Source: an uncultured Carboxylicivirga sp.
Lineage (GTDB): Bacteria > Bacteroidota > Bacteroidia > Bacteroidales > Marinilabiliaceae
DNA length: 64,000 nt
Direction of reading: 5' to 3'
NCBI GenBank assembly: GCA_947503525.1
Contig: CANNEA010000002.1
Coordinates: 682,001 to 746,000 of the forward strand
Shown here: positions 1 through 64,000 of the stretch, piece by piece
Position numbering within the stretch: position 1 is the stretch's first letter
Layout: each line of letters begins with the position of its first letter
The notes under the pieces: generated by a model
Database searches by the model: none
The model's input: only the letters and a program-made list of their open reading frames with translations
Told to the model about the DNA's origin: nothing
Translations under genes and position numbers: made by a program

Positions 1-1700
1 AACAATTTTACTGCCGATCCCAGTGCACGCTGTGGGCTTAGGAATGGACGTGATGGCTCAGCATCAGGACGAATGTTTTTCCAACGGTTTGAGAAATCAT
101 AATTAATGATCTCATCAGCCAGTTTAAAATCTTCCTCCAGGTTAACAATGTTAAATGTACCATATTGGATAGCATTTTGCATTGATTTAGATATCTCTGA
201 CTTACCACCACCAGATACAGTACATGGTTTGTGACAGAATACACCTTCAGGCTGAGTATTTACAATACGCCACATTGGTTGAGTTGGGTGTTTAGCCAAC
301 TGGAACTTGTGACCTGATGGGTGAATGTATATCTTTTCAGGAGATAGTTTTAAAGATTCCTCTTTACCATCTTTTGTCCAAACAACAAGGCTCTTATCAA
401 TATCAATATTAGCATGCTCGCTAATGTAAACGATATTAGTAAACTTGTTATCTACAGCATATCCTTCAGCGAATACGGTTGCACGATCACCTAATAAAGC
501 CATGGCTTCTTCAAAAGAATATGACTTTTCTAGTTTAGCAGAAAAGATTTCACCAAACACGCTATCGCTCATTATACCACGAGGGTAAGCAATTGCTCCA
601 CCGGCATGCTCTTCTTCAACCAAACCGATCATGTTAGCTGAATAGCTAATCTGTGTTTTGATTTCTTTTTTAGAATAACCATAGTAGTTATCTCCAATTA
701 AAGTAACCACAACACCTTGATCATTACGACAAGTAATTTTAAATGCACCTCCATCGTTGTACAAATCATTCTCATCTTTCCAGCACATACCATCGTTACG
801 CTGACGTTCAGTAGCATCATCGTAATGCGGTAATCCAATATCTTTTTTCTTAAGCTTAGTCATTTGAGGCGCAAGAATGATACAACCAGTTGTACCAGTC
901 CAATGCTCAATATCTAATGCTGAATCATTTTCGGCCAGGTTGTGATCACCCGCATTACCAAAAATATTCTCTACAAAATCAAGGTTACTTACTAGAGTAC
1001 CCGGTGCAAAAAAGCGAACTTCCATGCTTTTTTGAGCTACTACTCCAGGAACTTCAGGACAAACAATAGGACGTAATAATAAAGACACCATCGTTTTTGC
1101 CTTCTCTTCCTGAGTAGAAGTAAAAGGTAAGATGTTCATATCATCATCAGGAGTAACCGCAGCTTTTAACATATTGGCAAAAGCAATTTTTGGCACCTCT
1201 TTTTTATCTAAAGGTACTGGTAGCCCACCTTCCACAATGTGGAAAGTTCCCTTAGTGGTCCGTTTATCCTTATCAGGATTATTTAATATACCTTGCTTTA
1301 GACGGTATGAACTAACTAAGTCACTTTTGAATTCGTTTGCATCAGGCGGCAAACTCACTTCACGTGCTAAACCTTTTTGATTTAGAACGAAGGTTTTATT
1401 AGGTAGTCGATATTCCGAATTGTCAAGGTCAACATCGCTTAAATAATCATTCAGAAAGTTCTGAATTCGCGTATCAGCTGGCGACAGATGATCGGAAAGT
1501 AAACGAGTCTTCTCTTTGAAACTATTAATTAATCCTTCTGTTAAAGAAAGAAATTTAGTGTTCGAGTATTTGGTATCAGCATCACAGGCATCATAATACA
1601 ATGGCTGTCCTATAGACGCCAATTGCAAATTGATGTACTGTATCATGTCCTTTCGGTCCTTCTTTTTAAGTTTCTGCTTTTTAAGCATGTCATCTTTCAT
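1..1700 (-). CDS. Probable PPi-type phosphoenolpyruvate carboxykinase, N-terminal half (partial)
   Basis: The frame opens at the ATG at 1700 and stays open for 566 codons to the left edge, so the C-terminal part lies outside the window. The protein is soluble, with no signal peptide and a lysine-rich first 18 residues. Several stretches match what I recall of the PPi-dependent PEPCK family (about 1,100 residues in Entamoeba and Propionibacterium): LLLRPIVCPEVPG near residues 206-218, RFFAPGTLVSNLDF from about 229, WTGTTGC near 268 and a P-loop-like SGGGKSE at 496-502. That enzyme interconverts oxaloacetate plus PPi with PEP, CO2 and Pi. The family call is from memory, without an alignment. 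The length and the P-loop are seen directly. The gene stands alone, 254 bp downstream of recQ on the same strand, with its own promoter-like box at 1733-1740. hppA, another PPi enzyme, lies about 12 kb away. Confidence 0.6.
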   Translation of the reverse strand, partial: MKDDMLKKQKLKKKDRKDMIQYINLQLASIGQPLYYDACDADTKYSNTKFLSLTEGLINSFKEKTRLLSDHLSPADTRIQNFLNDYLSDVDLDNSEYRLPNKTFVLNQKGLAREVSLPPDANEFKSDLVSSYRLKQGILNNPDKDKRTTKGTFHIVEGGLPVPLDKKEVPKIAFANMLKAAVTPDDDMNILPFTSTQEEKAKTMVSLLLRPIVCPEVPGVVAQKSMEVRFFAPGTLVSNLDFVENIFGNAGDHNLAENDSALDIEHWTGTTGCIILAPQMTKLKKKDIGLPHYDDATERQRNDGMCWKDENDLYNDGGAFKITCRNDQGVVVTLIGDNYYGYSKKEIKTQISYSANMIGLVEEEHAGGAIAYPRGIMSDSVFGEIFSAKLEKSYSFEEAMALLGDRATVFAEGYAVDNKFTNIVYISEHANIDIDKSLVVWTKDGKEESLKLSPEKIYIHPSGHKFQLAKHPTQPMWRIVNTQPEGVFCHKPCTVSGGGKSEISKSMQNAIQYGTFNIVNLEEDFKLADEIINYDFSNRWKNIRPDAEPSRPFLSPQRALGSAVKL

Positions 1701-1732
1701 TTTGGCACACGATTTAAGTTATGAATGAGCAG

Positions 1733-1740
1733 CAAATTTA
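1733..1740 (-). promoter_or_regulatory. -7 box (TAAATTTG) for the PPi-PEPCK-like gene
   Basis: On the minus strand this reads TAAATTTG, an exact match to the Bacteroidota TAnnTTTG -7 element. It sits 32 bases before the ATG at 1700. A clear -33 TTTG at the usual spacing was not found, so the call rests on one element. Confidence 0.4.
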
Positions 1741-1954
1741 AATAAATATTGGGGTATTTTATAACAATTTGTTAGAATTGGTATGTTAATGTTTCTAAAT
1801 TATTGCAAAATCATTATTTACTTGACATAAGTATGTTTTAAGTGAGACCCATTTGTCAATAACAATGAGCCTACTAATGTCTGGTTAAAATTTAGAATAG
1901 TTTGTAGTAGATTATTGGATAAAGTTACGCTTATATAAATTACAAAAATTTCTA

Positions 1955-4132
1955 TTAATTACCCACTTCGGATATAAACTTTATTCTTACCATTCGAATG
2001 TCCTCTTCCGAATAAGTGTCTTCACCAAGTTCTTCGAGCGCAGCGTCTATTTCATCGGTTTCGGCTTCTTCTTTAAAATAGTAAAAGATATCATCGCGAA
2101 GATCTTCATCCATTACCTGATCAATGTAGTAATCGATATTAACACGAGTACCTGAATAGACAATAGACTCTAATTCTTTCACCAATTCTACCATTTCAAT
2201 TCCTTTTGATGAAGCAACCTCATCCAAGGGCATTTGACGATCGATGTTTTGTATGATGCTAATTTTAAGCTTCGACTTATTGGCTACTGATTTAACGACC
2301 AAATCCATTGGACGATCAATTTCATTTTCTTCAACATGCGTTGAAATTAGTTTAATGAAATCTTTACCAAATCGATTTGCTTTACCTGTTCCAACTCCAG
2401 GTATGTTCTGAAGTTCATCAATGGTAATAGGGTAATACGTCGACATGGCCTCCAAAGAAGGGTCTTGAAAAATTACGAATGGAGGAAGACCGAGTTTTTT
2501 AGAAAGTTTTTTTCTCAAATCCTTAAGCATGGTAAATAGCGTTGTATCCACCGCGGCCGTTCCACCTGTATTGGTTTCTTCTTCAATGGTGTCAAAGTCA
2601 TGATCTTTAGTCATCATGATTGATTCCGGTGATTTAAGGAAATCATGACCTTTTTTGCTTACGCGTAAAAGTCCGTATGTTTCAATATCCTTAATTATTA
2701 AACCTCTCACGAGAGATTGTCTAACTAATGCATTCCAGTATTTTTCGTCGTACTCATCACCGGTTCCGAAAAGAGGATGCTCATAGTGTTTATAAGCTTT
2801 AATCCCCGTATTGTTGTTTCCGATTAATACATTTATAATATGGTCGGATTTAAATCTTTCTTTAAGTTCAAGTATTGCTTTAAGAATTTTGACTACGCTA
2901 TCCTTCGATTCAAATTCTTCCTTAGGATTTACACAATTATCACAGGTCTCACAATCTTTAACTTCATATTTTTCACCAAAATAATGAAGCAAAGTTTTAC
3001 GTCGACAAACTGATGATTCAGCGTAGGAAACGGTCTCCAAAAGCAATTGCTTGCCAATTTCCTGCTCAGCAAGGGGTTTGCCTTGCATAAATTTCTCAAG
3101 CTTTTGAATGTCCTTATAACTGTAAAAGGCTATGCATCGTCCTTCTCCACCATCTCGTCCGGCACGGCCTGTTTCCTGGTAGTAGCCTTCAAGACTTTTA
3201 GGAATGTCGTAGTGCATTACTATTCTGACATCCGGTTTATCAATCCCCATTCCAAAAGCGATGGTTGCCACTATTACATCGGTTTCTTCCATCAGGAACA
3301 TATCCTGATTCCGGGCACGTGTAGTTGCATCCATTCCTGCATGGTAAGGCAGGGCTTTTAATCCATTTACAACCAGGGTTTCAGCAAGCTCTTCAACTTT
3401 TTTGCGACTAAGGCAATAGATAATGGCTGACTTTCCGGTGTTATTTTTTAAGATTTTAATAATCTCCTTTGAAGGATGCTGTTTAGGACGTATCTCGTAA
3501 AAGAGATTTGGACGATTAAACGACGACTTAAAAATCATGGCATTAAGCATCCCCAGGTTCTTTTGGATATCATGCTGGACCTTTGGCGTTGCAGTTGCAG
3601 TTAATGCCATTAATGGAGATTCCCCAATCTCACTTATGATAGGTCTGATTCTGCGGTATTCTGGTCGGAAATCATGTCCCCATTCCGAAATACAATGCGC
3701 CTCATCCACAGCATAGAATGATATTTCTACCTGCTTTAGGAATTCAATGTTTTCTTCTTTGGTTAACGATTCAGGAGCTACGTATAATAGTTTGGTTTTA
3801 CCCGCTAATATATCCTCTTTTACCTGATTGATTGCAGTCTTGGTTAACGATGAGTTAAGGTAATGGGCTATGCCATTATCCTCACTAAAGTTGCGCATTG
3901 CATCTACCTGATTCTTCATTAATGCAATCAATGGAGATATAATGATTGCTGTTCCCGGTAATATAAGTGCCGGGAGTTGGTAACATAAAGACTTACCGCC
4001 TCCTGTTGGCATTAAAACAAATGTATCATTTCCTTTTAATACATTGTTAATGACCTCCTCTTGATTACCTTTAAAGGTATCAAACCCAAAATGCTTCTTA
4101 AGATGAGCATTTAGATCAACCTGCTTTGCCAT
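1955..4132 (-). CDS. recQ: ATP-dependent DNA helicase RecQ
   Basis: A 3'-5' superfamily 2 helicase for recombination and replication-fork repair, acting on the chromosome in the cytoplasm. Visible motifs in order: Walker A TGGGKS (residues 43-48), DEAH (143-146) followed by the RecQ aromatic-rich loop, TATAT (178-182), the motif V/VI segments AFGMGIDKPD and ETGRAGRDGG, then the RQC zinc-binding cysteines in CRRKTLLHYFG and CETCDNC. An HRDC domain follows (IPGVGTGKANRFG region). The last 110 or so residues form an acidic helical tail, probably the helix-turn-helix domain common at the end of Bacteroidota RecQ. The length of 725 residues is normal for this phylum and longer than the roughly 610 of E. 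coli RecQ. The gene is divergent from tatC across a 490-bp gap. Confidence 0.97.
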   Translation of the reverse strand: MAKQVDLNAHLKKHFGFDTFKGNQEEVINNVLKGNDTFVLMPTGGGKSLCYQLPALILPGTAIIISPLIALMKNQVDAMRNFSEDNGIAHYLNSSLTKTAINQVKEDILAGKTKLLYVAPESLTKEENIEFLKQVEISFYAVDEAHCISEWGHDFRPEYRRIRPIISEIGESPLMALTATATPKVQHDIQKNLGMLNAMIFKSSFNRPNLFYEIRPKQHPSKEIIKILKNNTGKSAIIYCLSRKKVEELAETLVVNGLKALPYHAGMDATTRARNQDMFLMEETDVIVATIAFGMGIDKPDVRIVMHYDIPKSLEGYYQETGRAGRDGGEGRCIAFYSYKDIQKLEKFMQGKPLAEQEIGKQLLLETVSYAESSVCRRKTLLHYFGEKYEVKDCETCDNCVNPKEEFESKDSVVKILKAILELKERFKSDHIINVLIGNNNTGIKAYKHYEHPLFGTGDEYDEKYWNALVRQSLVRGLIIKDIETYGLLRVSKKGHDFLKSPESIMMTKDHDFDTIEEETNTGGTAAVDTTLFTMLKDLRKKLSKKLGLPPFVIFQDPSLEAMSTYYPITIDELQNIPGVGTGKANRFGKDFIKLISTHVEENEIDRPMDLVVKSVANKSKLKISIIQNIDRQMPLDEVASSKGIEMVELVKELESIVYSGTRVNIDYYIDQVMDEDLRDDIFYYFKEEAETDEIDAALEELGEDTYSEEDIRMVRIKFISEVGN

Positions 4133-4623
4133 AACAATTTCCCAATTTCAATTTCCGGCAATTAAAATCTTTCCAAGCCGAAAAGTTTTCCTCAATTCAT
4201 GAATACAACAAAAATAATTCATCCCAAGGGAATAAAAGTGACAAATATCATGTTTCGAATGTTGTCGTGTTTTCCAATGGATGGTATTCATTTTAATTAA
4301 AGTTGATATTCTTAATCCAATAAAACTAATTTACACTTTTTTTTATTGATCAATCGCACAATATTTTATTTAAATACAAATTTGATGCTCATAGGTAATG
4401 GTATAATTATCAAATGAATTAATATGGCAATAGATGCAATTCAATGAAGTTATGCATTATCTTTATCATTCACAAGATGTTTGTAAAACAGATTGGGTAT
4501 ATTATCTTCGCAAAATGCTTTAGACAAAGAGTACCAAAGCTCTGGTTTAATTATTTTTAACACTTTGCTATTCTTTAAGACTAAAGTTGATTGACCAATA
4601 CAAATTGATATTAAATAGGGTAT
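4133..4623. other. Divergent intergenic region between recQ and tatC
   Basis: This 491-bp AT-rich gap has no convincing reading frame. It carries a good forward promoter for tatC (4480-4510). On the minus strand, TATTTTTG at 4209-4216 matches a -7 box for recQ, about 77 bases before its ATG, but without a clear -33 partner. No RNA gene or hairpin was recognised in the middle 250 bases. Confidence 0.6.
4480..4510 (+). promoter_or_regulatory. Bacteroidota-type promoter for tatC-lptB
   Basis: TTTG at 4480-4483, a 19-bp spacer, then TATCTTCG at 4503-4510. This is the TTTG-N19-TAnnTTTG layout with one mismatch in the -7 box. It predicts a leader of about 105 bases before the tatC ATG. Confidence 0.6.
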
Positions 4624-5439
4624 ATGAGTGAAAAGACGACTAATGAAATGTCATTTCTTGATCATCTTGAAATATTAAGATGGCATTTGGTTCGTGCATT
4701 TGCCAGTGTTTTTGTTTTTGCCATTTTGGCCTTTGTATTTAAGGGATTTGTTTTTGATACCATCATTCTTGCACCTTCGAGTCCGGAATTTTTTACCAAT
4801 GCCTTTCTGTGCAGTATGGCAGAGCGCCTCGAGATGCCTTTATTGTGTATTAATCAGGTTACATTAAGTTTTCAGAATATAAACATGTCAGGTCAATTCA
4901 CCACACACATATGGGTGTCGTTTGTTGCTGGTATTGTAGTGGCTTTCCCATATATATTCTGGGAGTTCTGGCGATTTATAAAACCTGCCTTATATACTAA
5001 AGAAGTAAATCACTCCAGAGGAGCTATCTTTTTTGCATCCACTTTGTTTACTGTGGGGATACTTTTTGCCTACTATATTATTTGTCCATTGTCAGTCCAT
5101 TTTCTTGGTACCTATCAGGTGAGTGACAAGGTTGAAAATATTGTTAATTTGGGATCATACATAAGTACAATAACATCAATAGTTCTTGCCGGAGGGATAA
5201 TATTTGAATTACCTATATTTATATACTTTTTGGCTAAAGTTGGATTGGTGAGTTCCGGTTTTCTACAAAAGTATCGCAAGCATTCAATTGTAGTAGCTTT
5301 GCTTATGGCGGCTATAATTACTCCCCCGGATATTATTAGTCAATTGTTAGTTTGTTTCCCTCTGATTATATTATACGAATCAGGCATTATTATTGCTAAA
5401 AGAATTGAGGCGAAACGAGAAGCAGAAATGGCGGATTAA
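4624..5439 (+). CDS. tatC: Sec-independent (Tat) protein translocase subunit TatC
   Basis: The polytopic core of the twin-arginine translocase, which recognises RR signal peptides and exports folded proteins across the inner membrane. The N-terminus has the family hallmark [15 protein letters not shown] (residues 11-25), where acidic and charged residues precede the first membrane helix. Six hydrophobic segments can be traced. The region [17 protein letters not shown], typical of the second and third helices, is near residue 105. The length of 271 residues is slightly above the E. coli 258. The ATG at 4624 is the first in frame and keeps the whole N-terminal motif. lptB follows after 10 bases, so the two are very likely co-transcribed. 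tatA/B genes are not in the window. Confidence 0.95.
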
Positions 5440-5449
5440 AAAAATCAAC

Positions 5450-6205
5450 ATGGAAGAAGAACGATTAAAACTGCATACAGATACTTTAATTAAGAAATAT
5501 AAAAGCCGAACAGTTGTTAAAGGTGTTTCGGTGAATGTTAAGCAAGGTGAGATTGTTGGTTTGCTTGGGCCCAACGGAGCAGGTAAAACAACAACCTTCT
5601 ACATGATGGTTGGACTTATTAAGCCTAACAGTGGCAGGATCTTTTTAAATGAGGAAGAAATAACAGATGCACCTGTATTTCGCCGTGCGCAAAAAGGAGT
5701 CGGTTATTTAGCTCAGGAAGCCAGCGTATTCCGTAATTTAAGTGTTGAGGATAATATTCGTTCGGTTCTGGAGATGACTAAGTTTAGCAAAGAGTATCAG
5801 AAAGAACGATTAGAGGAATTACTTACTGAATTCAGTTTGCACCATATTCGAAAAAGTTTAGGAATTCAGTTGTCAGGAGGTGAGAGACGTCGTACTGAAA
5901 TAGCAAGAGCCTTAGCCATCAATCCAAAATTTATTTTATTGGATGAGCCTTTTGCAGGAGTTGATCCAATTGCGGTTAGGGATATTCAAGAGATTGTAGC
6001 AAAGCTCAAATATAAAAATATAGGTATCTTAATTACCGACCATAATGTGCACGAAACCCTTGCTATTTGTGACAGAGCTTACCTTTTGTTTGAAGGTAAA
6101 ATCTTAAAGGCCGGTACTGCTGAAGAGTTGGCAGCTGATGAAGATGTGAAGCGATTATACCTTGGAGATGACTTCGAATTAAAGCGTAGGGATTTCGCAC
6201 AATAA
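5450..6205 (+). CDS. lptB: LPS export ABC transporter ATP-binding protein LptB
   Basis: Cytoplasmic ATPase of the LptB2FG transporter, which extracts lipopolysaccharide from the inner membrane towards the outer membrane. Walker [10 protein letters not shown] is at residues 40-48. The Q-loop region [15 protein letters not shown], the signature [15 protein letters not shown], Walker [14 protein letters not shown] and the H-loop TDHNV follow in order. This PFAGVDP/TDHNV combination is characteristic of LptB rather than of amino-acid transporter ATPases. The length of 251 residues is usual. The frame is open further upstream inside tatC, but the ATG at 5450 gives the normal N-terminus and a 10-base gap to tatC, so I chose it. 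The genes for LptF and LptG are not in this window. Confidence 0.93.
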
Positions 6206-6221
6206 AATTTTTTCAAAAAAG

Positions 6222-6252
6222 TTTCGCAGAAAAGAAAAAGCTATTATCTTTG
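6222..6252 (+). promoter_or_regulatory. Promoter for tRNA-Leu
   Basis: TTTC at 6222-6225, a 19-bp spacer and a perfect TATCTTTG at 6245-6252. Transcription would begin a few bases before the mature tRNA 5' end at 6272. Confidence 0.65.
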
Positions 6253-6271
6253 CACCGCGAAACACGGAAAT

Positions 6272-6353
6272 GCGGATGTGGCGTAATTGGTAGCCGCGCT
6301 AGACTTAGGATCTAGTGCCGAGAGGCGTGGGGGTTCGAGTCCCTTCATCCGCA
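6272..6353 (+). tRNA. tRNA-Leu (anticodon UAG)
   Basis: An 82-base cloverleaf. The acceptor stem GCGGATG (6272-6278) pairs with CATCCGC (6346-6352), followed by discriminator A at 6353. The anticodon stem CTAGA/TCTAG encloses loop CTTAGGA (6304-6310), which places anticodon TAG at 6306-6308 and so reads CUA and probably other CUN codons. The long variable arm (TGCCGAGAGGCGT) is the class II feature expected of tRNA-Leu, and the T-loop GTTCGAGTC is present. CCA is not encoded. The gene has its own promoter and an immediate terminator, so it is a single-gene unit between lptB and tig. Confidence 0.96.
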
Positions 6354-6356
6354 CAG

Positions 6357-6404
6357 AAAACCGCCTCAAAATTCGATTCATAATCGATGTTGAGGCGGTT
6401 TTTT
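6357..6404 (+). terminator. Intrinsic terminator after tRNA-Leu
   Basis: The 11-bp stem AACCGCCTCAA (6359-6369) / TTGAGGCGGTT (6390-6400) continues into A/T pairs and ends in a T run to 6404. It is a strong Rho-independent terminator that isolates the tRNA from tig. Confidence 0.9.
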
Positions 6405-6499
6405 AAATTAAAGATATTATAAGTATTAATTATATTTCATTCTCTCGGATACAAATTCGCTTTTATAGAAGAGGATAGGTTCACTTTAAATCAAAGCAG

Positions 6500-7861
6500 A
6501 TGAACATTTCAAAGGAAAACATTGACGCATTAAACGCGGTTATCAAATTAACTGTTGAAAAAGAGGACTACGCAAAAAGAGTGGACGATGTCTTAAAAGA
6601 CTATCGTAAGCGCGTTAATATGCCAGGTTTCCGCCCAGGCAAAGTGCCAGCCGGAGTTGTTAAAAAAATGTATGGCAAGCCTGTTATGGCTGAAGAAGTA
6701 AATAAATTAGTTTCTGAAAGCCTTCACCAATATATTACAGAAAATAAGCTTGATTTATTAGGGGAACCTCTTCCATCTGAAACTCAAGAATTAATTGACT
6801 TTGATACAACTGAGAATTTCGAGTTTGTATTTGATTTAGCCATTGCTCCTGAAGTAGACATTAAATTGAGTAAGCGTGAGAAATTGCCTTTCTACTCAAT
6901 TACTATTACTGATGAGATGACTAAACAGCAGGTTGAAACTATTTCAGGTCGTTTTGGAACTACTGATCAAATAGAGTCAGTAAGCGAAGAAGCAATGGTG
7001 AAAGGTAACTTTGCTGAGTTAAACGATAAAGGTGAGGTTCTTGAAGAAGGCATCACTACAGAGGATACAGTTCTATCAGTAAAGATCATGAAGGATGATG
7101 CTGAGAAAGCTAAATTAATGGATGCTAAAGTTGGTGATGTAGTCACTTTCAATCCTAAGAAAGCTTTCCCAAATGATACTGAGATAACCTACATGCTTAA
7201 GATTGAGAAAGAAGAAGCTGAGAAATTGACTAGCGATTTCCAATTCACTATTTCTGAAATCACTGAATTTAAGCAACCTGAAATGAATCAGGAATTGTTT
7301 GACAAAGCATTTGGTGAAGGAGAAGTGAAATCTGAAGAAGAATTCAATGAGCGTGTTAAGGCTGATTTAGAGAATAATCTTGGCATGGAGACTGAGTATC
7401 GTTTCCAGGTTGATGCTAAAGACAAACTAATGGGTAAAGTTAAAGTTGACTTCCCTGAAGCTTTCCTTAAAAGATGGTTGTTAGCCACTAACCGTGAGAA
7501 TGAAAAGTTAGATGAAACAACTATTGATTCTGAAATGCCTCGTTTCCTTGATGACTTGAAATGGCAATTGATTCGCAATAGCCTTATCAAATCAGGGGAG
7601 TTAAAGGTTGAGGAAGCTGACGTTATCGAATATGCTAAAAAATCGGCTCGCATGCAGTTTATGCAGTACGGTTTGAATAATGTACCTGATGAGCATCTTG
7701 AGAACTATGCAAAAGAAATGGTTCAGAAAGAAGACCAGCGTCGTCAGATGGCTGAAGGTGCAATAAACGACAAAGTGATGGCACACATCAAAGAGTCAGT
7801 TAAAATCGACGAAAAGGAAATTTCGAGAGAAGATTTTAACAAATTATTCGAAAATAAATAG
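6500..7861 (+). CDS. tig: Trigger factor
   Basis: Ribosome-associated chaperone that meets nascent chains at the exit tunnel. The ribosome-binding signature GFRPGKVP is at residues 43-50 in a charged N-terminal domain. A middle domain with weak resemblance to the FKBP-type isomerase fold lies near residues 150-240. The helical C-terminal substrate cradle fills the remainder, with many Glu and Lys residues. The length of 453 residues fits the family (432 in E. coli). The ATG at 6500 is preceded by an untranslated stretch without a Shine-Dalgarno motif, as is usual in this phylum. clpP and clpX follow on the same strand, the conserved tig-clpP-clpX order. Confidence 0.95.
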   Translation: MNISKENIDALNAVIKLTVEKEDYAKRVDDVLKDYRKRVNMPGFRPGKVPAGVVKKMYGKPVMAEEVNKLVSESLHQYITENKLDLLGEPLPSETQELIDFDTTENFEFVFDLAIAPEVDIKLSKREKLPFYSITITDEMTKQQVETISGRFGTTDQIESVSEEAMVKGNFAELNDKGEVLEEGITTEDTVLSVKIMKDDAEKAKLMDAKVGDVVTFNPKKAFPNDTEITYMLKIEKEEAEKLTSDFQFTISEITEFKQPEMNQELFDKAFGEGEVKSEEEFNERVKADLENNLGMETEYRFQVDAKDKLMGKVKVDFPEAFLKRWLLATNRENEKLDETTIDSEMPRFLDDLKWQLIRNSLIKSGELKVEEADVIEYAKKSARMQFMQYGLNNVPDEHLENYAKEMVQKEDQRRQMAEGAINDKVMAHIKESVKIDEKEISREDFNKLFENK

Positions 7862-7924
7862 AACAGAGATATCGTTCGGGCTGTTTAATTACTAATTTAG
7901 CATAGTAAATAAAAATTTTTGAAG

Positions 7925-8602
7925 ATGATTGATCCAAAAGATTTCCAAAAATACGCTACAAAGCATTTAGGTGTAAACAGCCTGGTTCTTGACCAATATA
8001 CATCAATTACAAACAGTTACATTTCGCCTACTATTATTGAGGAGCGTCAGTTAAATGTAGCCAGCATGGATGTGTTTTCACGTCTGATGATGGACCGCAT
8101 TATTTTCTTAGGCTTACCAATTGACGATTATGTAGCCAATGTAATTCAGGCTCAGTTACTTTATCTTGAATCGGCTGATCCGTCAAAGGACATTTCGATT
8201 TATTTTAATTCGCCAGGTGGTTCCGTTCATGCCGGTTTAGGTATTTATGATACCATGCAATATATTTCATCTGATGTAGCTACGATCTGTACGGGTATGG
8301 CGGCTTCGATGGGAGCTGTATTGTTAACTGCCGGAACAAAAGGTAAACGAACTGCCTTAAAGCATTCAAGGGTAATGATTCATCAGCCAATGGGCGGTGC
8401 TCAAGGGCAAGCTTCTGATATTGAAATTACAGCTCGTGAGATTATGAAGTTGAAGAAAGAGCTTTATAATATTATTGCTGAACATTCTGGAAACACTTAT
8501 AAGAAGGTGGAAAAAGATTCTGATCGCGATTATTGGATGACTGCTCAAGAGGCCAAAGATTATGGTATGATTGATGAAGTTTTGGTGCGTAATCCTAAAT
8601 AA
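7925..8602 (+). CDS. clpP: ATP-dependent Clp protease proteolytic subunit
   Basis: Serine protease that forms the 14-subunit barrel fed by ClpX in the cytoplasm. The catalytic triad is visible as Ser128 in GMAASMGA, His153 in MIHQP and Asp202 in SDRDYWM. The oxyanion strand SPGGS is at 96-100. I start at the ATG at 7925 (225 residues); a TTG two codons upstream is in frame but unnecessary. The N-terminal extension of about 30 residues before the conserved core is longer than in E. coli and may be a processed propeptide. The gene sits 63 bases after tig and 73 bases before clpX; a strong hairpin lies between clpP and clpX. Confidence 0.96.
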
Positions 8603-8623
8603 ATATTGACTTAAGATATTGCG

Positions 8624-8656
8624 ATGCAGATTCAACCTTTTTGGTTGACTCTGCAT
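8624..8656 (+). promoter_or_regulatory. Long hairpin in the clpP-clpX intercistronic gap
   Basis: Arms ATGCAGATTCAACC (8624-8637) and GGTTGACTCTGCAT (8643-8656) pair with one mismatch around a five-T loop. No T run follows, so it is a poor terminator. It may stabilise clpP mRNA or separate clpP and clpX expression levels; the role is an inference. Confidence 0.55.
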
Positions 8657-8675
8657 TCGTGTTTAAAATAACTTT

Positions 8676-9890
8676 ATGGATAAGTGTTCTTTTTGTGGTA
8701 GAGAGAGGAAAGATACAAACCTGTTAATTGCAGGTGTATCAGGTCATATTTGTGACAATTGTATTGAACAGGCGCATTCCATTTTGGATGAAGAATTCAA
8801 GAAAAAGAATTCGTTTGATGTTGATGACATTACACTACTTAAGCCTCTTGAGATTAAGAAATTTCTCGATTTATATGTAATTGGTCAGAATGAGGCGAAA
8901 AAATACCTCTCGGTTGCTGTGTACAATCACTACAAAAGATTGATGCAAAAGAGCTCTACAGATGAAGTGGAGATCGAAAAATCGAATATCATATTAGTGG
9001 GTGAGACAGGTACCGGAAAAACCCTATTAGCTCGTACCATTGCTAAAATGTTACATGTTCCGTTCACCATTGTAGATGCAACAGTATTGACCGAAGCCGG
9101 TTATGTAGGTGAGGATATTGAAAGTATTTTAACACGTTTACTTCAAGCTGCCGATTACAATGTGGAAGCAGCCGAAAAAGGTATTGTCTTTATCGATGAG
9201 ATAGATAAAATAGCCCGTAAGAGTGATAATCCATCTATCACACGTGATGTTTCGGGAGAAGGTGTTCAGCAGGGGTTACTTAAATTATTGGAAGGATCCA
9301 TAGTGAATGTGCCACCACAAGGAGGCCGAAAGCATCCTGAGCAAAAGATGATTCCGGTTAATACCAAGAATATCTTATTTGTTTGTGGTGGTGCTTTTGA
9401 TGGTATCGATCGAAAAATCGGACAGCGTTTAAACACAAAGGTAGTGGGTTATATGGCCAGTAAATCGAAAGAAAAGCTGGATACTCAAAACCTCTTGCAA
9501 TATATTGCACCGCAGGATTTAAAATCCTTTGGTTTAATTCCTGAAATTATTGGTCGTCTTCCTGTACTAACCTATTTGCAGCCATTGGATCGTGAGATTC
9601 TACGCCGCATATTAACTGAGCCTAAAAACTCAATTATCAAACAGTACGAGAAATTATTTGAGATTGACAACATTAAGTTAGTTTTCGATGACGAAGTATT
9701 GGAGTATGTTGTAGATAAAGCCGTTGAGTTTAAACTTGGAGCTCGTGGATTACGTTCGATATGCGAAACTATAATGATTGACTCAATGTTTAATGCACCT
9801 TCAGGTGAAGAGAAAGAGTTGGTTATTAGCTTGGACTATGCTAAACAAAAAATTGAACATGCCAACATTGCCCGATTAAAGGCAAGTTGA
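8676..9890 (+). CDS. clpX: ATP-dependent Clp protease ATP-binding subunit ClpX
   Basis: AAA+ unfoldase that delivers tagged substrates to ClpP. The N-terminal zinc-binding domain has C4-x2-C7 and C26-x2-C29. Walker A GETGTGKT is at 109-116, pore loop GYVGED at 142-147, Walker B VFIDEID at 171-177 and the RKH substrate-gating loop at 218-220. The sensor-2 arginine region GARGLRSI is near the C-terminus. The length of 404 residues is close to the 424 of E. coli. The ATG at 8676 starts right at the zinc domain. It is the third gene of the tig-clpP-clpX block and is followed by a terminator at 9916-9945. Confidence 0.96.
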
Positions 9891-9915
9891 TCATTCAATT
9901 AGCACAATATTTACA

Positions 9916-9945
9916 GAGCTTGACTATTATAGTCAGGCTCTTTTT
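9916..9945 (+). terminator. Terminator after clpX
   Basis: GAGCTTGACTA (9916-9926) pairs with TAGTCAGGCTC (9930-9940) with one mismatch, and five T follow. It also lies just downstream of the converging gene that ends at 9957 and may serve both strands. Confidence 0.75.
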
Positions 9946-9956
9946 ATTAGCTCATT

Positions 9957-10280
9957 TCACTTTTTCATTATTTTATCAGCAACTTCCTGAGCGTCACGGC
10001 TAAATTTGTCATCACCCTTAAGTTTCCATTCGCCAGTTTTTTCGATGTAATACTTAACTGTTTTTTCAAGAACTACTGCATAACCTCCATGTGAAGCCAG
10101 CAACTTTTGTACCTCTTTAATATAGTCTTTCATGCGTGAATCATTTTCCAGCACCAATTCCCACAACCTGTTCATACGCTTAGATTGTTCCTTGTAAATT
10201 GGATCTATTGATTTATGCGCCATTAAAAAAAGAGAAAGTGCTTTCGCTTCGGGTGATGGTTTTTCTTTTCTTCTATCCAT
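9957..10280 (-). CDS. Hypothetical protein, small soluble and highly charged
   Basis: A 107-residue protein with no signal peptide or membrane segment and no family I recognise. It is lysine and glutamate rich, and most of it reads as amphipathic helices. It ends in DAQEVADKIMKK. The ATG at 10280 is 29 bases from a perfect minus-strand -7 box (TACTTTTG at 10310-10317), which supports expression of a real gene. It converges with clpX and is divergent from the large outer-membrane protein gene at 10455. Function unknown. Confidence 0.7.
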   Translation of the reverse strand: MDRRKEKPSPEAKALSLFLMAHKSIDPIYKEQSKRMNRLWELVLENDSRMKDYIKEVQKLLASHGGYAVVLEKTVKYYIEKTGEWKLKGDDKFSRDAQEVADKIMKK

Positions 10281-10309
10281 ACTGTTTATTATGCATTTAA
10301 ATAATGTGG

Positions 10310-10317
10310 CAAAAGTA
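10310..10317 (-). promoter_or_regulatory. -7 box (TACTTTTG) for the 107-residue hypothetical gene
   Basis: An exact TAnnTTTG match on the minus strand, 29 bases before the ATG at 10280. The -33 partner is unclear. Confidence 0.45.
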
Positions 10318-10454
10318 GTTTAATAATTCCATACCAATTGATTTTAATTGGGTTTTTCGAATTCACAATATTAGTCTAACAAATATCTGTTTTAACTTAA
10401 CCTAAGCGGTGTAATTTTCGTATATTATGTTCTTCCACAAGGAATAAAATCTGT

Positions 10455-13400
10455 ATGAGACGAATATTATCCATAGCATTACTGCTGTTTACGGTCATTG
10501 GTATGGCTTGTGCGCAATACTTTGGGCAGAACAAACCGTCTTATAAGGAATTTGATTTTGAGCTCTACAAAACCCCTCATTTTGAGCTTTATCATTATTT
10601 CGAAAACCCTGAGCTGGTAAAGCACCTGGGGCAATTAAGCGAGAAGTGGTACTACTACCATCAGCAGGTATTAATTGATACCTTCTACACTCGAAATCCC
10701 ATAATTTTTTACTCCAATCATGCCGACTTTCAGCAAACCACAGCCGTTAGTAGTCGCATTGATGTTGGTACTGGTGGAGTAACAGAAGGTTTAAAGCGAA
10801 GGGTAGTTCTTCCTGTAACTTTTAGTCATCATCAAACCGACCATGTATTGGGCCACGAATTGGTTCATGCTTTTCAGTATCACATGTTGGAAGTGGATGA
10901 TGAAATCAGCTTAATGTCGATTAACAATATTCCTTTGTGGATGATTGAAGGAATGGCTGAATTCTTATCAATCGGAAGTATTAATAGTCAAACCAATCTT
11001 TGGATGAGGGATGCATTGATTAATGATCACTTTCCCACGCTAAAGGACATGACCCATAGCTATCGCTACTCACCCTATCGTTTTGGACATTCGTTCTGGG
11101 CCTTTATCGCATATAAATACGGTGAGCAATATATTCCCCGATTATTTAAAGCAGCTGCACATAACGGGTACGAACAAGCCATTGGAGATGTATTAATGTT
11201 GTCTACTGATTCCTTATCTGTTCTCTGGGAACAAACCCTTAGGGATCATCTACTGCAATCTTCTGTTGATTCTACATTCTCAATCGCAGGGGATCGCATT
11301 CTTTCGAAAAAGAATAGCGGACGATATAACCTGAATCCATCAATTAGCCCCGATGGAAAGTATTTGGTTTTTCTGTCCGAACGCGATTTATATGACATTG
11401 ATTTGTTTATGGCCAATGCAAAAACAGGAAATGTAGTCTCGCGTTTGTACACGGCAACCAGCCATGATGAGATTGATGCGTTAAACTATTTGGAGACTTC
11501 GGGTTCGTGGTCGCCGGATAGTAGATATTTTGTATTTGTTGCATTTGTACAAGGTCAATCCACTTGTATGGTTTTCGATGTTAAGAAACGGCAAATTATT
11601 AAGGAATTGAGTTTTGATTCCATTGATGAATTGAGCTGGCCGGACTGGTCGCCCAATGGTGAGCATGTGGCATTCTCAGGTCTGAAACAAGGTCAATCAG
11701 ATATTTATGTCTACAATATAGAACAGGAAAAATTAACTAATCTCAGTAATAATACCTATTCGGCCATGCAACCGTCATGGTCGCCTAATGGAGAGTACAT
11801 TTATTACACAACAGATGAACCCTCAGCGAGTCATTTGTCTAATACAAGAGCCTACTATAATATAGCCCGTGCTGAATTAAGCAGTGCCGAAACCAAAGTT
11901 TTTCAAACTTTTGAAGGAGCCAAAAATCTTAATCCGGTTGGTATAGGTGATGGGGATGATATATTGTTCCTTTCCGATTATGATGGGAGACGAAATCTCT
12001 ATTCCTTAAATTCAAGGACAGAAAAAATTCATCGGCTTAGTAATTATCCTACTGGTATAATGGGAATGACAGAATATTCTCCTGCTTTAACAGTAGCCAA
12101 AGATACTATTTGTTACACCATGTTGTGGGATGGTGAATTCTCAGTTTATCGAACTTCATTAGATTATCTGAATTCGCAAAAAGAGGAAGTAGAAGATCGG
12201 AAATCCATACTCTCTGCTTCACGACTGGTGCCTTTTTCGCCTATTCCTTCTCAGATTGAAACCAATCTCTATTTTAATCGACAGCCCTATGCCTTAAGCG
12301 TGGATAGTTTTTTCAATGATGAGATACAACGAAAATTCAGGTTGGATTATGTGGGAAATGTGCATGCCGGGGTAATGACAGGCAGATTTGGAACAGGTAT
12401 GGCTGGCAGCATTGAGGCCATGTTTAGTGATATTTTGGGGCGTAACATGTTGTATACGGCTTTGAGCATAAATGGAGAGGTTTATGATTTTGGTGGACAG
12501 GTGGCGTACATCAATCAACAAAAGAGAATAAAGGTCGGGGGAGGACTCTCCCATATCCCATATCGCTATGGGAGTTATGTGCAGGATACAGAAATATTGG
12601 AAGACGGTACAGAAGAGAAAACCTTAAGCTATCTGTTCCGACGGACCTTTGAGGATAAGGTGTCATTATTTACATTCATTCCCATTAATAAAACCAAACG
12701 TTTGGAATTTGGTGCTTCATATGCCATGTACAACTACAGGATTGAGAAAATTCGTAACATTAATTCGTACACCCAGTTGTATTCTAAAAACAAAGAACGA
12801 ATGCCGGCACCTTCGGGATTTGGAACTGGCATATTGGATGCAGCCTATGTTATTGATAATGCAAAGATGGGTTTGGCTTCTCCAGTCGAAGGAAAACGTC
12901 TTAGGGTGCAGGTGGAGCATTATCTGCATAAGCTGAAAATGCAGACCTTATTAATTGATTTCAGACGCTACTTTTTTGTCAAGCCATACAGTTTTGCTTT
13001 TCGCATATACCATTATGGACGCTATGGTGTAGATGCTGATAGTGACCGAATGACTGAACTTTTTCTTGGCTCACCTTGGTTTGTTCGCGGATATGATACA
13101 GGTGGTTTTTATGGTGATGAAACAGAAAATGGAAATACCATTAGCATGAATCAACTTATCGGTTCAAGAATGATTGTGACAAATCTGGAATGGCGCATAC
13201 CCTTTACCGGACCTAAAGAATTAGCCATGCTTCCTTCCAACTTTTTATTTAGCGAATTGGCATTATTTATAGATGGCGGAGTAAGTTGGAATAAGCAGAG
13301 CCAACCCGTTTTTAGTCTTACTACAAATGAACGTCACCAACGAATACCGGTTTTCAGTGGGGGCTTGGCTTATCGAATCAACTTATTTGGAGCGATGGTA

Positions 13401-13484
13401 ATTGAGCCATTTTATTCGTTCCCATTTCATCAACGGCAGTTTAAGAAAGGTGAGTTTGGCATGAATATATTTGCGGGATGGTAG
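10455..13484 (+). CDS. Outer-membrane metallopeptidase-like / TolB-type propeller / beta-barrel fusion protein
   Basis: A 1,009-residue exported protein with a signal peptide (residues 1-20, cut after ACA). Three parts follow. Residues 35-270 look like a gluzincin-type metallopeptidase: HELVH at 134-138 gives two histidine ligands and a catalytic Glu135, and WMIEGMAEF supplies the likely third ligand Glu165. Residues about 275-580 contain WD40-like PD40/TolB-type repeats (WSPDSRYFVF, WSPNGEHVAF, WSPNGEYIYY). From about 610 to the end come alternating aromatic strands typical of a surface-antigen/D15-like outer-membrane barrel, ending in FGMNIFAGW. The peptidase and propeller would face the periplasm; that topology is inferred. 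The gene stands alone, divergent from the 107-residue gene. Proteins with this architecture occur in Bacteroidota; the substrate is unknown. Confidence 0.8.
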   Translation: MRRILSIALLLFTVIGMACAQYFGQNKPSYKEFDFELYKTPHFELYHYFENPELVKHLGQLSEKWYYYHQQVLIDTFYTRNPIIFYSNHADFQQTTAVSSRIDVGTGGVTEGLKRRVVLPVTFSHHQTDHVLGHELVHAFQYHMLEVDDEISLMSINNIPLWMIEGMAEFLSIGSINSQTNLWMRDALINDHFPTLKDMTHSYRYSPYRFGHSFWAFIAYKYGEQYIPRLFKAAAHNGYEQAIGDVLMLSTDSLSVLWEQTLRDHLLQSSVDSTFSIAGDRILSKKNSGRYNLNPSISPDGKYLVFLSERDLYDIDLFMANAKTGNVVSRLYTATSHDEIDALNYLETSGSWSPDSRYFVFVAFVQGQSTCMVFDVKKRQIIKELSFDSIDELSWPDWSPNGEHVAFSGLKQGQSDIYVYNIEQEKLTNLSNNTYSAMQPSWSPNGEYIYYTTDEPSASHLSNTRAYYNIARAELSSAETKVFQTFEGAKNLNPVGIGDGDDILFLSDYDGRRNLYSLNSRTEKIHRLSNYPTGIMGMTEYSPALTVAKDTICYTMLWDGEFSVYRTSLDYLNSQKEEVEDRKSILSASRLVPFSPIPSQIETNLYFNRQPYALSVDSFFNDEIQRKFRLDYVGNVHAGVMTGRFGTGMAGSIEAMFSDILGRNMLYTALSINGEVYDFGGQVAYINQQKRIKVGGGLSHIPYRYGSYVQDTEILEDGTEEKTLSYLFRRTFEDKVSLFTFIPINKTKRLEFGASYAMYNYRIEKIRNINSYTQLYSKNKERMPAPSGFGTGILDAAYVIDNAKMGLASPVEGKRLRVQVEHYLHKLKMQTLLIDFRRYFFVKPYSFAFRIYHYGRYGVDADSDRMTELFLGSPWFVRGYDTGGFYGDETENGNTISMNQLIGSRMIVTNLEWRIPFTGPKELAMLPSNFLFSELALFIDGGVSWNKQSQPVFSLTTNERHQRIPVFSGGLAYRINLFGAMVIEPFYSFPFHQRQFKKGEFGMNIFAGW

Positions 13485-13939
13485 TTTTTAAAAGCTAATA
13501 GCTATCGACCATTTAGTGCCAAAGGATTAATTTCCGTTATTCCTTAACATCAAATAATGCCTGACTTTTTCTACTTTATATGATGAATACACTAATTTAA
13601 ACCATTACTAAATTAGACCTTGTTTCTCGTTTTTGAACTCAAAATTATTATCTTGGTAGTGTGGGGCAGATGATTAAGGGACGGATGATGTTAATCACAA
13701 AACGATCCTAATGAAACATCAAAGCCGGATAATTCCGACTTCAGGAATACTTTTTGCTGTCGAAAGAGATACATTTTTCGACAGGATTTATACGTGTTAT
13801 CAGCAAATATTATTTTATACTCATTTAAATTTTTTCAAGCTGAAACCTTGTGAAAATAGAGATGCGTTTTACCAATATCTAACAGCTATTGGCTAGGTGT
13901 TTATTTGACTATTCATTTATTAACTAAAATATCAAATCT
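13485..13939. other. Intergenic region upstream of hppA with a 9-bp hairpin
   Basis: This 455-bp gap holds no convincing gene. A 61-codon frame at 13711-13896 has no recognisable features and was rejected. The one clear structure is CTGTCGAAA (13757-13765) paired perfectly with TTTCGACAG (13776-13784) around a 10-base loop, about 155 bases before hppA. A degenerate -7-like TATCTTGG is at 13649-13656. Together these suggest a long structured hppA leader; this is weak. Confidence 0.4.
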
Positions 13940-16201
13940 ATGATGAGTTCAGTTTTTTGGTTTATTCCAATTGCATCAATAATTGCTTTGGTGTTTGCCT
14001 GGATATTTTTTAAATCCATGATGAAAGAATCCGAAGGTACGGATAAGATGAAGGAGATAGCGCAACACGTGAGAGATGGTGCAATGGCTTACTTAACCCG
14101 CCAGTATAAAGTGGTTGGAATAGTTTTCTTAGTATTATTTATCATTTTAACCTTTCTGGCCGTGATTGGGGTGCAAAACCCATTTGTGCCGATTGCATTT
14201 TTAACCGGTGGTTTCTTCTCGGGCTTATGTGGTTTTCTTGGAATGAAAACGGCTACTTTTGCCTCTGCTCGAACTGCTCATGGTGCTTCCAAGTCGCTTA
14301 ATCAAGGCTTGAAAGTAGCATTCCGTAGTGGTGCAGTTATGGGACTTATTGTAGTAGGATTTGGTTTAATCGATATAGCACTTTGGTATTGGTTATTGAA
14401 TTATATATATGACCATAATGTATGGGGACTAGGTTTATCAGTAGCTCAGGAAGTAAGTCTTGGGGATGCATGGTCTCCGGAAATGGCAATGAATGGTGAA
14501 TGGACACATGCCAAGATGGTTCACATTACCACTACCATGTTAACCTTTGGTATGGGAGCCTCAACTCAGGCATTGTTTGCCCGTGTTGGTGGAGGTATTT
14601 ATACAAAAGCAGCTGATGTTGGTGCCGACCTTGTAGGTAAAGTGGAAGCTGGTATCCCTGAAGATGACCCTCGTAATCCTGCAACTATTGCTGATAATGT
14701 GGGTGACAATGTGGGTGATGTAGCAGGTATGGGTGCTGATTTATATGAATCCTATTGCGGTTCAATATTAGCCACTGCCGCCCTAGGTGCTGCAATCTCA
14801 ATGAATGGAGGTTCCTTTAATGAAAAGGCCATTATTGCTCCAATGATAGTTGCTGCCATTGGTATTATATTCTCTATTCTGGGTATATATATGGTACGAA
14901 CTAAGGAAGATGCTACAGCTAAAAATTTATTGAACTCCTTATTAGTTGGAACGGCAGGAAGTTCTGTATTTATACTAATTGCAATAGCTATAATGGCCTA
15001 TCTTGACTGGTTCGGTTGGGGAATTTTCGGATCTGTTGTTGCAGGATTATTAGCTGGAATTATAATTGGTCAGGGAACCGAATATTATACTTCAGATGGT
15101 TATAAACCAACTCAGGGAATTGCCAAACAAGCCATGCAAGGTCCAGCCACTACCATTATTGATGGTATTGCTGTTGGTATGTATTCAACATGGATTCCGG
15201 TTGTAACCATTGTTGCGGGTATTATAGCAGCTTTTGGTTTTGCCGGTGGATTTACTGATTTTGGTGAAGGTGTTTATGGAATTGGATTTGCTGCCGTTGG
15301 AATGTTATCTACTTTAGGAATTACTTTGGCAACGGATGCCTTTGGACCTATTGCTGATAACGCAGGAGGTAATGCTGAAATGGCCAATCTACCTGAAGAA
15401 GTGCGTGAACGTACTGATGCTTTAGATATGTTGGGTAATACTACCGCTGCCACAGGTAAAGGTTTTGCCATTGGTTCAGCAGCATTAACTGCTATGGCTT
15501 TAATGGTAGCCTATATGGAAGAAGTTCGTATCTGGTTAAAGAAGGTTCCGGAGTTGGGTGATAAGTTTTTGGAAGTGACTGGAGCGGAAAGCTTAACCAA
15601 TGCCACTATGCAAAACTTCATTGATTACTATAATCTGAATGTATTTAACCCAATGCTTTTGGCCGGATTGTTTATTGGAGCCATGATGGCTTTTGTATTC
15701 TGCGCCATGACCATGAAAGCTGTCGGACGCGCTGCCGGTGCCATGGTGGATGAAGTTCGTCGTCAGTTCCGTGAGATACCTGGAATCCTGGAAGGAACGG
15801 GTAAACCGGAATATGCGAAATGTGTAGCTATTTCAACTAAGGGTGCTCAACGGGAAATGTTAGTGCCTTCGATATTAGCCATTGCGGTACCTATTATAGT
15901 TGGATTATTACTAGGTGTAGCAGGTGTAATCGGATTATTAATGGGCGGATTAGTAACCGGATTTACTTTAGCCGTGATGTTAAATAACTCAGGTGGAGCC
16001 TGGGATAATGCCAAAAAATACATTGAAAAAGGGCACCATGGTGGTAAAGGTAGTGAAGCACATCATGCCGGTGTAGTTGGTGATACTGTTGGTGATCCAT
16101 TTAAAGATACTTCTGGTCCTTCACTTAATATCTTAATTAAGTTAATGACTATGGTTTCTGTTGTCATGTCGGGATTAACCGTTATCTATTCTTTATTCTA
16201 G
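13940..16201 (+). CDS. hppA: Membrane-bound pyrophosphatase, K+-dependent class (ion pump)
   Basis: Integral inner-membrane enzyme that couples hydrolysis of PPi to Pi with pumping of H+ and/or Na+. The 753-residue protein shows about 16 hydrophobic segments. The active-site signature DVGADLVGKVEAGIPEDDP starts at residue 227, followed by the Asp-rich NVGDNVGDVAGMGADLYESY. A second Asp-rich site, DAFGPIADNAGGNAEM, is at 466-481. At the K+ determinant the sequence is GNTTAATGKG (499-508). Ala503 with Gly506 is the K+-dependent pattern, whereas K+-independent pumps have Lys and Thr there. K+-dependent enzymes of Bacteroidota are often Na+ pumps or mixed Na+/H+ pumps, but pumping specificity cannot be settled from this alone. 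The gene starts with tandem ATGs (13940 and 13943) and is monocistronic with a terminator behind it. Confidence 0.95.
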   Translation: MMSSVFWFIPIASIIALVFAWIFFKSMMKESEGTDKMKEIAQHVRDGAMAYLTRQYKVVGIVFLVLFIILTFLAVIGVQNPFVPIAFLTGGFFSGLCGFLGMKTATFASARTAHGASKSLNQGLKVAFRSGAVMGLIVVGFGLIDIALWYWLLNYIYDHNVWGLGLSVAQEVSLGDAWSPEMAMNGEWTHAKMVHITTTMLTFGMGASTQALFARVGGGIYTKAADVGADLVGKVEAGIPEDDPRNPATIADNVGDNVGDVAGMGADLYESYCGSILATAALGAAISMNGGSFNEKAIIAPMIVAAIGIIFSILGIYMVRTKEDATAKNLLNSLLVGTAGSSVFILIAIAIMAYLDWFGWGIFGSVVAGLLAGIIIGQGTEYYTSDGYKPTQGIAKQAMQGPATTIIDGIAVGMYSTWIPVVTIVAGIIAAFGFAGGFTDFGEGVYGIGFAAVGMLSTLGITLATDAFGPIADNAGGNAEMANLPEEVRERTDALDMLGNTTAATGKGFAIGSAALTAMALMVAYMEEVRIWLKKVPELGDKFLEVTGAESLTNATMQNFIDYYNLNVFNPMLLAGLFIGAMMAFVFCAMTMKAVGRAAGAMVDEVRRQFREIPGILEGTGKPEYAKCVAISTKGAQREMLVPSILAIAVPIIVGLLLGVAGVIGLLMGGLVTGFTLAVMLNNSGGAWDNAKKYIEKGHHGGKGSEAHHAGVVGDTVGDPFKDTSGPSLNILIKLMTMVSVVMSGLTVIYSLF

Positions 16202-16222
16202 AATTTAATTAACAGATATATT

Positions 16223-16257
16223 CAAAGGCTGCTCTAATGGGTAGCCTTTGTTGTTTG
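16223..16257 (+). terminator. Terminator after hppA
   Basis: CAAAGGCT (16223-16230) pairs with AGCCTTTG (16243-16250), followed by the T-rich TTGTTTG. It lies between the converging hppA and SDR genes. Confidence 0.6.
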
Positions 16258-16308
16258 AATTTATTCTAAGGTATCGAAAGCAAAGAAAAGGAATGAACTA
16301 TAATCCTA

Positions 16309-17133
16309 TTAAGAGTTTGTTTTCTTTGTCTTTTTATAAATCAATTCAATTATAAAGTTGGGAATAAGCGGTACAAGCAAGATGATAAACTTATTTATTA
16401 GGCCTGTAATCTTTTCAGGCTTCTTTTTAAATAAGGCAATAACACCTGCTTTGGCCACTTCCTCAGCTTTTTTCATGATACCAAGTTTTATGGCCAATGG
16501 CATATTGACTTTTTCAGGATCATATAGAGCAGTGGCTGTTGCTCCTGGTAGTAGGCAGCTTACATTAACATTTTCATTTTTAAGCTCAGTTCTTAAAGCC
16601 CTTGAAAAACGACGTATAAATGTTTTTGTAGGGCCATACAAGGCAATGGTAGGGTAAGGCATAGCCGATGATATTGATGAAACATTCAGAATGTATCCTT
16701 TTTTGTTTATTACCATTTGCTCGGCAAATAATCGACATAACATTACCGGAGTATTCATATGAAGTTGAAGAATAGAACTAGTAGTTTTCATATTAATATT
16801 AAGTACTTCACCATATACCAGAATACCCGCATTATTAACCAGAACTTCCACTAAGAGCTCATTGTTTTTACAATAATTAAAGATAATATCCGCCGCATTA
16901 CTCTGGCTCAGGTCACAGTCGATTGTCTTTACCTGAACGGAGTAATTCTCTTCTAATTCTGCTTTTAGTTGATCCAGTTTGTCAGATTGATTACTTACCG
17001 CAAGTATAGAATAGCCTTTGATCGCAAGCTCTTTGGAAATATGCCAACCTATTCCTGAAGAGGCTCCTGTAACCACAGCATATTTAGTTTTTTCTTCAAT
17101 CTTTATTGGGTTCGATACCATGATTAATTTCAC
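16309..17133 (-). CDS. SDR family NAD(P)-dependent oxidoreductase
   Basis: A classical short-chain dehydrogenase/reductase of 274 residues. The Rossmann cofactor motif TGASSGIG is at 22-29, NNAG follows in the fourth strand, and the catalytic Ser plus YGPTK (the YxxxK pair) lie near residues 155-172. The C-terminal 50 residues are lysine rich and end in a hydrophobic stretch (FIILLVPLIPNFIIELIY), which may associate with the membrane as in DltE-like or steroid dehydrogenase-like SDRs. The substrate cannot be told. Two in-frame ATGs are possible, at 17133 and 17121. It converges with hppA and stands alone. Confidence 0.88.
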   Translation of the reverse strand: MKLIMVSNPIKIEEKTKYAVVTGASSGIGWHISKELAIKGYSILAVSNQSDKLDQLKAELEENYSVQVKTIDCDLSQSNAADIIFNYCKNNELLVEVLVNNAGILVYGEVLNINMKTTSSILQLHMNTPVMLCRLFAEQMVINKKGYILNVSSISSAMPYPTIALYGPTKTFIRRFSRALRTELKNENVNVSCLLPGATATALYDPEKVNMPLAIKLGIMKKAEEVAKAGVIALFKKKPEKITGLINKFIILLVPLIPNFIIELIYKKTKKTNS

Positions 17134-17240
17134 TAGGTATTAAAACATTAGTTTTAAAGATAACAGAACTTTATAAGAAAGTATTATCCTCTGTCAGGAT
17201 TAAGCGGTTCACTAATATTGCCATGGATACATCTTAAATA

Positions 17241-17271
17241 CAAAAAGAGGCCATCTAAAATAGATGGCCTC
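17241..17271 (-). terminator. Terminator of the porin / membrane-protein operon
   Basis: A perfect 11-bp stem GAGGCCATCTA (17247-17257) / TAGATGGCCTC (17261-17271). Read on the minus strand it ends in TTTTTG, so it terminates the gene ending at 17300. Confidence 0.85.
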
Positions 17272-17299
17272 AGACTAAAGGTTAAATTAATAATGGGGA

Positions 17300-18442
17300 T
17301 TATTTTGCGGTAACAGGATTTGCTATCGGGTAGGTATATTTAAAGTATCGAATTCCAACAAATGCATAAAAGATTATGGCTGTAAGTATTGATGTCATAA
17401 TAACTGCCTGTAGTCCAATTGATGGGACAAACAATTTATGCACAAAGGAACCTAATACAGCATAGCCAACAAAAGGACAAATAAAGGCCCATAGCGTGAC
17501 GTAGTATTCCTTCCTGAAAAAGTCTTTCTTAAAATAATTTTTTAGCATACTGATGCCGAAGGCAAAGTACCAGGTTTGAAATGCAAATGGAATAGCAACA
17601 ACAAGCTTATAATAGATATCAATATGAGCTCCAAACTGATGTTCGAAGTAATGGCCTAACCTAAAGAATGAAATAGCATACAATGTTGTAATTGGAATAA
17701 CAATTAAAAAGCTTGGAAGAAATTGTCTCTCAGGCATTCCATTCATACTAAAGTGGCTTTTGAAAATCGAAACCAGTTTAACCAATAAAAGAAAAAGCCC
17801 CATTGATCCGGAAGTAAAGGTCATAAAGGCCGCTGTATTTGCAATTGTCGCATCCTTGGCCATGGCGGCAATTCCCGTCCCTGCCACGGTAACCATTCCT
17901 AAGGCAAATGGATGAAGTAACCAGCCAAAACTCAATTTGGATAAATCGAAATCCTTTTCAAATGCACTCTTAAGAATTTTGATTTCAGATCTCATCAAGA
18001 ATAACCAAAGGATGGCCCACATTATAAGTGCCGGTAACATCAATGATTGGAAATTACTTTGAAGTGCCGGTACAAAAAAGCGAATTACCCCTATAAACAC
18101 ATTAAAGGTCATTCCCAAACTGGTGTACATTGCCAGTATGCTCGTATTGCGCTGCGGATCTGAAATGTAGATTTTGTAATCATTTGTTTTTGAAAAACCA
18201 ATAAGCTTTGAAATAAGTGATGCTGTAAGTACCAGATGTAGAATACTAAAAACGACCATAATTGCCATCAGTATTCCAAAGGCCATTTTGCTGCCTGGAG
18301 TGTTTGCCAGATTCATGACTTGATCAAAAGTGATTAAACCTTTACCATGTGGTAAGATATATTGAAAGTATACGAATGGTGCTACTGCAATACCTCCAGC
18401 ACCTACAGAGGCCAGAAATGATAGTGGATTAAAATTTTTCAT
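17300..18442 (-). CDS. Multi-pass inner-membrane protein, possibly TsoY-type
   Basis: A 380-residue protein with about ten hydrophobic helices and short loops, comparable in size and helix number to TehA/SLAC1-type channels. From memory it resembles the TsoY family, whose members can be selenoproteins, but I cannot align it. The only cysteine in the protein is Cys322, within AFICPFVGY in a late membrane helix. Histidines (H178, H230, H264, H268) lie near membrane borders. It starts 22 bases after the porin gene and shares its transcript, and a Crp/Fnr regulator is divergent. The context hints at uptake or respiration-linked transport of a small anion or sulfur/nitrogen compound; that is speculation. 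Confidence 0.6.
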   Translation of the reverse strand: MKNFNPLSFLASVGAGGIAVAPFVYFQYILPHGKGLITFDQVMNLANTPGSKMAFGILMAIMVVFSILHLVLTASLISKLIGFSKTNDYKIYISDPQRNTSILAMYTSLGMTFNVFIGVIRFFVPALQSNFQSLMLPALIMWAILWLFLMRSEIKILKSAFEKDFDLSKLSFGWLLHPFALGMVTVAGTGIAAMAKDATIANTAAFMTFTSGSMGLFLLLVKLVSIFKSHFSMNGMPERQFLPSFLIVIPITTLYAISFFRLGHYFEHQFGAHIDIYYKLVVAIPFAFQTWYFAFGISMLKNYFKKDFFRKEYYVTLWAFICPFVGYAVLGSFVHKLFVPSIGLQAVIMTSILTAIIFYAFVGIRYFKYTYPIANPVTAK

Positions 18443-18464
18443 TAGTTTGTATTTTATGGATTAT

Positions 18465-19898
18465 TTATTTCGATGAACTAAAAAATTGTGGTTTAACAAT
18501 GAGCATTACCCATCCAAAATAATTTGGATCTACTTCATGTAGTGTTTTAGTAGTAATGTCGCTATAACCATAAGCCATTTGGTTTTTTATATCAGATATC
18601 TGACCATAACTCAAGCCGGCTTTAAGAATAATGTCTTTACTTGCTTTGTGGGTATATAAAATATCGAGATAGTGTCCTAAGCCACCTTTCCAGTATACAG
18701 GATTACCGTTTTCATCCAGTTCTGATCCGATTGGTTTATTGGTATCCGGATTTATACCTGTGTGTGCCCTTACTTTGGTAGTTAAACTTGGCATATAAAA
18801 TCCGGCTTCAATAATATTTTTCTTATTTATATTGTATTTGGCTTTTATATATGGGTCGAAGTATCCACCACCTTTTGTCCCAACCAGGTAGCTATCCTGA
18901 ATGATAAAGTGATTCATATAACCTCCATAATAGGGGACTCTAGCACTTTGCAATAAATCAAAGGAATGACGAGTATTGTTATAATCTTCATCGGTATTTG
19001 AGTAATCATGACCAGAGATTAATTCCATTCCCAGCGATAACTCAAGCTTTTTATTACTTGTTCGTACGCCAAGCTGAGCCGTAATCATATAGGCAGAAAT
19101 GGATTTATAGTCCCCATCACTTCCTCTTTTCATATCAGTTCCATGCTGATAATAGGCGGAGGTGTAAGCAAATAAACCATTGTCAGAACCCTTTCCACGA
19201 TTATAGGATAGATTTAATCCATGAGTCCCAGTCCCTAAAACCGCATTGTTGCTAATATCCGTTTTACCGGCTAAGGTGAAAATGAGGGCTGCATTTAATT
19301 TTGGGCTAAACGTTTTACTTAGATGAAGGAAGTTCATTGATTTTAACTTATCTGATTCCCATTCCGAATTATCCACAATAATGCCCATGGTTGATCCATT
19401 GTTGTTGTAGGAGAAGCCTAAGTCAACTTTAAGCTGCTTCTCTTTATTTGAATAATGATATAATAAGCCATCATAGTTCTGTCCCGAGGTCCAAAAATTA
19501 CGAGACGAAAGAATACGCATATCGTCATATTTCCATTCCTGACGGCCAATACGCAAACCTGAATTATCGTTTAGCTTTAAATCGATCCATGCCTCATACA
19601 CCCCAAAACTATACGAACTGCTTTCTGTACCGGTTTTATTGACAATATCATCCGATCCCCAAATACGAGCATCTTGCAAGGTTAATCTAGAGCTGTATTT
19701 AGGGGTAGTGTAATTAAAGCTAATCCGTGATCGTTGATCGAAGGACAAACGGTTTTGATCATTTTTTAATGCTGGAAATTTGAATCCGTTCTCAACAATC
19801 CCTCTGGGCCTGAATTCACCGTCGACGGAAAACTGCGCGTAAGAGCTAGAAACAAAGCTGATTAGAATGACCAATAATGCGTAATAATTCTTTTTCAT
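18465..19898 (-). CDS. Outer-membrane porin, alginate-export/phosphate-porin-like barrel
   Basis: A 477-residue exported beta-barrel. The signal peptide is residues 1-21, ending in SSYAQ. The mature part shows repeated alternating strands with aromatic girdles, for example SFGVYEAWIDLKL, GLRIGRQEWKYDD and NFWTSGQNYDGLLYHY. This RIGRQEW-type segment is common in alginate-export (AlgE-like) family porins of Bacteroidota. The last residues, VMLIVKPQFFSSSK, are a less typical barrel end. It is the first gene of a two-gene unit with the membrane protein at 17300 and has a good promoter at 19921-19951. The substrate is unknown. Confidence 0.75.
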   Translation of the reverse strand: MKKNYYALLVILISFVSSSYAQFSVDGEFRPRGIVENGFKFPALKNDQNRLSFDQRSRISFNYTTPKYSSRLTLQDARIWGSDDIVNKTGTESSSYSFGVYEAWIDLKLNDNSGLRIGRQEWKYDDMRILSSRNFWTSGQNYDGLLYHYSNKEKQLKVDLGFSYNNNGSTMGIIVDNSEWESDKLKSMNFLHLSKTFSPKLNAALIFTLAGKTDISNNAVLGTGTHGLNLSYNRGKGSDNGLFAYTSAYYQHGTDMKRGSDGDYKSISAYMITAQLGVRTSNKKLELSLGMELISGHDYSNTDEDYNNTRHSFDLLQSARVPYYGGYMNHFIIQDSYLVGTKGGGYFDPYIKAKYNINKKNIIEAGFYMPSLTTKVRAHTGINPDTNKPIGSELDENGNPVYWKGGLGHYLDILYTHKASKDIILKAGLSYGQISDIKNQMAYGYSDITTKTLHEVDPNYFGWVMLIVKPQFFSSSK

Positions 19899-19920
19899 TT
19901 TATAGTCTGTTTAGATGATT

Positions 19921-19951
19921 CAAAAGTATTTTAGAGGATTTGATCACCCAA
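19921..19951 (-). promoter_or_regulatory. Promoter for the porin operon
   Basis: On the minus strand: TTG at 19951-19949, a 20-bp spacer and a perfect TACTTTTG at 19928-19921, 22 bases before the porin ATG. Confidence 0.6.
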
Positions 19952-20055
19952 CAGATTGAGGCTTGGGTATGCAGGCTATTAATCTGAAAAATTATAGTTG
20001 ATTTCCTATCATACCATAGTTTGTTCGCGAATAGATGGCTAAATCCACTTTATGA

Positions 20056-20084
20056 TTGGATACTGAGAATTTGCATTATTTTTG
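20056..20084 (+). promoter_or_regulatory. Promoter for the Crp/Fnr regulator
   Basis: TTG at 20056-20058, an 18-bp spacer and a perfect TATTTTTG at 20077-20084, 23 bases before the ATG at 20108. It is divergent from the porin promoter, about 105 bp away, so a regulator bound between them could control both. Confidence 0.6.
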
Positions 20085-20107
20085 TAAAGTTTTAAACAGA
20101 ACTTAGT

Positions 20108-20785
20108 ATGGAAGAGCAAAAAAGCTTGCAATCAAGTTCGGAGTGCTTTAAGTATTTAAGTGACGATGAACTGGAGTTGTTGCTTGATAAAAAGAAGCGC
20201 ATTACCTACCTGAAAGGTGAAAATGTAATGAAGCAAGGTGCATTTGCCACTCATGTCATTTATGTCATCGAAGGTTTGGTTCGGGTTTATCTTCAAACCA
20301 CTACTCAGAAACAAATCAACTTGCGACTAATGAATCAGGGTGAATTTATGGCGTTTTCTTCCGTTTTTGGAGAAAAGGAATACCCTTATTCAGCCATTGC
20401 GCTGACCGACACAACTGTTTGTATGGTCGATAAGTTGGCACTTCAGCAATTACTAATTAAGAATCCAGAATTTGGCTTGCAAATCACCTCTCGAAACTAT
20501 AATAGTGAGCAGCGTTACCTTGAGATTATTAGTAATGTTTCTTATAAGCAGATGCGTGGTAAATTAGCCTCAACATTGATTTATTTATCCGGGTTTGAAG
20601 AAAGTGGGCAGGAAGTTTACAAGTATATGAACCGACAGGATATTGCAGACTTTGCTTCTATTACCAATGAGAGTGCCATTAAGTTTTTAAAGGAATTTGA
20701 GAAAGATGGAATTATTCAACTTGAAGGACGCGACATTAAAATTCTTAATAAAAACAGCTTAGAATTAATAAGTAAAAACTCTTAA
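20108..20785 (+). CDS. Crp/Fnr family transcriptional regulator
   Basis: A 225-residue protein with a cyclic-nucleotide-binding-type beta-roll at about residues 20-130 (GAFATHVIYVIEGLVRVYL, FMAFSSVFGEKEYPYSA) and a C-terminal winged helix at about 165-215 (RQDIADFASITNESAIKFLKEF is the recognition unit). It lacks the N-terminal cysteine cluster of Fe-S FNR and is unlikely to be an oxygen sensor of that kind; the ligand is unknown. It is divergent from the porin/membrane-protein operon, which is its most likely target. The ATG at 20108 fits the promoter spacing. Confidence 0.9.
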   Translation: MEEQKSLQSSSECFKYLSDDELELLLDKKKRITYLKGENVMKQGAFATHVIYVIEGLVRVYLQTTTQKQINLRLMNQGEFMAFSSVFGEKEYPYSAIALTDTTVCMVDKLALQQLLIKNPEFGLQITSRNYNSEQRYLEIISNVSYKQMRGKLASTLIYLSGFEESGQEVYKYMNRQDIADFASITNESAIKFLKEFEKDGIIQLEGRDIKILNKNSLELISKNS

Positions 20786-20864
20786 AAGCATTTCTTCAGA
20801 ACTTATCCGTTGCAATGATTTAGTTCATACTTATACTCTGCTGGACAATCTTTATAATAACATC

Positions 20865-21275
20865 TTATTGTATAACCTTAAAAAGTCTCTTCTTCGTTTT
20901 ATTTCGTACGGACAAGATAAAGCTTATTAGTGCATAACTGGTAATGGGTATAAATAACAGCATTGTAATAATGTAATTTATATCATAAATGGATACAAAT
21001 AAGTAGCTGGCTAAACCGGCAGCAATCAATACAAGTGCCACTAGTTTGAAGATATTAGCATAACATTTAATCACAGACTGATTATTCTCCTTCACGACCA
21101 CCAGTTTGACAAAAAATGAAATAAAAGATGAAAAGTTTATTCTTATTTTAGTTGAATAGCTCTTTCTCCTTTTATCAACAATTGCAAATAGCTTTGAAGC
21201 ATTTAAGTCATCAATAATATTTTGATATTTGAGAATAGAAAAACTGTACTTGCCAACTGGAATATATAAGATCAT
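20865..21275 (-). CDS. Hypothetical membrane protein
   Basis: A 136-residue protein of no recognised family. The first half is soluble and basic. Residues about 77-98 (IFKLVALVLIAAGLASYLFVSI) and about 101-122 form two hydrophobic helices, followed by a short basic tail (VRNKTKKRLFKVIQ) that should stay in the cytoplasm by the positive-inside rule. It converges with the Crp/Fnr gene. No close partner on the same strand; the PQQ-type gene starts well upstream. Confidence 0.55.
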   Translation of the reverse strand: MILYIPVGKYSFSILKYQNIIDDLNASKLFAIVDKRRKSYSTKIRINFSSFISFFVKLVVVKENNQSVIKCYANIFKLVALVLIAAGLASYLFVSIYDINYIITMLLFIPITSYALISFILSVRNKTKKRLFKVIQ

Positions 21276-21418
21276 AAGCTTTTATTTATCATCAAACAAT
21301 AATGGGATAACACCTATAAGATACGTCTTTTCAATAAGAAATTGAATTTTATTGGTGTTCTGACTTAATTATTTTCAGAATACTCAAACCCATTTTCAAA
21401 ATAATAAATCTTTCATGC

Positions 21419-22603
21419 CTATGGAATATTATACTTCACTGCATAAACATGACCATCAGCACTGGTAAAATAAACTACACCATTTTCGTACATCGGGGTA
21501 GATAATATTGACCCCATATTTAAGAGCTTTTTTTCAGAAGTTTTATAGTTGGCACCGTATAATTCAAAATCGGCTCTGAACTTATCATTATTATCAAATA
21601 CCTGATGATAGTTTTCCTGATGCCCCAGAGTTTCAAATCGAGCTATTTCTTCTCCTGATTGTGGATTCAATGCATATAGCAATCCATTGTGTGAGCCAAA
21701 TACCAAAGCTTCTTCAATTATAGTGGCTTCTCCAAATATGCGCATGTTAACTTCTTTTTTCCACCTAATAATGCCAGTCTTCGCATTCATGCAAATCATT
21801 TTATGACCATCTGACAAGCCAAAATATAAATGTCCATCGTGGAAAATCGGAGATGCAATGATCCAGCCTTGTGGTTCTCTGTAATTCCAATGACACTTTC
21901 CGGTTTGGGCATCTAATGCATATAAGTTATAATCGCGTGATCCAAAATAGACTATTCCATCCTTTATCAGAGGAGCTTTGGGAATAGCTCCGATAGGAAA
22001 GTATTGAGCACCCAATGTTTTAAACTTCCACTTAAGTGCCCCGTCTTTTGGATCAATTGCATATAAGTGCCCGTCGAAGCTGGAAATAAACAAGGTGCCA
22101 TCCTTTAATACCGGATTAGCGTGGATTATACCTTCTGATTTAAAATTCCATAGTTCTTTTCCAGTAGTGGCATCAATGGCATATACGCAGGAATCGCCAC
22201 ATCCCCAATAAATAGTTTGCCCTTCTATCAATGGAGTAGATAGATAATAATCCCAAATATCCTTCTCCTGTTCTCCTTTACTATTAAAGCTCCAGACTGG
22301 ATTATTACTTTTTGTATCCAGGCAATGAAGTATTCCTGTGTTGGAGGCAAACACAATATTTTCTCCTGACAATGCAGCACTTGAGAATTTATTTCCATCA
22401 GTTTTATAAGTCCAATTTATTGTACCATCATTTTTATTTAGAGCATAAAACACACCATCTCCGCTTCCTATATAGAGATTGTTATCATCGGTAATAGAAG
22501 AAGCATAAATTGGACCTTCGGTTTTTAAGGACCAATGTTTAGTGAATTGGGCATAAGTAGATAAGGATGATACAAAGATTAAGCTTAGGATAAGAAGTTT
22601 CAT
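21419..22603 (-). CDS. Exported PQQ-like beta-propeller repeat protein
   Basis: A 394-residue protein with a signal peptide (residues 1-18, ending in TYAQ). It carries at least seven blade repeats of the form YAxDxxTGxxxW, such as YALNKNDGTINW, YAIDATTGKELW, YAIDPKDGALKW and YALDAQTGKCHW. These are typical of the pyrrolo-quinoline-quinone-like/BamB-type propeller fold; no quinoprotein dehydrogenase catalytic partner domain is present. It probably works in the periplasm or at the surface as a binding or scaffold protein. It lies 70 bases downstream of an exported esterase on the same strand, so the two are probably expressed together. Confidence 0.85.
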   Translation of the reverse strand: MKLLILSLIFVSSLSTYAQFTKHWSLKTEGPIYASSITDDNNLYIGSGDGVFYALNKNDGTINWTYKTDGNKFSSAALSGENIVFASNTGILHCLDTKSNNPVWSFNSKGEQEKDIWDYYLSTPLIEGQTIYWGCGDSCVYAIDATTGKELWNFKSEGIIHANPVLKDGTLFISSFDGHLYAIDPKDGALKWKFKTLGAQYFPIGAIPKAPLIKDGIVYFGSRDYNLYALDAQTGKCHWNYREPQGWIIASPIFHDGHLYFGLSDGHKMICMNAKTGIIRWKKEVNMRIFGEATIIEEALVFGSHNGLLYALNPQSGEEIARFETLGHQENYHQVFDNNDKFRADFELYGANYKTSEKKLLNMGSILSTPMYENGVVYFTSADGHVYAVKYNIP

Positions 22604-22673
22604 ATCTGGGGTTTTTGAGTTAACTATTTAAGGACAGTTTGTATGGAAAAAACCCTTATTTATAAAACTTGCT

Positions 22674-23534
22674 CTAATATTGATGAAAGGCCTGCGAAAC
22701 AAAATGCAATACTTCCGGAAGTGAGGATCGCCAGTAAGTCCAGGTATGAGCTCCATTTCGCACTCTGTATTCGTGTCTCACTTTCTTCTTTGTCATGGCG
22801 ATATGAACCAAACTATTGCCTTCATATAAAAAATCATCATCCCCACAATCGATATACCAGCGCACACTATTAATGGTTTTAACAGGTAGGCTTTCAATAA
22901 GTGAAAGGGCATTATGTTGTTTGTAGTAATTTCGCAGTTCTTCTTCTGAAAGCTTATTGTCGTCTTTTATAAAACGCGTATTGAAAGATTCAAAACTTAG
23001 TTCTCCTACATATGCACTTAAGGGACATGCCGAAGAAAATAACTCGGGATGGTGCAAGGCATACATAAATGAGCCACCTCCACCCATTGATAAGCCGGCT
23101 ATAGCTCGAAAGCGCTTTTCGCCTTTAATACGATATGTCTTCTCAACATAAGGCATTAATTCTTCAAAGAAGAAATCTTCATATTTCCATTCTCCATCAG
23201 GTGAATTAAAATAGCCTCTTTGGCCGGTTTGAGCATCCGGCATAACAATGATCATTGGTGTTGCTGTCCCCTCGTTTATAGCTTTATCGGCTATGTGTAA
23301 CACTTCACCAAATTGTACCCAACCAGTTTGGTCATCTCCGGCACCATGCAACAAATAAAGTACTGGATAGGAACGATCAGAAGTTTCATAATCTGCTGGT
23401 AGATAGATGGCAAAATGTCTTTCACTCTTAAGTATTTTGCTATCCATGGATAGTTTGTCAAATACTTTACCGGATTGTGCATTTGCCACATTTAGACAAA
23501 AACTAAATGCAATTAGCCAGATTGAAATTTTCAT
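22674..23534 (-). CDS. Exported esterase (alpha/beta hydrolase, esterase-D/feruloyl-esterase-like)
   Basis: A 286-residue secreted hydrolase with signal peptide (residues 1-19, cut after NVANA). The nucleophile elbow GLSMGGGG contains Ser149. The likely acid is among Asp232-Asp234 in CGDDDFLYEGN and the base is His263 in NGAHTWTYW. YLLHGAGDDQTGW near 60-72 supplies the oxyanion hole. This layout matches the putative-esterase family that includes feruloyl/acetyl xylan esterases and FrmB-like enzymes, so it may remove acyl groups from glycans; the substrate is not known. It is followed by the PQQ-like propeller gene. Confidence 0.85.
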   Translation of the reverse strand: MKISIWLIAFSFCLNVANAQSGKVFDKLSMDSKILKSERHFAIYLPADYETSDRSYPVLYLLHGAGDDQTGWVQFGEVLHIADKAINEGTATPMIIVMPDAQTGQRGYFNSPDGEWKYEDFFFEELMPYVEKTYRIKGEKRFRAIAGLSMGGGGSFMYALHHPELFSSACPLSAYVGELSFESFNTRFIKDDNKLSEEELRNYYKQHNALSLIESLPVKTINSVRWYIDCGDDDFLYEGNSLVHIAMTKKKVRHEYRVRNGAHTWTYWRSSLPEVLHFVSQAFHQY

Positions 23535-23703
23535 GTTTAGGACCTTTAAAAGTTTATTTCAACTAAGATAAGAAATACGATTGTGAAATAGTCAATAGCA
23601 GAATGCAAAGCTAAGTACTCTGCACATCTATGAATAGAGTATCTCAGATATTAATCTGACCACAATCATTCTTTAAGTTAAATCAAACAGGATCCTTTAA
23701 AAG

Positions 23704-24075
23704 TTAAAGTATGGAATGCAAGCCAAGCTTATTGCCTTCAGTATCTTCGAAATGTGCCATAAAACCATTTTCTCCAATATCTGTTTTTGGTAGCAATATT
23801 CTGCCTCCCGATGGTTCAACTCGTTCAAGAATATCACTAAGGTTGTCACCGCCATTTAAATAAACAATGCTTCCCGTTTTAGATGGCACATAACCTTCAC
23901 CTTTGATAATGCAGCCTCCAATGCCACCGTTTTCTAAATCGGCTGGGAAAAAGGCTGATTTCAAACCCATGCCTTCCATAAGAAACATCTCTTTGCCTAA
24001 TATAGACTCATAAAAACGTTTAGCTCTATCAAAATCAATTGCTGGAATTTCAAACCAATTAACTGCATTTTTCAT
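23704..24075 (-). CDS. VOC family protein (glyoxalase/dioxygenase fold)
   Basis: A 123-residue protein starting at the ATG at 24075; the frame also allows a GTG eight codons upstream, which I consider unlikely. NWFEIPAIDFDRAKRFYESIL at the N-terminus and FEDTEGNKLGLHS at the C-terminus are the paired beta-alpha-beta-beta-beta modules of the vicinal oxygen chelate superfamily. The metal ligands are not all conserved as in true glyoxalase I (Glu in FEIPA and a final Glu/His region), so the activity is open. Single gene. Confidence 0.8.
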   Translation of the reverse strand: MKNAVNWFEIPAIDFDRAKRFYESILGKEMFLMEGMGLKSAFFPADLENGGIGGCIIKGEGYVPSKTGSIVYLNGGDNLSDILERVEPSGGRILLPKTDIGENGFMAHFEDTEGNKLGLHSIL

Positions 24076-24204
24076 ATCACCCAGATTTTGTTTTCTCACC
24101 TTTAAATGCCAATTACGTGAATGTATTTCAGATATTCAAGTCCAATATAAAAGATTGATGAGAAGATACCATCTCAATACTAAAAATATCCGGTATTAAT
24201 AAAA

Positions 24205-24882
24205 TCAAAAGGGATTATATGGATTCCTCAAACCCGGCGAGATAAAGGTATTTGGAGGTAGTCCGATATAATTTGAGTTACGATATGGATTACGATTAAC
24301 ACCAAATTCGGCATGTACACGAAAGTGATCAGAAAACTTATACCCAACAAATGCAGATGCTCCAATAGAATTAAAATTAGTCATTGGTGGAGCTAATTCA
24401 TTTTGTTCAAACATTAGTGTTTCAGTCATTACAGATGCTCCAACATAAAGCTTTTCATTAATGTTGTAGGCACCTTGTGCATACAAGGCAAGGTGATTTA
24501 CTGTGCCACTGGTTGTGGCAGCGTAACCTGGATAAATCCACAATGGCATATCATGAAAAGTACTTCTGGCTATAATAGGAGTAACATTAAATTGCCATTT
24601 GGCATTAGGTGCAAATGATAGATGAGGAGCAACATATAAGTTGGTTCCATAACCGCCATCAAAATTAACCGAAACACTCGTTCCTACCTCAACTCCAAAA
24701 TCAAATGGATTGATCTTATTATCTAATACATGTTGATTACCAGGTAATAAATGTTGATGTAATAAAGAATCTGATAAGGAGAAAATAGTAGAATCGTTTG
24801 AAGATATTGGTTCTGACTCATCCTGAGCATTGGCAATGTATGCCATGCAGAAAACAAGTAAAGCCATGATGTATCTTCCCAT
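24205..24882 (-). CDS. Hypothetical outer-membrane beta-barrel protein
   Basis: A 225-residue exported protein. I start at the ATG at 24882, which puts a signal peptide (residues 1-19, ending in IANAQ) at the N-terminus; an upstream in-frame ATG at 24963 would bury it and overlap the pgi terminator. The mature part has alternating barrel strands such as GTNLYVAPHLSFAP, HLALYAQGAYNINEKLYVG and ASAFVGYKFSDHFRVHAEFG. The C-terminus is rich in Asn, Pro and Tyr (NRNPYRNSNYIGLPP) and does not end in the usual Phe barrel signal. No family recognised. Confidence 0.65.
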   Translation of the reverse strand: MGRYIMALLVFCMAYIANAQDESEPISSNDSTIFSLSDSLLHQHLLPGNQHVLDNKINPFDFGVEVGTSVSVNFDGGYGTNLYVAPHLSFAPNAKWQFNVTPIIARSTFHDMPLWIYPGYAATTSGTVNHLALYAQGAYNINEKLYVGASVMTETLMFEQNELAPPMTNFNSIGASAFVGYKFSDHFRVHAEFGVNRNPYRNSNYIGLPPNTFISPGLRNPYNPF

Positions 24883-24960
24883 ATTTATTCCTTTTTTATC
24901 TCTGGAAAAGTAACAATAATCGTACCGAATACAAAAAAGGATAGAGATTTTATCCAAATA

Positions 24961-24989
24961 CAAAAGGCCATCCGAAACAGGATGGCCTT
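24961..24989 (-). terminator. Terminator of pgi
   Basis: The 10-bp perfect stem AAGGCCATCC (24964-24973) / GGATGGCCTT (24980-24989); on the minus strand it is followed by TTTG. Its GGCCATC arm resembles that of the terminator at 17241-17271. Confidence 0.75.
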
Positions 24990-25012
24990 CGATATGATGA
25001 TTTAATGCATTC

Positions 25013-26662
25013 TTATTTCATGGCTTTGTATGCATTTACCAAACCATTTGTAGAAGCATCGTGTGATGTTACTTTATCGTCACTTACCAACTCAGGTAAG
25101 ATGGCATTGGCCAGTTGTTTGCCCAATTCAACACCCCATTGATCAAAACTGTATATGTTCCAGATAATTCCCTGTACAAATATCTTTTGCTCATACATAG
25201 CTATCATCGCACCAAGAGTTCTTGGATTAAGCTCTTTCATTAAGAATGAGTTAGTAGGGATATTTCCTAAGAATACTTTATATGGAAGTAAGGCTCCAAT
25301 TTCAGCTTCAGATTTACCAGCAGCTTCAAGTTCAGTTTTAACTTGCTCAGCAGTTTTTCCAACCATCATGGCTTCGGTTTGAGCAAAGAAGTTAGCTAAT
25401 AGCTTTGGATGATGATCACTTAATGGGTTATGGCTCTTGGCTGTGGCCATAAAATCACAAGGAATCAATTTAGTTCCCTGGTGAATTAGCTGATAGAAAG
25501 CATGCTGACCATTCGTTCCTGGTTCACCCCAAAGGATTGGACCAGTTTGGTAATTAACTTGCTCGCCATTACGATCGACATATTTACCATTACTCTCCAT
25601 ATTTCCTTGCTGGAAATAAGCTGAAAAACGATGCATGTACTGATCGTATGGTAAGATGGCTTCACTTTCGGCACCATAGAAGTTGTTATACCATATACCA
25701 ATTAATGCAAGTATAACCGGCATGTTTTTATCAAAATCGCTTGATTTAAAATGTAAGTCCATGGCATGAGCACCTTCCAATAACTCAATGTAGTTATCAA
25801 AACCAATACCGCAGGCTACACTCAAACCAATTGCTGACCACAATGAGTAGCGACCTCCAACCCAATTCCAGAATGCAAACATATTGGCTGTATCAATACC
25901 AAAAGCAGCAACGGCTTCAGCATTTGTAGATAAAGCGACAAAATGGTTAGCTACAAATTTTGAATCCTTTGCAGACTCCAAAAACCAATCTTTTGCTGAA
26001 TTGGCATTAGTCATGGTTTCCTGAGTGGTAAAGGTTTTGGAAGCAATAATAAATAAAGTTGTCTCAGGGTTAACTTTTTTCAAAGTCTCTGCAATATGAG
26101 TTCCATCTACATTCGAAACGAAATGCAGATTAATGTTATCCTTTTTATAAGGTTTAAGAGCTTCCGTTACCATTAGAGGTCCAAGATCAGATCCGCCTAT
26201 GCCTATGTTCACAATATCACTGATTGCCTTACCGGAATATCCTTTCCACTCTCCTGAAATCACTTTATTCGAAAAGTTTTTCATTTGATCTAATACCGCG
26301 TTAACATCAGGCATTACATCTTTACCATCAACCAAAATTGGAGTATTACTACGATTACGTAGAGCAACATGTAATACTGAACGGTCTTCTGTTACGTTGA
26401 TTTTATCACCAACAAACTGGCTCTCAATTGCACTCTTCAAACCACATTCTTCTGCAAGCTGAAGCAAAAGTGCCATTACCTTATCGTCAATTCTATTTTT
26501 AGAATAGTCCAAAAGGATATCCTCGAATTTCATTGAAAATTTATCGAAACGATCAGCATCTTTTGCAAAAAGATCTTTCATTTGTGTGTCTTCGAATTCG
26601 GCAAAATACGCCTCAAGTGCTTTCCACGCTTTTGTGGTTGTTGGATTGATACCTGGTAACAT
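25013..26662 (-). CDS. pgi: Glucose-6-phosphate isomerase
   Basis: Cytoplasmic enzyme interconverting glucose 6-phosphate and fructose 6-phosphate in glycolysis and gluconeogenesis. At 549 residues it has the same length as E. coli Pgi. Recognisable segments include [14 protein letters not shown] (phosphate binding), [27 protein letters not shown] (PROSITE signature region) and [15 protein letters not shown] with the catalytic His/Glu. The conserved C-terminal signature is near [21 protein letters not shown]. The gene begins 77 bases after a perfect -7 box and ends at its own terminator. Confidence 0.97.
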
Positions 26663-26739
26663 GCTATTTTAGTTTTTGTTATGGACTAGTTCAAGAGCTA
26701 AATACTTTATAGATTAAAGTATTGAGCATTTTCAGACTG

Positions 26740-26747
26740 CAAATATA
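26740..26747 (-). promoter_or_regulatory. -7 box (TATATTTG) for pgi
   Basis: An exact TAnnTTTG match on the minus strand, 77 bases before the pgi ATG. No clear -33 partner seen. Confidence 0.45.
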
Positions 26748-26859
26748 AATATTAGTTTGTGAGTATGTGAACCCTAATGCTAATGAATTATCATTAAAGC
26801 TTGTGAAAAGGTGTTATTTTGTTCTATGCCTGATCTCAGATAATAAAAAGGATGAAGAC

Positions 26860-27855
26860 TTATCTCAGATGCTCTGTTAATAATCGAACTTCCATGGCGG
26901 GCGAAATTTTTTCATAGATGATATTATACACGGCATCGGTGATCGGCATATTTACCTTGTATTTATCATTAATTTCATGGATGCTTTTTACTGCGTAATA
27001 GCCTTCAGCAATCATTAACATTTCCATTTGCGCATACTTTACAGAGTAGCCTTTACCAACCATAGTACCAAACATACGGTTTCGGCTAAACTGTGAATAC
27101 GCGGTTACTAATAAGTCACCTAAATAGGCCGAACTTTTAATGTCGCGTGTAATGGGATGTACAGTATCCACAAATCGTTTTATTTCCTGAATACCATTTG
27201 AAATCAGGACAGCCTGAAAGTTATCACCGTATCCTAAACCGTGACAAATTCCCGAGGCAACTGCCATAACGTTTTTTAAAACCGCTGCATATTCAGTCCC
27301 ATAGATATCATCAGATATTGTAGTCTTGATATAAGGACAGTCAAGAAACGAGGCGAATAATCGGGCACTTTTAATATTCTGACAGGCAATGGTTAAATAC
27401 GATAAACGCTCCAAAGCAACCTCTTCTGCATGACACGGACCACTAATTACCCCTATTGATTCCGAAGGAACCTGATACAGTTTATGAAAGTACTGTCCGA
27501 TAATAAGGTTTTCATCAGGTACCAGTCCCTTGATGGCTGAGACTATAAATTTATCCTTGAGTGGTTCTTTAAGACTGGATAAGGCTGACTTTATAAATGC
27601 CGAAGGTATAGCCAGAATTAATATATCAGATTGTTGAACGATCTCATTGATGTCATCAGATAAAAATATCTGTTCTGTATTAAACTCAACGCTGGTAAGG
27701 TAATTCGGATTGTGTTTGTATTTTTTGAAAGCAGCGATATGCGACTTATCACGAAAATACCAATTGATGGATGAAACATTGTTGAGGAGCATTTTGGCTA
27801 TGGCAGTTGCCCAACTACCACTACCTATTATTCCTACCTTTGAAGATTCATCCAT
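26860..27855 (-). CDS. gpsA: Glycerol-3-phosphate dehydrogenase [NAD(P)+]
   Basis: Cytoplasmic enzyme that makes sn-glycerol 3-phosphate from dihydroxyacetone phosphate for phospholipid synthesis. The nucleotide-binding motif GSGSWATAIA is at residues 11-20. VISGPCHAEEVA (around 138) and the catalytic-lysine region AAVLKNVMAVASGICHGLGYGDN match the family. The length of 331 residues is normal. It follows lysS on the same strand, but a strong terminator (27890-27920) lies between, so gpsA needs its own promoter or read-through. pgi lies 197 bp downstream with its own -7 box. Confidence 0.95.
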   Translation of the reverse strand: MDESSKVGIIGSGSWATAIAKMLLNNVSSINWYFRDKSHIAAFKKYKHNPNYLTSVEFNTEQIFLSDDINEIVQQSDILILAIPSAFIKSALSSLKEPLKDKFIVSAIKGLVPDENLIIGQYFHKLYQVPSESIGVISGPCHAEEVALERLSYLTIACQNIKSARLFASFLDCPYIKTTISDDIYGTEYAAVLKNVMAVASGICHGLGYGDNFQAVLISNGIQEIKRFVDTVHPITRDIKSSAYLGDLLVTAYSQFSRNRMFGTMVGKGYSVKYAQMEMLMIAEGYYAVKSIHEINDKYKVNMPITDAVYNIIYEKISPAMEVRLLTEHLR

Positions 27856-27889
27856 TTGTTTGAGATTGTATTGTACTTATAAAAATAAA

Positions 27890-27920
27890 ACAAAAAAGGC
27901 AAAAAGCCTTTTTTGTTTAT
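27890..27920 (-). terminator. Terminator of lysS
   Basis: ACAAAAAAGGC (27890-27900) pairs with GCCTTTTTTGT (27906-27916) around a five-base loop. On the minus strand it continues into a T-rich tract. Confidence 0.8.
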
Positions 27921-27938
27921 TATTTAATTCTTAATAAT

Positions 27939-29660
27939 TTATGCTAACCAAGCTTTAACATCATCCTGAGAAGGATTGGTTAAGCCTAATTTGTTTTTCT
28001 TATTGTAGCCGCAAATGTCTTGAAATAGTTTGCCAGGCTTAGCTTCCTTAAGTGCACTCACCTTGTTGTATCCGGTTTTGCGCACCACTTCAATCCATTC
28101 AGCAGGAATTCCTAATTCAGCAAATAATTCATCGGTATCAACTTGTTCCTTTTTTTCAGGTCGCATTTGTGGGAAGAATAATACATCCTGAATAGAATCC
28201 TGACCTGTCATAAACATGGTCAAGCGGTCGATGCCAATACCCATACCTGAAGTAGGAGGCATGCCATATTCCAAAGCACGAACAAAATCCATATCAATAA
28301 ACATGGCTTCGTCATCCCCTTTTTCGGATAATTTCATTTGCTCCTGAAAACGGTCTAATTGATCGATAGGGTCGTTAAGCTCGGTATATGCATTACACAA
28401 TTCCTTACCATTAACCATCAGCTCAAAACGCTCAGTTAAGTCAGGATTATCTCTGTGCTTTTTACACAATGGTGACATTTCAACCGGATAATCGGTAATA
28501 AACGTTGGCTGAATCATATGGCCTTCACATTTCTCACCAAAAATCTCATCGATCATTTTACCTTTACCAAAGGTCTCATCAATTTCAATGTGCAACTCAT
28601 CACATACAGTACGAAGTTGAGTTTCATCCATACCTGAAATATCAATGCCTGTATGCTCCTTGATGGCATCAATCATTGTAAGGCGACGATATGGAGCTTT
28701 AAAGTCTACTTCATTATCTCCAATTTTTACCTTGGTATGTCCATGCAATGCCATGGCTACTTTTTCCAACATGGTTTCAGTAAATTCCATCATCCAGTTG
28801 TAATCTTTGTAAGCCACATAAATTTCCATTACTGTAAACTCAGGATTGTGTGTTCTGTCCATCCCTTCGTTACGGAAATCTTTTGCAAATTCATACACTC
28901 CATCGTAACCACCAACAATCAATCTCTTTAAGTACAATTCATTGGCAATTCGCATGTATAATGGAATATCCAAAGCATTGTGGTGCGTGATAAATGGACG
29001 AGCCGAAGCACCTCCAGGTATCGGTTGTAATATTGGTGTTTCCACCTCCAGATAGCCGGCATCGTCAAACATTTCACGCATGGTTTTAATAATGGTGCGA
29101 CGTTTTTCAAATACCTCTTTTACCTGTGGATTAACAATTAAATCAACATAACGCTGACGGTAACGCATCTCAGGATCGGTAAAAGCATCATAGGTTTTAC
29201 CATCTTTCTCTTTTACAATCGGAAGTGGTTTAAGCGATTTGCTTAATATGGTCAATTCTTTAACATGTATGCTGGTTTCGCCAACTTTAGTTATGAAGAC
29301 ATGACCTTTAATGCCGATAATATCACCAATATCAAGTAGCTTTTTAAATACGGTGTTATATAATGTTTTATCCTCTCCGGGACAAAGATCATCACGGTTA
29401 AGATAAACTTGAATACGGCCTTCAGCATCCTGAATTTCAGCAAAAGATGCCTTACCCATAATACGACGGCTCATTATTCGTCCTGCAATTGAAACTTCCT
29501 GAAGATTTTCCTTTTCAGGGTCAAACTTCTGTTTTATCTCGCTCGAAAAGTGCGTGTTTTTATACTCTGCTGCCGGATAGGCATTAATACCTAGTTTGTT
29601 TAGTTCTTCTAAACTTTTTCGCCTGATAATTTCCTGTTCACTCAGTTCCAACGTACTCAT
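27939..29660 (-). CDS. lysS: Lysyl-tRNA synthetase, class II
   Basis: Charges tRNA-Lys in the cytoplasm. The N-terminal OB-fold anticodon-binding domain spans about residues 55-165 ([21 protein letters not shown]). Class II motif 1 lies near 185-210, motif 2 is [15 protein letters not shown], and motif 3 is [13 protein letters not shown]. The 573-residue length exceeds the usual 500 by about 65 residues at the C-terminus ([23 protein letters not shown] onward), an extension seen in Bacteroidales LysS. The ATG at 29660 is followed by a normal N-terminus. A hairpin with a T-rich tail in the leader may attenuate expression. Confidence 0.97.
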
Positions 29661-29676
29661 TCTACTTTTGAATTTT

Positions 29677-29706
29677 TCAGAATAAAAAATAGCAACCTAA
29701 AGTTGC
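29677..29706 (-). promoter_or_regulatory. Attenuator-like hairpin in the lysS leader
   Basis: Read on the minus strand: GCAAC (29706-29702), a five-base loop, GTTGC (29696-29692), then TATTTTTTATT. It lies between the predicted start near 29742 and the ATG at 29660, so it could be a weak transcription attenuator. Only a five-bp stem supports it. Confidence 0.35.
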
Positions 29707-29748
29707 CCAAATTTCGACCATTTTTAAGATGAAGTCAAAAAATCCTTG

Positions 29749-29756
29749 CAAAGATA
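29749..29756 (-). promoter_or_regulatory. -7 box (TATCTTTG) for lysS
   Basis: A perfect TAnnTTTG match on the minus strand, giving an approximately 80-base leader before the lysS ATG. Confidence 0.5.
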
Positions 29757-29848
29757 ATGTATTTCATCGAATTTGGCGGATTGAACTTTCAGACTCTAAT
29801 TAATGTTGAAGATTAAGTGCAATTTTGCAAAGAAAAAGTATTCCAAAC

Positions 29849-30481
29849 ATGGAAATAAAACAATTTAAGAATATAGAAACTTTCCTTTTTGATTTAGGAG
29901 GAGTTATTATTGATATCGATTCAAAACGAACCATTGATGGTTTTGTAAAGCTTGGTTTTAAAGGTATTGGAGATCACATTACCCAAAGTCACCATGAAGG
30001 ACTTTTTAAACAACTTGAACGTGGTGAAATTGATGAGGATACATTTATCAACAAAGTAAAGGCCTTAATTGATACCCCTGTTGAAACCAATGAAATAACC
30101 AGTGCCTGGAATCAGATGGTAGGTTCAATTCCGGCCGAAAGAGCTGAAATCATTGAAAAGCTTAAAGCTGAATTCCCTGTATATTTATTGAGTAATACAA
30201 ACGGCATTCATCTCAGACATTGTGATGAAATGACGGAAGGACAAACAATTAAGGAATTATTTAATGAGGTGTTTTACTCCTATCAATTAGGGTGTAGTAA
30301 ACCTGAAGCAAGTGCTTTTCAGAAGGTGATTGACCAAACCGGGCTAAAGCCGGAGACAACCTTATTTTTAGATGATTCTCAAGTTAATCTGGATGCGGCC
30401 AAAGCTCTTGGATTTCAAACCAAACTCATCACAGAAGAAGAGGATATGATAAGTTTTTTCACACAAAAAAAGGAAGCTTAA
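29849..30481 (+). CDS. HAD family phosphatase (subfamily IA)
   Basis: A 210-residue haloacid-dehalogenase-type hydrolase. Motif I FDLGGVIIDID has the nucleophile Asp15; the residue two positions on is Gly, as in the FDLGGVL group of HAD-IA variant 3 proteins. Motif II is LLSNTNGIH (Ser/Asn), motif III is the Lys in CSKPEASAF, and motif IV is LFLDDSQVNLDAA. The helical cap lies between about residues 25 and 90. The substrate is unknown, most likely a small phosphorylated metabolite. I start at the ATG at 29849; a TTG 24 bases upstream is in frame but lies in a promoter-like TTTTGC stretch. The stop codon is inside the terminator palindrome. Confidence 0.85.
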   Translation: MEIKQFKNIETFLFDLGGVIIDIDSKRTIDGFVKLGFKGIGDHITQSHHEGLFKQLERGEIDEDTFINKVKALIDTPVETNEITSAWNQMVGSIPAERAEIIEKLKAEFPVYLLSNTNGIHLRHCDEMTEGQTIKELFNEVFYSYQLGCSKPEASAFQKVIDQTGLKPETTLFLDDSQVNLDAAKALGFQTKLITEEEDMISFFTQKKEA

Positions 30482-30493
30482 GCTTCCTTTTTA
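30465..30493. terminator. Bidirectional terminator between the HAD gene and the SPOR gene
   Basis: An A run, then the palindrome GGAAGCTTAAGCTTCC, then TTTTT. The TAA stop of the HAD gene (30479-30481) forms the centre of the hairpin. The converging SPOR gene ends at 30513, so the structure can serve both strands. Confidence 0.8.
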
Positions 30494-30512
30494 CTTTTAT
30501 CTCGCTATGAGA

Positions 30513-30953
30513 CTATTTTTTTACCAATAACCATACATTATCTCGTCCTTCAGTATTTCTGGCTTTGCGCAATTCGGCGTAAGCAAGTTTGCGATCATGG
30601 AAGGCCATATATGATACTTTAAAAAATTCGGTATTTGGTCCACTTCGACGCTCGATGACACTGGATGAATAACCTTCTTTTTCAAGACGAGTCTTAAAAA
30701 TTTCTGCGTTACGTTTGCTTTGGAAACTACCTGCAATTAAAAAGTACTTGTCGGCAGGTTTAGGCGCTTCAACTTTTTTGACCTCTTTTTTCACCGCTAC
30801 TTTTTTAAGCGTATCAACAGCAAGTGTATCTTTCACTGCTTTCTGAACTACTTTGGTAACAGGTTTTTGAGGTTTTTCCTTAGGTTTATCTTTACATGAC
30901 GTAAAGCTGATAGCAAATCCAAGAATTAAAAGGGCACTTGCGAACTTATTCAT
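30513..30953 (-). CDS. SPOR domain lipoprotein
   Basis: A 146-residue lipoprotein starting at the ATG at 30953; an upstream in-frame start would put 13 extra residues before the signal. The signal peptide ends in a lipobox with Cys20 (SFTSC). Residues 21-70 are a Lys/Pro/Val-rich linker (KEKPQKPVTKVVQKAV). The C-terminal 75 residues are a SPOR domain (YFLIAGSFQSKRNAEIFKTRL, then YSSSVIERRSG), which binds denuded septal peptidoglycan in known members. It is probably anchored in the inner leaflet of the outer membrane and acts in division or cell-wall turnover. Confidence 0.88.
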   Translation of the reverse strand: MNKFASALLILGFAISFTSCKDKPKEKPQKPVTKVVQKAVKDTLAVDTLKKVAVKKEVKKVEAPKPADKYFLIAGSFQSKRNAEIFKTRLEKEGYSSSVIERRSGPNTEFFKVSYMAFHDRKLAYAELRKARNTEGRDNVWLLVKK

Positions 30954-31090
30954 ATATGACAGTTTGAATTCTACATGCATGGCATGCCTCAATCTTAATT
31001 TTCACTTGGTTAAAAGTAATAATTATGATGAGTCTCACCAATTTTTCTTAATTGAAAGTTCGAAAGATAAGCTATTATGTTAGTCTGCTA

Positions 31091-31792
31091 TTAAACAACA
31101 AACTTATAACCAACACCTTTAATCGTTTTGATGTGATCCTGACCAATTTTTTCTCTTAGTTTTCGGATGTGAACATCTATGGTTCTATCACCAACAATTA
31201 TGTTATCACCCCAAACCGCATTATATATTTCATCACGAGTGAATACCTTCTCCGGTTTGGATACCAATAAAAGTAATAACTCAAATTCTTTCTTTGGTAA
31301 TACTAATTCCTCACCTGAAAGAATGATAAGGTACCGTTCTCTGTCAATGGTTAACTCGCCAATATTAATGATTTCACCGTCATCAACTTGTTTTTCCCCG
31401 GACTCACCCGGATTATATCGCTTAAGCAGAGCTTTGGCTCTTGAAATAAGAACTTTTGGTTTAATTGGTTTGGTAATGTAATCATCTGCACCGGCATCAA
31501 ACCCGGCAATTTGAGAATAATCCTCACCACGTGCCGTTAGAAATGCAACTATTGAGTTTTTTAATGATGGAATGCGCTTTAATTCCTCACAGGTTTCGAT
31601 ACCATCCATTTCAGGCATCATCACATCCAGAATAATTAATTCAGGAAGTTCGGCTTGTGCAATCTTAAGAGCGGCTTCACCATTATTCGCCGTTAGAACA
31701 GTAAACCCTTCTTTTCGTAAGTTATAACTGATAAACTCAAGAATATCCGGTTCATCGTCAACTAAAAGTATTTTGTAATTAGATGTATCCAT
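31091..31792 (-). CDS. DNA-binding response regulator, OmpR/PhoB family
   Basis: A 233-residue two-domain regulator. The receiver domain has the acidic pair Asp12-Asp13, phospho-acceptor Asp56 in LIILDVMMPEMDG, and the conserved Thr and Lys in FLTARG and YITKPIKP. A linker leads to an OmpR/PhoB winged helix (LTIDRERYLIILSGEELVL, then TRDEIYNAVWGDN and VDVHIRKLREKIG-like segments) with the C-terminal IKTIKGVGYKFVV. It lies 83 bases downstream of its sensor kinase and is presumably co-transcribed; most bacteria place the regulator first. The neighbouring PiT gene and an 11-bp direct repeat suggest a PhoB-like role, which is inference. Confidence 0.92.
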   Translation of the reverse strand: MDTSNYKILLVDDEPDILEFISYNLRKEGFTVLTANNGEAALKIAQAELPELIILDVMMPEMDGIETCEELKRIPSLKNSIVAFLTARGEDYSQIAGFDAGADDYITKPIKPKVLISRAKALLKRYNPGESGEKQVDDGEIINIGELTIDRERYLIILSGEELVLPKKEFELLLLLVSKPEKVFTRDEIYNAVWGDNIIVGDRTIDVHIRKLREKIGQDHIKTIKGVGYKFVV

Positions 31793-31875
31793 TGTCGTTA
31801 AATAATTTAATTGCGAAGCTACTTGAACGTATTAAATAAAGATGATTTCAGCATTATTAATATGTAAAGATAATG

Positions 31876-32904
31876 TTATGTCGCTTTTTCCAAAGTAAAT
31901 GTGAATGAAGATCCTTTACCCAATTTACTGCGTACATTTATTCTTTGCTTGTGAGCTTCAATAATATGTTTCACAATAGCAAGGCCCAGTCCTGTACCTC
32001 CTTGTTCGCGGCTTCTACTTTTATCGGCTCTATAGAAACGTTCAAAAATACGAGGTAAGTTTTCATCCGAAATCCCCATTCCATTATCCTTTATTTCAAC
32101 AAGAATTCGATTATCCATATCGTAAAAACTCACTGATGTGGTACCACCCTTTTTGCCGTAATTTATCGAGTTTACTATTAAATTACTTATGACCTGGAAC
32201 ATTCGTTGCTTATCAGCATTGACCAATAGAGCACGGTCAAAGCCTTTACCATATTTAAGTTTGATGTTTTTTTCGTTGGCACGTATTTCTTGTAAGTCAA
32301 ACACATCATCAATCAATTGAAGAAGGTTAAAGGACTCCGTGTACAGTTCCAATTCTCCCGCTTCCAGTTTTGAAATAGCTTCCAGATCATCTATAATGGT
32401 GATCATGCGATCAATACTTTTCTCGGTACGGTTGAGGTAAAGTTTATTGATGTTAGGATCATCCAGACCACCATCCATTAAGGTTAATATGTAACCTTGT
32501 ATATTAAAAATAGGAGTTTTTAATTCATGCGATACGTCTCCCAGAAATTCTTTACGGTATTTCTCCATTTGCTTTAATTCCTGAATCTCCTGAGTACGAT
32601 CTTTCATCCAGCTGGCCACTTCATTATTTACCGATGAGAAAATATCTTCTTTATTCTCCTCTTCTGCATTTTTGGGTTTAAAATCGTGTATCGATTTATA
32701 AATTGGTTTTATTTTGGAATAGATAAAGCGGTTAACAAAGAAGTTGACCAAAGCAAATGACAGGGCAAAGAACAGAGGAATAGATATAGCCAAAGAATAA
32801 AAGAGATTCGGACTCCAATAATTGGCGATAAAAAAAAACGCTGCTAAAAAAACAAAGCCAAGAGAGATAAACCCAGCTATTTTTTGCGGTTCCAACGATT
32901 TCAT
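31876..32904 (-). CDS. Sensor histidine kinase, PhoR-like
   Basis: A 342-residue membrane kinase. Two adjacent helices (about 9-28 and 34-57) leave almost no periplasmic domain, as in PhoR-type kinases that sense through transporter partners rather than an external ligand. A cytoplasmic linker runs to the DHp domain with phospho-acceptor His126 in GDVSHELKTP. The N box (QVISNLIVNSINYG), G1 (DNGMGISDENL), F box (FERFYR) and G2 (GGTGLGLAIVK) follow. It is divergent from the PiT transporter gene and precedes its response regulator. The signal is probably phosphate status; this is inferred from position only. Confidence 0.92.
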   Translation of the reverse strand: MKSLEPQKIAGFISLGFVFLAAFFFIANYWSPNLFYSLAISIPLFFALSFALVNFFVNRFIYSKIKPIYKSIHDFKPKNAEEENKEDIFSSVNNEVASWMKDRTQEIQELKQMEKYRKEFLGDVSHELKTPIFNIQGYILTLMDGGLDDPNINKLYLNRTEKSIDRMITIIDDLEAISKLEAGELELYTESFNLLQLIDDVFDLQEIRANEKNIKLKYGKGFDRALLVNADKQRMFQVISNLIVNSINYGKKGGTTSVSFYDMDNRILVEIKDNGMGISDENLPRIFERFYRADKSRSREQGGTGLGLAIVKHIIEAHKQRINVRSKLGKGSSFTFTLEKAT

Positions 32905-32924
32905 GTGCTAAATATTTAGTTCTC

Positions 32925-32932
32925 CAAAGTTA
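32925..32932 (-). promoter_or_regulatory. -7 box (TAACTTTG) for the kinase-regulator operon
   Basis: An exact TAnnTTTG match on the minus strand, 20 bases before the kinase ATG at 32904. The PhoB-box-like repeat lies 44 bp upstream of it. Confidence 0.5.
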
Positions 32933-32975
32933 AACGAAAATTGTAAAGTGCATTGAGTTAAAGTCGTTGTTTCGT

Positions 32976-32998
32976 ATGTTACCTTAATGTTAAAAACA
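32976..32998 (+). promoter_or_regulatory. Pho-box-like 11-bp direct repeat, site A
   Basis: TGTTACCTTAA (32977-32987) is followed directly by TGTTAAAAACA (32988-32998), giving TGTTA-N6-TGTTA in 11-bp phase, the spacing of PhoB half-sites. It lies in the divergent region between the kinase and PiT genes. A second example is at 35518-35539. Assignment to the local regulator is an inference. Confidence 0.45.
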
Positions 32999-33082
32999 TT
33001 GGCCCTAGAGTGATAAGCCCTAACACTTCGCCTGAAGACTTATGAAATTGAAGGATAATAATAAAAATTTAACATTTGCTTA

Positions 33083-33090
33083 TATCTTTG
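33083..33090 (+). promoter_or_regulatory. -7 box (TATCTTTG) for the PiT transporter gene
   Basis: A perfect TAnnTTTG match 42 bases before the chosen ATG at 33133; no clear -33 element, as might be expected of an activator-dependent promoter. Confidence 0.5.
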
Positions 33091-33132
33091 CGCTATAAAT
33101 CAAGCATATCTTTAAGCAGAAAAAAAAGTGAA

Positions 33133-35424
33133 ATGACATTTATCTGGATTGCAGTTATTCTTCTTGGCTTAATGGCGGTTATGGATTTAATCGTGGGCGT
33201 TTCCAATGATGCTGTTAATTTTTTGAATGCTGCAATTGGTTCAAGGGTTGCTCGTAGAAGAGTGGTATATTGGATTGCTGCCGCCGGATTAATTCTTGGT
33301 GTCTTTCTTTCAGTGGGAATGATGGAGGTGGCCCGTAAAGGAGTTATTTATCCTTCCAGCTTTACTTTTGAGCAATTGCTTGTGGTGTTTGTCGCCGTTA
33401 TGCTTACCGACATATTACTTATTGACGGTTTTAATACGCTTGGTTTTCCCACCTCAACGACCATTGCTGTTGTATTTGAGTTATTGGGTGGAGCCATGGC
33501 CCTTACTTTAATTAAAAAAGGAGAAGCGCGTTTAGATGGGATTGAAGTGGAGAATCTCATCAATACGGATAGAGCCTTTGTAATATTAGCGGGTATAATA
33601 CTGTCCATTTTTCTGGCTTTTATTGTCGGTATGGTGGTTCAGTTTTTTACGCGCATCCTATTCACCTTTCATTATAAACGAAGATTTAAAGTGCTTTTTT
33701 CCGTCGTTGGCGGCATAGCCATTACCTCCATTGTTTTTATGATTGCCAAAAAAGCTTTTGGAGGTAGTTTGTTCAGTGATGACTCATGGTTTATTTTATT
33801 ACAACAATATCTTCCTGAATTATTAATTGGGGTATTTGCGCTTAGTACATTTATCTTTTTGTTTTTAGGATTATCCTTCGATATTGATATTCCTCGAGTT
33901 GTTGTTTTTGTCGGAACCTTTGCGCTTGCAGTGGCTTTTGCAGCCAATGATTTGGTCAATTTTATAGGATTACCTTTAGCAGCGCTTGAAAGTTTTAAGA
34001 TATTTCTCGCTAGCGGAAGTACATCACCCGAGACCTTCTCCATGGATTTTCTTTCCAGCAATATTTTAGAGAAAGACACATTTAAAGACACCATATATAT
34101 ATCCATACTTTTTATATCAGGATTGGTAATGGTGTTAACATTGTTTTATTCTAAGAAATCGCGCGGAGTAACAGAGACAGAGGTATATCTGGGACGTCAG
34201 TCGATAGGCTACGAGCGATTTGAACCATCTTATTTATCAAGAATTATTGTACGCAATTTCTTACAGGTACATAATATGGTCATTTCCTTTATACCCAAAA
34301 GATTGGTTAAGGCATTAGACTCCCGATATAAACGTGCTGAGGCTACAGAAGGTCCTGGTACGGTTGACGGTGTGGTTTATTTTGATACAGTACGAGCAGC
34401 TGTGAACCTGGTTGTGGCCAGCATATTGATCTCCATAGGTACCTACATGCGTTTCCCTTTGTCCACAACATTTGTAGTTTTCATGGTGGCCATGGGTACA
34501 TCATTGGCAGATCAGGCATGGGGTAGAGAAAGCGCTGTTTATAGGGTTTCAGGGGTGTTGTCCATTATTGGAGGTTGGTTTTTTACGGCTTGCCTTGCCT
34601 TTATAGGCGCCTTTATTTTTGCATATATTATCTGGTATGGCTCATGGATAGCCACCATATTACTTACGGCGCTGGTATTTTTCATTCTTTACAAAACACG
34701 TATATATTATAGAAGCAAGCAGGAAGAACGACGGATACTAAAAGAAGACTTTCAGGATGAATACTTAAGTAATAAGGATTATCTGTTAGAGTCGGGAGGC
34801 GAGCAGATTAGAAGGAATCTTCTGGAAGCATCCAAGGTCTATTTATTGGCCCTTCAGGGTTTTGTGGATGAAAATATACGTCAAATTGGCGAAGCTCATA
34901 GTAAGGCGGAGACTTTGCAGAAATATACACGCAATAGTAAATCACAGTTATTTTATGCCTATTCAAAAATGACTGAGGACGGTATTGATTCAGGTCAGTA
35001 TTTTATTCAGGCCTTCGATTATTTAACTGAGCTGGTAGGATGCTTAAGTAATATTACTTTACCACTATATCAGCATGTTGAAAACCAACATAAAGGACTG
35101 ACCAGTTCTCAGCAAAACGACATGCATGAGTTACTGGATGAAGTATCGGCCTTTTTTAATCATCTTGTTCACATTGAAAAGGAACACAAGTTTGAACTAA
35201 TAGGCGAAATGGTGATTAAGCAAAACTTTTTACTGGGATTTCTTGAAGAATTAAGAAAAAACCAAATAAAACGCATACAAGCTGGTGAAGGACGCACTCG
35301 TATAAGTATCCTCTTTCTGGATCTTCTGGCGGAAACTAAAAATGTATTGCTCTATTCAATTAATTTATTGAAATCGCATAGAGACTTTATCCAGGTTTCC
35401 AATAACAATCCACCTTCATTATAA
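33133..35424 (+). CDS. PiT family inorganic phosphate transporter with C-terminal cytoplasmic domain
   Basis: A 763-residue secondary transporter for phosphate, driven by H+ or Na+. I start at the ATG at 33133; the frame extends upstream only through a TTG inside the -7 box. The first PiT repeat has NDAVNFLNAAIGSRVA and GFPTSTTIAVVFELLGG near the N-terminus; the second has AANDLVNFIGLPLAA and FPLSTTFVVFMVAMGTSLADQAWG. Membrane helices continue to about residue 525. Residues 530-763 are a charged, helical, soluble domain that looks PhoU-like (EQIRRNLLEASKVYLLALQGFVDENI); fusion of such a domain to PiT is known in Bacteroidota. It is divergent from the two-component system, which points to phosphate control. 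Confidence 0.88.
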   Translation: MTFIWIAVILLGLMAVMDLIVGVSNDAVNFLNAAIGSRVARRRVVYWIAAAGLILGVFLSVGMMEVARKGVIYPSSFTFEQLLVVFVAVMLTDILLIDGFNTLGFPTSTTIAVVFELLGGAMALTLIKKGEARLDGIEVENLINTDRAFVILAGIILSIFLAFIVGMVVQFFTRILFTFHYKRRFKVLFSVVGGIAITSIVFMIAKKAFGGSLFSDDSWFILLQQYLPELLIGVFALSTFIFLFLGLSFDIDIPRVVVFVGTFALAVAFAANDLVNFIGLPLAALESFKIFLASGSTSPETFSMDFLSSNILEKDTFKDTIYISILFISGLVMVLTLFYSKKSRGVTETEVYLGRQSIGYERFEPSYLSRIIVRNFLQVHNMVISFIPKRLVKALDSRYKRAEATEGPGTVDGVVYFDTVRAAVNLVVASILISIGTYMRFPLSTTFVVFMVAMGTSLADQAWGRESAVYRVSGVLSIIGGWFFTACLAFIGAFIFAYIIWYGSWIATILLTALVFFILYKTRIYYRSKQEERRILKEDFQDEYLSNKDYLLESGGEQIRRNLLEASKVYLLALQGFVDENIRQIGEAHSKAETLQKYTRNSKSQLFYAYSKMTEDGIDSGQYFIQAFDYLTELVGCLSNITLPLYQHVENQHKGLTSSQQNDMHELLDEVSAFFNHLVHIEKEHKFELIGEMVIKQNFLLGFLEELRKNQIKRIQAGEGRTRISILFLDLLAETKNVLLYSINLLKSHRDFIQVSNNNPPSL

Positions 35425-35517
35425 CAAAGGCTTCAGCAGTATCTATCCTTTAATATGAAGAATTACTCACTAATTCAAGGTTTTAGCTTTAAGTAATTCT
35501 AAAGCTGATCATAGGTT

Positions 35518-35539
35518 TGTTAATTGTATGTTACTTCAA
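35518..35539 (+). promoter_or_regulatory. Pho-box-like 11-bp direct repeat, site B
   Basis: TGTTAATTGTA (35518-35528) then TGTTACTTCAA (35529-35539): the same TGTTA-N6-TGTTA pattern as site A, in the gap before the TonB receptor. It is about 150 bp upstream of the -7 box at 35687, which is far for direct activation unless another start is used. Confidence 0.4.
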
Positions 35540-35686
35540 CTTTAAGAAGGGAAGAGACAAAATAGGCCTAAAAGGCAATTGTTACACCTACTATTAAGAA
35601 AATCAGACCAATATCTCTTTTAAGCACTTAACGAATACTTAAAATTGAATTAATTCTCTCTTATCGCCCATACTACTCACGTGCCA

Positions 35687-35694
35687 TACATTTG
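35687..35694 (+). promoter_or_regulatory. -7 box (TACATTTG) for the TonB receptor operon
   Basis: A perfect TAnnTTTG match 34 bases before the ATG at 35729. Confidence 0.45.
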
Positions 35695-35728
35695 CTCCTG
35701 AAATTTATTTGAATTATTGAGAGGAAAA

Positions 35729-38485
35729 ATGAAAAAGCAAATCGTTGCACTTGGTATTCTTTTGTTGGCCGTTTTTACACAGGGAATTGCCCAAACAGGA
35801 ACACTAAAAGGAAAAATTGTTGACAGTAAAACAGGAGAAGAGCTTGTTGGAGCTGCAATTGTTATCAATGGAACCACCACTGGTACCATAACCAATTTTA
35901 TGGGAGAATATGTGATGCCTCCACTTGAAGCAGGCACTTATACTATCCGTGTTCAGTACATTTCGTACGAAACTCAATTAAAAGAAGGCGTTGTTATCGC
36001 AGCAGATGAGACCACAATATTAGATTTTAATCTGGGCTCAGCTGAGATGGATTTGGAAGAGGTTAAGGTTGTAGCCAAAGCCAATCGCGAGTCGGAAAAC
36101 TTTCTGATGCTTGAGCAAAAGAAAGCATCTGTTATAAAGGAAAGCATTGGGGCTAAGCGAATGTCAAGCCTTGGGCTCGCTGATGCTGAAGATGCCACAT
36201 CAAAAATATCAGGTGTTGCACAGAGCGAAGGATCAGGTGATGTTTATATCAGAGGGCTTGGTGATCGCTATTTAACTACCACCATGAATGGTTTACCCAT
36301 CCCATCTGATGATGTAGAAAGAAAGAATATTGATCTTGATTTATTCTCAACCAATGTGATTAAAAACGTTGGGATCAGTAAAACATATGCTGTTTCGAAC
36401 TATGGCGACCTAACTTCAGGAGCTATTGATGTAGGTTCAAAAACATATTCCGAAAAAGTAATATTAGGTGTTGCTGGTGGTGCTAATACCAATGTGCTTT
36501 CAAATGGCGTCTTTAGTAATTTTAGAGCTACACAAAATTTCAATGATCAAAGTTTAGGTTATTATTCTGCACCGCATAGCACCATTGATGCGGTAAACCA
36601 ACAAAGCTGGAATACCGTAAAAAGAAATGTTCCTCTTAATTATGGTGTTTCATTAATGGGTGGGAAAAAAGTAAAGTTATTTGACAATGACCTAACTCTC
36701 TTTGCAAGCCTTTCTCAATCCGGCTCATCTGAGTATCGTACCGGTACTTTTCAAGGTTACCGATCAAATGTGCTGAACAATAGCTATAACGATGTTGAGG
36801 AATTTCAAACTGAATTCAACACCACGGGTTTATTAAACCTTGGCTACGACTTCAATAGTAATCACAGCATTAATTTCAATAGCCTCTTTGTTCACAAAAC
36901 AACAGATAACCTATACGAAAGTGGCAGAAATGGTGAAGGTTACCAATATGATCAGGACCCACAAGAACATGGTGCTTTTGTTAGAGATCAAAACCTCAAA
37001 CAAACAACCTTGTTTATTAATCAGTTATTGGGAAGTCATAATTTCAATGACAAAAACCTGATCAAATGGGGCCTGGGTTATAACACAGTTCATGCTGAAG
37101 AACCCAACCGCGTTCGTAATGAAGGTAATATCCTCGACAACGGCCGATTTGCCTTTGCTTACGTTGGTGACTATCAACAGCGCAAATCACTTCAAAACAT
37201 AGAAGATTCAGAATCAAATGGCTTTATCAATGATGAATACAAATTCATTGATGAAGACAACAAAAAACTAAAAATCAATGTTGGGGGTAACTTCCGTTAC
37301 AAACAAAGAGCTTTTAATTCCAAGTCAGTCGGGGTTGTAGGTCGAGGTGTTGACATGGAATCATTAGATAATATGGATGAAGTGTTATTGGATCAAAACT
37401 TATACGAAGATGGCACTCTTCGTATCAGGGAAGGGGTACCTGATTTATACAATGGTAAATTGATCGTTTATGCCGGATTCGCCAGTTTTGGTTTTAATGT
37501 CAATCAATTCTCAGGAGATCTTGGAGCAAGGTATGAATTAGATCATATTGACGTGGACTGGGATGTGGCCAATTATGTTGGGCGAACAGGGCGAGCAAGG
37601 AATACCTACACCAATATCCTGCCTGCCTTAAACCTGAAATACAACTTAAATGAAAAAAGTGCTTTACGCCTGGCAGCCAGTAAGACATTAACTCTTCCTG
37701 AATTTAAAGAAATTGCACCTTTTGAATATGTATCACCTACCGGGCGAATAACTAAAGGTAACCCTGACCTTAAACCTTCACAAAACTATAATCTGGATGT
37801 GAAGTGGGAAATGTACCCTGCAGCAGGACAGTTATTCTCGGCAACAGGATTTTATAAAGTTATTAATGACCCTATAAACAGAGCTCAAACAAGAGGATCA
37901 TCGGGTTACTTCTTTTTTGCCAATACCGGAGAACAAGCGAATGTATTTGGCCTCGAGTTAGAAACACGCTTTGACATTATTAAGCCTGCCACATCAGATA
38001 TGCCCGGTTTAAATTTTACACTGAATGCTACCAAAATGTGGTTTGAACAAGACTTATTAGAAGAATTCCAATACAACAATCGTAGTTCAGTAGGTTTGGA
38101 AGGTGCATCGGAGTTCATCTTCAATGGAGCTTTAAGTTATTCCGATAATAAGAATAACCCTTTTGTGGCTACACTTTCAGGTAATTATTCATCCGATAAA
38201 ATATTTGCTTTGGGTGCGCCTGAAGATTTAGCCAGTAGTGATCGCTACTTCAATGAAGAAATAGTAGAAAAAGGATTTGTGACCCTTGATTTGGTGCTTA
38301 GTAAAAAGCTAAGTGATAAAATATCCTTGAAGTTCACCGGGAGAAACTTACTTAATCCGGAGGTAAAGCAAACTCAATTAATAGTGCCATTCACAGATAA
38401 TAGTTCAGGTCCTAGAACAGAGGTTGTGACATCTTATAAGAAAGGAGTTCAACTCAGTTTGGGCTTAAAAATAAATTTGAACTAA
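35729..38485 (+). CDS. TonB-dependent receptor with carboxypeptidase-regulatory-like domain
   Basis: A 918-residue outer-membrane active transporter. The start at 35729 (MKKQIVALG) gives a clean signal peptide ending in GIAQ near residue 22; a TTG four codons upstream is in frame but unlikely. Residues about 24-105 are a CarboxypepD_reg-like Ig domain (GTLKGKIVDSKTGEELVGA). The plug follows (AEDATSKISGVAQSEGSGDVYIRGLGDRY, here quoted in part as SGDVYIRGLGDRY), then a 22-strand-type barrel to a C-terminus of GVQLSLGLKINLN. It is smaller than SusC proteins and no SusD gene is adjacent. Instead a beta-helix lipoprotein follows after 24 bases. The position after PiT and a Pho-box-like site suggest uptake of a phosphorus compound, which is inference. 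Confidence 0.9.
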   Translation: MKKQIVALGILLLAVFTQGIAQTGTLKGKIVDSKTGEELVGAAIVINGTTTGTITNFMGEYVMPPLEAGTYTIRVQYISYETQLKEGVVIAADETTILDFNLGSAEMDLEEVKVVAKANRESENFLMLEQKKASVIKESIGAKRMSSLGLADAEDATSKISGVAQSEGSGDVYIRGLGDRYLTTTMNGLPIPSDDVERKNIDLDLFSTNVIKNVGISKTYAVSNYGDLTSGAIDVGSKTYSEKVILGVAGGANTNVLSNGVFSNFRATQNFNDQSLGYYSAPHSTIDAVNQQSWNTVKRNVPLNYGVSLMGGKKVKLFDNDLTLFASLSQSGSSEYRTGTFQGYRSNVLNNSYNDVEEFQTEFNTTGLLNLGYDFNSNHSINFNSLFVHKTTDNLYESGRNGEGYQYDQDPQEHGAFVRDQNLKQTTLFINQLLGSHNFNDKNLIKWGLGYNTVHAEEPNRVRNEGNILDNGRFAFAYVGDYQQRKSLQNIEDSESNGFINDEYKFIDEDNKKLKINVGGNFRYKQRAFNSKSVGVVGRGVDMESLDNMDEVLLDQNLYEDGTLRIREGVPDLYNGKLIVYAGFASFGFNVNQFSGDLGARYELDHIDVDWDVANYVGRTGRARNTYTNILPALNLKYNLNEKSALRLAASKTLTLPEFKEIAPFEYVSPTGRITKGNPDLKPSQNYNLDVKWEMYPAAGQLFSATGFYKVINDPINRAQTRGSSGYFFFANTGEQANVFGLELETRFDIIKPATSDMPGLNFTLNATKMWFEQDLLEEFQYNNRSSVGLEGASEFIFNGALSYSDNKNNPFVATLSGNYSSDKIFALGAPEDLASSDRYFNEEIVEKGFVTLDLVLSKKLSDKISLKFTGRNLLNPEVKQTQLIVPFTDNSSGPRTEVVTSYKKGVQLSLGLKINLN

Positions 38486-38509
38486 ACACGATAAATAAAT
38501 ATCCTAAAA

Positions 38510-40543
38510 ATGATAACGATGAAAAATTTACTTATTAAACTATTTGCTTTGGTCTTATTGGTTGCTCCAATGATGACAAGCTGTATTGAAGATGATGATA
38601 ATCCTCAACCGGATCAGGACGTTAAAGACAAACTAGCCCAAGGTATAATGATGGGTACCTTGCAGTCGGACTACACTTTAAGTTCAAGCATGTCGTATCA
38701 ACTTGATGGTGCCTTTATTGTTGCTGAAGGTGCTACATTAACCATTGAAGCCGGAACAAACATTCTTGCAAAAGCTGGCGGAACTGATGTATATATTGCT
38801 GTACTAATGGGTGGTAAAATTAGGGTTGATGGTACTTCAACTCTACCTGTTGTGATGGCTTCAAAAGATGCCAATCCAGGTGACTGGGGTGGATTAACCA
38901 TTTGCGGTAGAGCAGTTACCAGTGCAGGTGCCAACGCCACTGCCGAAGTTGGTGGATTTACTTATGGTGGTTCTGATCCTGCTGATAATTCGGGTAATAT
39001 TGATTACCTGGTCATTAAAGGTACCGGTGCTCAAATCAATGATGAATCACAGTATAATGGGGTTTCATTTTATGCTGTAGGTTATGGCACAAGAGTAAAT
39101 AACCTTGCGGTGATCAATGGTGCTGATGATGGTGTTGAGTTTTTTGGCGGATCCGTTAAGGTAACTAATCTATTCCTGCAAAACACCGAGGATGATGCCA
39201 TTGACTGGACCGAAGAATGGGATGGTGAAGTAACAAACGCTTACATTGAGCATTCTATCGAAGGATTCTCCACAGCTTTTGAAGGTGATAAGGATAATGC
39301 GAATCCTAAATTTACAAATATTACATGTGTTTCAACAACCGGAGGTACTGCACTTCAGTTTAAGAAAACCTCAGGAGGTACTATCACTGGTTTATACCTG
39401 AATGGTTATGATGTTGATTTGGACATGAAAGATGGCGGTAACCTATCAAACGTGACCATCAATGGTGCTGCTGCTGATGGTACTCTAATTTCAGGCGAAT
39501 CAAGTAAATACACTTTAAACTCCGGGAAAGATGCTGAGCCTCTTGATGTTTCAGGATGGACCTGGGTTGACGCTGATGTGGTTAAAGTATGGCCTGGTAC
39601 TACATTAGGCGGTGAAGTTACTGGCGTTTGGACTTTAAGTGCTGATGTGGCTTATACTCTGGATGAAGCCTTGATCATCAAGGATGGTGCTTCACTAGCT
39701 ATTCCGGCAGGAACCAAAATTACTGCTGTTGCCGGTGGTACTGATATTTATGTAGCTGTATTAATGGGCGGACAGATTTTTATTAATGGTACGGCTGATC
39801 ATCCCGTGGTAATGTCTTCTGCCAATGGAAATCCTCGTGATTGGGGTGGACTAACCATTTGCGGTAAAGGTGTTACTTCTGCTGGAGCTAATGCCACTGC
39901 TGAAGTTGGTGGTTTTGTTTATGGCGGCGATGATAATGAAGATGATTCAGGTAATGTCACTTATCTGGTGATAAAAGGTACAGGAGCTCAGATAAACAAT
40001 GAATCGCAGTATAATGGTGTTTCACTTTATGCTGTAGGATCTAAAACCGTATTGGAGAACATTGCCGTTATTAACGGTGCTGATGATGGTATTGAGTTTT
40101 TTGGAGGTGCTGCCGAAGTAACTAATCTTTATATCGAAAACTGTGAGGATGATGCCGTAGATTGGACCGAAGAATGGAGTGGAGGAGTTGAAAACACCTA
40201 CATCCTTCATGAAATAGATGGATTCTCTACAGCTTTTGAAGCAGATAAGGATAACGCTAATCCAACATTTAAGAATGTAACTGCAATTTCCACAACAGGA
40301 GGTATTGCGCTACAGTTTAAAAAAGAATCAGGCGCTACCATTACAGGTCTTTATCTTTCAGGATATGAAGTAGATGTAGATATGAAAGATAATGGTTCTA
40401 CAACTAGTGTTATCATTGATGGGGCAGTTGCTGACCTAACAAATCAAGGTGTAGCTGATAAATATTACTACACTCTTAACTCAGGAAAAGATTCTACTCC
40501 GGTTGATATCTCAGGATGGACCTGGATCTCAGCTTCATTATAA
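38510..40543 (+). CDS. Lipoprotein with two tandem beta-helix-like domains
   Basis: A 677-residue lipoprotein; lipobox Cys25 (APMMTSC). A second in-frame ATG at 38519 would give the same signal peptide. An Asp-rich linker follows the Cys. Residues about 51-350 and about 372-675 are two copies of one domain with long identical runs: GGTDVYIAVLMGG / GGTDIYVAVLMGG, VTSAGANATAEVGGF in both, YLVIKGTGAQIN in both, NGADDGVEFFGG / NGADDGIEFFGG and DDAIDWTEEW / DDAVDWTEEW. The rung-like pattern with Asn/Gly turns suggests a right-handed parallel beta-helix. Acidic clusters may bind metal. It is co-transcribed with the TonB receptor and is probably its surface partner. No enzymatic motif recognised. 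Confidence 0.8.
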   Translation: MITMKNLLIKLFALVLLVAPMMTSCIEDDDNPQPDQDVKDKLAQGIMMGTLQSDYTLSSSMSYQLDGAFIVAEGATLTIEAGTNILAKAGGTDVYIAVLMGGKIRVDGTSTLPVVMASKDANPGDWGGLTICGRAVTSAGANATAEVGGFTYGGSDPADNSGNIDYLVIKGTGAQINDESQYNGVSFYAVGYGTRVNNLAVINGADDGVEFFGGSVKVTNLFLQNTEDDAIDWTEEWDGEVTNAYIEHSIEGFSTAFEGDKDNANPKFTNITCVSTTGGTALQFKKTSGGTITGLYLNGYDVDLDMKDGGNLSNVTINGAAADGTLISGESSKYTLNSGKDAEPLDVSGWTWVDADVVKVWPGTTLGGEVTGVWTLSADVAYTLDEALIIKDGASLAIPAGTKITAVAGGTDIYVAVLMGGQIFINGTADHPVVMSSANGNPRDWGGLTICGKGVTSAGANATAEVGGFVYGGDDNEDDSGNVTYLVIKGTGAQINNESQYNGVSLYAVGSKTVLENIAVINGADDGIEFFGGAAEVTNLYIENCEDDAVDWTEEWSGGVENTYILHEIDGFSTAFEADKDNANPTFKNVTAISTTGGIALQFKKESGATITGLYLSGYEVDVDMKDNGSTTSVIIDGAVADLTNQGVADKYYYTLNSGKDSTPVDISGWTWISASL

Positions 40544-40574
40544 GGAGTTAAAACGAAATAAGAAAAATTGCTAT

Positions 40575-40607
40575 AAAAGCGGTGGGTTATCCTGCCGCTT
40601 TTTTTAT
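40575..40607 (+). terminator. Terminator of the TonB receptor / beta-helix lipoprotein operon
   Basis: AAAAGCGG (40575-40582) pairs with CCGCTTTT (40595-40602), followed by a T run to 40605. Confidence 0.8.
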
Positions 40608-40635
40608 TTGTTCTTGCGAGAACTTGTTTTGATCT

Positions 40636-40689
40636 GCCCTTTCCGGGCGAAAGATTGACATATCGCTAATAACTCAGGCCATGCCTGAG
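40636..40689. repeat. Two adjacent GC-rich inverted repeats
   Basis: GCCC-TTTCC-GGGC at 40636-40648 and CTCAGGC-CAT-GCCTGAG at 40673-40689. They stand out against the AT-rich surroundings. They could be a REP-like intergenic element or secondary structure after the terminator. No T tail follows either. Confidence 0.4.
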
Positions 40690-40801
40690 GCTACATACAG
40701 TTGAGCTATCAGCCGAATAACAATACTATTAGATGGTTGATAGGGATAGGATTATTTTATCCTTATTTTTTCGCATCGTTTTAATGAGATGAGTCCTTTC
40801 A

Positions 40802-41035
40802 TCATTGAATATAATTATAGGACTGGATTTTATAATCTTCTTGTATAGATTCTAAGGCATTAAAGTCTTTATTTTCTGAAGGTGACTTCTTAAACTTGCT
40901 AAAATGATAAGTAAGGCCTTGGAACTTCTCTTTAAACTCTAATTGTAATGTTACAATCTCATTGTTAAGAGACAATGTATAAAAAGTAGTGTCCTTATCA
41001 CTAGTTTGTGGCAGGACAAAAGTACAGATGAGTAA
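40802..41035 (-). pseudogene. Possible gene remnant on the minus strand
   Basis: A frame of 77 sense codons followed by a TGA stop at 40802-40804 reads as a plausible protein tail: TFVLPQTSDKDTTFYTLSL, then EFKEKFQGLTYHFSKF and ending EDYKIQSYNYIQ. It has a balanced composition unlike random AT-rich translation. It has no ATG and is blocked upstream by TAG at 41036-41038, so it is either the 3' end of a decayed gene or a short frame using TTG. A TACTTTTG box overlaps its start (41018-41025). No family recognised. Confidence 0.3.
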
Positions 41036-41537
41036 CTAATGAAGATTAAACATTGCATTGATTAGGTTTTAGGATATTTAGATGCCATTATTAGTAATCA
41101 TTTTCATACTATTAATGAAGTAATCATATTGTTTATATTCCAATGGTTAATACCCCAACTTTTGATCGTAACACATTTTTTTTCAACCCTTAGTTAGAAT
41201 CTACATTTAACCACCTAAATAGGTATCATTCCAGCCTAATAAAAAAATATTTGAGTATGTAATAGCAGAGTTGCTGACTTATTCGCCTGATATTAAACAC
41301 TAAAAAATCATATAAAGATGAAAATATTTAATTCCTAAAGCTTGATTTTTATAATTCTTATTAAGAATTTTGTTTAATCAAACAAACACCCTTTCGTTAT
41401 GCTTATACCTATCAGTATTGGCTATGCGCCATTTCAAACTTCACGTTCAATACTTAGCTATAAATTTTCGCGTGCGTCTTTTTTGCTTAAAGCCAGCGTG
41501 CATAAATGTGAAAGACCACTCAAATTCGTTTAGACGG

Positions 41538-41719
41538 CATTAATAATTATTAATGGTTCTCTTTATTGTCATGCAAGTCATTAATGCTTGTTAATGACTT
41601 GCCAATTGAAAAATGGACCATTAATGGATGTTAATGGTTTTAAAATTACTCAGGAAGCAAATTAATAAGCGTTAGTTCTCTTTCTTACTCAAAAGACAGC
41701 ACATTAATAGTTGTTATCG
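41538..41719. repeat. Phased array of five CATTAA-N6-TTAATG dyads
   Basis: Five 18-bp dyads begin at 41538, 41579, 41619, 41660 and 41702, with centre spacings of 41, 40, 41 and 42 bp. Sites 1-3 are perfect (CATTAA-N6-TTAATG). Site 1 is an 18-bp perfect palindrome. Site 2 extends to 12-bp perfect arms (41573-41584 / 41591-41602). Site 3 has 8-bp arms. Site 4 (AATTAA-N6-TTAGTT) and site 5 (CATTAA-N6-TTATCG) are degenerate. The spacers share pieces (GTTCTCTTT in units 1 and 4, TTACTCA in units 3 and 4), so the array may be a decayed 41-bp tandem repeat. The array ends 51 bases before the DUF6261-like ATG and fits a cooperative operator or protein-binding array. Confidence 0.75.
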
Positions 41720-41770
41720 CACAAAAGCTCAAAAATAGAATCCTTTATCCCAAATATTAACTAAAATAAC

Positions 41771-42484
41771 ATGAATGAAATAGATAAAATAAGTTACAAT
41801 ACCCGTTCGACGGAATGCAACGACTTATGCGGATCAATTGCACATGTTGTTGAAGAATCGCCATTGAACGATCCGCATTTATCCGGCCTACTGTCAGAGA
41901 TAAAAGCGGGTAATGAAACTCTGCTGAGTTCCATTAAACAGGACAGAGCAGAGTCACACCTTGAGGAACTGGATCATCAACGTGATGATGTATACCGTTC
42001 CCTGCTCTATCTGACCAAAGGCTATGTGCACCATCCGGATACACAAATCCGCGAATCGGCTGAGCATGTAGATGAGGTCATTAACAAATATGGTTTTGAA
42101 TTGATCAGTGCTAGCTATTCGGCGGAGTCAGCGCTATTGGATTCCTTTTTGAAAGATATGGCCAGACCCGAATTAGCGCCTGCCATTGAGTTATTGCCAG
42201 GTATTAAAGACTTAAGAGAAAACCTGGGCGATAAGCAGAATGATTTTAAAAGTGCAGAGAGAGATTGGCTTAATGCACGTGCTAAAGAGCAAAGCTCTGT
42301 AAATGCCACCAAGGCTAAAAAAGACTTGCTTAAGATTGTAAACGATAAACTAATTGTGTACTTACGTGGTATGCTTAGGGTGCAGCCAGATCAGTACGCT
42401 AGTTTAGTATCGACAATTAACTTGCTTATCGAAACTAATAATGGTATCGTAAAGCGTCGGAGTCACCAAAAGGACCTTGAATAG
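41771..42484 (+). CDS. DUF6261-like family protein
   Basis: A 237-residue soluble, mainly helical protein with no signal peptide. The central section (DDVYRSLLYLTKGYVHHPDTQIRESAEHVDEVINKYG, seen here as VHHPDTQIRESAEHVDEVI plus a following aromatic/SAESALLDSFL segment) resembles the DUF6261 family of Bacteroidota as I recall it. The C-terminal third is basic and coiled-coil prone. Function of the family is unknown; members are often present in several copies per genome. The ATG at 41771 follows the palindrome array by 51 bases and a terminator closes the gene at 42517-42544, so it is a single-gene unit whose regulation likely depends on the array. Confidence 0.65.
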   Translation: MNEIDKISYNTRSTECNDLCGSIAHVVEESPLNDPHLSGLLSEIKAGNETLLSSIKQDRAESHLEELDHQRDDVYRSLLYLTKGYVHHPDTQIRESAEHVDEVINKYGFELISASYSAESALLDSFLKDMARPELAPAIELLPGIKDLRENLGDKQNDFKSAERDWLNARAKEQSSVNATKAKKDLLKIVNDKLIVYLRGMLRVQPDQYASLVSTINLLIETNNGIVKRRSHQKDLE

Positions 42485-42825
42485 TTGAGATACTTATAAT
42501 ACAGGATAAAGGAATGAAAAGCCGGCTGATAGCCGGTTTTTTTTCAAAACAAAGGTTCTAAAACTATAGCAAGTACTCACATCGTTGTCAAAATGGTATT
42601 AATCTGGATTTGATCTATCCCTTCAGGCAAGACTATCTCCTCAAGATGAGTATTGTGGGTCAAAATAAAATAACTGAATCTCACAATCGTTTGCAATCCG
42701 GAATCAAATCAACAAATATTGAGTATCACTCAGATTATCAATTCAATAAAACATTAACACTTGATAAACACAAGCCTTCTGCGTAATTTGCATAAGCAAG
42801 CAGGCAAAAAAATCACTATCGAGTT
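42485..42825. other. Intergenic region between the DUF6261-like gene and GH97 gene
   Basis: This 341-bp gap holds the terminator at 42517-42544 and, near the GH97 gene, TTG (42761-42763) followed 20 bases later by TAATTTG (42784-42790), a possible but imperfect promoter 36 bases before the ATG. Nothing else recognised. Confidence 0.5.
42517..42544 (+). terminator. Terminator of the DUF6261-like gene
   Basis: AAAAG-CCGGC (42517-42526) pairs with GCCGG-TTTTT (42532-42541) including one G-T pair, and ends in eight T. Confidence 0.85.
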
Positions 42826-44850
42826 ATGAAATATTTACAAAGCAGTATCAGCTTAAGTTTACTTTCCATTATCATTCTATTGGGTTCTTGCGGTCCTAAG
42901 CGTCAGGTATTACTTTCACCCGATTCTCATATTCAAGTGGTATTTGAGGTAGTAGACGGAGTACCAACATACGCTGTACATAAGGACAGTAAAGTGGTGA
43001 TCAAGCCTTCGCGATTGGGGTTTGAGCTGAAAGCATCAGGAAAACTCGATAGTCAGTTCAAGTTGCTGGGTGCAAATATGGAATCTGAAAATACAACATG
43101 GACAGCTCCATGGGGACCGGACAAAACGATCGTTAGTAATTTCAATCATTTAGGTATTCGATTGAGACATCAGAGTACTGGAATATTGATTGATATTGCA
43201 TTTCGGGCTTTTAACGACGGGATTGGTTTTCGTTATCAATTTCCTGAGCAGAATAATCTTGGCGAATTTGTGATTCTGGATGAGTTGACTGAATTTAGCT
43301 TGGCCGATAATCATCAGAGCTGGTGGATAGAAGCGGATTATGATTCGTATGAAAAGCTTTACCAATCCACTCTTTTATCTGAGGCCAAATGGGTAAATAC
43401 GCCAATCACAATGCGTGATAAAGATGGTTTGCACATTAGCATTCACGAGGCGGAACTGACCGATTACGCCGGCATGACACTTCAACAGCTTGATGACAGG
43501 CCAAATACCTTTGTAAGTGCTTTGGTTCCCTGGGCTGATGGTTCAAAAGTTAAAGGATCAACACCATTTATGACCCCTTGGCGCACCATACTCATTACAG
43601 ATAATGCAGCTCAATTAGTGGAATCCAATACCATTCTTAATCTTAATGAGCCCAATAAAATTGATGATACTTCGTGGATTGAACCAATGAAATACATGGG
43701 TATCTGGTGGGGCATGCATATAGGTACTGAAACATGGGTGGAAGGAGACAGACATGGTGCTACTACGGAAAATACGAAACGTTATATTGATTTTGCGTCC
43801 AAACACAATGTTGGTGGTTTGGTTGTGGAAGGATGGAATTCGGGTTGGGATAAATGGGGGGCTAAGGATGCTTTTGATCATTTAACTTCTGCATCGGATT
43901 ATGATTTGGAGGAAGTAGCAGCCTATGCGAAAGCCAATAATGTGGAGTTGATTATGCATCATGAAACTGGTGGAGATGCAGAAGGCTACGAATTATTGAT
44001 GGAACCGGCTTATAAACTCTGTCAGCAATTGGGTATAAAAGCTTTAAAGACGGGTTATGCGGGAGGTATTTATCCAAGAGGCGAACATCATCACGGACAA
44101 TATATGGTACGCCATTATCAAAAGGTGGTGGAAACAGCGGCTAAATATGGTATAATGATTAATGCACATGAGCCCATTAAAGCTACCGGTAAACGACGCA
44201 CCTGGCCAAATATGATGACGCGAGAAGGTGTTAGAGGCATGGAATGGAATGCCTGGAGCGATGGTAATCCGCCTTCACATACCCTAATAATTCCATTCAC
44301 ACGTATGCTTGGCGGTCCTGTGGATTATACGCCCGGCACTTTTGACGTGATGCTCAAGAACTTTGAAAAAGAACGTGTTGCCTGGAATGCCGATGATTTA
44401 AGCCAAACCAGAGTACATACTACGATTGCCAAACAATTGGCTTTGTCCGTAATTTTATACAGTCCTTTGCAGATGGCCAGTGACCTTGTTGATAATTATA
44501 TTGATCATCCTGCCTTTCAGTTTATAGATGATTTAAATGTTGATTTTGATGAAAGTAAGGTCTTAAATGGCGAGGTAGGTGAATACATTACTGTGGCCCG
44601 ACGGTCAGGTAAGGATTGGTTTGTAGGAAGTGCTACCAATGAAAAAGCACGTGACCTTGAAATCAAATTTGATTTTCTGGAAGAAGGACAAAGCTATGAA
44701 GTGAGTTATTATGCCGATGGGGCCAAAGCCCATTGGCTTACTAATCCTGACGATTATACTATTCTTAAAGCAAGCCTTCGTAAAGGTGATCAATGGACCT
44801 TGAAATTAGCACCAGGCGGAGGACAGGCAATTGTGATTAAAGAGAAATAA
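42826..44850 (+). CDS. Glycoside hydrolase family 97, inverting (SusB-like) type
   Basis: A 674-residue lipoprotein glycosidase; lipobox Cys22 (LLGSC). The N-terminal beta-sandwich and the catalytic barrel match GH97 alpha-glucosidase/alpha-galactosidase. The position of the nucleophile Asp in retaining members is not an Asp here (IKALKTGYAG, 404-413), as in inverting SusB. Glu380 (HHET), Glu449 (NAHE), Glu467 and Glu473 keep exactly the spacing of SusB Glu439, Glu508, Glu526 and Glu532 as I recall them, i.e. base, base/Ca ligand, Ca ligand and acid. So an alpha-glucosidase-type inverting, Ca2+-dependent enzyme acting in the periplasm or at the outer membrane is expected. No SusC/SusD pair is next to it. 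Confidence 0.92.
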   Translation: MKYLQSSISLSLLSIIILLGSCGPKRQVLLSPDSHIQVVFEVVDGVPTYAVHKDSKVVIKPSRLGFELKASGKLDSQFKLLGANMESENTTWTAPWGPDKTIVSNFNHLGIRLRHQSTGILIDIAFRAFNDGIGFRYQFPEQNNLGEFVILDELTEFSLADNHQSWWIEADYDSYEKLYQSTLLSEAKWVNTPITMRDKDGLHISIHEAELTDYAGMTLQQLDDRPNTFVSALVPWADGSKVKGSTPFMTPWRTILITDNAAQLVESNTILNLNEPNKIDDTSWIEPMKYMGIWWGMHIGTETWVEGDRHGATTENTKRYIDFASKHNVGGLVVEGWNSGWDKWGAKDAFDHLTSASDYDLEEVAAYAKANNVELIMHHETGGDAEGYELLMEPAYKLCQQLGIKALKTGYAGGIYPRGEHHHGQYMVRHYQKVVETAAKYGIMINAHEPIKATGKRRTWPNMMTREGVRGMEWNAWSDGNPPSHTLIIPFTRMLGGPVDYTPGTFDVMLKNFEKERVAWNADDLSQTRVHTTIAKQLALSVILYSPLQMASDLVDNYIDHPAFQFIDDLNVDFDESKVLNGEVGEYITVARRSGKDWFVGSATNEKARDLEIKFDFLEEGQSYEVSYYADGAKAHWLTNPDDYTILKASLRKGDQWTLKLAPGGGQAIVIKEK

Positions 44851-44868
44851 AAGACTAATAGCTTATGG

Positions 44869-44903
44869 AATGAGGGTTTCATACGGGAGACTCTCATTTT
44901 TAG
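44869..44903 (+). terminator. Terminator of the GH97 gene
   Basis: AATGAG-g-GTTTC (44869-44880) pairs with GAGAC-t-CTCATT (44887-44898) with one internal mismatch and one G-T pair; T-rich sequence follows. Confidence 0.6.
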
Positions 44904-44931
44904 ATTTAAAAGTGAACTTAATTTTTTGAGT

Positions 44932-45420
44932 ATGAAAGACTATGTTCCATTAATTCAAACCATTCTGTGGATCTTCTTTTCCTTGGCTATGATTGTGTTT
45001 CTAAGAAAGGAAATTAAGCTAATCTTAAACAGTATCAATGATAGATTAAAATCCGGAAGTGGATTTAAAATTGGCCCTGTTGAGATTGGAGCATTAAAAA
45101 GTAAAATTGATAATGTTGAAAAAGAAGTCACGAATGTAAACGAAAATGTCTCTAAACTATTTCTTATCACCATGGCGGAACCCATGTATAATAACCTAGA
45201 AAAGATAGGTACTGGCAGTTTCGGGAAATACAAGTTTAGTAAGGGTCTTGAACGAGAACTTTATCATCTTAGAGATATAGGATACATTGATGTTGAGTCT
45301 ATTCAGTCAATACCTAAAGAAGGAGCGGACCTGTCGCAATACGTTAAAGTAACAGATGTTGGTAAAGAATTTATTCAGCTGCGAGAAGAATACATTAATA
45401 AAACAAATAACCTAGTTTGA
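44932..45420 (+). CDS. Hypothetical membrane-anchored protein with winged-helix-like C-terminus
   Basis: A 162-residue protein starting at the ATG at 44932 (a TTG two codons upstream is in frame). One N-terminal membrane helix (about residues 4-24: YVPLIQTILWIFFSLAMIVFL) is followed by a glycine-rich basic segment (SGSGFKIGPVEIGALKSK) and a coiled-coil-like stretch (KIDNVEKEVTNVNENVSKLF). Residues 90-160 look like a small winged helix (GLERELYHLRDIGYIDV, VKVTDVGKEFIQLREEY). It would face the cytoplasm. No family identified. A similar layout of one helix plus a KxGPxE motif appears in small proteins near toxin or defence genes in other bacteria, but nothing here supports that role. Confidence 0.65.
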   Translation: MKDYVPLIQTILWIFFSLAMIVFLRKEIKLILNSINDRLKSGSGFKIGPVEIGALKSKIDNVEKEVTNVNENVSKLFLITMAEPMYNNLEKIGTGSFGKYKFSKGLERELYHLRDIGYIDVESIQSIPKEGADLSQYVKVTDVGKEFIQLREEYINKTNNLV

Positions 45421-45434
45421 TCATATATTCCATT

Positions 45435-45899
45435 TTATTTGGTGCCTAGCATCTCCTCTACATTATTTAAAGGAATTCCGGTTTGCTTGCTAATTGCGTC
45501 ATTGCTCATACCTTTTGTTTTCATGTTATTAACAAATACCGGCACTGGTTCGCCAACTTCAATAAGGTGATTGTCCGGATCGAAAAAACGGAAGTTACGT
45601 TGTCCCCAGGCCTCTTCCTGAAGTTCTTGAAAAAATCGAACGCCAGCTAGTTTAAGTTTGTTAAAGCAGTCTTCAATTTGTTCTTCTTCGAAATAAAGTT
45701 CCGTTCGATTGACGTATTTATTATCTTCCAAATGCAGCATAATAGGATGATCGACTCCGACTGACCAAAGTCCAATATTTTCACTTAGTGCAATATTACT
45801 ACCATAATCATGGAGAATATCGAGGCCAATTATTTCCGTATAAAAAAGCTTGGAAGCCTCTATGTCTTTTACAAATAGAACAGATGAGTTAAGTTTCAT
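45435..45899 (-). CDS. VOC family protein with C-terminal HTH-like tail
   Basis: A 154-residue protein. Residues 1-120 form a vicinal-oxygen-chelate domain: SVLFVKDIEASKLFYTEIIGL at the start, a second module with ELYFEEEQIEDCFNKL, and FFDPDNHLIEVGEP at the end with the usual Glu ligand. The last 30 residues (MSNDAISKQTGIPLNNVEEML) look like a small helix-turn-helix and recur on VOC proteins of Bacteroidota. The enzyme activity is unknown. It converges with the gene at 44932, 15 bases apart, and has its own -7 box at 45917-45924. Confidence 0.85.
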   Translation of the reverse strand: MKLNSSVLFVKDIEASKLFYTEIIGLDILHDYGSNIALSENIGLWSVGVDHPIMLHLEDNKYVNRTELYFEEEQIEDCFNKLKLAGVRFFQELQEEAWGQRNFRFFDPDNHLIEVGEPVPVFVNNMKTKGMSNDAISKQTGIPLNNVEEMLGTK

Positions 45900-45916
45900 A
45901 ATCCTTAGGTTTAAAA

Positions 45917-45924
45917 CAAAGGTA
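45917..45924 (-). promoter_or_regulatory. -7 box (TACCTTTG) for the VOC gene
   Basis: A perfect TAnnTTTG match on the minus strand, 17 bases before the ATG at 45899, implying a very short leader. Confidence 0.45.
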
Positions 45925-46096
45925 TTTAAAAATGATTAACTTAGTAAAACTCAAATTATACCGTTTTCTAATCAAATTGTGCTTTCGTGCGTTTCACATC
46001 TTAGCCACTTTGATTAATGTATAAGCATTTGTTTTCATCCCACTTTGGGGATGCCAGCGCATTTTAATATTTAATTGTATTATAAACCAAATAGCT

Positions 46097-46384
46097 ATGG
46101 AAAAGAAACATTGGATTATCATTCTACTTATTGGTTTTACGTTTATCCTGAGCTCCTGTTTCCCGGGAGGTGGTAATTACTCACCTTTAGAACCTGCAGG
46201 ATTCTTCACTGGAATATGGCACGGATGGATTGCTCCTTTTTCTTTAATTCTTGGAATATTTAATTCGTCCATCACCATTTACGAATCATTTAATACGGGA
46301 TGGTGGTATGACTTTGGATTTTATATGGCCATTATTGCCGGCTTTGGGGGCTTGCAATTGGCTCGCAAAAAAAGAAGTTGGTAA
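46097..46384 (+). CDS. Small membrane lipoprotein, conserved hypothetical
   Basis: A 95-residue protein with an N-terminal signal/anchor (IIILLIGFTFILSSC, possible lipobox Cys21), a Gly/Pro turn and two short hydrophobic segments. The motif GIWHGWIAPFSLILGIFN, then IYESFNTGWWYDFGFYMA, matches a widespread small-protein pattern I recall from many bacteria, with a Lys/Arg-rich C-terminus (ARKKRSW). The function is not known. It converges with the MRJP-like gene. Confidence 0.7.
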   Translation: MEKKHWIIILLIGFTFILSSCFPGGGNYSPLEPAGFFTGIWHGWIAPFSLILGIFNSSITIYESFNTGWWYDFGFYMAIIAGFGGLQLARKKRSW

Positions 46385-46420
46385 AACGAGGGCAAAGCAT
46401 ATTTTGCTTTGCCCCAAATA

Positions 46421-47455
46421 TTATGGTTTTATCATATACACTTTAAACTTATCTCTGTTTTCAGGAGACAGGTGAATTTGAGATGTTGTAAAGTAAATGT
46501 TGCCTAAGGTATCTTTGGCGAATGAATCAGCCCACTTTATGCGGTAATCAATAATTACCTTTTCCAGTTCTCCATCCGCATTAAGTCGGTTGATGGAATT
46601 ATCTTCTAAGCCACCCAGATACAAGTTCCCCAAATCGTCAAACAACATTCCATCCGTGGCCGGAATTTGCCTCACTTTTTCCACCTTGGCTTCTAACTCT
46701 TCCTTACTTAAATTTTCGTTTCGTAAAGCATGAGTAGGAATACGATACAAAGTGTGTCCGGTAAGTGCAATGTAATACAGGTAATCACACTTTGGACTAA
46801 GTGCAATGCCATCCGAATGTACAGTGTTTTCCCATTTTACACTATCGCAGATTAAATGATCAGTTTCACTTTCAGTTGAGGGATGATCATCTAAAAGTCG
46901 ACGCGCCTTTTTGCTTGTTAAATCTAAAACAATAATAGCTCCATCACCCGAATCAGTAATGTAGGCTACTTCGTTATGTGTATCTACCCTAACATCATTA
47001 AAATAGGAATTGCTCTTAAAACAAGAATTTGGAAAGGTATACGAGAGGATCATTTTATTTATTTCCAAATCAAACTGGTAAAGATAAGGGCCTCCAGATT
47101 TGACGCCTTTGAACAGAGGATTGTTAGTGTCTAAAATCCAAAGCCTATCCTTAGCATCCACATATACCGATTGAACAGCATTAAATGATAGGGTATCCTT
47201 GCGCTGGTTCCATTCCATGTTGGGAAAAGCTTTGGGAATTCCGTTTACTATTTCGGCAACACTTACCGGAACCGTGCTCGACCAATACGGATAATTGACA
47301 AAAACCCTTGATGAATGACTTACAGCAACACCTGTCCATTGCTTATCTGATTGAGCAATTGTTTCAAGTATAACACCATTCTCTTCATCACCCGGCCATT
47401 GACAAGCATTAACTACTAAAACGACAAAAAACAATAATATGCCAGTTCTATTCAT
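46421..47455 (-). CDS. Major royal jelly protein / SMP-30-like propeller lipoprotein
   Basis: A 344-residue lipoprotein starting at the ATG at 47455, with lipobox Cys18 (LVVNAC). The body is a six-bladed propeller typical of the yellow/MRJP (L-dopachrome tautomerase-related) family: VSHSSRVFVNYPYW, VYVDAKDRLWILDTN, NDVRVDTHNEVAYITDSGDGAIIVLDL and LGNLYLGGLEDNSINRL. It probably acts at the outer membrane or in the periplasm; its substrate is unknown. The ATG overlaps the last codons of the aldo/keto reductase gene by 8 bases, so the two are translationally coupled. Confidence 0.82.
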   Translation of the reverse strand: MNRTGILLFFVVLVVNACQWPGDEENGVILETIAQSDKQWTGVAVSHSSRVFVNYPYWSSTVPVSVAEIVNGIPKAFPNMEWNQRKDTLSFNAVQSVYVDAKDRLWILDTNNPLFKGVKSGGPYLYQFDLEINKMILSYTFPNSCFKSNSYFNDVRVDTHNEVAYITDSGDGAIIVLDLTSKKARRLLDDHPSTESETDHLICDSVKWENTVHSDGIALSPKCDYLYYIALTGHTLYRIPTHALRNENLSKEELEAKVEKVRQIPATDGMLFDDLGNLYLGGLEDNSINRLNADGELEKVIIDYRIKWADSFAKDTLGNIYFTTSQIHLSPENRDKFKVYMIKP

Positions 47456-48401
47456 CCCACAAATTTTCAATGGTATATGGACCATCAGGAACCGCAAAAA
47501 ATGACCCGTCAACATAACGGCGGTTTTTGTTGACGCTTTTAATCATATTCATTTCTTCAGAACTAAGAATAATATTGACCGATTCAAAGTTTTGTTTTAA
47601 GCGATCAGGATTAACTGATTTAGGAATTACAGAAACACCCCGTTGTCTGATCCATGCCAATATAAGTTGGGCAACGGATATTTTTTTCTGTGCAGCCAGA
47701 TCTTTTAAAACAGCATCATCCAAAAGTACAGGTTCATCTTTGGCTTTTAATCCGGCAGGTCTGTCAGAAGAACCAAGAGGAGAATAGGCCATAAGGTGAA
47801 TGTTGTTTTGTTGACAATATTCCACCAGAGCGTCTTGTTGAAAGTAAGGATTTAATTCTACCTGATTGAGTGAAGGCATTATCTTTGAATGCTGTAGTAA
47901 ATCATCCAGTTTTTTAATACTGAAATTACACACCCCAATGTTATGAGCCAATCCTTTTTCTACGGCTTCCTCCATGCCTAACCAAGTATCGGCAATGGGT
48001 TGATCTGCTAATGATGTAAATTGTTGAGCACGCATCGCAGAAAAAACAGGGGGTTTAAATGCTACGGGCCAATGGATCAGATAGAGATCAAGGTAATCCA
48101 GTTGCAGATTCTCCAGTGATTTTTGAAGTGCAGGAATTACATTGTCTTTACCGTGACTATTATTCCAAAGCTTAGAAGTCACCCATAATTCCTCACGTGT
48201 AACAACTCCTTCTGCGATGGATTCTGAGATTGCCTGACCAATTTCTTTTTCATTACCATAGATAAAAGCACAATCGAGATGACGGTAGCCCATTTTCAAA
48301 GCTTCTTTTACTGCCGTATATACTTCGCCTTTATCTGATTTCCATGTGCCTAATCCAAGGATTGGCATTTGACGATTATTAGGGAATGATAGTGTTTGCA
48401 T
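47448..48401 (-). CDS. Aldo/keto reductase
   Basis: A 317-residue NAD(P)H-dependent (beta/alpha)8 oxidoreductase. The catalytic tetrad is complete: Asp43, Tyr48, Lys77 and His110 (HLDCAFIYGN, VTSKLWN, LYLIHWP). The cofactor segment IPKSVNPDRLKQNF is near the C-terminus. The Met/Gly-rich N-terminus (MPILGLGTWKS) is typical of the AKR2/AKR5-type group. The substrate cannot be predicted. The MRJP-like lipoprotein gene overlaps its 3' end, so the pair may work on one compound, one in the cytoplasm and one exported. Confidence 0.94.
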   Translation of the reverse strand: MQTLSFPNNRQMPILGLGTWKSDKGEVYTAVKEALKMGYRHLDCAFIYGNEKEIGQAISESIAEGVVTREELWVTSKLWNNSHGKDNVIPALQKSLENLQLDYLDLYLIHWPVAFKPPVFSAMRAQQFTSLADQPIADTWLGMEEAVEKGLAHNIGVCNFSIKKLDDLLQHSKIMPSLNQVELNPYFQQDALVEYCQQNNIHLMAYSPLGSSDRPAGLKAKDEPVLLDDAVLKDLAAQKKISVAQLILAWIRQRGVSVIPKSVNPDRLKQNFESVNIILSSEEMNMIKSVNKNRRYVDGSFFAVPDGPYTIENLWDE

Positions 48402-48443
48402 GAATATATTGTTCTAAAATATGAATAATCAAATTGTGCCTGT

Positions 48444-48464
48444 AAAAGACCTACAATTTAGGTC
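48444..48464 (-). terminator. Weak terminator at the end of the gene at 48451
   Basis: GACCT/AGGTC five-bp stem (48448-48452 / 48460-48464), followed on the minus strand by TTTT. The stem includes the TAG stop codon. Confidence 0.4.
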
Positions 48465-49062
48465 CATCAAAGTTCATATTCAAGCCTACGGAAAACATAA
48501 ATGCTGTTGTGCTGTTTTTTGTCTCATGCCCTACTCCTACGGATAGAAATGGACTAGCCGTACTATTAGCCAAAAATGCTTGTGTGACAGATAATCCCAC
48601 TACAGGGACTAATTCAGATATTTCAGAATTAAACATTCCTGCACTTTCTTTGAATTTAAAGTTGACAGCAGATAAATTGGCACTCACGGATGTGGGATAG
48701 GATTTTTGAGCATTAAATAATTGGGAAAGAGAACCATGTACGCCAAAACTATTCACCACACTTGAACTGGCATAAGTGAGGTATATTCCTCCACGAATAT
48801 AGCTATCCAGTTCTTTATGTTTTGATAAATAACCGATCATGAACATTGGTTTTGTTTCCTCAGCAAGTTCCTGACTGGCAATGCCGATGCTAATGCCTGG
48901 TTTAAATGTAATACTAAGCCCAAGTGAATTACTGGAGTAATCGCTGCTTTGAGAATAGGATAATACAGGCGTTATTCCACCTCCCGGTCGAAGGAATTCT
49001 TCTTGTGCGGAAAGATGAGAAACAAGAGACGCCAAAAACAATGCAATAATGATTTTTTTCAT
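48451..49062 (-). CDS. Hypothetical exported outer-membrane protein
   Basis: A 203-residue protein with a signal peptide (residues 1-19, ending in LSAQE). The mature part has short alternating strands (GLSITFKPGISIGIA, FMIGYLSKHKELDSYIRGGIYLTYA) and ends in FMFSVGLNMNFDGPKL, consistent with an eight-strand barrel. No family recognised. It is 17 bases downstream of the membrane protein at 49080 and is probably in one transcript with it. Confidence 0.65.
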   Translation of the reverse strand: MKKIIIALFLASLVSHLSAQEEFLRPGGGITPVLSYSQSSDYSSNSLGLSITFKPGISIGIASQELAEETKPMFMIGYLSKHKELDSYIRGGIYLTYASSSVVNSFGVHGSLSQLFNAQKSYPTSVSANLSAVNFKFKESAGMFNSEISELVPVVGLSVTQAFLANSTASPFLSVGVGHETKNSTTAFMFSVGLNMNFDGPKL

Positions 49063-49079
49063 TTTGAGTTGAGGTTTGC

Positions 49080-49661
49080 TTAGTATGAAGTATAATGTGA
49101 AATTAGCTTTAATATTTGATCCTTTTGATTCTCCATCTCGTCCTTCGAAAATTTCAGGGTCAAGGTAGTGTTGTCTATCTTATCGATATACAAATGGCAT
49201 TTTTCATGCTCTAATTCTATTCCGGAAATCTCTCTAAACTCTATATCGGGTTCAAAAATATAGGGCAGAAATATCTTTTTTTCATTGAAGTAAATGGCTT
49301 GCTTTCGCTTTGCATATATCATTTTTGGAACAGGTAATAAGCTTGTTAAAAGAAATGATGTAAAGTGATTGTCAATGTAGCTTTCTCTATTCTGATACAT
49401 TAAGTAGTATATGGTCAGAATGTTGATAACTGAAGCTGCATTGTAGAAAGAAAATTTATTCTTAGGGCTAATTAAATGAAGTTTATCCTTTTTAAATAAA
49501 GAATATTCCTCGTAAGAGAAGTAAGTAATCTGCAATAGGAGGATAAAAAAAATTGTAACACTAAAGTGTAATAAAAATTGTTCGTCCTTATTTATCATTA
49601 AAAGCACCAATAGAAAGAATAGGACAATTTCGATTAACAGCATTAGTTTTCTAGAGAACAT
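49080..49661 (-). CDS. Hypothetical membrane protein
   Basis: A 193-residue protein. Two N-terminal helices (about 8-22 and 28-48) are followed by two more near 68-84 and 100-112. The C-terminal 75 residues are soluble and beta-rich (IYFNEKKIFLPYIFEPDIEFREISGIELEHEKCHLYIDKI), in the style of PH-like bacterial domains that follow membrane helices. Function unknown. It precedes the barrel protein at 48451. Confidence 0.6.
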   Translation of the reverse strand: MFSRKLMLLIEIVLFFLLVLLMINKDEQFLLHFSVTIFFILLLQITYFSYEEYSLFKKDKLHLISPKNKFSFYNAASVINILTIYYLMYQNRESYIDNHFTSFLLTSLLPVPKMIYAKRKQAIYFNEKKIFLPYIFEPDIEFREISGIELEHEKCHLYIDKIDNTTLTLKFSKDEMENQKDQILKLISHYTSY

Positions 49662-49893
49662 TTAATCTGGCTAAGTTGGTTAATACATAGTCATATACAT
49701 CCGTTCTCCTTCCTTTCTTCCTTTCTGTATTAGGACGATGTAATATAAAAATTAATTAAAGGTGTAGGTTTTTTGTTAATTATCAAAATGATAATTCACT
49801 CTGGAATGAATGGGATTATTTGTTTAAGAAGTCTTCACTGATTTTACAAATCCAAGTTTTTATTATCTTTAAATCGCACCTACGAATATCGCC

Positions 49894-50337
49894 ATGGAAG
49901 AAAAAATTAAATATGCCCTTCAGGGGTTTTATGATGGGAAAAATTGTGCCCAATCCGTAATTATGGCCTATGCCAATGAGTTTGGAATGGATACCGACCA
50001 GGCCATGAATATGGCCGGGGGATTTGGTGGAGGAATGGGCAGGATGCAAAAAACCTGTGGAGCTGCAACAGGAGCATATATGTTAATTGGTATGCGAAAT
50101 TCCCATTTTATTGAAGACGAAGAGAAACGTTCTGCATTAACGCCGGAAATGATTCGAGACTTTAACAAACAATTTGTATTAGCCAACGGAAGTGACCAAT
50201 GTTCCAAATTAATAAATGTGGACTTGCAAACTCAGGAAGGGAAAGCGGAATTTGAGAAAAAGGATCTTAAGAAGGAAGTCTGTTCTAAATGTGTCGGTTC
50301 AGCCATTGAAATTTTAGAAGAGATGTTTAAGCAATAA
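49894..50337 (+). CDS. C-GCAxxG-C-C family redox protein
   Basis: A 147-residue soluble protein with five cysteines: Cys18 (NCAQSV), Cys55 (CGAATGA), Cys103 (SDQCSKL), and Cys130/Cys133 (CSKC). This is the pattern of the C_GCAxxG_C_C family, small putative redox or metal-binding proteins common in anaerobes. The glycine-rich run GGFGGGMGRM (42-51) precedes the key cysteine. The exact role is unknown. It stands alone before sbcDC, with a weak -7 box (TATCTTTA at 49864-49871). Confidence 0.88.
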   Translation: MEEKIKYALQGFYDGKNCAQSVIMAYANEFGMDTDQAMNMAGGFGGGMGRMQKTCGAATGAYMLIGMRNSHFIEDEEKRSALTPEMIRDFNKQFVLANGSDQCSKLINVDLQTQEGKAEFEKKDLKKEVCSKCVGSAIEILEEMFKQ

Positions 50338-50390
50338 TGTGGTATTTTAGTGCCTGATAACACTGGCATTAATTATTACTATTGTTGTAA

Positions 50391-51590
50391 ATGAAAATAC
50401 TCCATACTTCCGATTGGCATATTGGCCACCGATTACATGAGCAATCGCAATACGAAGAGCAACACCTGTTCTTAAATTGGCTGGTTGATTTTATAAACTC
50501 AGAAAAGGTAGATGCCCTATTGATTTCGGGGGATATTTTTGATACAGGTACACCATCTTCTCAAAGCCTAGAGTTGTACTATAATTTTCTTATCCAACTA
50601 CAAGCCAGCTCATGTCAGAAAATATTTATTACAGGCGGAAATCATGATGCTCCTGGAACATTAAACGCTCCAAAAGAAATTTTAAAAGCACTATCGATTC
50701 ATGTAGTTGGAAAGGCTAGTGATAATGTTGCCGATGAAGTATTCGAATTGAATATAGGGAATGAAAGTGCTTTAATTGCTGCCGTGCCTTATTTGCGCGA
50801 TCAGGATATACGGAGAGCGGTAGCTGGCGAAAGTTTCAATGAAATTGGAGACCGATACAAAGCTGCTCTAATCTCCCATTATAATGAGGTAGCCAAATAC
50901 TGTGCTCAGATAAATAAGAAACAATGGCCTTTGATTGCCATGGGGCACTTATTTGCTGTTGGCGGAACTACTTCAGATAGTGAGCAAAGTATTTATGTGG
51001 GTAATGCAGGGGATATCGGAGCAGATGATTTTTCTAGAGATTTTGATTATGTCGCTCTGGGCCATCTCCATAGGCATCAGGCCATTTCTAAAAGAGTTCG
51101 TTATTCAGGTACACCTTATGTACTAAGTTTTAGTGAAGTGGGGCATACAAAACAGCTCATTAGTATAGACATTAATGAGAATAAAATTGCCAATATATCG
51201 GATCATAGCATACCGGAATTTCGCCCAATTCATAAAGTAGAAGGAAGCTTTGAGGAATGCAGCAAATTATTGCAAAAATTGGATCAGGAAGAACATCAAC
51301 TTACACCTTGGGTTGAAGTTGTATTGGACGAAGAAGGGCGTGCGGGTTTGAGTTTTTCAACAATTAATGAGGTGACAGATACTATGAGTCTGAAAGTTCT
51401 TAAAGTCACATTAAAGAATCAAGGTCAGGACTACGACAGTTTCACTTCTGAATCAGAAAAGGATGTTAAAGATTTCACTCCTATGGAGGTGTTTAAATTA
51501 AAGTGTGAAGAAGAAGGTTTTGACATCAATGCTAATCCGGATATTGAAGATGCTTTTCACGAGGTACTACAAATGGCTAAAGAACAATAA
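50391..51590 (+). CDS. sbcD: Exonuclease SbcD (Mre11-like nuclease)
   Basis: Nuclease subunit of SbcCD, which cleaves hairpins and DNA ends blocked by proteins or secondary structure. The metallophosphoesterase motifs are complete: DWHIGH (Asp8, His10), SGDIFDTG (Asp48), GGNHD (Asn84, His85), a GHLF motif and GHLHRHQ further on. The C-terminal capping region at about 270-399 would contact SbcC. The length of 399 residues is normal. It is followed after 6 bases by sbcC, so the two are translated from one mRNA. Confidence 0.95.
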   Translation: MKILHTSDWHIGHRLHEQSQYEEQHLFLNWLVDFINSEKVDALLISGDIFDTGTPSSQSLELYYNFLIQLQASSCQKIFITGGNHDAPGTLNAPKEILKALSIHVVGKASDNVADEVFELNIGNESALIAAVPYLRDQDIRRAVAGESFNEIGDRYKAALISHYNEVAKYCAQINKKQWPLIAMGHLFAVGGTTSDSEQSIYVGNAGDIGADDFSRDFDYVALGHLHRHQAISKRVRYSGTPYVLSFSEVGHTKQLISIDINENKIANISDHSIPEFRPIHKVEGSFEECSKLLQKLDQEEHQLTPWVEVVLDEEGRAGLSFSTINEVTDTMSLKVLKVTLKNQGQDYDSFTSESEKDVKDFTPMEVFKLKCEEEGFDINANPDIEDAFHEVLQMAKEQ

Positions 51591-51596
51591 GCGAAC

Positions 51597-54500
51597 ATGC
51601 GAATACTAAAAATAGAAATTCAGAATATCAATTCGCTACGTTGCGAGAAGCCCATTGTTATTGATTTTGAAAGTGAGCACTTTCAGGATGTAGGCTTATT
51701 TGCCATTACAGGGTCGACCGGAGCAGGTAAGACAACTTTGCTTGATGCCATTTGCATAGGACTTTATCAGAGTGTTCCGCGTTTCAATCAGAAAAATAGT
51801 CGTGGCAATCTTCAAGATGTTGTGAGTTATGGAGCAGATCATGCCATGGCTCGAATTACTTTTCAAGTGCTTAATGGACGTTACGAAGCCTTCTGGAGCA
51901 TGCGTTTACGACAAAAAGGAGGTAAGCCACTGAGCAATCCACGTGAAGAAGTAAGGCTGAAAGATCTCAATAATGCGAAGATCCTTGCGGAAAAAAAAAC
52001 GCAGCTTAAGACAAAAGTTGAAGAGATTACCCAACTAAATTACCAGCAATTTTTACGATCTGTAATGTTGGCGCAAGGAGAATTTGCTGCTTTTCTATCT
52101 GCTGATAATAAGGACAAGGGCACACTTCTGGAACAGATTACCGGTGAAGAGATTTACAAGCGGATTGGTGAATCTTTGGGAACTCGAATTGGAGAAGAAA
52201 GGTATAAGTTGGAACAAATCGATAAACGTATTAATGTTGAAGATTTATTAAGTGATGAACAGAAGCACACTCTAAATCAAGAAAGGGATTTAAATACCAT
52301 CAAACTTAAAGAGATTGATGGAAGTATTCAGAACAATGAAACAATTCTAAGTTGGTACAAAAAACAAGAGGAATTAGATAAAACTAAAGGAATTTTAGAA
52401 TCACGATTTAGTAACTTAAAGGAACAACAGGATAATTTTAAGCCTCAGTCAGATCAACTGAAAAGGCATACTGAGGCTGAGCCCTTCCAAAGCGTGCTTA
52501 AAGACATTAATCGGATTGAGCAGGATCAGGCTAAAAATCAAGCGGAACAAAAGAAACTTACGGATTCTCTTAGTCTTCAGGAGATAAAACTAAAGCAGAC
52601 TAAAGAACAGGAGCAATTGAATAAAAAGGCTTCCATACAAGCTGATGCTGTTCTTACGGAGTGGATACCCAAGTTGGAGCAAGTCGCTCAGTGGGATATC
52701 CAACTGGAGGCTCAGAGCAAAGTTAATGCTGAATTAGAACTGCAGGTTAACAAGCTGAGCCATGAAATTAATGAGCATTTAAAAGTAAAAAATAATTTGT
52801 CTGAGGAGCTTAATAAAGGCAAGTTAACAAAAACGGGGATTGAGACCTATCTTAAAGAAAACAAGCATTTGGTGCAAGTTGAGGAAGCCATGCAAAGCTG
52901 GGTTTCGAAGTTAACAACCAGAAAAGATTTATACAGTCAGGGAGCGAAGTTTATTGATGAATTAAATAAGCTAAAAAAGAAGGCAGAGGATTGTACAAAG
53001 CAGTTTGTTGAGAAAACAGCTTTACTGGAAAAAGAACAGCCAAAATCGAAAAATCTTGAGAAAGATATTCAGGAACTAGCCAAAAAGATAAAGCAAAAGG
53101 ATTTGCAGAGTTTGTTAAATGAGCAGGAGAAAGCCACTAAAATGCGTGAGGCATTACGAGAATTACATTCACAGGCTTTGGAATTTGAAGTTATAAGTAA
53201 AAGAAAGCTTGAATTTACAGCGCAAGAAGTAAAGACTAAGGCTCAGGTAAATTCTTTAGAAAAACAACACAAGATCTGCTGTGAGGAATTGAGTGGGGCA
53301 AAAAAAGTGTTTGAGGATGGACGTAAAATAGTTGAACTAGAGAATAAGATCAAGAGTTTTGAAGAAGAACGAAAGAAATTGGTTGAAGGTGAACCATGCA
53401 GTTTATGCGGATCAACCGCCCACCCATACGTTCAGGATTATGCCGACTTAACTTTGGATGAATCACAACAGGAGTTGGAAAAACGTGAGCTGAAGTTTAA
53501 TGGACTTCAAAAGCAAGAAAGACAAATCAGCATACAATTGGCTGAACAACAGAAAGAAATAGAACAGCTTGAAAATAATATAAAAGAAACCGGTTTAAAG
53601 TTGGATGAGCTAATGAAGCAGTTCTCTTTAACTGATTTAGAGCTAAATATTAATAATAAAGAAGAAATACTTAATGAGGGCTTAAAAGCAAAAACAAATA
53701 TTGAAGAACTTGGAAAGCTAATTAGGCAGCTCCAGGATTGGCAGAAAGATAAAGAGCTTAAGGATGGAGAACTAAAAATAGAAACACAGAAATGTACTGT
53801 TTTAAATAATGAGTTGATTGCTCTACAACAAGATGATAAAAGCCTGAAAGAATCATTATTGCTTGCGAATAAAAGGAAAGAAAATGTGGAAGTTGAGATC
53901 AAGAAATTGGAGTTGGAACTTTCGGATAAAATGCAGGCCTTTGAATTGAATATTCCTTCACCAGAACTAAGCGATGCCTTTGTTGATGAACTGAATGCCT
54001 CGATAATTAATTATCGTAATCGGAACGATGAGCTAAATACCTTAACAAAGGCCTTGTCCGAAACATCTTTGAAACTTCAACATACTAATGATGCACAAGT
54101 AGTAAAAACTGAAGATAAGAAGTCAAAAGAAGAATTGCTTAAACAGCAAGAGGCTGCTCAAATACAATTATTGAAAAAACGAATTGAGTTTCTGCCAAAG
54201 GAGGTTTCCACTGAAGATAAAAGAAAGGTATTACAGGAGAATGTACAGGCGAAACGTCAGCAGCATGAATCGATACTTACAAGCTTAAATGCAATTACAA
54301 CGCAACTCAGCTCTGATCAATCATCACTTAAAAAACTAAAGTCCGATTCAGAAGACAGTAAAAAGGTGCTGACTCAGCTAATCGATGATTTGGATAAAAC
54401 AATTGCTGCATCAAGCTTCAATGAACGATCTGAATTAGAGCAAGCCATGTTGTCTTTTGATTCAAAAAGCGCTTTACAAACTGAGCAACAAAAGTTGGAA

Positions 54501-55256
54501 GCTTTGGCCATTGAGTTAAATACTTTGGAAACTCAGCTCGCTAATTCCGAGTTTAAACAAAAGGAAGAAAAGACCTTTGATGTGAGTAATGCTTTTGCCA
54601 TTGATCAAAAGAAAGAACTTTTAGATAAAAAAGATGCAATAGTAAAGCGTTCGGGTGAGATGGAACAGATGTTGGCAAAAGACAAGGAGATAGAAGAACG
54701 TAACAAATTGGTGGTACAGGAAAAACGAGATCAGGAAAAGGTGGTAAAGAAATACCGGGACTTGCTTCAGCTATTGGGTGGATCAAAACATGCCTTTAAT
54801 ACCTATGTGCAGCGCCTCACACTTAAAAACCTGATAACAATGGCTAATCGTCATCTGTTCAAGCTGAATCGGCGCTATTCCTTAAAAATGAATGAGCACT
54901 ATAAAAGTGGAGAAGAACTGAATTTTATGTTGGTTGATCATTATCAAACTGATGAAACTCGTTTAGTGGATACATCAAGTGGTGGAGAGAAGTTTTTGAT
55001 TAGCCTGGCTCTGGCTTTGGGCTTGTCGGATCTGGCCAGTAAAAATGTCAGTATCGGTTCATTATTTATAGATGAAGGTTTTGGGACACTGGATAATTCT
55101 ACACTAGAAACCGTGATTGCTACTTTATCAACTTTACAATCGCAAGGCAAGATGATTGGTGTAATTTCACATGTAGAAAACTTAAAAGACCGTATTTCAA
55201 CTCAAATAAAAGTAATGAAAACAAAAAATGGAATAAGTGAAGTTGAGATTGTTTAG
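51597..55256 (+). CDS. sbcC: Exonuclease SbcC (Rad50-like ATPase)
   Basis: SMC-like ATPase partner of SbcD. Walker A TGSTGAGKTTLLDAI begins at residue 38, with the Q-loop in the MLAQGEFAAFL segment. Two long coiled-coil arms enclose a zinc hook CSLC at 601-604, close to the middle, as expected for two equal arms. The signature SSGGEKFLISLALALGLSDL and Walker B FIDEGFGTLD lie near 1125-1165, and the D/H-loop region ends in VISHVE. At 1,219 residues it is longer than the E. coli 1,048, with the extra length in the coiled coils. The high Lys/Glu/Gln content is normal for this type. Confidence 0.95.
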   Translation: MRILKIEIQNINSLRCEKPIVIDFESEHFQDVGLFAITGSTGAGKTTLLDAICIGLYQSVPRFNQKNSRGNLQDVVSYGADHAMARITFQVLNGRYEAFWSMRLRQKGGKPLSNPREEVRLKDLNNAKILAEKKTQLKTKVEEITQLNYQQFLRSVMLAQGEFAAFLSADNKDKGTLLEQITGEEIYKRIGESLGTRIGEERYKLEQIDKRINVEDLLSDEQKHTLNQERDLNTIKLKEIDGSIQNNETILSWYKKQEELDKTKGILESRFSNLKEQQDNFKPQSDQLKRHTEAEPFQSVLKDINRIEQDQAKNQAEQKKLTDSLSLQEIKLKQTKEQEQLNKKASIQADAVLTEWIPKLEQVAQWDIQLEAQSKVNAELELQVNKLSHEINEHLKVKNNLSEELNKGKLTKTGIETYLKENKHLVQVEEAMQSWVSKLTTRKDLYSQGAKFIDELNKLKKKAEDCTKQFVEKTALLEKEQPKSKNLEKDIQELAKKIKQKDLQSLLNEQEKATKMREALRELHSQALEFEVISKRKLEFTAQEVKTKAQVNSLEKQHKICCEELSGAKKVFEDGRKIVELENKIKSFEEERKKLVEGEPCSLCGSTAHPYVQDYADLTLDESQQELEKRELKFNGLQKQERQISIQLAEQQKEIEQLENNIKETGLKLDELMKQFSLTDLELNINNKEEILNEGLKAKTNIEELGKLIRQLQDWQKDKELKDGELKIETQKCTVLNNELIALQQDDKSLKESLLLANKRKENVEVEIKKLELELSDKMQAFELNIPSPELSDAFVDELNASIINYRNRNDELNTLTKALSETSLKLQHTNDAQVVKTEDKKSKEELLKQQEAAQIQLLKKRIEFLPKEVSTEDKRKVLQENVQAKRQQHESILTSLNAITTQLSSDQSSLKKLKSDSEDSKKVLTQLIDDLDKTIAASSFNERSELEQAMLSFDSKSALQTEQQKLEALAIELNTLETQLANSEFKQKEEKTFDVSNAFAIDQKKELLDKKDAIVKRSGEMEQMLAKDKEIEERNKLVVQEKRDQEKVVKKYRDLLQLLGGSKHAFNTYVQRLTLKNLITMANRHLFKLNRRYSLKMNEHYKSGEELNFMLVDHYQTDETRLVDTSSGGEKFLISLALALGLSDLASKNVSIGSLFIDEGFGTLDNSTLETVIATLSTLQSQGKMIGVISHVENLKDRISTQIKVMKTKNGISEVEIV

Positions 55257-55310
55257 CTCAGTAAAATTGTTGAGAATCTGAGTTTACTCGTCTAATCCAA
55301 TCTTATTAAT

Positions 55311-55318
55311 TACTTTTG
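55311..55318 (+). promoter_or_regulatory. -7 box (TACTTTTG) for the ankyrin lipoprotein
   Basis: A perfect TAnnTTTG match 37 bases before the ATG at 55356; no clear -33 element. Confidence 0.45.
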
Positions 55319-55355
55319 GGATGAATCATTTTTAAAAGCTCTTTATACCTATAGC

Positions 55356-55970
55356 ATGATCAAATTAAGCAAAGCATTACAAGTAACAATATTAACATTC
55401 GCCTTATCGGCCTGTGGAAATACGAACCAAAAGCAGAAGGTTGAATCGAATGAGTCCACTCAGGAGTCAACAGCCGAACTTGTTAAACCAGAAGTGAATA
55501 TGGATCAGTTCTTTCAAATGGCTCTGGATGGCAATATTACATTTGTGGAAGATGCTTTGGCTAAAGGTGTAGATATCAATGCTATTGATGCCAATAAGCG
55601 AAGTGCTTTAATGTTAGCTTCTTTTAATGGCCACCAACACATAGTACGTCTATTACTCGAAAAAGGCGCTGATGTGCATTTGGTTGATGAAACTGATCGC
55701 ACGGCTTTAATGTTTGCATCAACCGGACCCTTTAATGCTACCGTTGTTGATTTGATTAATGCCGGTTCTGATGTTAATGCCATTGATAATCATGAGAACT
55801 GGACTCCTGTTATGTTTGCCGCCGGCGAGGGGCAGCTTGAGGTGGTTAAAACGTTGGTTGCTAACGGTGCTGACCTAAGCATGGTGGATGTTGATGGCGA
55901 GAGTTCTTTGGACTTTGCGCGTAGCAAAGGGCATCAGAACGTAATTGATTATCTGGTATCCTTGAAATAA
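55356..55970 (+). CDS. Ankyrin repeat lipoprotein
   Basis: A 204-residue lipoprotein with lipobox Cys20 (FALSAC) and a short Asn/Gln/Ser/Glu-rich linker. From about residue 50, four ankyrin repeats follow: ALMLASFNGHQHIVRLLLEKG, ALMFASTGPFNATVVDLINAG, PVMFAAGEGQLEVVKTLVANG and a capping SLDFARSKGHQNVIDYLVSL. Ankyrin repeats mediate protein binding; related periplasmic proteins (AnkB-like) are linked to oxidative stress protection in some bacteria, but no such partner is adjacent here. The gene converges with a GT9 glycosyltransferase. Confidence 0.88.
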   Translation: MIKLSKALQVTILTFALSACGNTNQKQKVESNESTQESTAELVKPEVNMDQFFQMALDGNITFVEDALAKGVDINAIDANKRSALMLASFNGHQHIVRLLLEKGADVHLVDETDRTALMFASTGPFNATVVDLINAGSDVNAIDNHENWTPVMFAAGEGQLEVVKTLVANGADLSMVDVDGESSLDFARSKGHQNVIDYLVSLK

Positions 55971-55976
55971 TGTGGT

Positions 55977-56006
55977 AGCCTAGGTGTTATATTATACCCA
56001 GGCTTT
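55977..56006 (+). terminator. Terminator between the ankyrin gene and the GT9 gene
   Basis: AGCCTAGGT (55977-55985) pairs with ACCCAGGCT (55996-56004) with one mismatch, followed by TT. It lies between converging genes. Confidence 0.5.
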
Positions 56007-56019
56007 AGTTATAAGGATT

Positions 56020-57042
56020 CTATTCGAATCGGATATTTGCAGCCACTTGTTGAGGTGTTATATCCATCATGCACTTCTTTATTTCCTTAAGTTTACACTT
56101 GGCATTTCCATCTTTAGTGCATGGTCGGCAAGGCAAGTCCACTTCCATTACTTTCATGTTTGGTCCTGACGGATATCCAAAGGCCGTTGGACCAATAAGT
56201 GCTAAGCCATTTTTCTGAAATAAATCAGCGGCATGTAGAAAGCCGGTATCGCCACTGATGACAAATGAAGCGTGCCATACCGTGCAAAAACTTTCCATTA
56301 AGGAGCTTTTCCCGGCAAGGTTGATGACCCGATCCGGAGCTGCAGATTTAATATCTTCGCAGAAAGTATCACTTGGTCCACCCAAGACAACAAAATATAA
56401 GTCTGGTCGCAATTCAATCAGTTGTTGCCAATAGCTTACAGGCCATCTTTTAAGTTCCCAGGCAGCCGAAGGAACAAGTGCAACCCATTTTTTACCTTCA
56501 GGAATCTGGCTTAAGACCAAAGAATCAATTTTATCCTGAACGCTTTGAGGAAATTGCCAATTGCTGAATGGGGTATTAAATTCGTTAACTTCCCATTTGC
56601 GAATCGGATTACGAAATGAATCCAGGGCTTTAAAAGGTTGAGGAAGTAAATTGATGCCAAGTTTAAAAAGTAATAAGCGCTTGATGCGGTCTTTATGTCG
56701 GGTGATCAGTTTGTTTTTCTGAACCAGATTACAAATACCCAAAGGACATAATACCAATTTAAGTATGTTGGAGCGGATATTACTATGTGCATCATAAATC
56801 AAGTCATACTTTTCCGCCTTAAGTTTGGCACCAAGCTTAAATACTCCTGAGAATCCTTCTTTACGATCAAACTCCCATATCTTGTTTATCCTGGGATCAA
56901 TCCTGACCAAAGAAGCCATGTCGGCACGAGCCACCCAATGTATTTCAGCATTAGGGTATTTATTTTTTAATCCGGTAACTACCGACATACATTGAATAAT
57001 GTCTCCAATAGAACTTAATCGTATAACCAGAATCTTGTCCAT
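56020..57042 (-). CDS. Glycosyltransferase family 9 (heptosyltransferase-like)
   Basis: A 340-residue GT-B enzyme of the ADP-heptose:LPS heptosyltransferase family. The N-terminal half begins ILVIRLSSIGDIIQCMSVV, the classic GT9 start with the Asp13 position. The C-terminal half has VALVPSAAWELKRWPVSYWQQL, VVLGGPSD, NLAGKSSLMESF and GDTGFLHAADLF plus LIGPTAFGYPSGP. It probably adds a sugar to LPS core or lipooligosaccharide on the cytoplasmic side of the inner membrane. A Cys-rich tail (CRPCTKDGNAKCKLKEIKKCM) looks like a possible metal site and is common in Bacteroidota GT9 proteins. It stands alone, separated from atpC by a terminator. Confidence 0.88.
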   Translation of the reverse strand: MDKILVIRLSSIGDIIQCMSVVTGLKNKYPNAEIHWVARADMASLVRIDPRINKIWEFDRKEGFSGVFKLGAKLKAEKYDLIYDAHSNIRSNILKLVLCPLGICNLVQKNKLITRHKDRIKRLLLFKLGINLLPQPFKALDSFRNPIRKWEVNEFNTPFSNWQFPQSVQDKIDSLVLSQIPEGKKWVALVPSAAWELKRWPVSYWQQLIELRPDLYFVVLGGPSDTFCEDIKSAAPDRVINLAGKSSLMESFCTVWHASFVISGDTGFLHAADLFQKNGLALIGPTAFGYPSGPNMKVMEVDLPCRPCTKDGNAKCKLKEIKKCMMDITPQQVAANIRFE

Positions 57043-57063
57043 TCCAAAAATTTCCCCAAAAAT

Positions 57064-57096
57064 AGAAAAATCCCGGCTGACAACCGGGATTTTTCT
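57064..57096 (-). terminator. Terminator of atpDC
   Basis: A perfect 13-bp stem AGAAAAATCCCGG (57064-57076) / CCGGGATTTTTCT (57084-57096). A/T pairs at the base of the stem provide a U-rich tail on the minus strand, after atpC. Confidence 0.85.
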
Positions 57097-57130
57097 AATT
57101 CTATATATTCAATTTAAGAATATCTGTATT

Positions 57131-57375
57131 CTATGCGTGAATAAGGATCACCATTTTGTTGTTTTTACATTCAACAACACCACTTTTACAGTCGAAGAAA
57201 TTTTCATGACCATCTTTACCAATCACGCGAATTTTCCCTTCGTTTAAAACAGAAACGATAGGAGCATGATTTTTGAGTACAGTAAATTCTCCTTTTTCAC
57301 CCGGTACCTGAACCAAACCAACAGGTGCATCATAAATGATTTTTAAGGGTGTTACTATTTCACAATGAAGATCCA

Positions 57376-57376
<1 letters not shown>
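57131..57376 (-). CDS. atpC: F0F1 ATP synthase subunit epsilon
   Basis: An 81-residue epsilon subunit that forms part of the rotor stalk of ATP synthase. It has the N-terminal beta-sandwich (LHCEIVTPLKIIYDAP, GEFTVLKNHAPIVSVLNEG) and lacks the C-terminal helical inhibitory hairpin present in the 139-residue E. coli subunit. Short epsilon subunits are usual in Bacteroidota. Its ATG overlaps the atpD stop by one base (TAATG), so translation is coupled. The rest of the atp genes (a, c, b, delta, alpha, gamma) are not here, matching the split operon of the phylum. Confidence 0.95.
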
Positions 57377-58914
<1,538 letters not shown>

Positions 58915-58934
58915 TTATTACTTTTTAATGTTAC

Positions 58935-59909
58935 CTATCGTGATCTTTCAATCAATTTAACAGCAAATTGGCGAAGTTCATTTTTCATACTTTCTTTCCC
59001 GTTGACATTATCTAAAGCTATCATTGCTTTATCAAAGTAGAAACTCATTTTATCACGAGCTAACTTATCAACTCCCAGTTCATTATAAATGCTTCTGACG
59101 GCATTTATTTTTTCATCTTTATCGTATGATTCAGACTTTATCCAAGCTTGCAGTTCTTGATGCAAAGAACCCGACGCCATTTGTAACGCATTAATAAGTA
59201 AAAATGTTTTCTTGTTATTAACAATATCTCCACCAATTGCTTTTCCAAACGTTTCAAGGTTTCCGTAAACATCTAAAAAATCATCTTGCAATTGGAAAGC
59301 TAAGCCAATATTTTCACCAAATTCATAAAGAAAGTTCGCATCCTCATTACTGGCGCCTCCAATAATTGCACCGGTTTTTAAACTGCCAGCTAAAAGCACG
59401 GCAGTCTTTAGGCGTATCATATTAAGATACTCATCAACCTGTACGTCATCGCGGCTTTCAAACTCCATGTCGAACTGCTGTCCTTCGCAAACTTCCATTG
59501 CAGTTTGACTAAATAAATCCAAAACCTCTTTCAAGCATGAAGTATCAACACATGAGATGTATTGATAGGCTTTAATAAGCATGGCATCGCCTGATAATAT
59601 TGCAGTGTTGTCATCCCATTTAACATGAACGGTAGGTCGATTCCGTCTAACATCAGCCTTGTCCATAACATCATCGTGAAGCAAAGTGAAATTATGAAAG
59701 ACCTCCAGCCCGATACCAGCTTGAAAAGCTTTTTCCATTTTATCATCGAACAAATAACAAGCAGCCAGACATAAGGTAGGTCGAATCCGTTTTCCGCCCA
59801 GAGACATCACATATTCAATGGGCAAGTAAAGCCCTTCAGGATGGCTAACAAATTTTTCCTTGGCCATGGCTTTTTCAACAACAACTTGTAGATCGGCTAT
59901 AGTATGCAT
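58935..59909 (-). CDS. Polyprenyl diphosphate synthase
   Basis: A 324-residue trans-isoprenyl diphosphate synthase. The first Asp-rich motif DDVMD is at 79-83, followed by RRNRP, and the second is DDFLD in FQLQDDFLDVYG. KGGRIRP-like GGKRIRP (38-44) binds IPP. A final SFYFDKAM-type region precedes the charged C-terminus. It probably makes the prenyl chain for menaquinone or a C15-C20 precursor; chain length cannot be set from this. It starts 10 bases downstream of the end of the MMPL-type exporter gene on the same strand, and atpDC follows 45 bp downstream. Confidence 0.92.
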   Translation of the reverse strand: MHTIADLQVVVEKAMAKEKFVSHPEGLYLPIEYVMSLGGKRIRPTLCLAACYLFDDKMEKAFQAGIGLEVFHNFTLLHDDVMDKADVRRNRPTVHVKWDDNTAILSGDAMLIKAYQYISCVDTSCLKEVLDLFSQTAMEVCEGQQFDMEFESRDDVQVDEYLNMIRLKTAVLLAGSLKTGAIIGGASNEDANFLYEFGENIGLAFQLQDDFLDVYGNLETFGKAIGGDIVNNKKTFLLINALQMASGSLHQELQAWIKSESYDKDEKINAVRSIYNELGVDKLARDKMSFYFDKAMIALDNVNGKESMKNELRQFAVKLIERSR

Positions 59910-59918
59910 ATGGTAAAA

Positions 59919-62330
59919 TTATTCTTTTGTTTGATCCGTTTTATCGTTCTTTTCAATGGTCAATTCTTCCAGCTCTATATCTTCATCTTCATTGTAGATT
60001 TGAAGTAATGGTTCCTTAAATGACTGATTTGTTATTGACTTTTCTAAAGTAAGCAATAATGCGGGTAACAATATAAGATTCGAAAATAAGGCTATAAGTA
60101 GGGTTACCGCAACTAACACCCCTAAAGCTACGGTTCCGCCAAATTGAGATACACTAAAAATACCAAATCCAAAGAATAATATGATGGATGTATAAATCAT
60201 ACTCACCCCCGTTTCTTTGAGTGCCAATACCACAGCAGCACGGATACTCCAGTTGGTTTCAGATAATTCTTGCCGGTATTTGGCCAGATAGTGAATGGTA
60301 TCATCCACAGAAATTCCAAAGGCAATACTAAAAACAAGTATTGTAGATGGTTTAATTGGAATATTAAAGAAGCCCATCAAAGCAGCAGTCATAATTAATG
60401 GAAACAGATTAGGTATCAGTGACACCAATACCATCCGCTTGGATGAAAACATCCAAGCCATAAATGAAGCAATGAGTACAACCGCCAACATTAGACTTGT
60501 AAAAAGATTACGAATTAGGTAGTCTGTACCTTTAAAAAATACAACACTTGCTCCGGTTACCGATGTTTTATATTTATCTGGAGAAAAGATTTTGTCTATT
60601 TTTTCTCGTATTTCTTTATCAAGACTTACCATTTCAGTGGTGCCAATGTCTTTCATTCGATAGCTTAACCTGGCTTTTTGCTTTGTAGAATCAACAAAAT
60701 TGGTAATTATGCCTGATTGTCCTTCGGCATTGCTTCGTCCAACATAAGACAGTATAAAATTGCGCTCCTGATTACTCGGTATTTTGTAATGCTGTTTTTT
60801 ACCATTGTAAAAGGCTTGTCTCGAGAACTTCACCACTTCAACTAAAGAGATAGGTTTTGATATGGCATCTAATTCAGCCATTTCATCCTGCAACTTATCC
60901 ATTTTTGATAAGTTACTGCGTTGAATAACACCATTAGGTTTTTTGGTGTCAATCATTATTTCTAGCGGCATGAGGCCATTAAAGTTGGACTCAAAAAATT
61001 TAAGATCAAGGTACAAGGGATCATCATGTGGAATATCATCCAGCATGTAGCCTGTAGTTTTAATTCTTGATATACCAATTGCCGCCACTAAAAGCATAGA
61101 AATGGCAACGACATATACGACTGAACGATGATTAAGAGAAATTTTAACCAAATAATTAACTGCCTTTGAAATAACTTGATTGTCCAGATGTTTAACGTGT
61201 CGTTCTTTAGGACCATCAAGGAAACTAAATATTATAGGGATCAATAAAATAGACAGGAAAAATACAACCAGAATATTAATAGCGGCAATCACGCCAAACT
61301 CAACAAGTATGTCACTACTGGTGAATACAAATGTGCCGAATCCGGAAGCAGTTGTAAGGTTGGTTAAGAACGTGGCATTTCCAATTTTACGTATTACCCT
61401 TTGAAGTGCCTTAATCTTGTTTTTATGTTTTCTGTATTCCTGATGGTATTTATTTAAGAGAAATACAGAATTTGGAATGCCAATGACGATAATAAGTGGT
61501 GGAATCATTCCGGTAAGAATGGTGATTTTGTAACCGAACAAAGCCTGAATACCAAGAGCCCAAATTACAGCAATAACCACAACCAACATTGAGAATAACA
61601 CTACTTTAAATGATCGGAAGAAGAGGAAGATAATTACAGCTGTTATTCCAAGGGCCAGAAAGATAAACATATTAAGCTCTTTCTTAATCATTTCAGCGGT
61701 AACAACTCTTATGTATGGCAATCCGGAGTAATGCAGTTCTTTTTTGGTTTTAGAAATATACTCGTCCCCCGCTTTTTGAATGTCATTTATTAGACCTACT
61801 CTTTCCTTACTAAGAAAAATTTCGTCATCAAGAGTAACGGCTATCAGATATGCATCTTTAGATTTATTGTAAACCAATTGCTCATAAAAAGGTAAATTTT
61901 GGAATACCTCCTTAAGTGAGTCGAGTTCTGTCTGAAACCTGACTTTCTCAGGGAATATGGGCTTAATTTCAAACTGCTTTTTTTTTGTGTTTTTCTTCAG
62001 TTCGTAGGTTTGACCAATTGAAAAGACAGATGTTACTCCATCTATATCCATCAAGGTCTCTGAAAAGTCTTGCCAGTGATTAAATTCTTCCAGCTCAAAA
62101 AAGTCATCGTTTTGAATGCCTATTATAACCAGATTACCACCACTGCCAAAGGTTTCTACAAAAGATTGATTTGCCAGATATGTTGAATCATCTTCCGGTA
62201 ACAATGGCGCATATTGATACGACATCTCTATTCTTCTGGATTGTATTCCCATAAACAGTGTAAGGAGAAACAATCCAATAAGTATTGCTATTCTATTACG
62301 TAATATATATCCTGCTATTCTAATCCACAT
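59919..62330 (-). CDS. RND/MMPL family exporter
   Basis: An 803-residue inner-membrane protein with about 12 helices in two similar halves. Each half has one N-terminal helix, a large periplasmic loop (about 35-220 and 420-620) and five further helices. Motif-like segments include GMIPPLIIVIGIPNSVFLLNKYH in the first half and FSIAFGISVDDTIHYLAKYRQE in the second, where the Asp pair fits the proton relay of RND-type pumps. It resembles the predicted MMPL exporters for lipids, hopanoids or similar hydrophobic compounds in Bacteroidota; the cargo is unknown. The polyprenyl synthase gene follows 10 bases downstream, so lipid-type cargo is plausible. Confidence 0.88.
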   Translation of the reverse strand: MWIRIAGYILRNRIAILIGLFLLTLFMGIQSRRIEMSYQYAPLLPEDDSTYLANQSFVETFGSGGNLVIIGIQNDDFFELEEFNHWQDFSETLMDIDGVTSVFSIGQTYELKKNTKKKQFEIKPIFPEKVRFQTELDSLKEVFQNLPFYEQLVYNKSKDAYLIAVTLDDEIFLSKERVGLINDIQKAGDEYISKTKKELHYSGLPYIRVVTAEMIKKELNMFIFLALGITAVIIFLFFRSFKVVLFSMLVVVIAVIWALGIQALFGYKITILTGMIPPLIIVIGIPNSVFLLNKYHQEYRKHKNKIKALQRVIRKIGNATFLTNLTTASGFGTFVFTSSDILVEFGVIAAINILVVFFLSILLIPIIFSFLDGPKERHVKHLDNQVISKAVNYLVKISLNHRSVVYVVAISMLLVAAIGISRIKTTGYMLDDIPHDDPLYLDLKFFESNFNGLMPLEIMIDTKKPNGVIQRSNLSKMDKLQDEMAELDAISKPISLVEVVKFSRQAFYNGKKQHYKIPSNQERNFILSYVGRSNAEGQSGIITNFVDSTKQKARLSYRMKDIGTTEMVSLDKEIREKIDKIFSPDKYKTSVTGASVVFFKGTDYLIRNLFTSLMLAVVLIASFMAWMFSSKRMVLVSLIPNLFPLIMTAALMGFFNIPIKPSTILVFSIAFGISVDDTIHYLAKYRQELSETNWSIRAAVVLALKETGVSMIYTSIILFFGFGIFSVSQFGGTVALGVLVAVTLLIALFSNLILLPALLLTLEKSITNQSFKEPLLQIYNEDEDIELEELTIEKNDKTDQTKE

Positions 62331-62409
62331 CTCTCAATTCTTCTTCAGTCAATTTTAATCTTGCGAAAGTAGGTAAAAACCATAGGTCCACCAATCCCAA
62401 TTTAAGTAA

Positions 62410-63459
62410 TCATTTTAAAGTGCCGGTGGTTTCAATTTTAATTAGGCGTTGAGGGTCTGCCTTATCCGATAGAATAAAGAGGTAATTATTTGAAGACAAT
62501 TGTTGTTCAATGATCAGTTTGGTATCCTCATAATCATTAAAATCCTTAAGGAAAATCTTAAGGTATTCTAGTTCGTAATCTGAATCTACACTTAGGAGTT
62601 TTTGCAGAAAATTTACACAAGCCTTGGTTTGTGATATTATATTATCAGCTTGTTCATCTGAAGAAGAACTGGAATCAACACCAGCAATTAATATCTGGTT
62701 CCAGTCTGGAATCTGTACACTATTTTCAACTTGAATATTATTGTTTAGTACAAAAGCTTGATGAATGGGAAAGGAATCTTTAACGGCTGCAATAAATTGG
62801 CCACTTATTCCAGCTGTTAACATACTGCTTGTGCCCAATGAAGGATAATTATTTTTAAATAATGTCGGATCGAAGTATAAGTTTTGTACCTGATCGAGTA
62901 ACTGCCAGGCATCCATCCCATCATATTTGTCGGATAGAAATATTTGATCAATACAAGTGTTACATTGGATCATATGACCAAAGTGCATTTCTTCATGATC
63001 AAGTAACTGCTCCATGAAATCATATACCAGCTGAGTACTTCTTAATGGATCGTTCTGTTCATTAAAATCAATTTGTCCGGAAAATAAAATTTTACCACTA
63101 GACGTATTACAAATTGTATAATTGTGCTTCTGAAATATTTTGTGTTCGATTTGGTTATCAACACCTTCTTGATATGTAATTACAAACTTACTTTCACCAT
63201 CACCTGTTACTTGAGGAAACAAATAATAAGCAGGAGTTTTTCCTTGTCCAACTTTTTTAAGTGCAAGACCCATTTGTTGCTTGCAATAGGAATAGTCATC
63301 CAACGACGAAATGTCCGTGTAGGCCTCTATACATAGTATGTCCGAGGGTTTTATATTATTGGTTTTTAAGGAAGAATTAATGATTGCTTGTAGTTCATCT
63401 ATTCGTCCGGATAGAAGGTTATTGTCGTTGAAATTTATGATATGATATTGCAATTTCAT
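62410..63459 (-). CDS. RidA/YjgF-superfamily-like protein, two-domain
   Basis: A 349-residue soluble protein. Residues about 125-180 resemble a RidA-type core: ILFSGQIDF corresponds to the FSGQI motif and QLVYDFMEQLLDHEEMHFGHMIQCNTCIDQIFL (seen as VYDFMEQLLDHEE then HMIQCNTCIDQIFL) to the helix-strand that follows. The second half may hold a further related domain (VQIPDWNQILIAGVDSSSSSDE, CVNFLQKLLSVDSDYELEYLK). Such a two-domain layout recalls the chorismatase (FkbO/Hyg5) fold, but I cannot align the active site, so the activity is open. It lies upstream of the MMPL exporter on the same strand, 79 bases apart. Confidence 0.45.
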   Translation of the reverse strand: MKLQYHIINFNDNNLLSGRIDELQAIINSSLKTNNIKPSDILCIEAYTDISSLDDYSYCKQQMGLALKKVGQGKTPAYYLFPQVTGDGESKFVITYQEGVDNQIEHKIFQKHNYTICNTSSGKILFSGQIDFNEQNDPLRSTQLVYDFMEQLLDHEEMHFGHMIQCNTCIDQIFLSDKYDGMDAWQLLDQVQNLYFDPTLFKNNYPSLGTSSMLTAGISGQFIAAVKDSFPIHQAFVLNNNIQVENSVQIPDWNQILIAGVDSSSSSDEQADNIISQTKACVNFLQKLLSVDSDYELEYLKIFLKDFNDYEDTKLIIEQQLSSNNYLFILSDKADPQRLIKIETTGTLK

Positions 63460-63531
63460 TGCTTGTAAATTAAGGTTTTACTCAAGTTGATGATAAAGAA
63501 TGAACTTAAATTAAGCTTGAAAATATTGCTG

Positions 63532-63539
63532 CAAAGGTA
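63532..63539 (-). promoter_or_regulatory. -7 box (TACCTTTG) for the RidA-like gene
   Basis: An exact TAnnTTTG match on the minus strand, 72 bases before the ATG at 63459. A forward TATTTTTG at 63553-63560 is a candidate for the divergent YfiR-like gene. Confidence 0.45.
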
Positions 63540-63679
63540 GATTAATCCGATTTATTTTTGACGCTTAATGGCTTCTTTCTTAAAAGACAAAATCAAAAAT
63601 TATTAGAAGAAAAGAAACTAATCCGATTGTATTGCGTACCAAACGCATTAAGAAGTTGAATTTGAAAGGACATTTTATT

Positions 63680-64000
63680 ATGAAAAAGATTTTACTCTTT
63701 TTAAGCATTATGCTTTTGCCTTTTGGGGCAAGTTCACAAATTGCTAAGTTTAAATCAGTCTTTACCTTGAATTTTATTCGTCATATTGGTTGGGCTGAAG
63801 AATCAAAACAAGGTGATTTCGTGATAGGCGTATTGCGTAACAAGGAAGTATCGGGTTGGATGGAAAAACTTTCCGCAGGAAAGAAGTTTGGTTTTCAGAA
63901 TGTGGTAATTAAAGATTTTAAATCACCTGAAGAGATACAGGACTGTCAAGTACTATTTGTATCGTCAACGGTAAACTTTGGGAAACATTCCTCAGCTATA
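63680..64000 (+). CDS. YfiR-like (DUF4154) periplasmic protein, N-terminal part (partial)
   Basis: The frame begins at the ATG at 63680 and runs off the right edge after 107 codons. A signal peptide covers residues 1-20 (LLPFGASSQ). The start of the mature protein (FKSVFTLNFIRHIGWAEES, then DFVIGVLRNKEVSGWMEKL and DCQVLFVSST) matches the YfiR/DUF4154 pattern, a small periplasmic domain that represses diguanylate cyclases or precedes histidine kinases in other bacteria. Whether this is a stand-alone YfiR or the N-terminus of a larger signalling protein lies beyond the window. It is divergent from the RidA-like gene. Confidence 0.75.
   Translation, partial: MKKILLFLSIMLLPFGASSQIAKFKSVFTLNFIRHIGWAEESKQGDFVIGVLRNKEVSGWMEKLSAGKKFGFQNVVIKDFKSPEEIQDCQVLFVSSTVNFGKHSSAI

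Follow-up and report, generated by a model that had tools for sequence, protein, structure and literature searches.

Phased arrays of alternating dyads upstream of DUF6261 genes in Bacteroidota, predicted to be binding sites for the adjacent DUF6261 protein

Arrays of dyads held at a period of 41–42 bp are found upstream of genes encoding DUF6261 proteins, and at the DNA level the tie between array and gene family is close to certain. The array described here was met in a stretch of 64,000 nucleotides (hereafter the window) from an uncultured Carboxylicivirga sp. (GCA_947503525.1, contig CANNEA010000002.1, positions 682,001 to 746,000). With good confidence, the DUF6261 proteins are the predicted binders of these arrays, each array being a row of binding sites for the protein encoded alongside it. 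In its full form the reading that we favour, and hold to be likely from the sequence comparisons, is that DUF6261 proteins would bind the adjacent arrays as filaments on one face of the DNA and that the N-terminal tail of the protein would read the dyad termed A, each paralogue thus having its own DNA address, dispersed arrays included.

Phased arrays upstream of DUF6261 genes

The window array spans 41536..41719 (repeat cluster 41536–41716, the longest cluster of 40–43-bp repeats in the window) and lies upstream of a plus-strand gene (41771..42484) whose 237-aa product belongs to DUF6261 (PF19775, E 7.1e-19, 68.7 bits against a curated cut-off of 27). A preliminary description of this DNA had reported five CATTAA-N6-TTAATG dyads starting at 41538, 41579, 41619, 41660 and 41702, with spacings of 41, 40, 41 and 42 bp, and these positions are confirmed in the sequence. 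Pattern searches gave exact matches at the first three (41538..41555, CATTAATAATTATTAATG; 41579..41596; 41619..41636), and the remaining two are degenerate and in phase: the fourth, AATTAATAAGCGTTAGTT at 41660..41677, has three mismatches counted by eye and was placed by the chain of axes, and the fifth, at 41702..41719, has two. The 12-bp arms ascribed to one dyad were found at the second (41573–41584 and 41591–41602), and the suggested decay of a ~41-bp tandem repeat is likewise borne out. These five are A dyads; palindrome axis scoring finds the B dyads between them to be faint in this array. The same description had held that the signal would dissolve if the dyad were equally dense and out of phase elsewhere. 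By count alone the dyad is indeed usual, with 12 matches in the window at up to two mismatches against 11.2 (sd 3.5) in shuffled sequence; its clustering and phase are what is unusual, three of the 11 exact sites in the 6.56-Mb genome lying within 99 bp at this array and the other eight being isolated. No Rfam family matched at the array. After the DUF6261 gene, a GC-rich hairpin with a T run (42522..42545, plus strand) is a probable terminator, seen in the sequence and in the hairpin listing on the other strand only. The neighbouring genes comprise a GH97 gene, a TonB-type receptor and ORFs without a family, and the neighbours scanned included no cas genes. The GH97 gene (42826–44850) has its best matches at 66–74% identity in five relatives (L199–L203), and none of the five has a DUF6261 match in the fetched 1.5 kb upstream of GH97, indicating that the array and gene are not a syntenic module there.

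Arrays were called where at least 60 bp were covered by direct repeats at lags of 40–43 within 700 bp upstream of the gene. The locus set held 115 loci from relatives (seven own, 28 from the initial search and 80 fetched), from which further matches, mostly low-scoring ones, were left out, and 38 from named species; removal of nine duplicate upstream regions reduced these 153 loci to 144. L040, which has no start and lies at a contig edge, was left out, as were L169 (56 aa) from the structure alignment and two short-protein arrays (109 to 107) from the likeness test described below. An array precedes 109 of the 144 genes, a count that includes orthologues and hence loci that are not all independent, and the coverage test failed at the other 35. 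At control lags of 50–53 only four of the 144 loci pass, and among control genes (ORFs of at least 200 aa in 400 kb of the same genome) two of 195; three repeat places inspected in control DNA had the look of chance matches. Upstream of L053 and L068, repeats were seen at lags 50–53 (coverage 126 and 92 bp) instead of 41–42. The expectation that arrays should recur upstream of other DUF6261 genes is therefore upheld for the geometry and fails for the word, as CATTAA-N6-TTAATG precedes none of the other six DUF6261 genes of the source genome. Among its seven paralogues L016, L017, L018 and L020 pass, L019 falls just below the threshold (54 bp), and L021 and L022 fail, and the words are paralogue-specific, L020, for example, being preceded by words of the CTTGACTATTTAGTCAAG type and L019 by words of the CCATGGA type. 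An operator with a common word was ruled out, the seven genes having no one word in common.

Array hosts include Bacteroidia, Kordia and Aquimarina of the Flavobacteriia, and a Flammeovirgaceae MAG, and the geometry is identical in Bacteroidia and Kordia. A DUF6261 match was present in 26 of 60 relative genomes, with 0 to 21 matches per genome, and the family is rare in a sample of the phylum (six of 296 genomes). The eight new loci from that sample showed clear 41/42-bp repeats in four (L170, L174, L176, L177), weak ones in two (L171, L173) and none in two (L172, L175). One subgroup of short proteins (217–219 aa; L101, L112, L114, L117, L120, L128, L129, L130, from five genomes) lacks the array in all eight members and may be an ancestral or array-free branch. 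No DUF6261 relatives were found in viral contigs (alignment of the window type), in phage records (Kordia query) or in plasmid records with the window protein as query; the Kordia query gave one weak match of 22.8% identity in a Prevotella plasmid record.

The lag spectrum of 112 loci has 0.060 of windows at lag 41 and 0.052 at lag 42, and between lags 12 and 129 no lag outside 40–43, 80–86 and 120–126 exceeds 0.002 of windows. Distances between palindromes, taken with no assumed period, peak at 20.5 bp (32; control 0.7), 41 (41; 0.7), 42 (32; 1.0) and 61.5 (24; 2.3), from which it follows that the basic step in the family is ~20.5 bp, with A and B dyads taking turns. Arm pairing is high at 2–8 bp from each axis, the axes having been chosen for pairing, and low at 10–11 bp, and unit-to-unit conservation falls in the same blocks; together these indicate half-sites about every 10 bp on one helix face in alternating direction. 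A search for a pseudo-dyad at the midpoint from A to B gave none. In the pairing, mismatch, conservation and spacing analyses alike the axes were picked by palindrome score, which favours symmetry. For dyad pairs with diverged flanks (<45% identical) the spacing still peaks at 41 (15) and 42 (8) over a background of 1–3 per half-base bin, so the phase is maintained and is not merely the product of recent duplication. Most of the arrays measured have 4 to 14 A axes. On such a lattice, 7–8-bp half-sites of alternating orientation would form the A and B dyads, and DUF6261 protomers could line up along the one face as a cooperative filament. The phased protein–DNA array tied to DUF6261 that the preliminary description had envisaged is supported by these results.

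Arrays away from DUF6261 genes

In three genomes searched, exact matches to a single array word all lie in cis (2/2, 2/2 and 1/1), the word of L030, for instance, occurring only in its own array (2/2). When one or two mismatches are allowed, three copies of the L030 word, 41 bp apart, appear in another array of that genome, located between the convergent 3' ends of genes that we take to encode a purine nucleoside phosphorylase and a riboflavin synthase. Pattern searches revealed further array clusters, among the matches listed, in three relatives and seven Kordia genomes. Seventeen candidate places were fetched and with L216 make 18, of which 16 pass the coverage test and two (L248, L249) fail. 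L236 adjoins a DUF6261 gene and L243 and L245 end at a contig edge; the other 13 arrays have no DUF6261 match in the fetched stretch (tblastn with all collected proteins, E<1e-4). Arrays thus exist away from DUF6261 genes, in gaps between convergent, tandem and divergent genes alike. Of the 20 proteins scanned in the flanks, some belong to no family and the others are unrelated to one another (endonuclease III, MscS, TonB receptors, a type I restriction subunit), and a DUF1697 gene lies beside an orphan array in two Kordia species. Several Kordia orphan arrays mix A words, as in L240 with GGGGAAT, TTGGAAA, ACAAAAG and CCCGAAAG. Because two searched genomes with such arrays have just two DUF6261 genes each, some of the orphan words are without a known reader. 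The composite arrays had suggested a possible homodimer spanning the B axis; in a test on 14 of the 16 arrays (L236 and L246 omitted, L243 and L245 included) the value was 0.614 across A and 0.632 across B, against a null of 0.58 with 0.611 as the largest of 300; three arrays (L234, L235, L237) were set in the wrong phase in this test, and in the cis comparison set L031 was too short.

Several minor observations belong with these arrays. A similar AT-rich stretch around TTTTATTGCGAAT..GCAATAAAA lies just after the array at L156, L146, L237 and L240, which include cis and orphan Kordia arrays, which would fit an array that has a defined end and spreads whole. Genome G013 has several 41-bp arrays with TTCC-N8-GGAAA words on contigs 239, 288, 320, 436 and 563, some of which combine two or more words; contig 405 did not reach the threshold for an array, and contig 639 appears among the listed matches only. 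A TTACTGA-type microsatellite in Kordia algicida (L233:6061-6292) is unrelated to the arrays.

The alternative that best survives, and that overlaps with our reading in that DNA is bound, is that the array is an operator of an autorepressor only and that arrays elsewhere are relics of lost genes. In its favour are the cis location of the exact single-word matches and the position of the arrays upstream of the gene, their 3' edge lying at a median of 112 bp before the ATG. Against it stand the 13 gene-less arrays, distributed over gaps of all three kinds, the mixed words of some of them, and the array kept beside DUF1697 in two Kordia species, as relics need not be; on balance we consider an operator of this restricted kind unlikely to be the whole explanation. 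The term operator, used in the preliminary description, is accordingly at best a partial one, because similar arrays also sit away from DUF6261 genes, some of them between convergent genes. A canonical Bacteroidota promoter between array and gene, first seen at three loci, was withdrawn, since the motif TAnnTTTG occurs there in 11 of 109 loci and at the same number, 11, in shuffles. Repressors of the lambda or TetR type bind several dyads upstream of their own self-regulating gene, and in having several dyads upstream of a gene the present arrays resemble them; the arrays differ in being longer, in their strict 41–42-bp phase, in their two alternating words and in their dispersed copies. Replication iterons, tandem sites of about two turns beside the gene of a Rep protein, have a similar layout beside the gene of the putative binder. 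Differences are that the window protein matches no Rep family, DUF6261 being the only family above cut-off in its scan, and that a genome may have from 0 to 21 DUF6261 matches. The label iteron-like, in its replication sense, is unsupported, since no replication family was matched.

Under the reading that DUF6261 proteins bind the arrays, similar addresses elsewhere in the chromosome, some with several words in a row, would allow a DUF6261 protein to assemble both at its own locus, where it probably also regulates itself, and at distant sites, where it might organise, mark or link chromosomal regions. The chances that DUF6261 has a role beyond autoregulation appear evenly balanced, and chromosome organisation, tethering and perhaps defence are the forms that such a role might take. 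MatP, a helical protein acting at dispersed chromosomal matS sites, offers a parallel for an organising role; the matS sites are single, in contrast to DUF6261 with its arrays, its many paralogues with separate words and its cis array at the gene.

DNA half-sites, RNA hairpins and neighbouring cas genes

A second alternative is that the array is transcribed into a tandem-hairpin or guide RNA bound by DUF6261, as in TIGR-Tas or type III toxin–antitoxin systems. TIGR arrays (TasA/TasR/TasH) have two alternating words in a unit of ~34–42 nt (8–12-nt repeats, 9-nt spacers) and several units beside one gene, with words constant within a locus and different between loci; their 9-nt spacers are unique, they give rise to an RNA, and their protein has a Nop domain (PMC12045711). 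In look the DUF6261 family is similar, with tandem arrays beside a gene, with a period of 41–42 bp, two alternating words (B being faint in the window) that are fixed within and different between loci, and an adjoining all-helical protein. The differences from TIGR lie in the spacers, the protein and the mismatches. No spacer-like variable position is present in DUF6261 arrays, mean unit-to-unit identity in the 76 diverged arrays being 0.32–0.59 at every position; the window protein matches no Nop family, DUF6261 alone lying above cut-off, and its model no PDB structure at E<0.001; and the mismatches carry no sign of an RNA.

In the arms, G·T mismatches are about as frequent as A·C ones, with pooled counts, in which G·T is slightly above A·C, of 357:304 in A and 434:379 in B, counts by array of 52:46 and 50:47, and 322:314 and 262:276 at unpaired control positions. 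This is not RNA-like, since an RNA strand would tolerate G·U and not A·C. Among well-phased units, one-sided arm changes outnumber compensatory ones by 235 to 19 in A (12:1) and by 117 to 18 in B (6.5:1), in a count that required agreement with the array consensus, which limits the symmetry bias of axis choice and does not remove it. The same count yields a point for an RNA, in that compensatory changes make up 19 of 32 double changes in A and 18 of 31 in B, where one third is expected. For type III toxin–antitoxin systems, no ToxN or AbiF was present among the families listed for 38 members (best 25 of 79 for Pfam, 25 of 29 for NCBIfam, 9 of 9 for PADLOC), one member having a weak HEPN_AbiU2 match (E 0.0045). 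Taken as a whole, the mismatches and arm changes fit DNA half-sites better than RNA hairpins, which are disfavoured. The model has no structural match at E<0.001 and no Rfam family matches at the array; we regard a transcribed array as improbable.

In one lineage DUF6261 genes lie beside cas9, cas1 and cas2, which would suit a transcribed array. Among the 38 named loci, cas1 lies downstream of DUF6261 in five (L157, L158, L160, L161, L162), a count made after cas1 was noticed as a common neighbour and to which other loci do not contribute. cas2 was identified in L157 and L160, with homologous ORFs in L158, L161 and L162, and a gene with HNH and RuvC-III domains (cas9-type) precedes DUF6261 in L157 and L160. 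Ordinary CRISPR arrays with a period of 76–77 bp (66 once in L161), distinct from the 41/42-bp arrays, come next in L157, L160 and L161, and in L160, which has no 40–43-bp array, the DUF6261 frame overlaps the first possible cas1 start. A regular linkage of DUF6261 to cas genes was not found. cas1 and cas2, common to these five loci, are the one recurrent pair seen outside orthologous loci, and no neighbour gene is widely recurrent. The cas neighbourhood bears on the role of DUF6261 and not on binding, and it hints at a link to defence in this lineage, where a defence role for DUF6261 would be possible. A gene resembling the R subunit of type I restriction systems adjoins an orphan array (L233:677-3049), which with the cas loci may be a second hint towards defence genes.

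Array words and the DUF6261 protein

Array likeness follows protein identity (107 arrays; Mantel r 0.47, largest of 1000 permutations 0.10), also when pairs are restricted to those below 40% protein identity (r 0.31, largest permutation 0.10). Same-genome pairs have less similar arrays in five of nine identity bins and more similar ones in four, the largest excess falling in a bin of three pairs. The word thus tracks the adjacent protein more than the genome. The word TTTCGGG-N4-CCCGAAA is common to Anaerophaga, Kordia and one group of Bacteroidia, whose proteins are 33–37% identical, and the nearest relative of the window protein, L045 (56% identical), has cATTACCat/atGGTAATg versus cATTAATn/nTTAATg in the window.

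Two natural exchanges show word and tail changing jointly. The eight Kordia orthologues, six of which have a downstream gene in common, fall by eye into two groups of A half-sites, TTGGAAA/TCGGAAA-type (L145, L146, L149, L155) and CCCGAAAG-type (L150, L151, L154, L156; one arm variant TTCCGAA in L150), with a B word that, also judged by eye, is constant across both. Only columns 3, 5, 6 and 7 of their alignment separate the word groups (I/V, V, F, S versus K/N/R, T/M, L, D), and residues 1–9 contain six of the 111 variable ungapped columns. Of the 35 possible four-to-four splits of the set, the word split is the only one with at least three separating columns in residues 1–9; outside these residues, separating columns are at least as numerous in four other splits and equally numerous in one. 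L145 and L151 differ in 5.8% of body columns, yet their words and tails are different. On the body tree the word requires three changes (bootstrap 2–3) and none of the 200 bootstrap trees gets by with a single change; support is weak at most forks, and one origin of the word would be compatible with the well-supported branches. The leader, which separates array from gene, tracks the word in Kordia (0.63 for L145/L151 and 0.76 for L145/L149), and array, leader and tail may therefore have moved together in a single recombination tract. In the second case, L030 and L031 share 90% identity beyond the tail, their tails are 45% identical, and their half-sites are TTTGGAAA versus GCGGAAA-type, and L032, with a body 68% identical, has a tail like that of L030 (73%) and the L030 word. 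Here the leader follows the body and not the word (0.63 vs 0.48), and this is the one case that speaks, weakly, against a single recombination tract.

A scan of 66 pairs above 60% identity compared 233 windows of nine columns for how well their identity predicts array likeness once overall identity is allowed for; it placed residues 4–15 (partial correlation 0.42) and 111–120 (0.40) at the top, followed by 151–161 (0.34), over a median of 0.05, the pairs being non-independent. The first two segments still lead when Kordia is removed (30 pairs; 0.51 and 0.53). Over all pairs below 60% identity the loop ranks first (0.138; largest null 0.108, from 200 permutations of every second window), and the tail does not stand out. 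Loop type is associated with TGC words (p 2e-4); 40 of 81 other loops nonetheless have TGC words and some control words shift too, and a loop-to-TGC code is suggestive only. That the tail reads the A word appears somewhat probable from these comparisons.

The structural model of the window protein is all-helical (mean pLDDT 92.4, pTM 0.62), with the tail as a coil before helix 13–29 and a loop preceding helix 116–130. Residues 16–100 align weakly with 122–215 (hhalign probability 26%, P 7e-4), and DUF6261 is perhaps a tandem duplication of a helical unit; the offset of 106, extrapolated N-terminally from residue 16, would lay the tail on the loop. In each half, the short stretch leading into the first helix is proposed to read DNA: the tail would contact the A half-site, and the loop would contact the B half-site. 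In the window protein the proposed A reader corresponds to codons 1–12 (41771..41806, plus strand), as suggested by relatives, and the proposed B reader, the putative second-half counterpart of the tail, to codons 107–124 (42089..42142, plus strand), comprising the middle loop and the start of helix 116–130. It is from such reading by tail and loop that a separate DNA address for each paralogue would follow. A structure search with the model returned nothing at E<0.001 in PDB or among viral models, and a PDB-sequence profile match to BibA over 66 residues (E 7.5e-4) was taken as helical chance.

The acidity of DUF6261 proteins (median pI 5.3, n=151) and the missing solved-structure match at E<0.001 would suit a different arrangement, in which the arrays are occupied by some unlinked protein, with DUF6261 as its partner or mere neighbour. 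A single such protein would have to contend with several words per genome, with words that track the adjacent protein more than the genome, and with words that switch together with the DUF6261 tail, and no neighbour gene is widely recurrent; we give this arrangement little credence. Neutral tandem repeats that expand and decay, tied to DUF6261 by descent only, are disfavoured and most improbable: 19 of the 95 arrays measured are near-identical repeats and tandem slippage clearly takes place, but spacing and words outlast the likeness of their flanks, one word recurs in lineages at 33–37% protein identity, and Bacteroidia and Kordia have identical geometry.

Binding by DUF6261 itself would work like that of ParR on parC and of multi-operator regulators. 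ParR binds phased repeats upstream of its own gene as a cooperative one-face filament and is autoregulatory. The phased array upstream of an adjacent gene is present here too, with binding by DUF6261 putative. Differences from ParR/parC are that no gene for a filament-forming partner (ATPase or GTPase) occurs in the window or recurs in the flanks compared, that DUF6261 has no ribbon-helix-helix match, and that the arrays here are chromosomal, with dyads alternating every 20.5 bp and paralogue-specific words. In look, the closest system is TIGR-Tas. A protein on repeated sites is known as such, and neither the protein fold nor the combination of a cis array with dispersed arrays falls in any of the families tested. 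Searches of open-licence PMC papers (DUF6261, tandem palindromes, parS-like sites and iterons, cas9–cas1 accessories) found no description of these arrays, in agreement with what the preliminary description had stated.

These results give DUF6261, a family of unknown function with up to 21 matches per genome, a testable activity, and they point to a natural recognition code in which near-identical proteins differ at a few residues before helix 1 and their DNA words differ accordingly. Should binding be demonstrated, DUF6261 would be a DNA-reading scaffold with no solved-structure match at E<0.001 and a ready set of orthogonal protein–DNA pairs, and the chromosomal function of the dispersed and composite arrays would become a question in its own right. 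A more far-reaching and quite tentative extension is that DUF6261 is a DNA-addressing family with an exchangeable N-terminal segment, in which paralogues, or their past versions, would be seated in set order on composite arrays and an expandable set of orthogonal one-face filaments would link or label positions on the chromosome, among them a CRISPR-Cas locus in one lineage.

A separate element was noticed in a pattern search of the source genome. GTGTTACGAT-N14-TTAACC occurs in the window at 41145..41174 on the minus strand, and the form GTGTTACGAT-N14-16-TTAACC has six copies in the genome, as against none for the reversed control; the five outside the window are at G000:C2:12789, C2:535936, C2:1329838, C1:1021301 and C11:141631. 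Three of the six lie within ~650 bp upstream of DUF6261 genes, two others precede ORFs of 221 and 249 aa, and one stands before an ORF that we take to be LytTR-like from its look. The element is possibly a promoter or regulator site of a small regulon.
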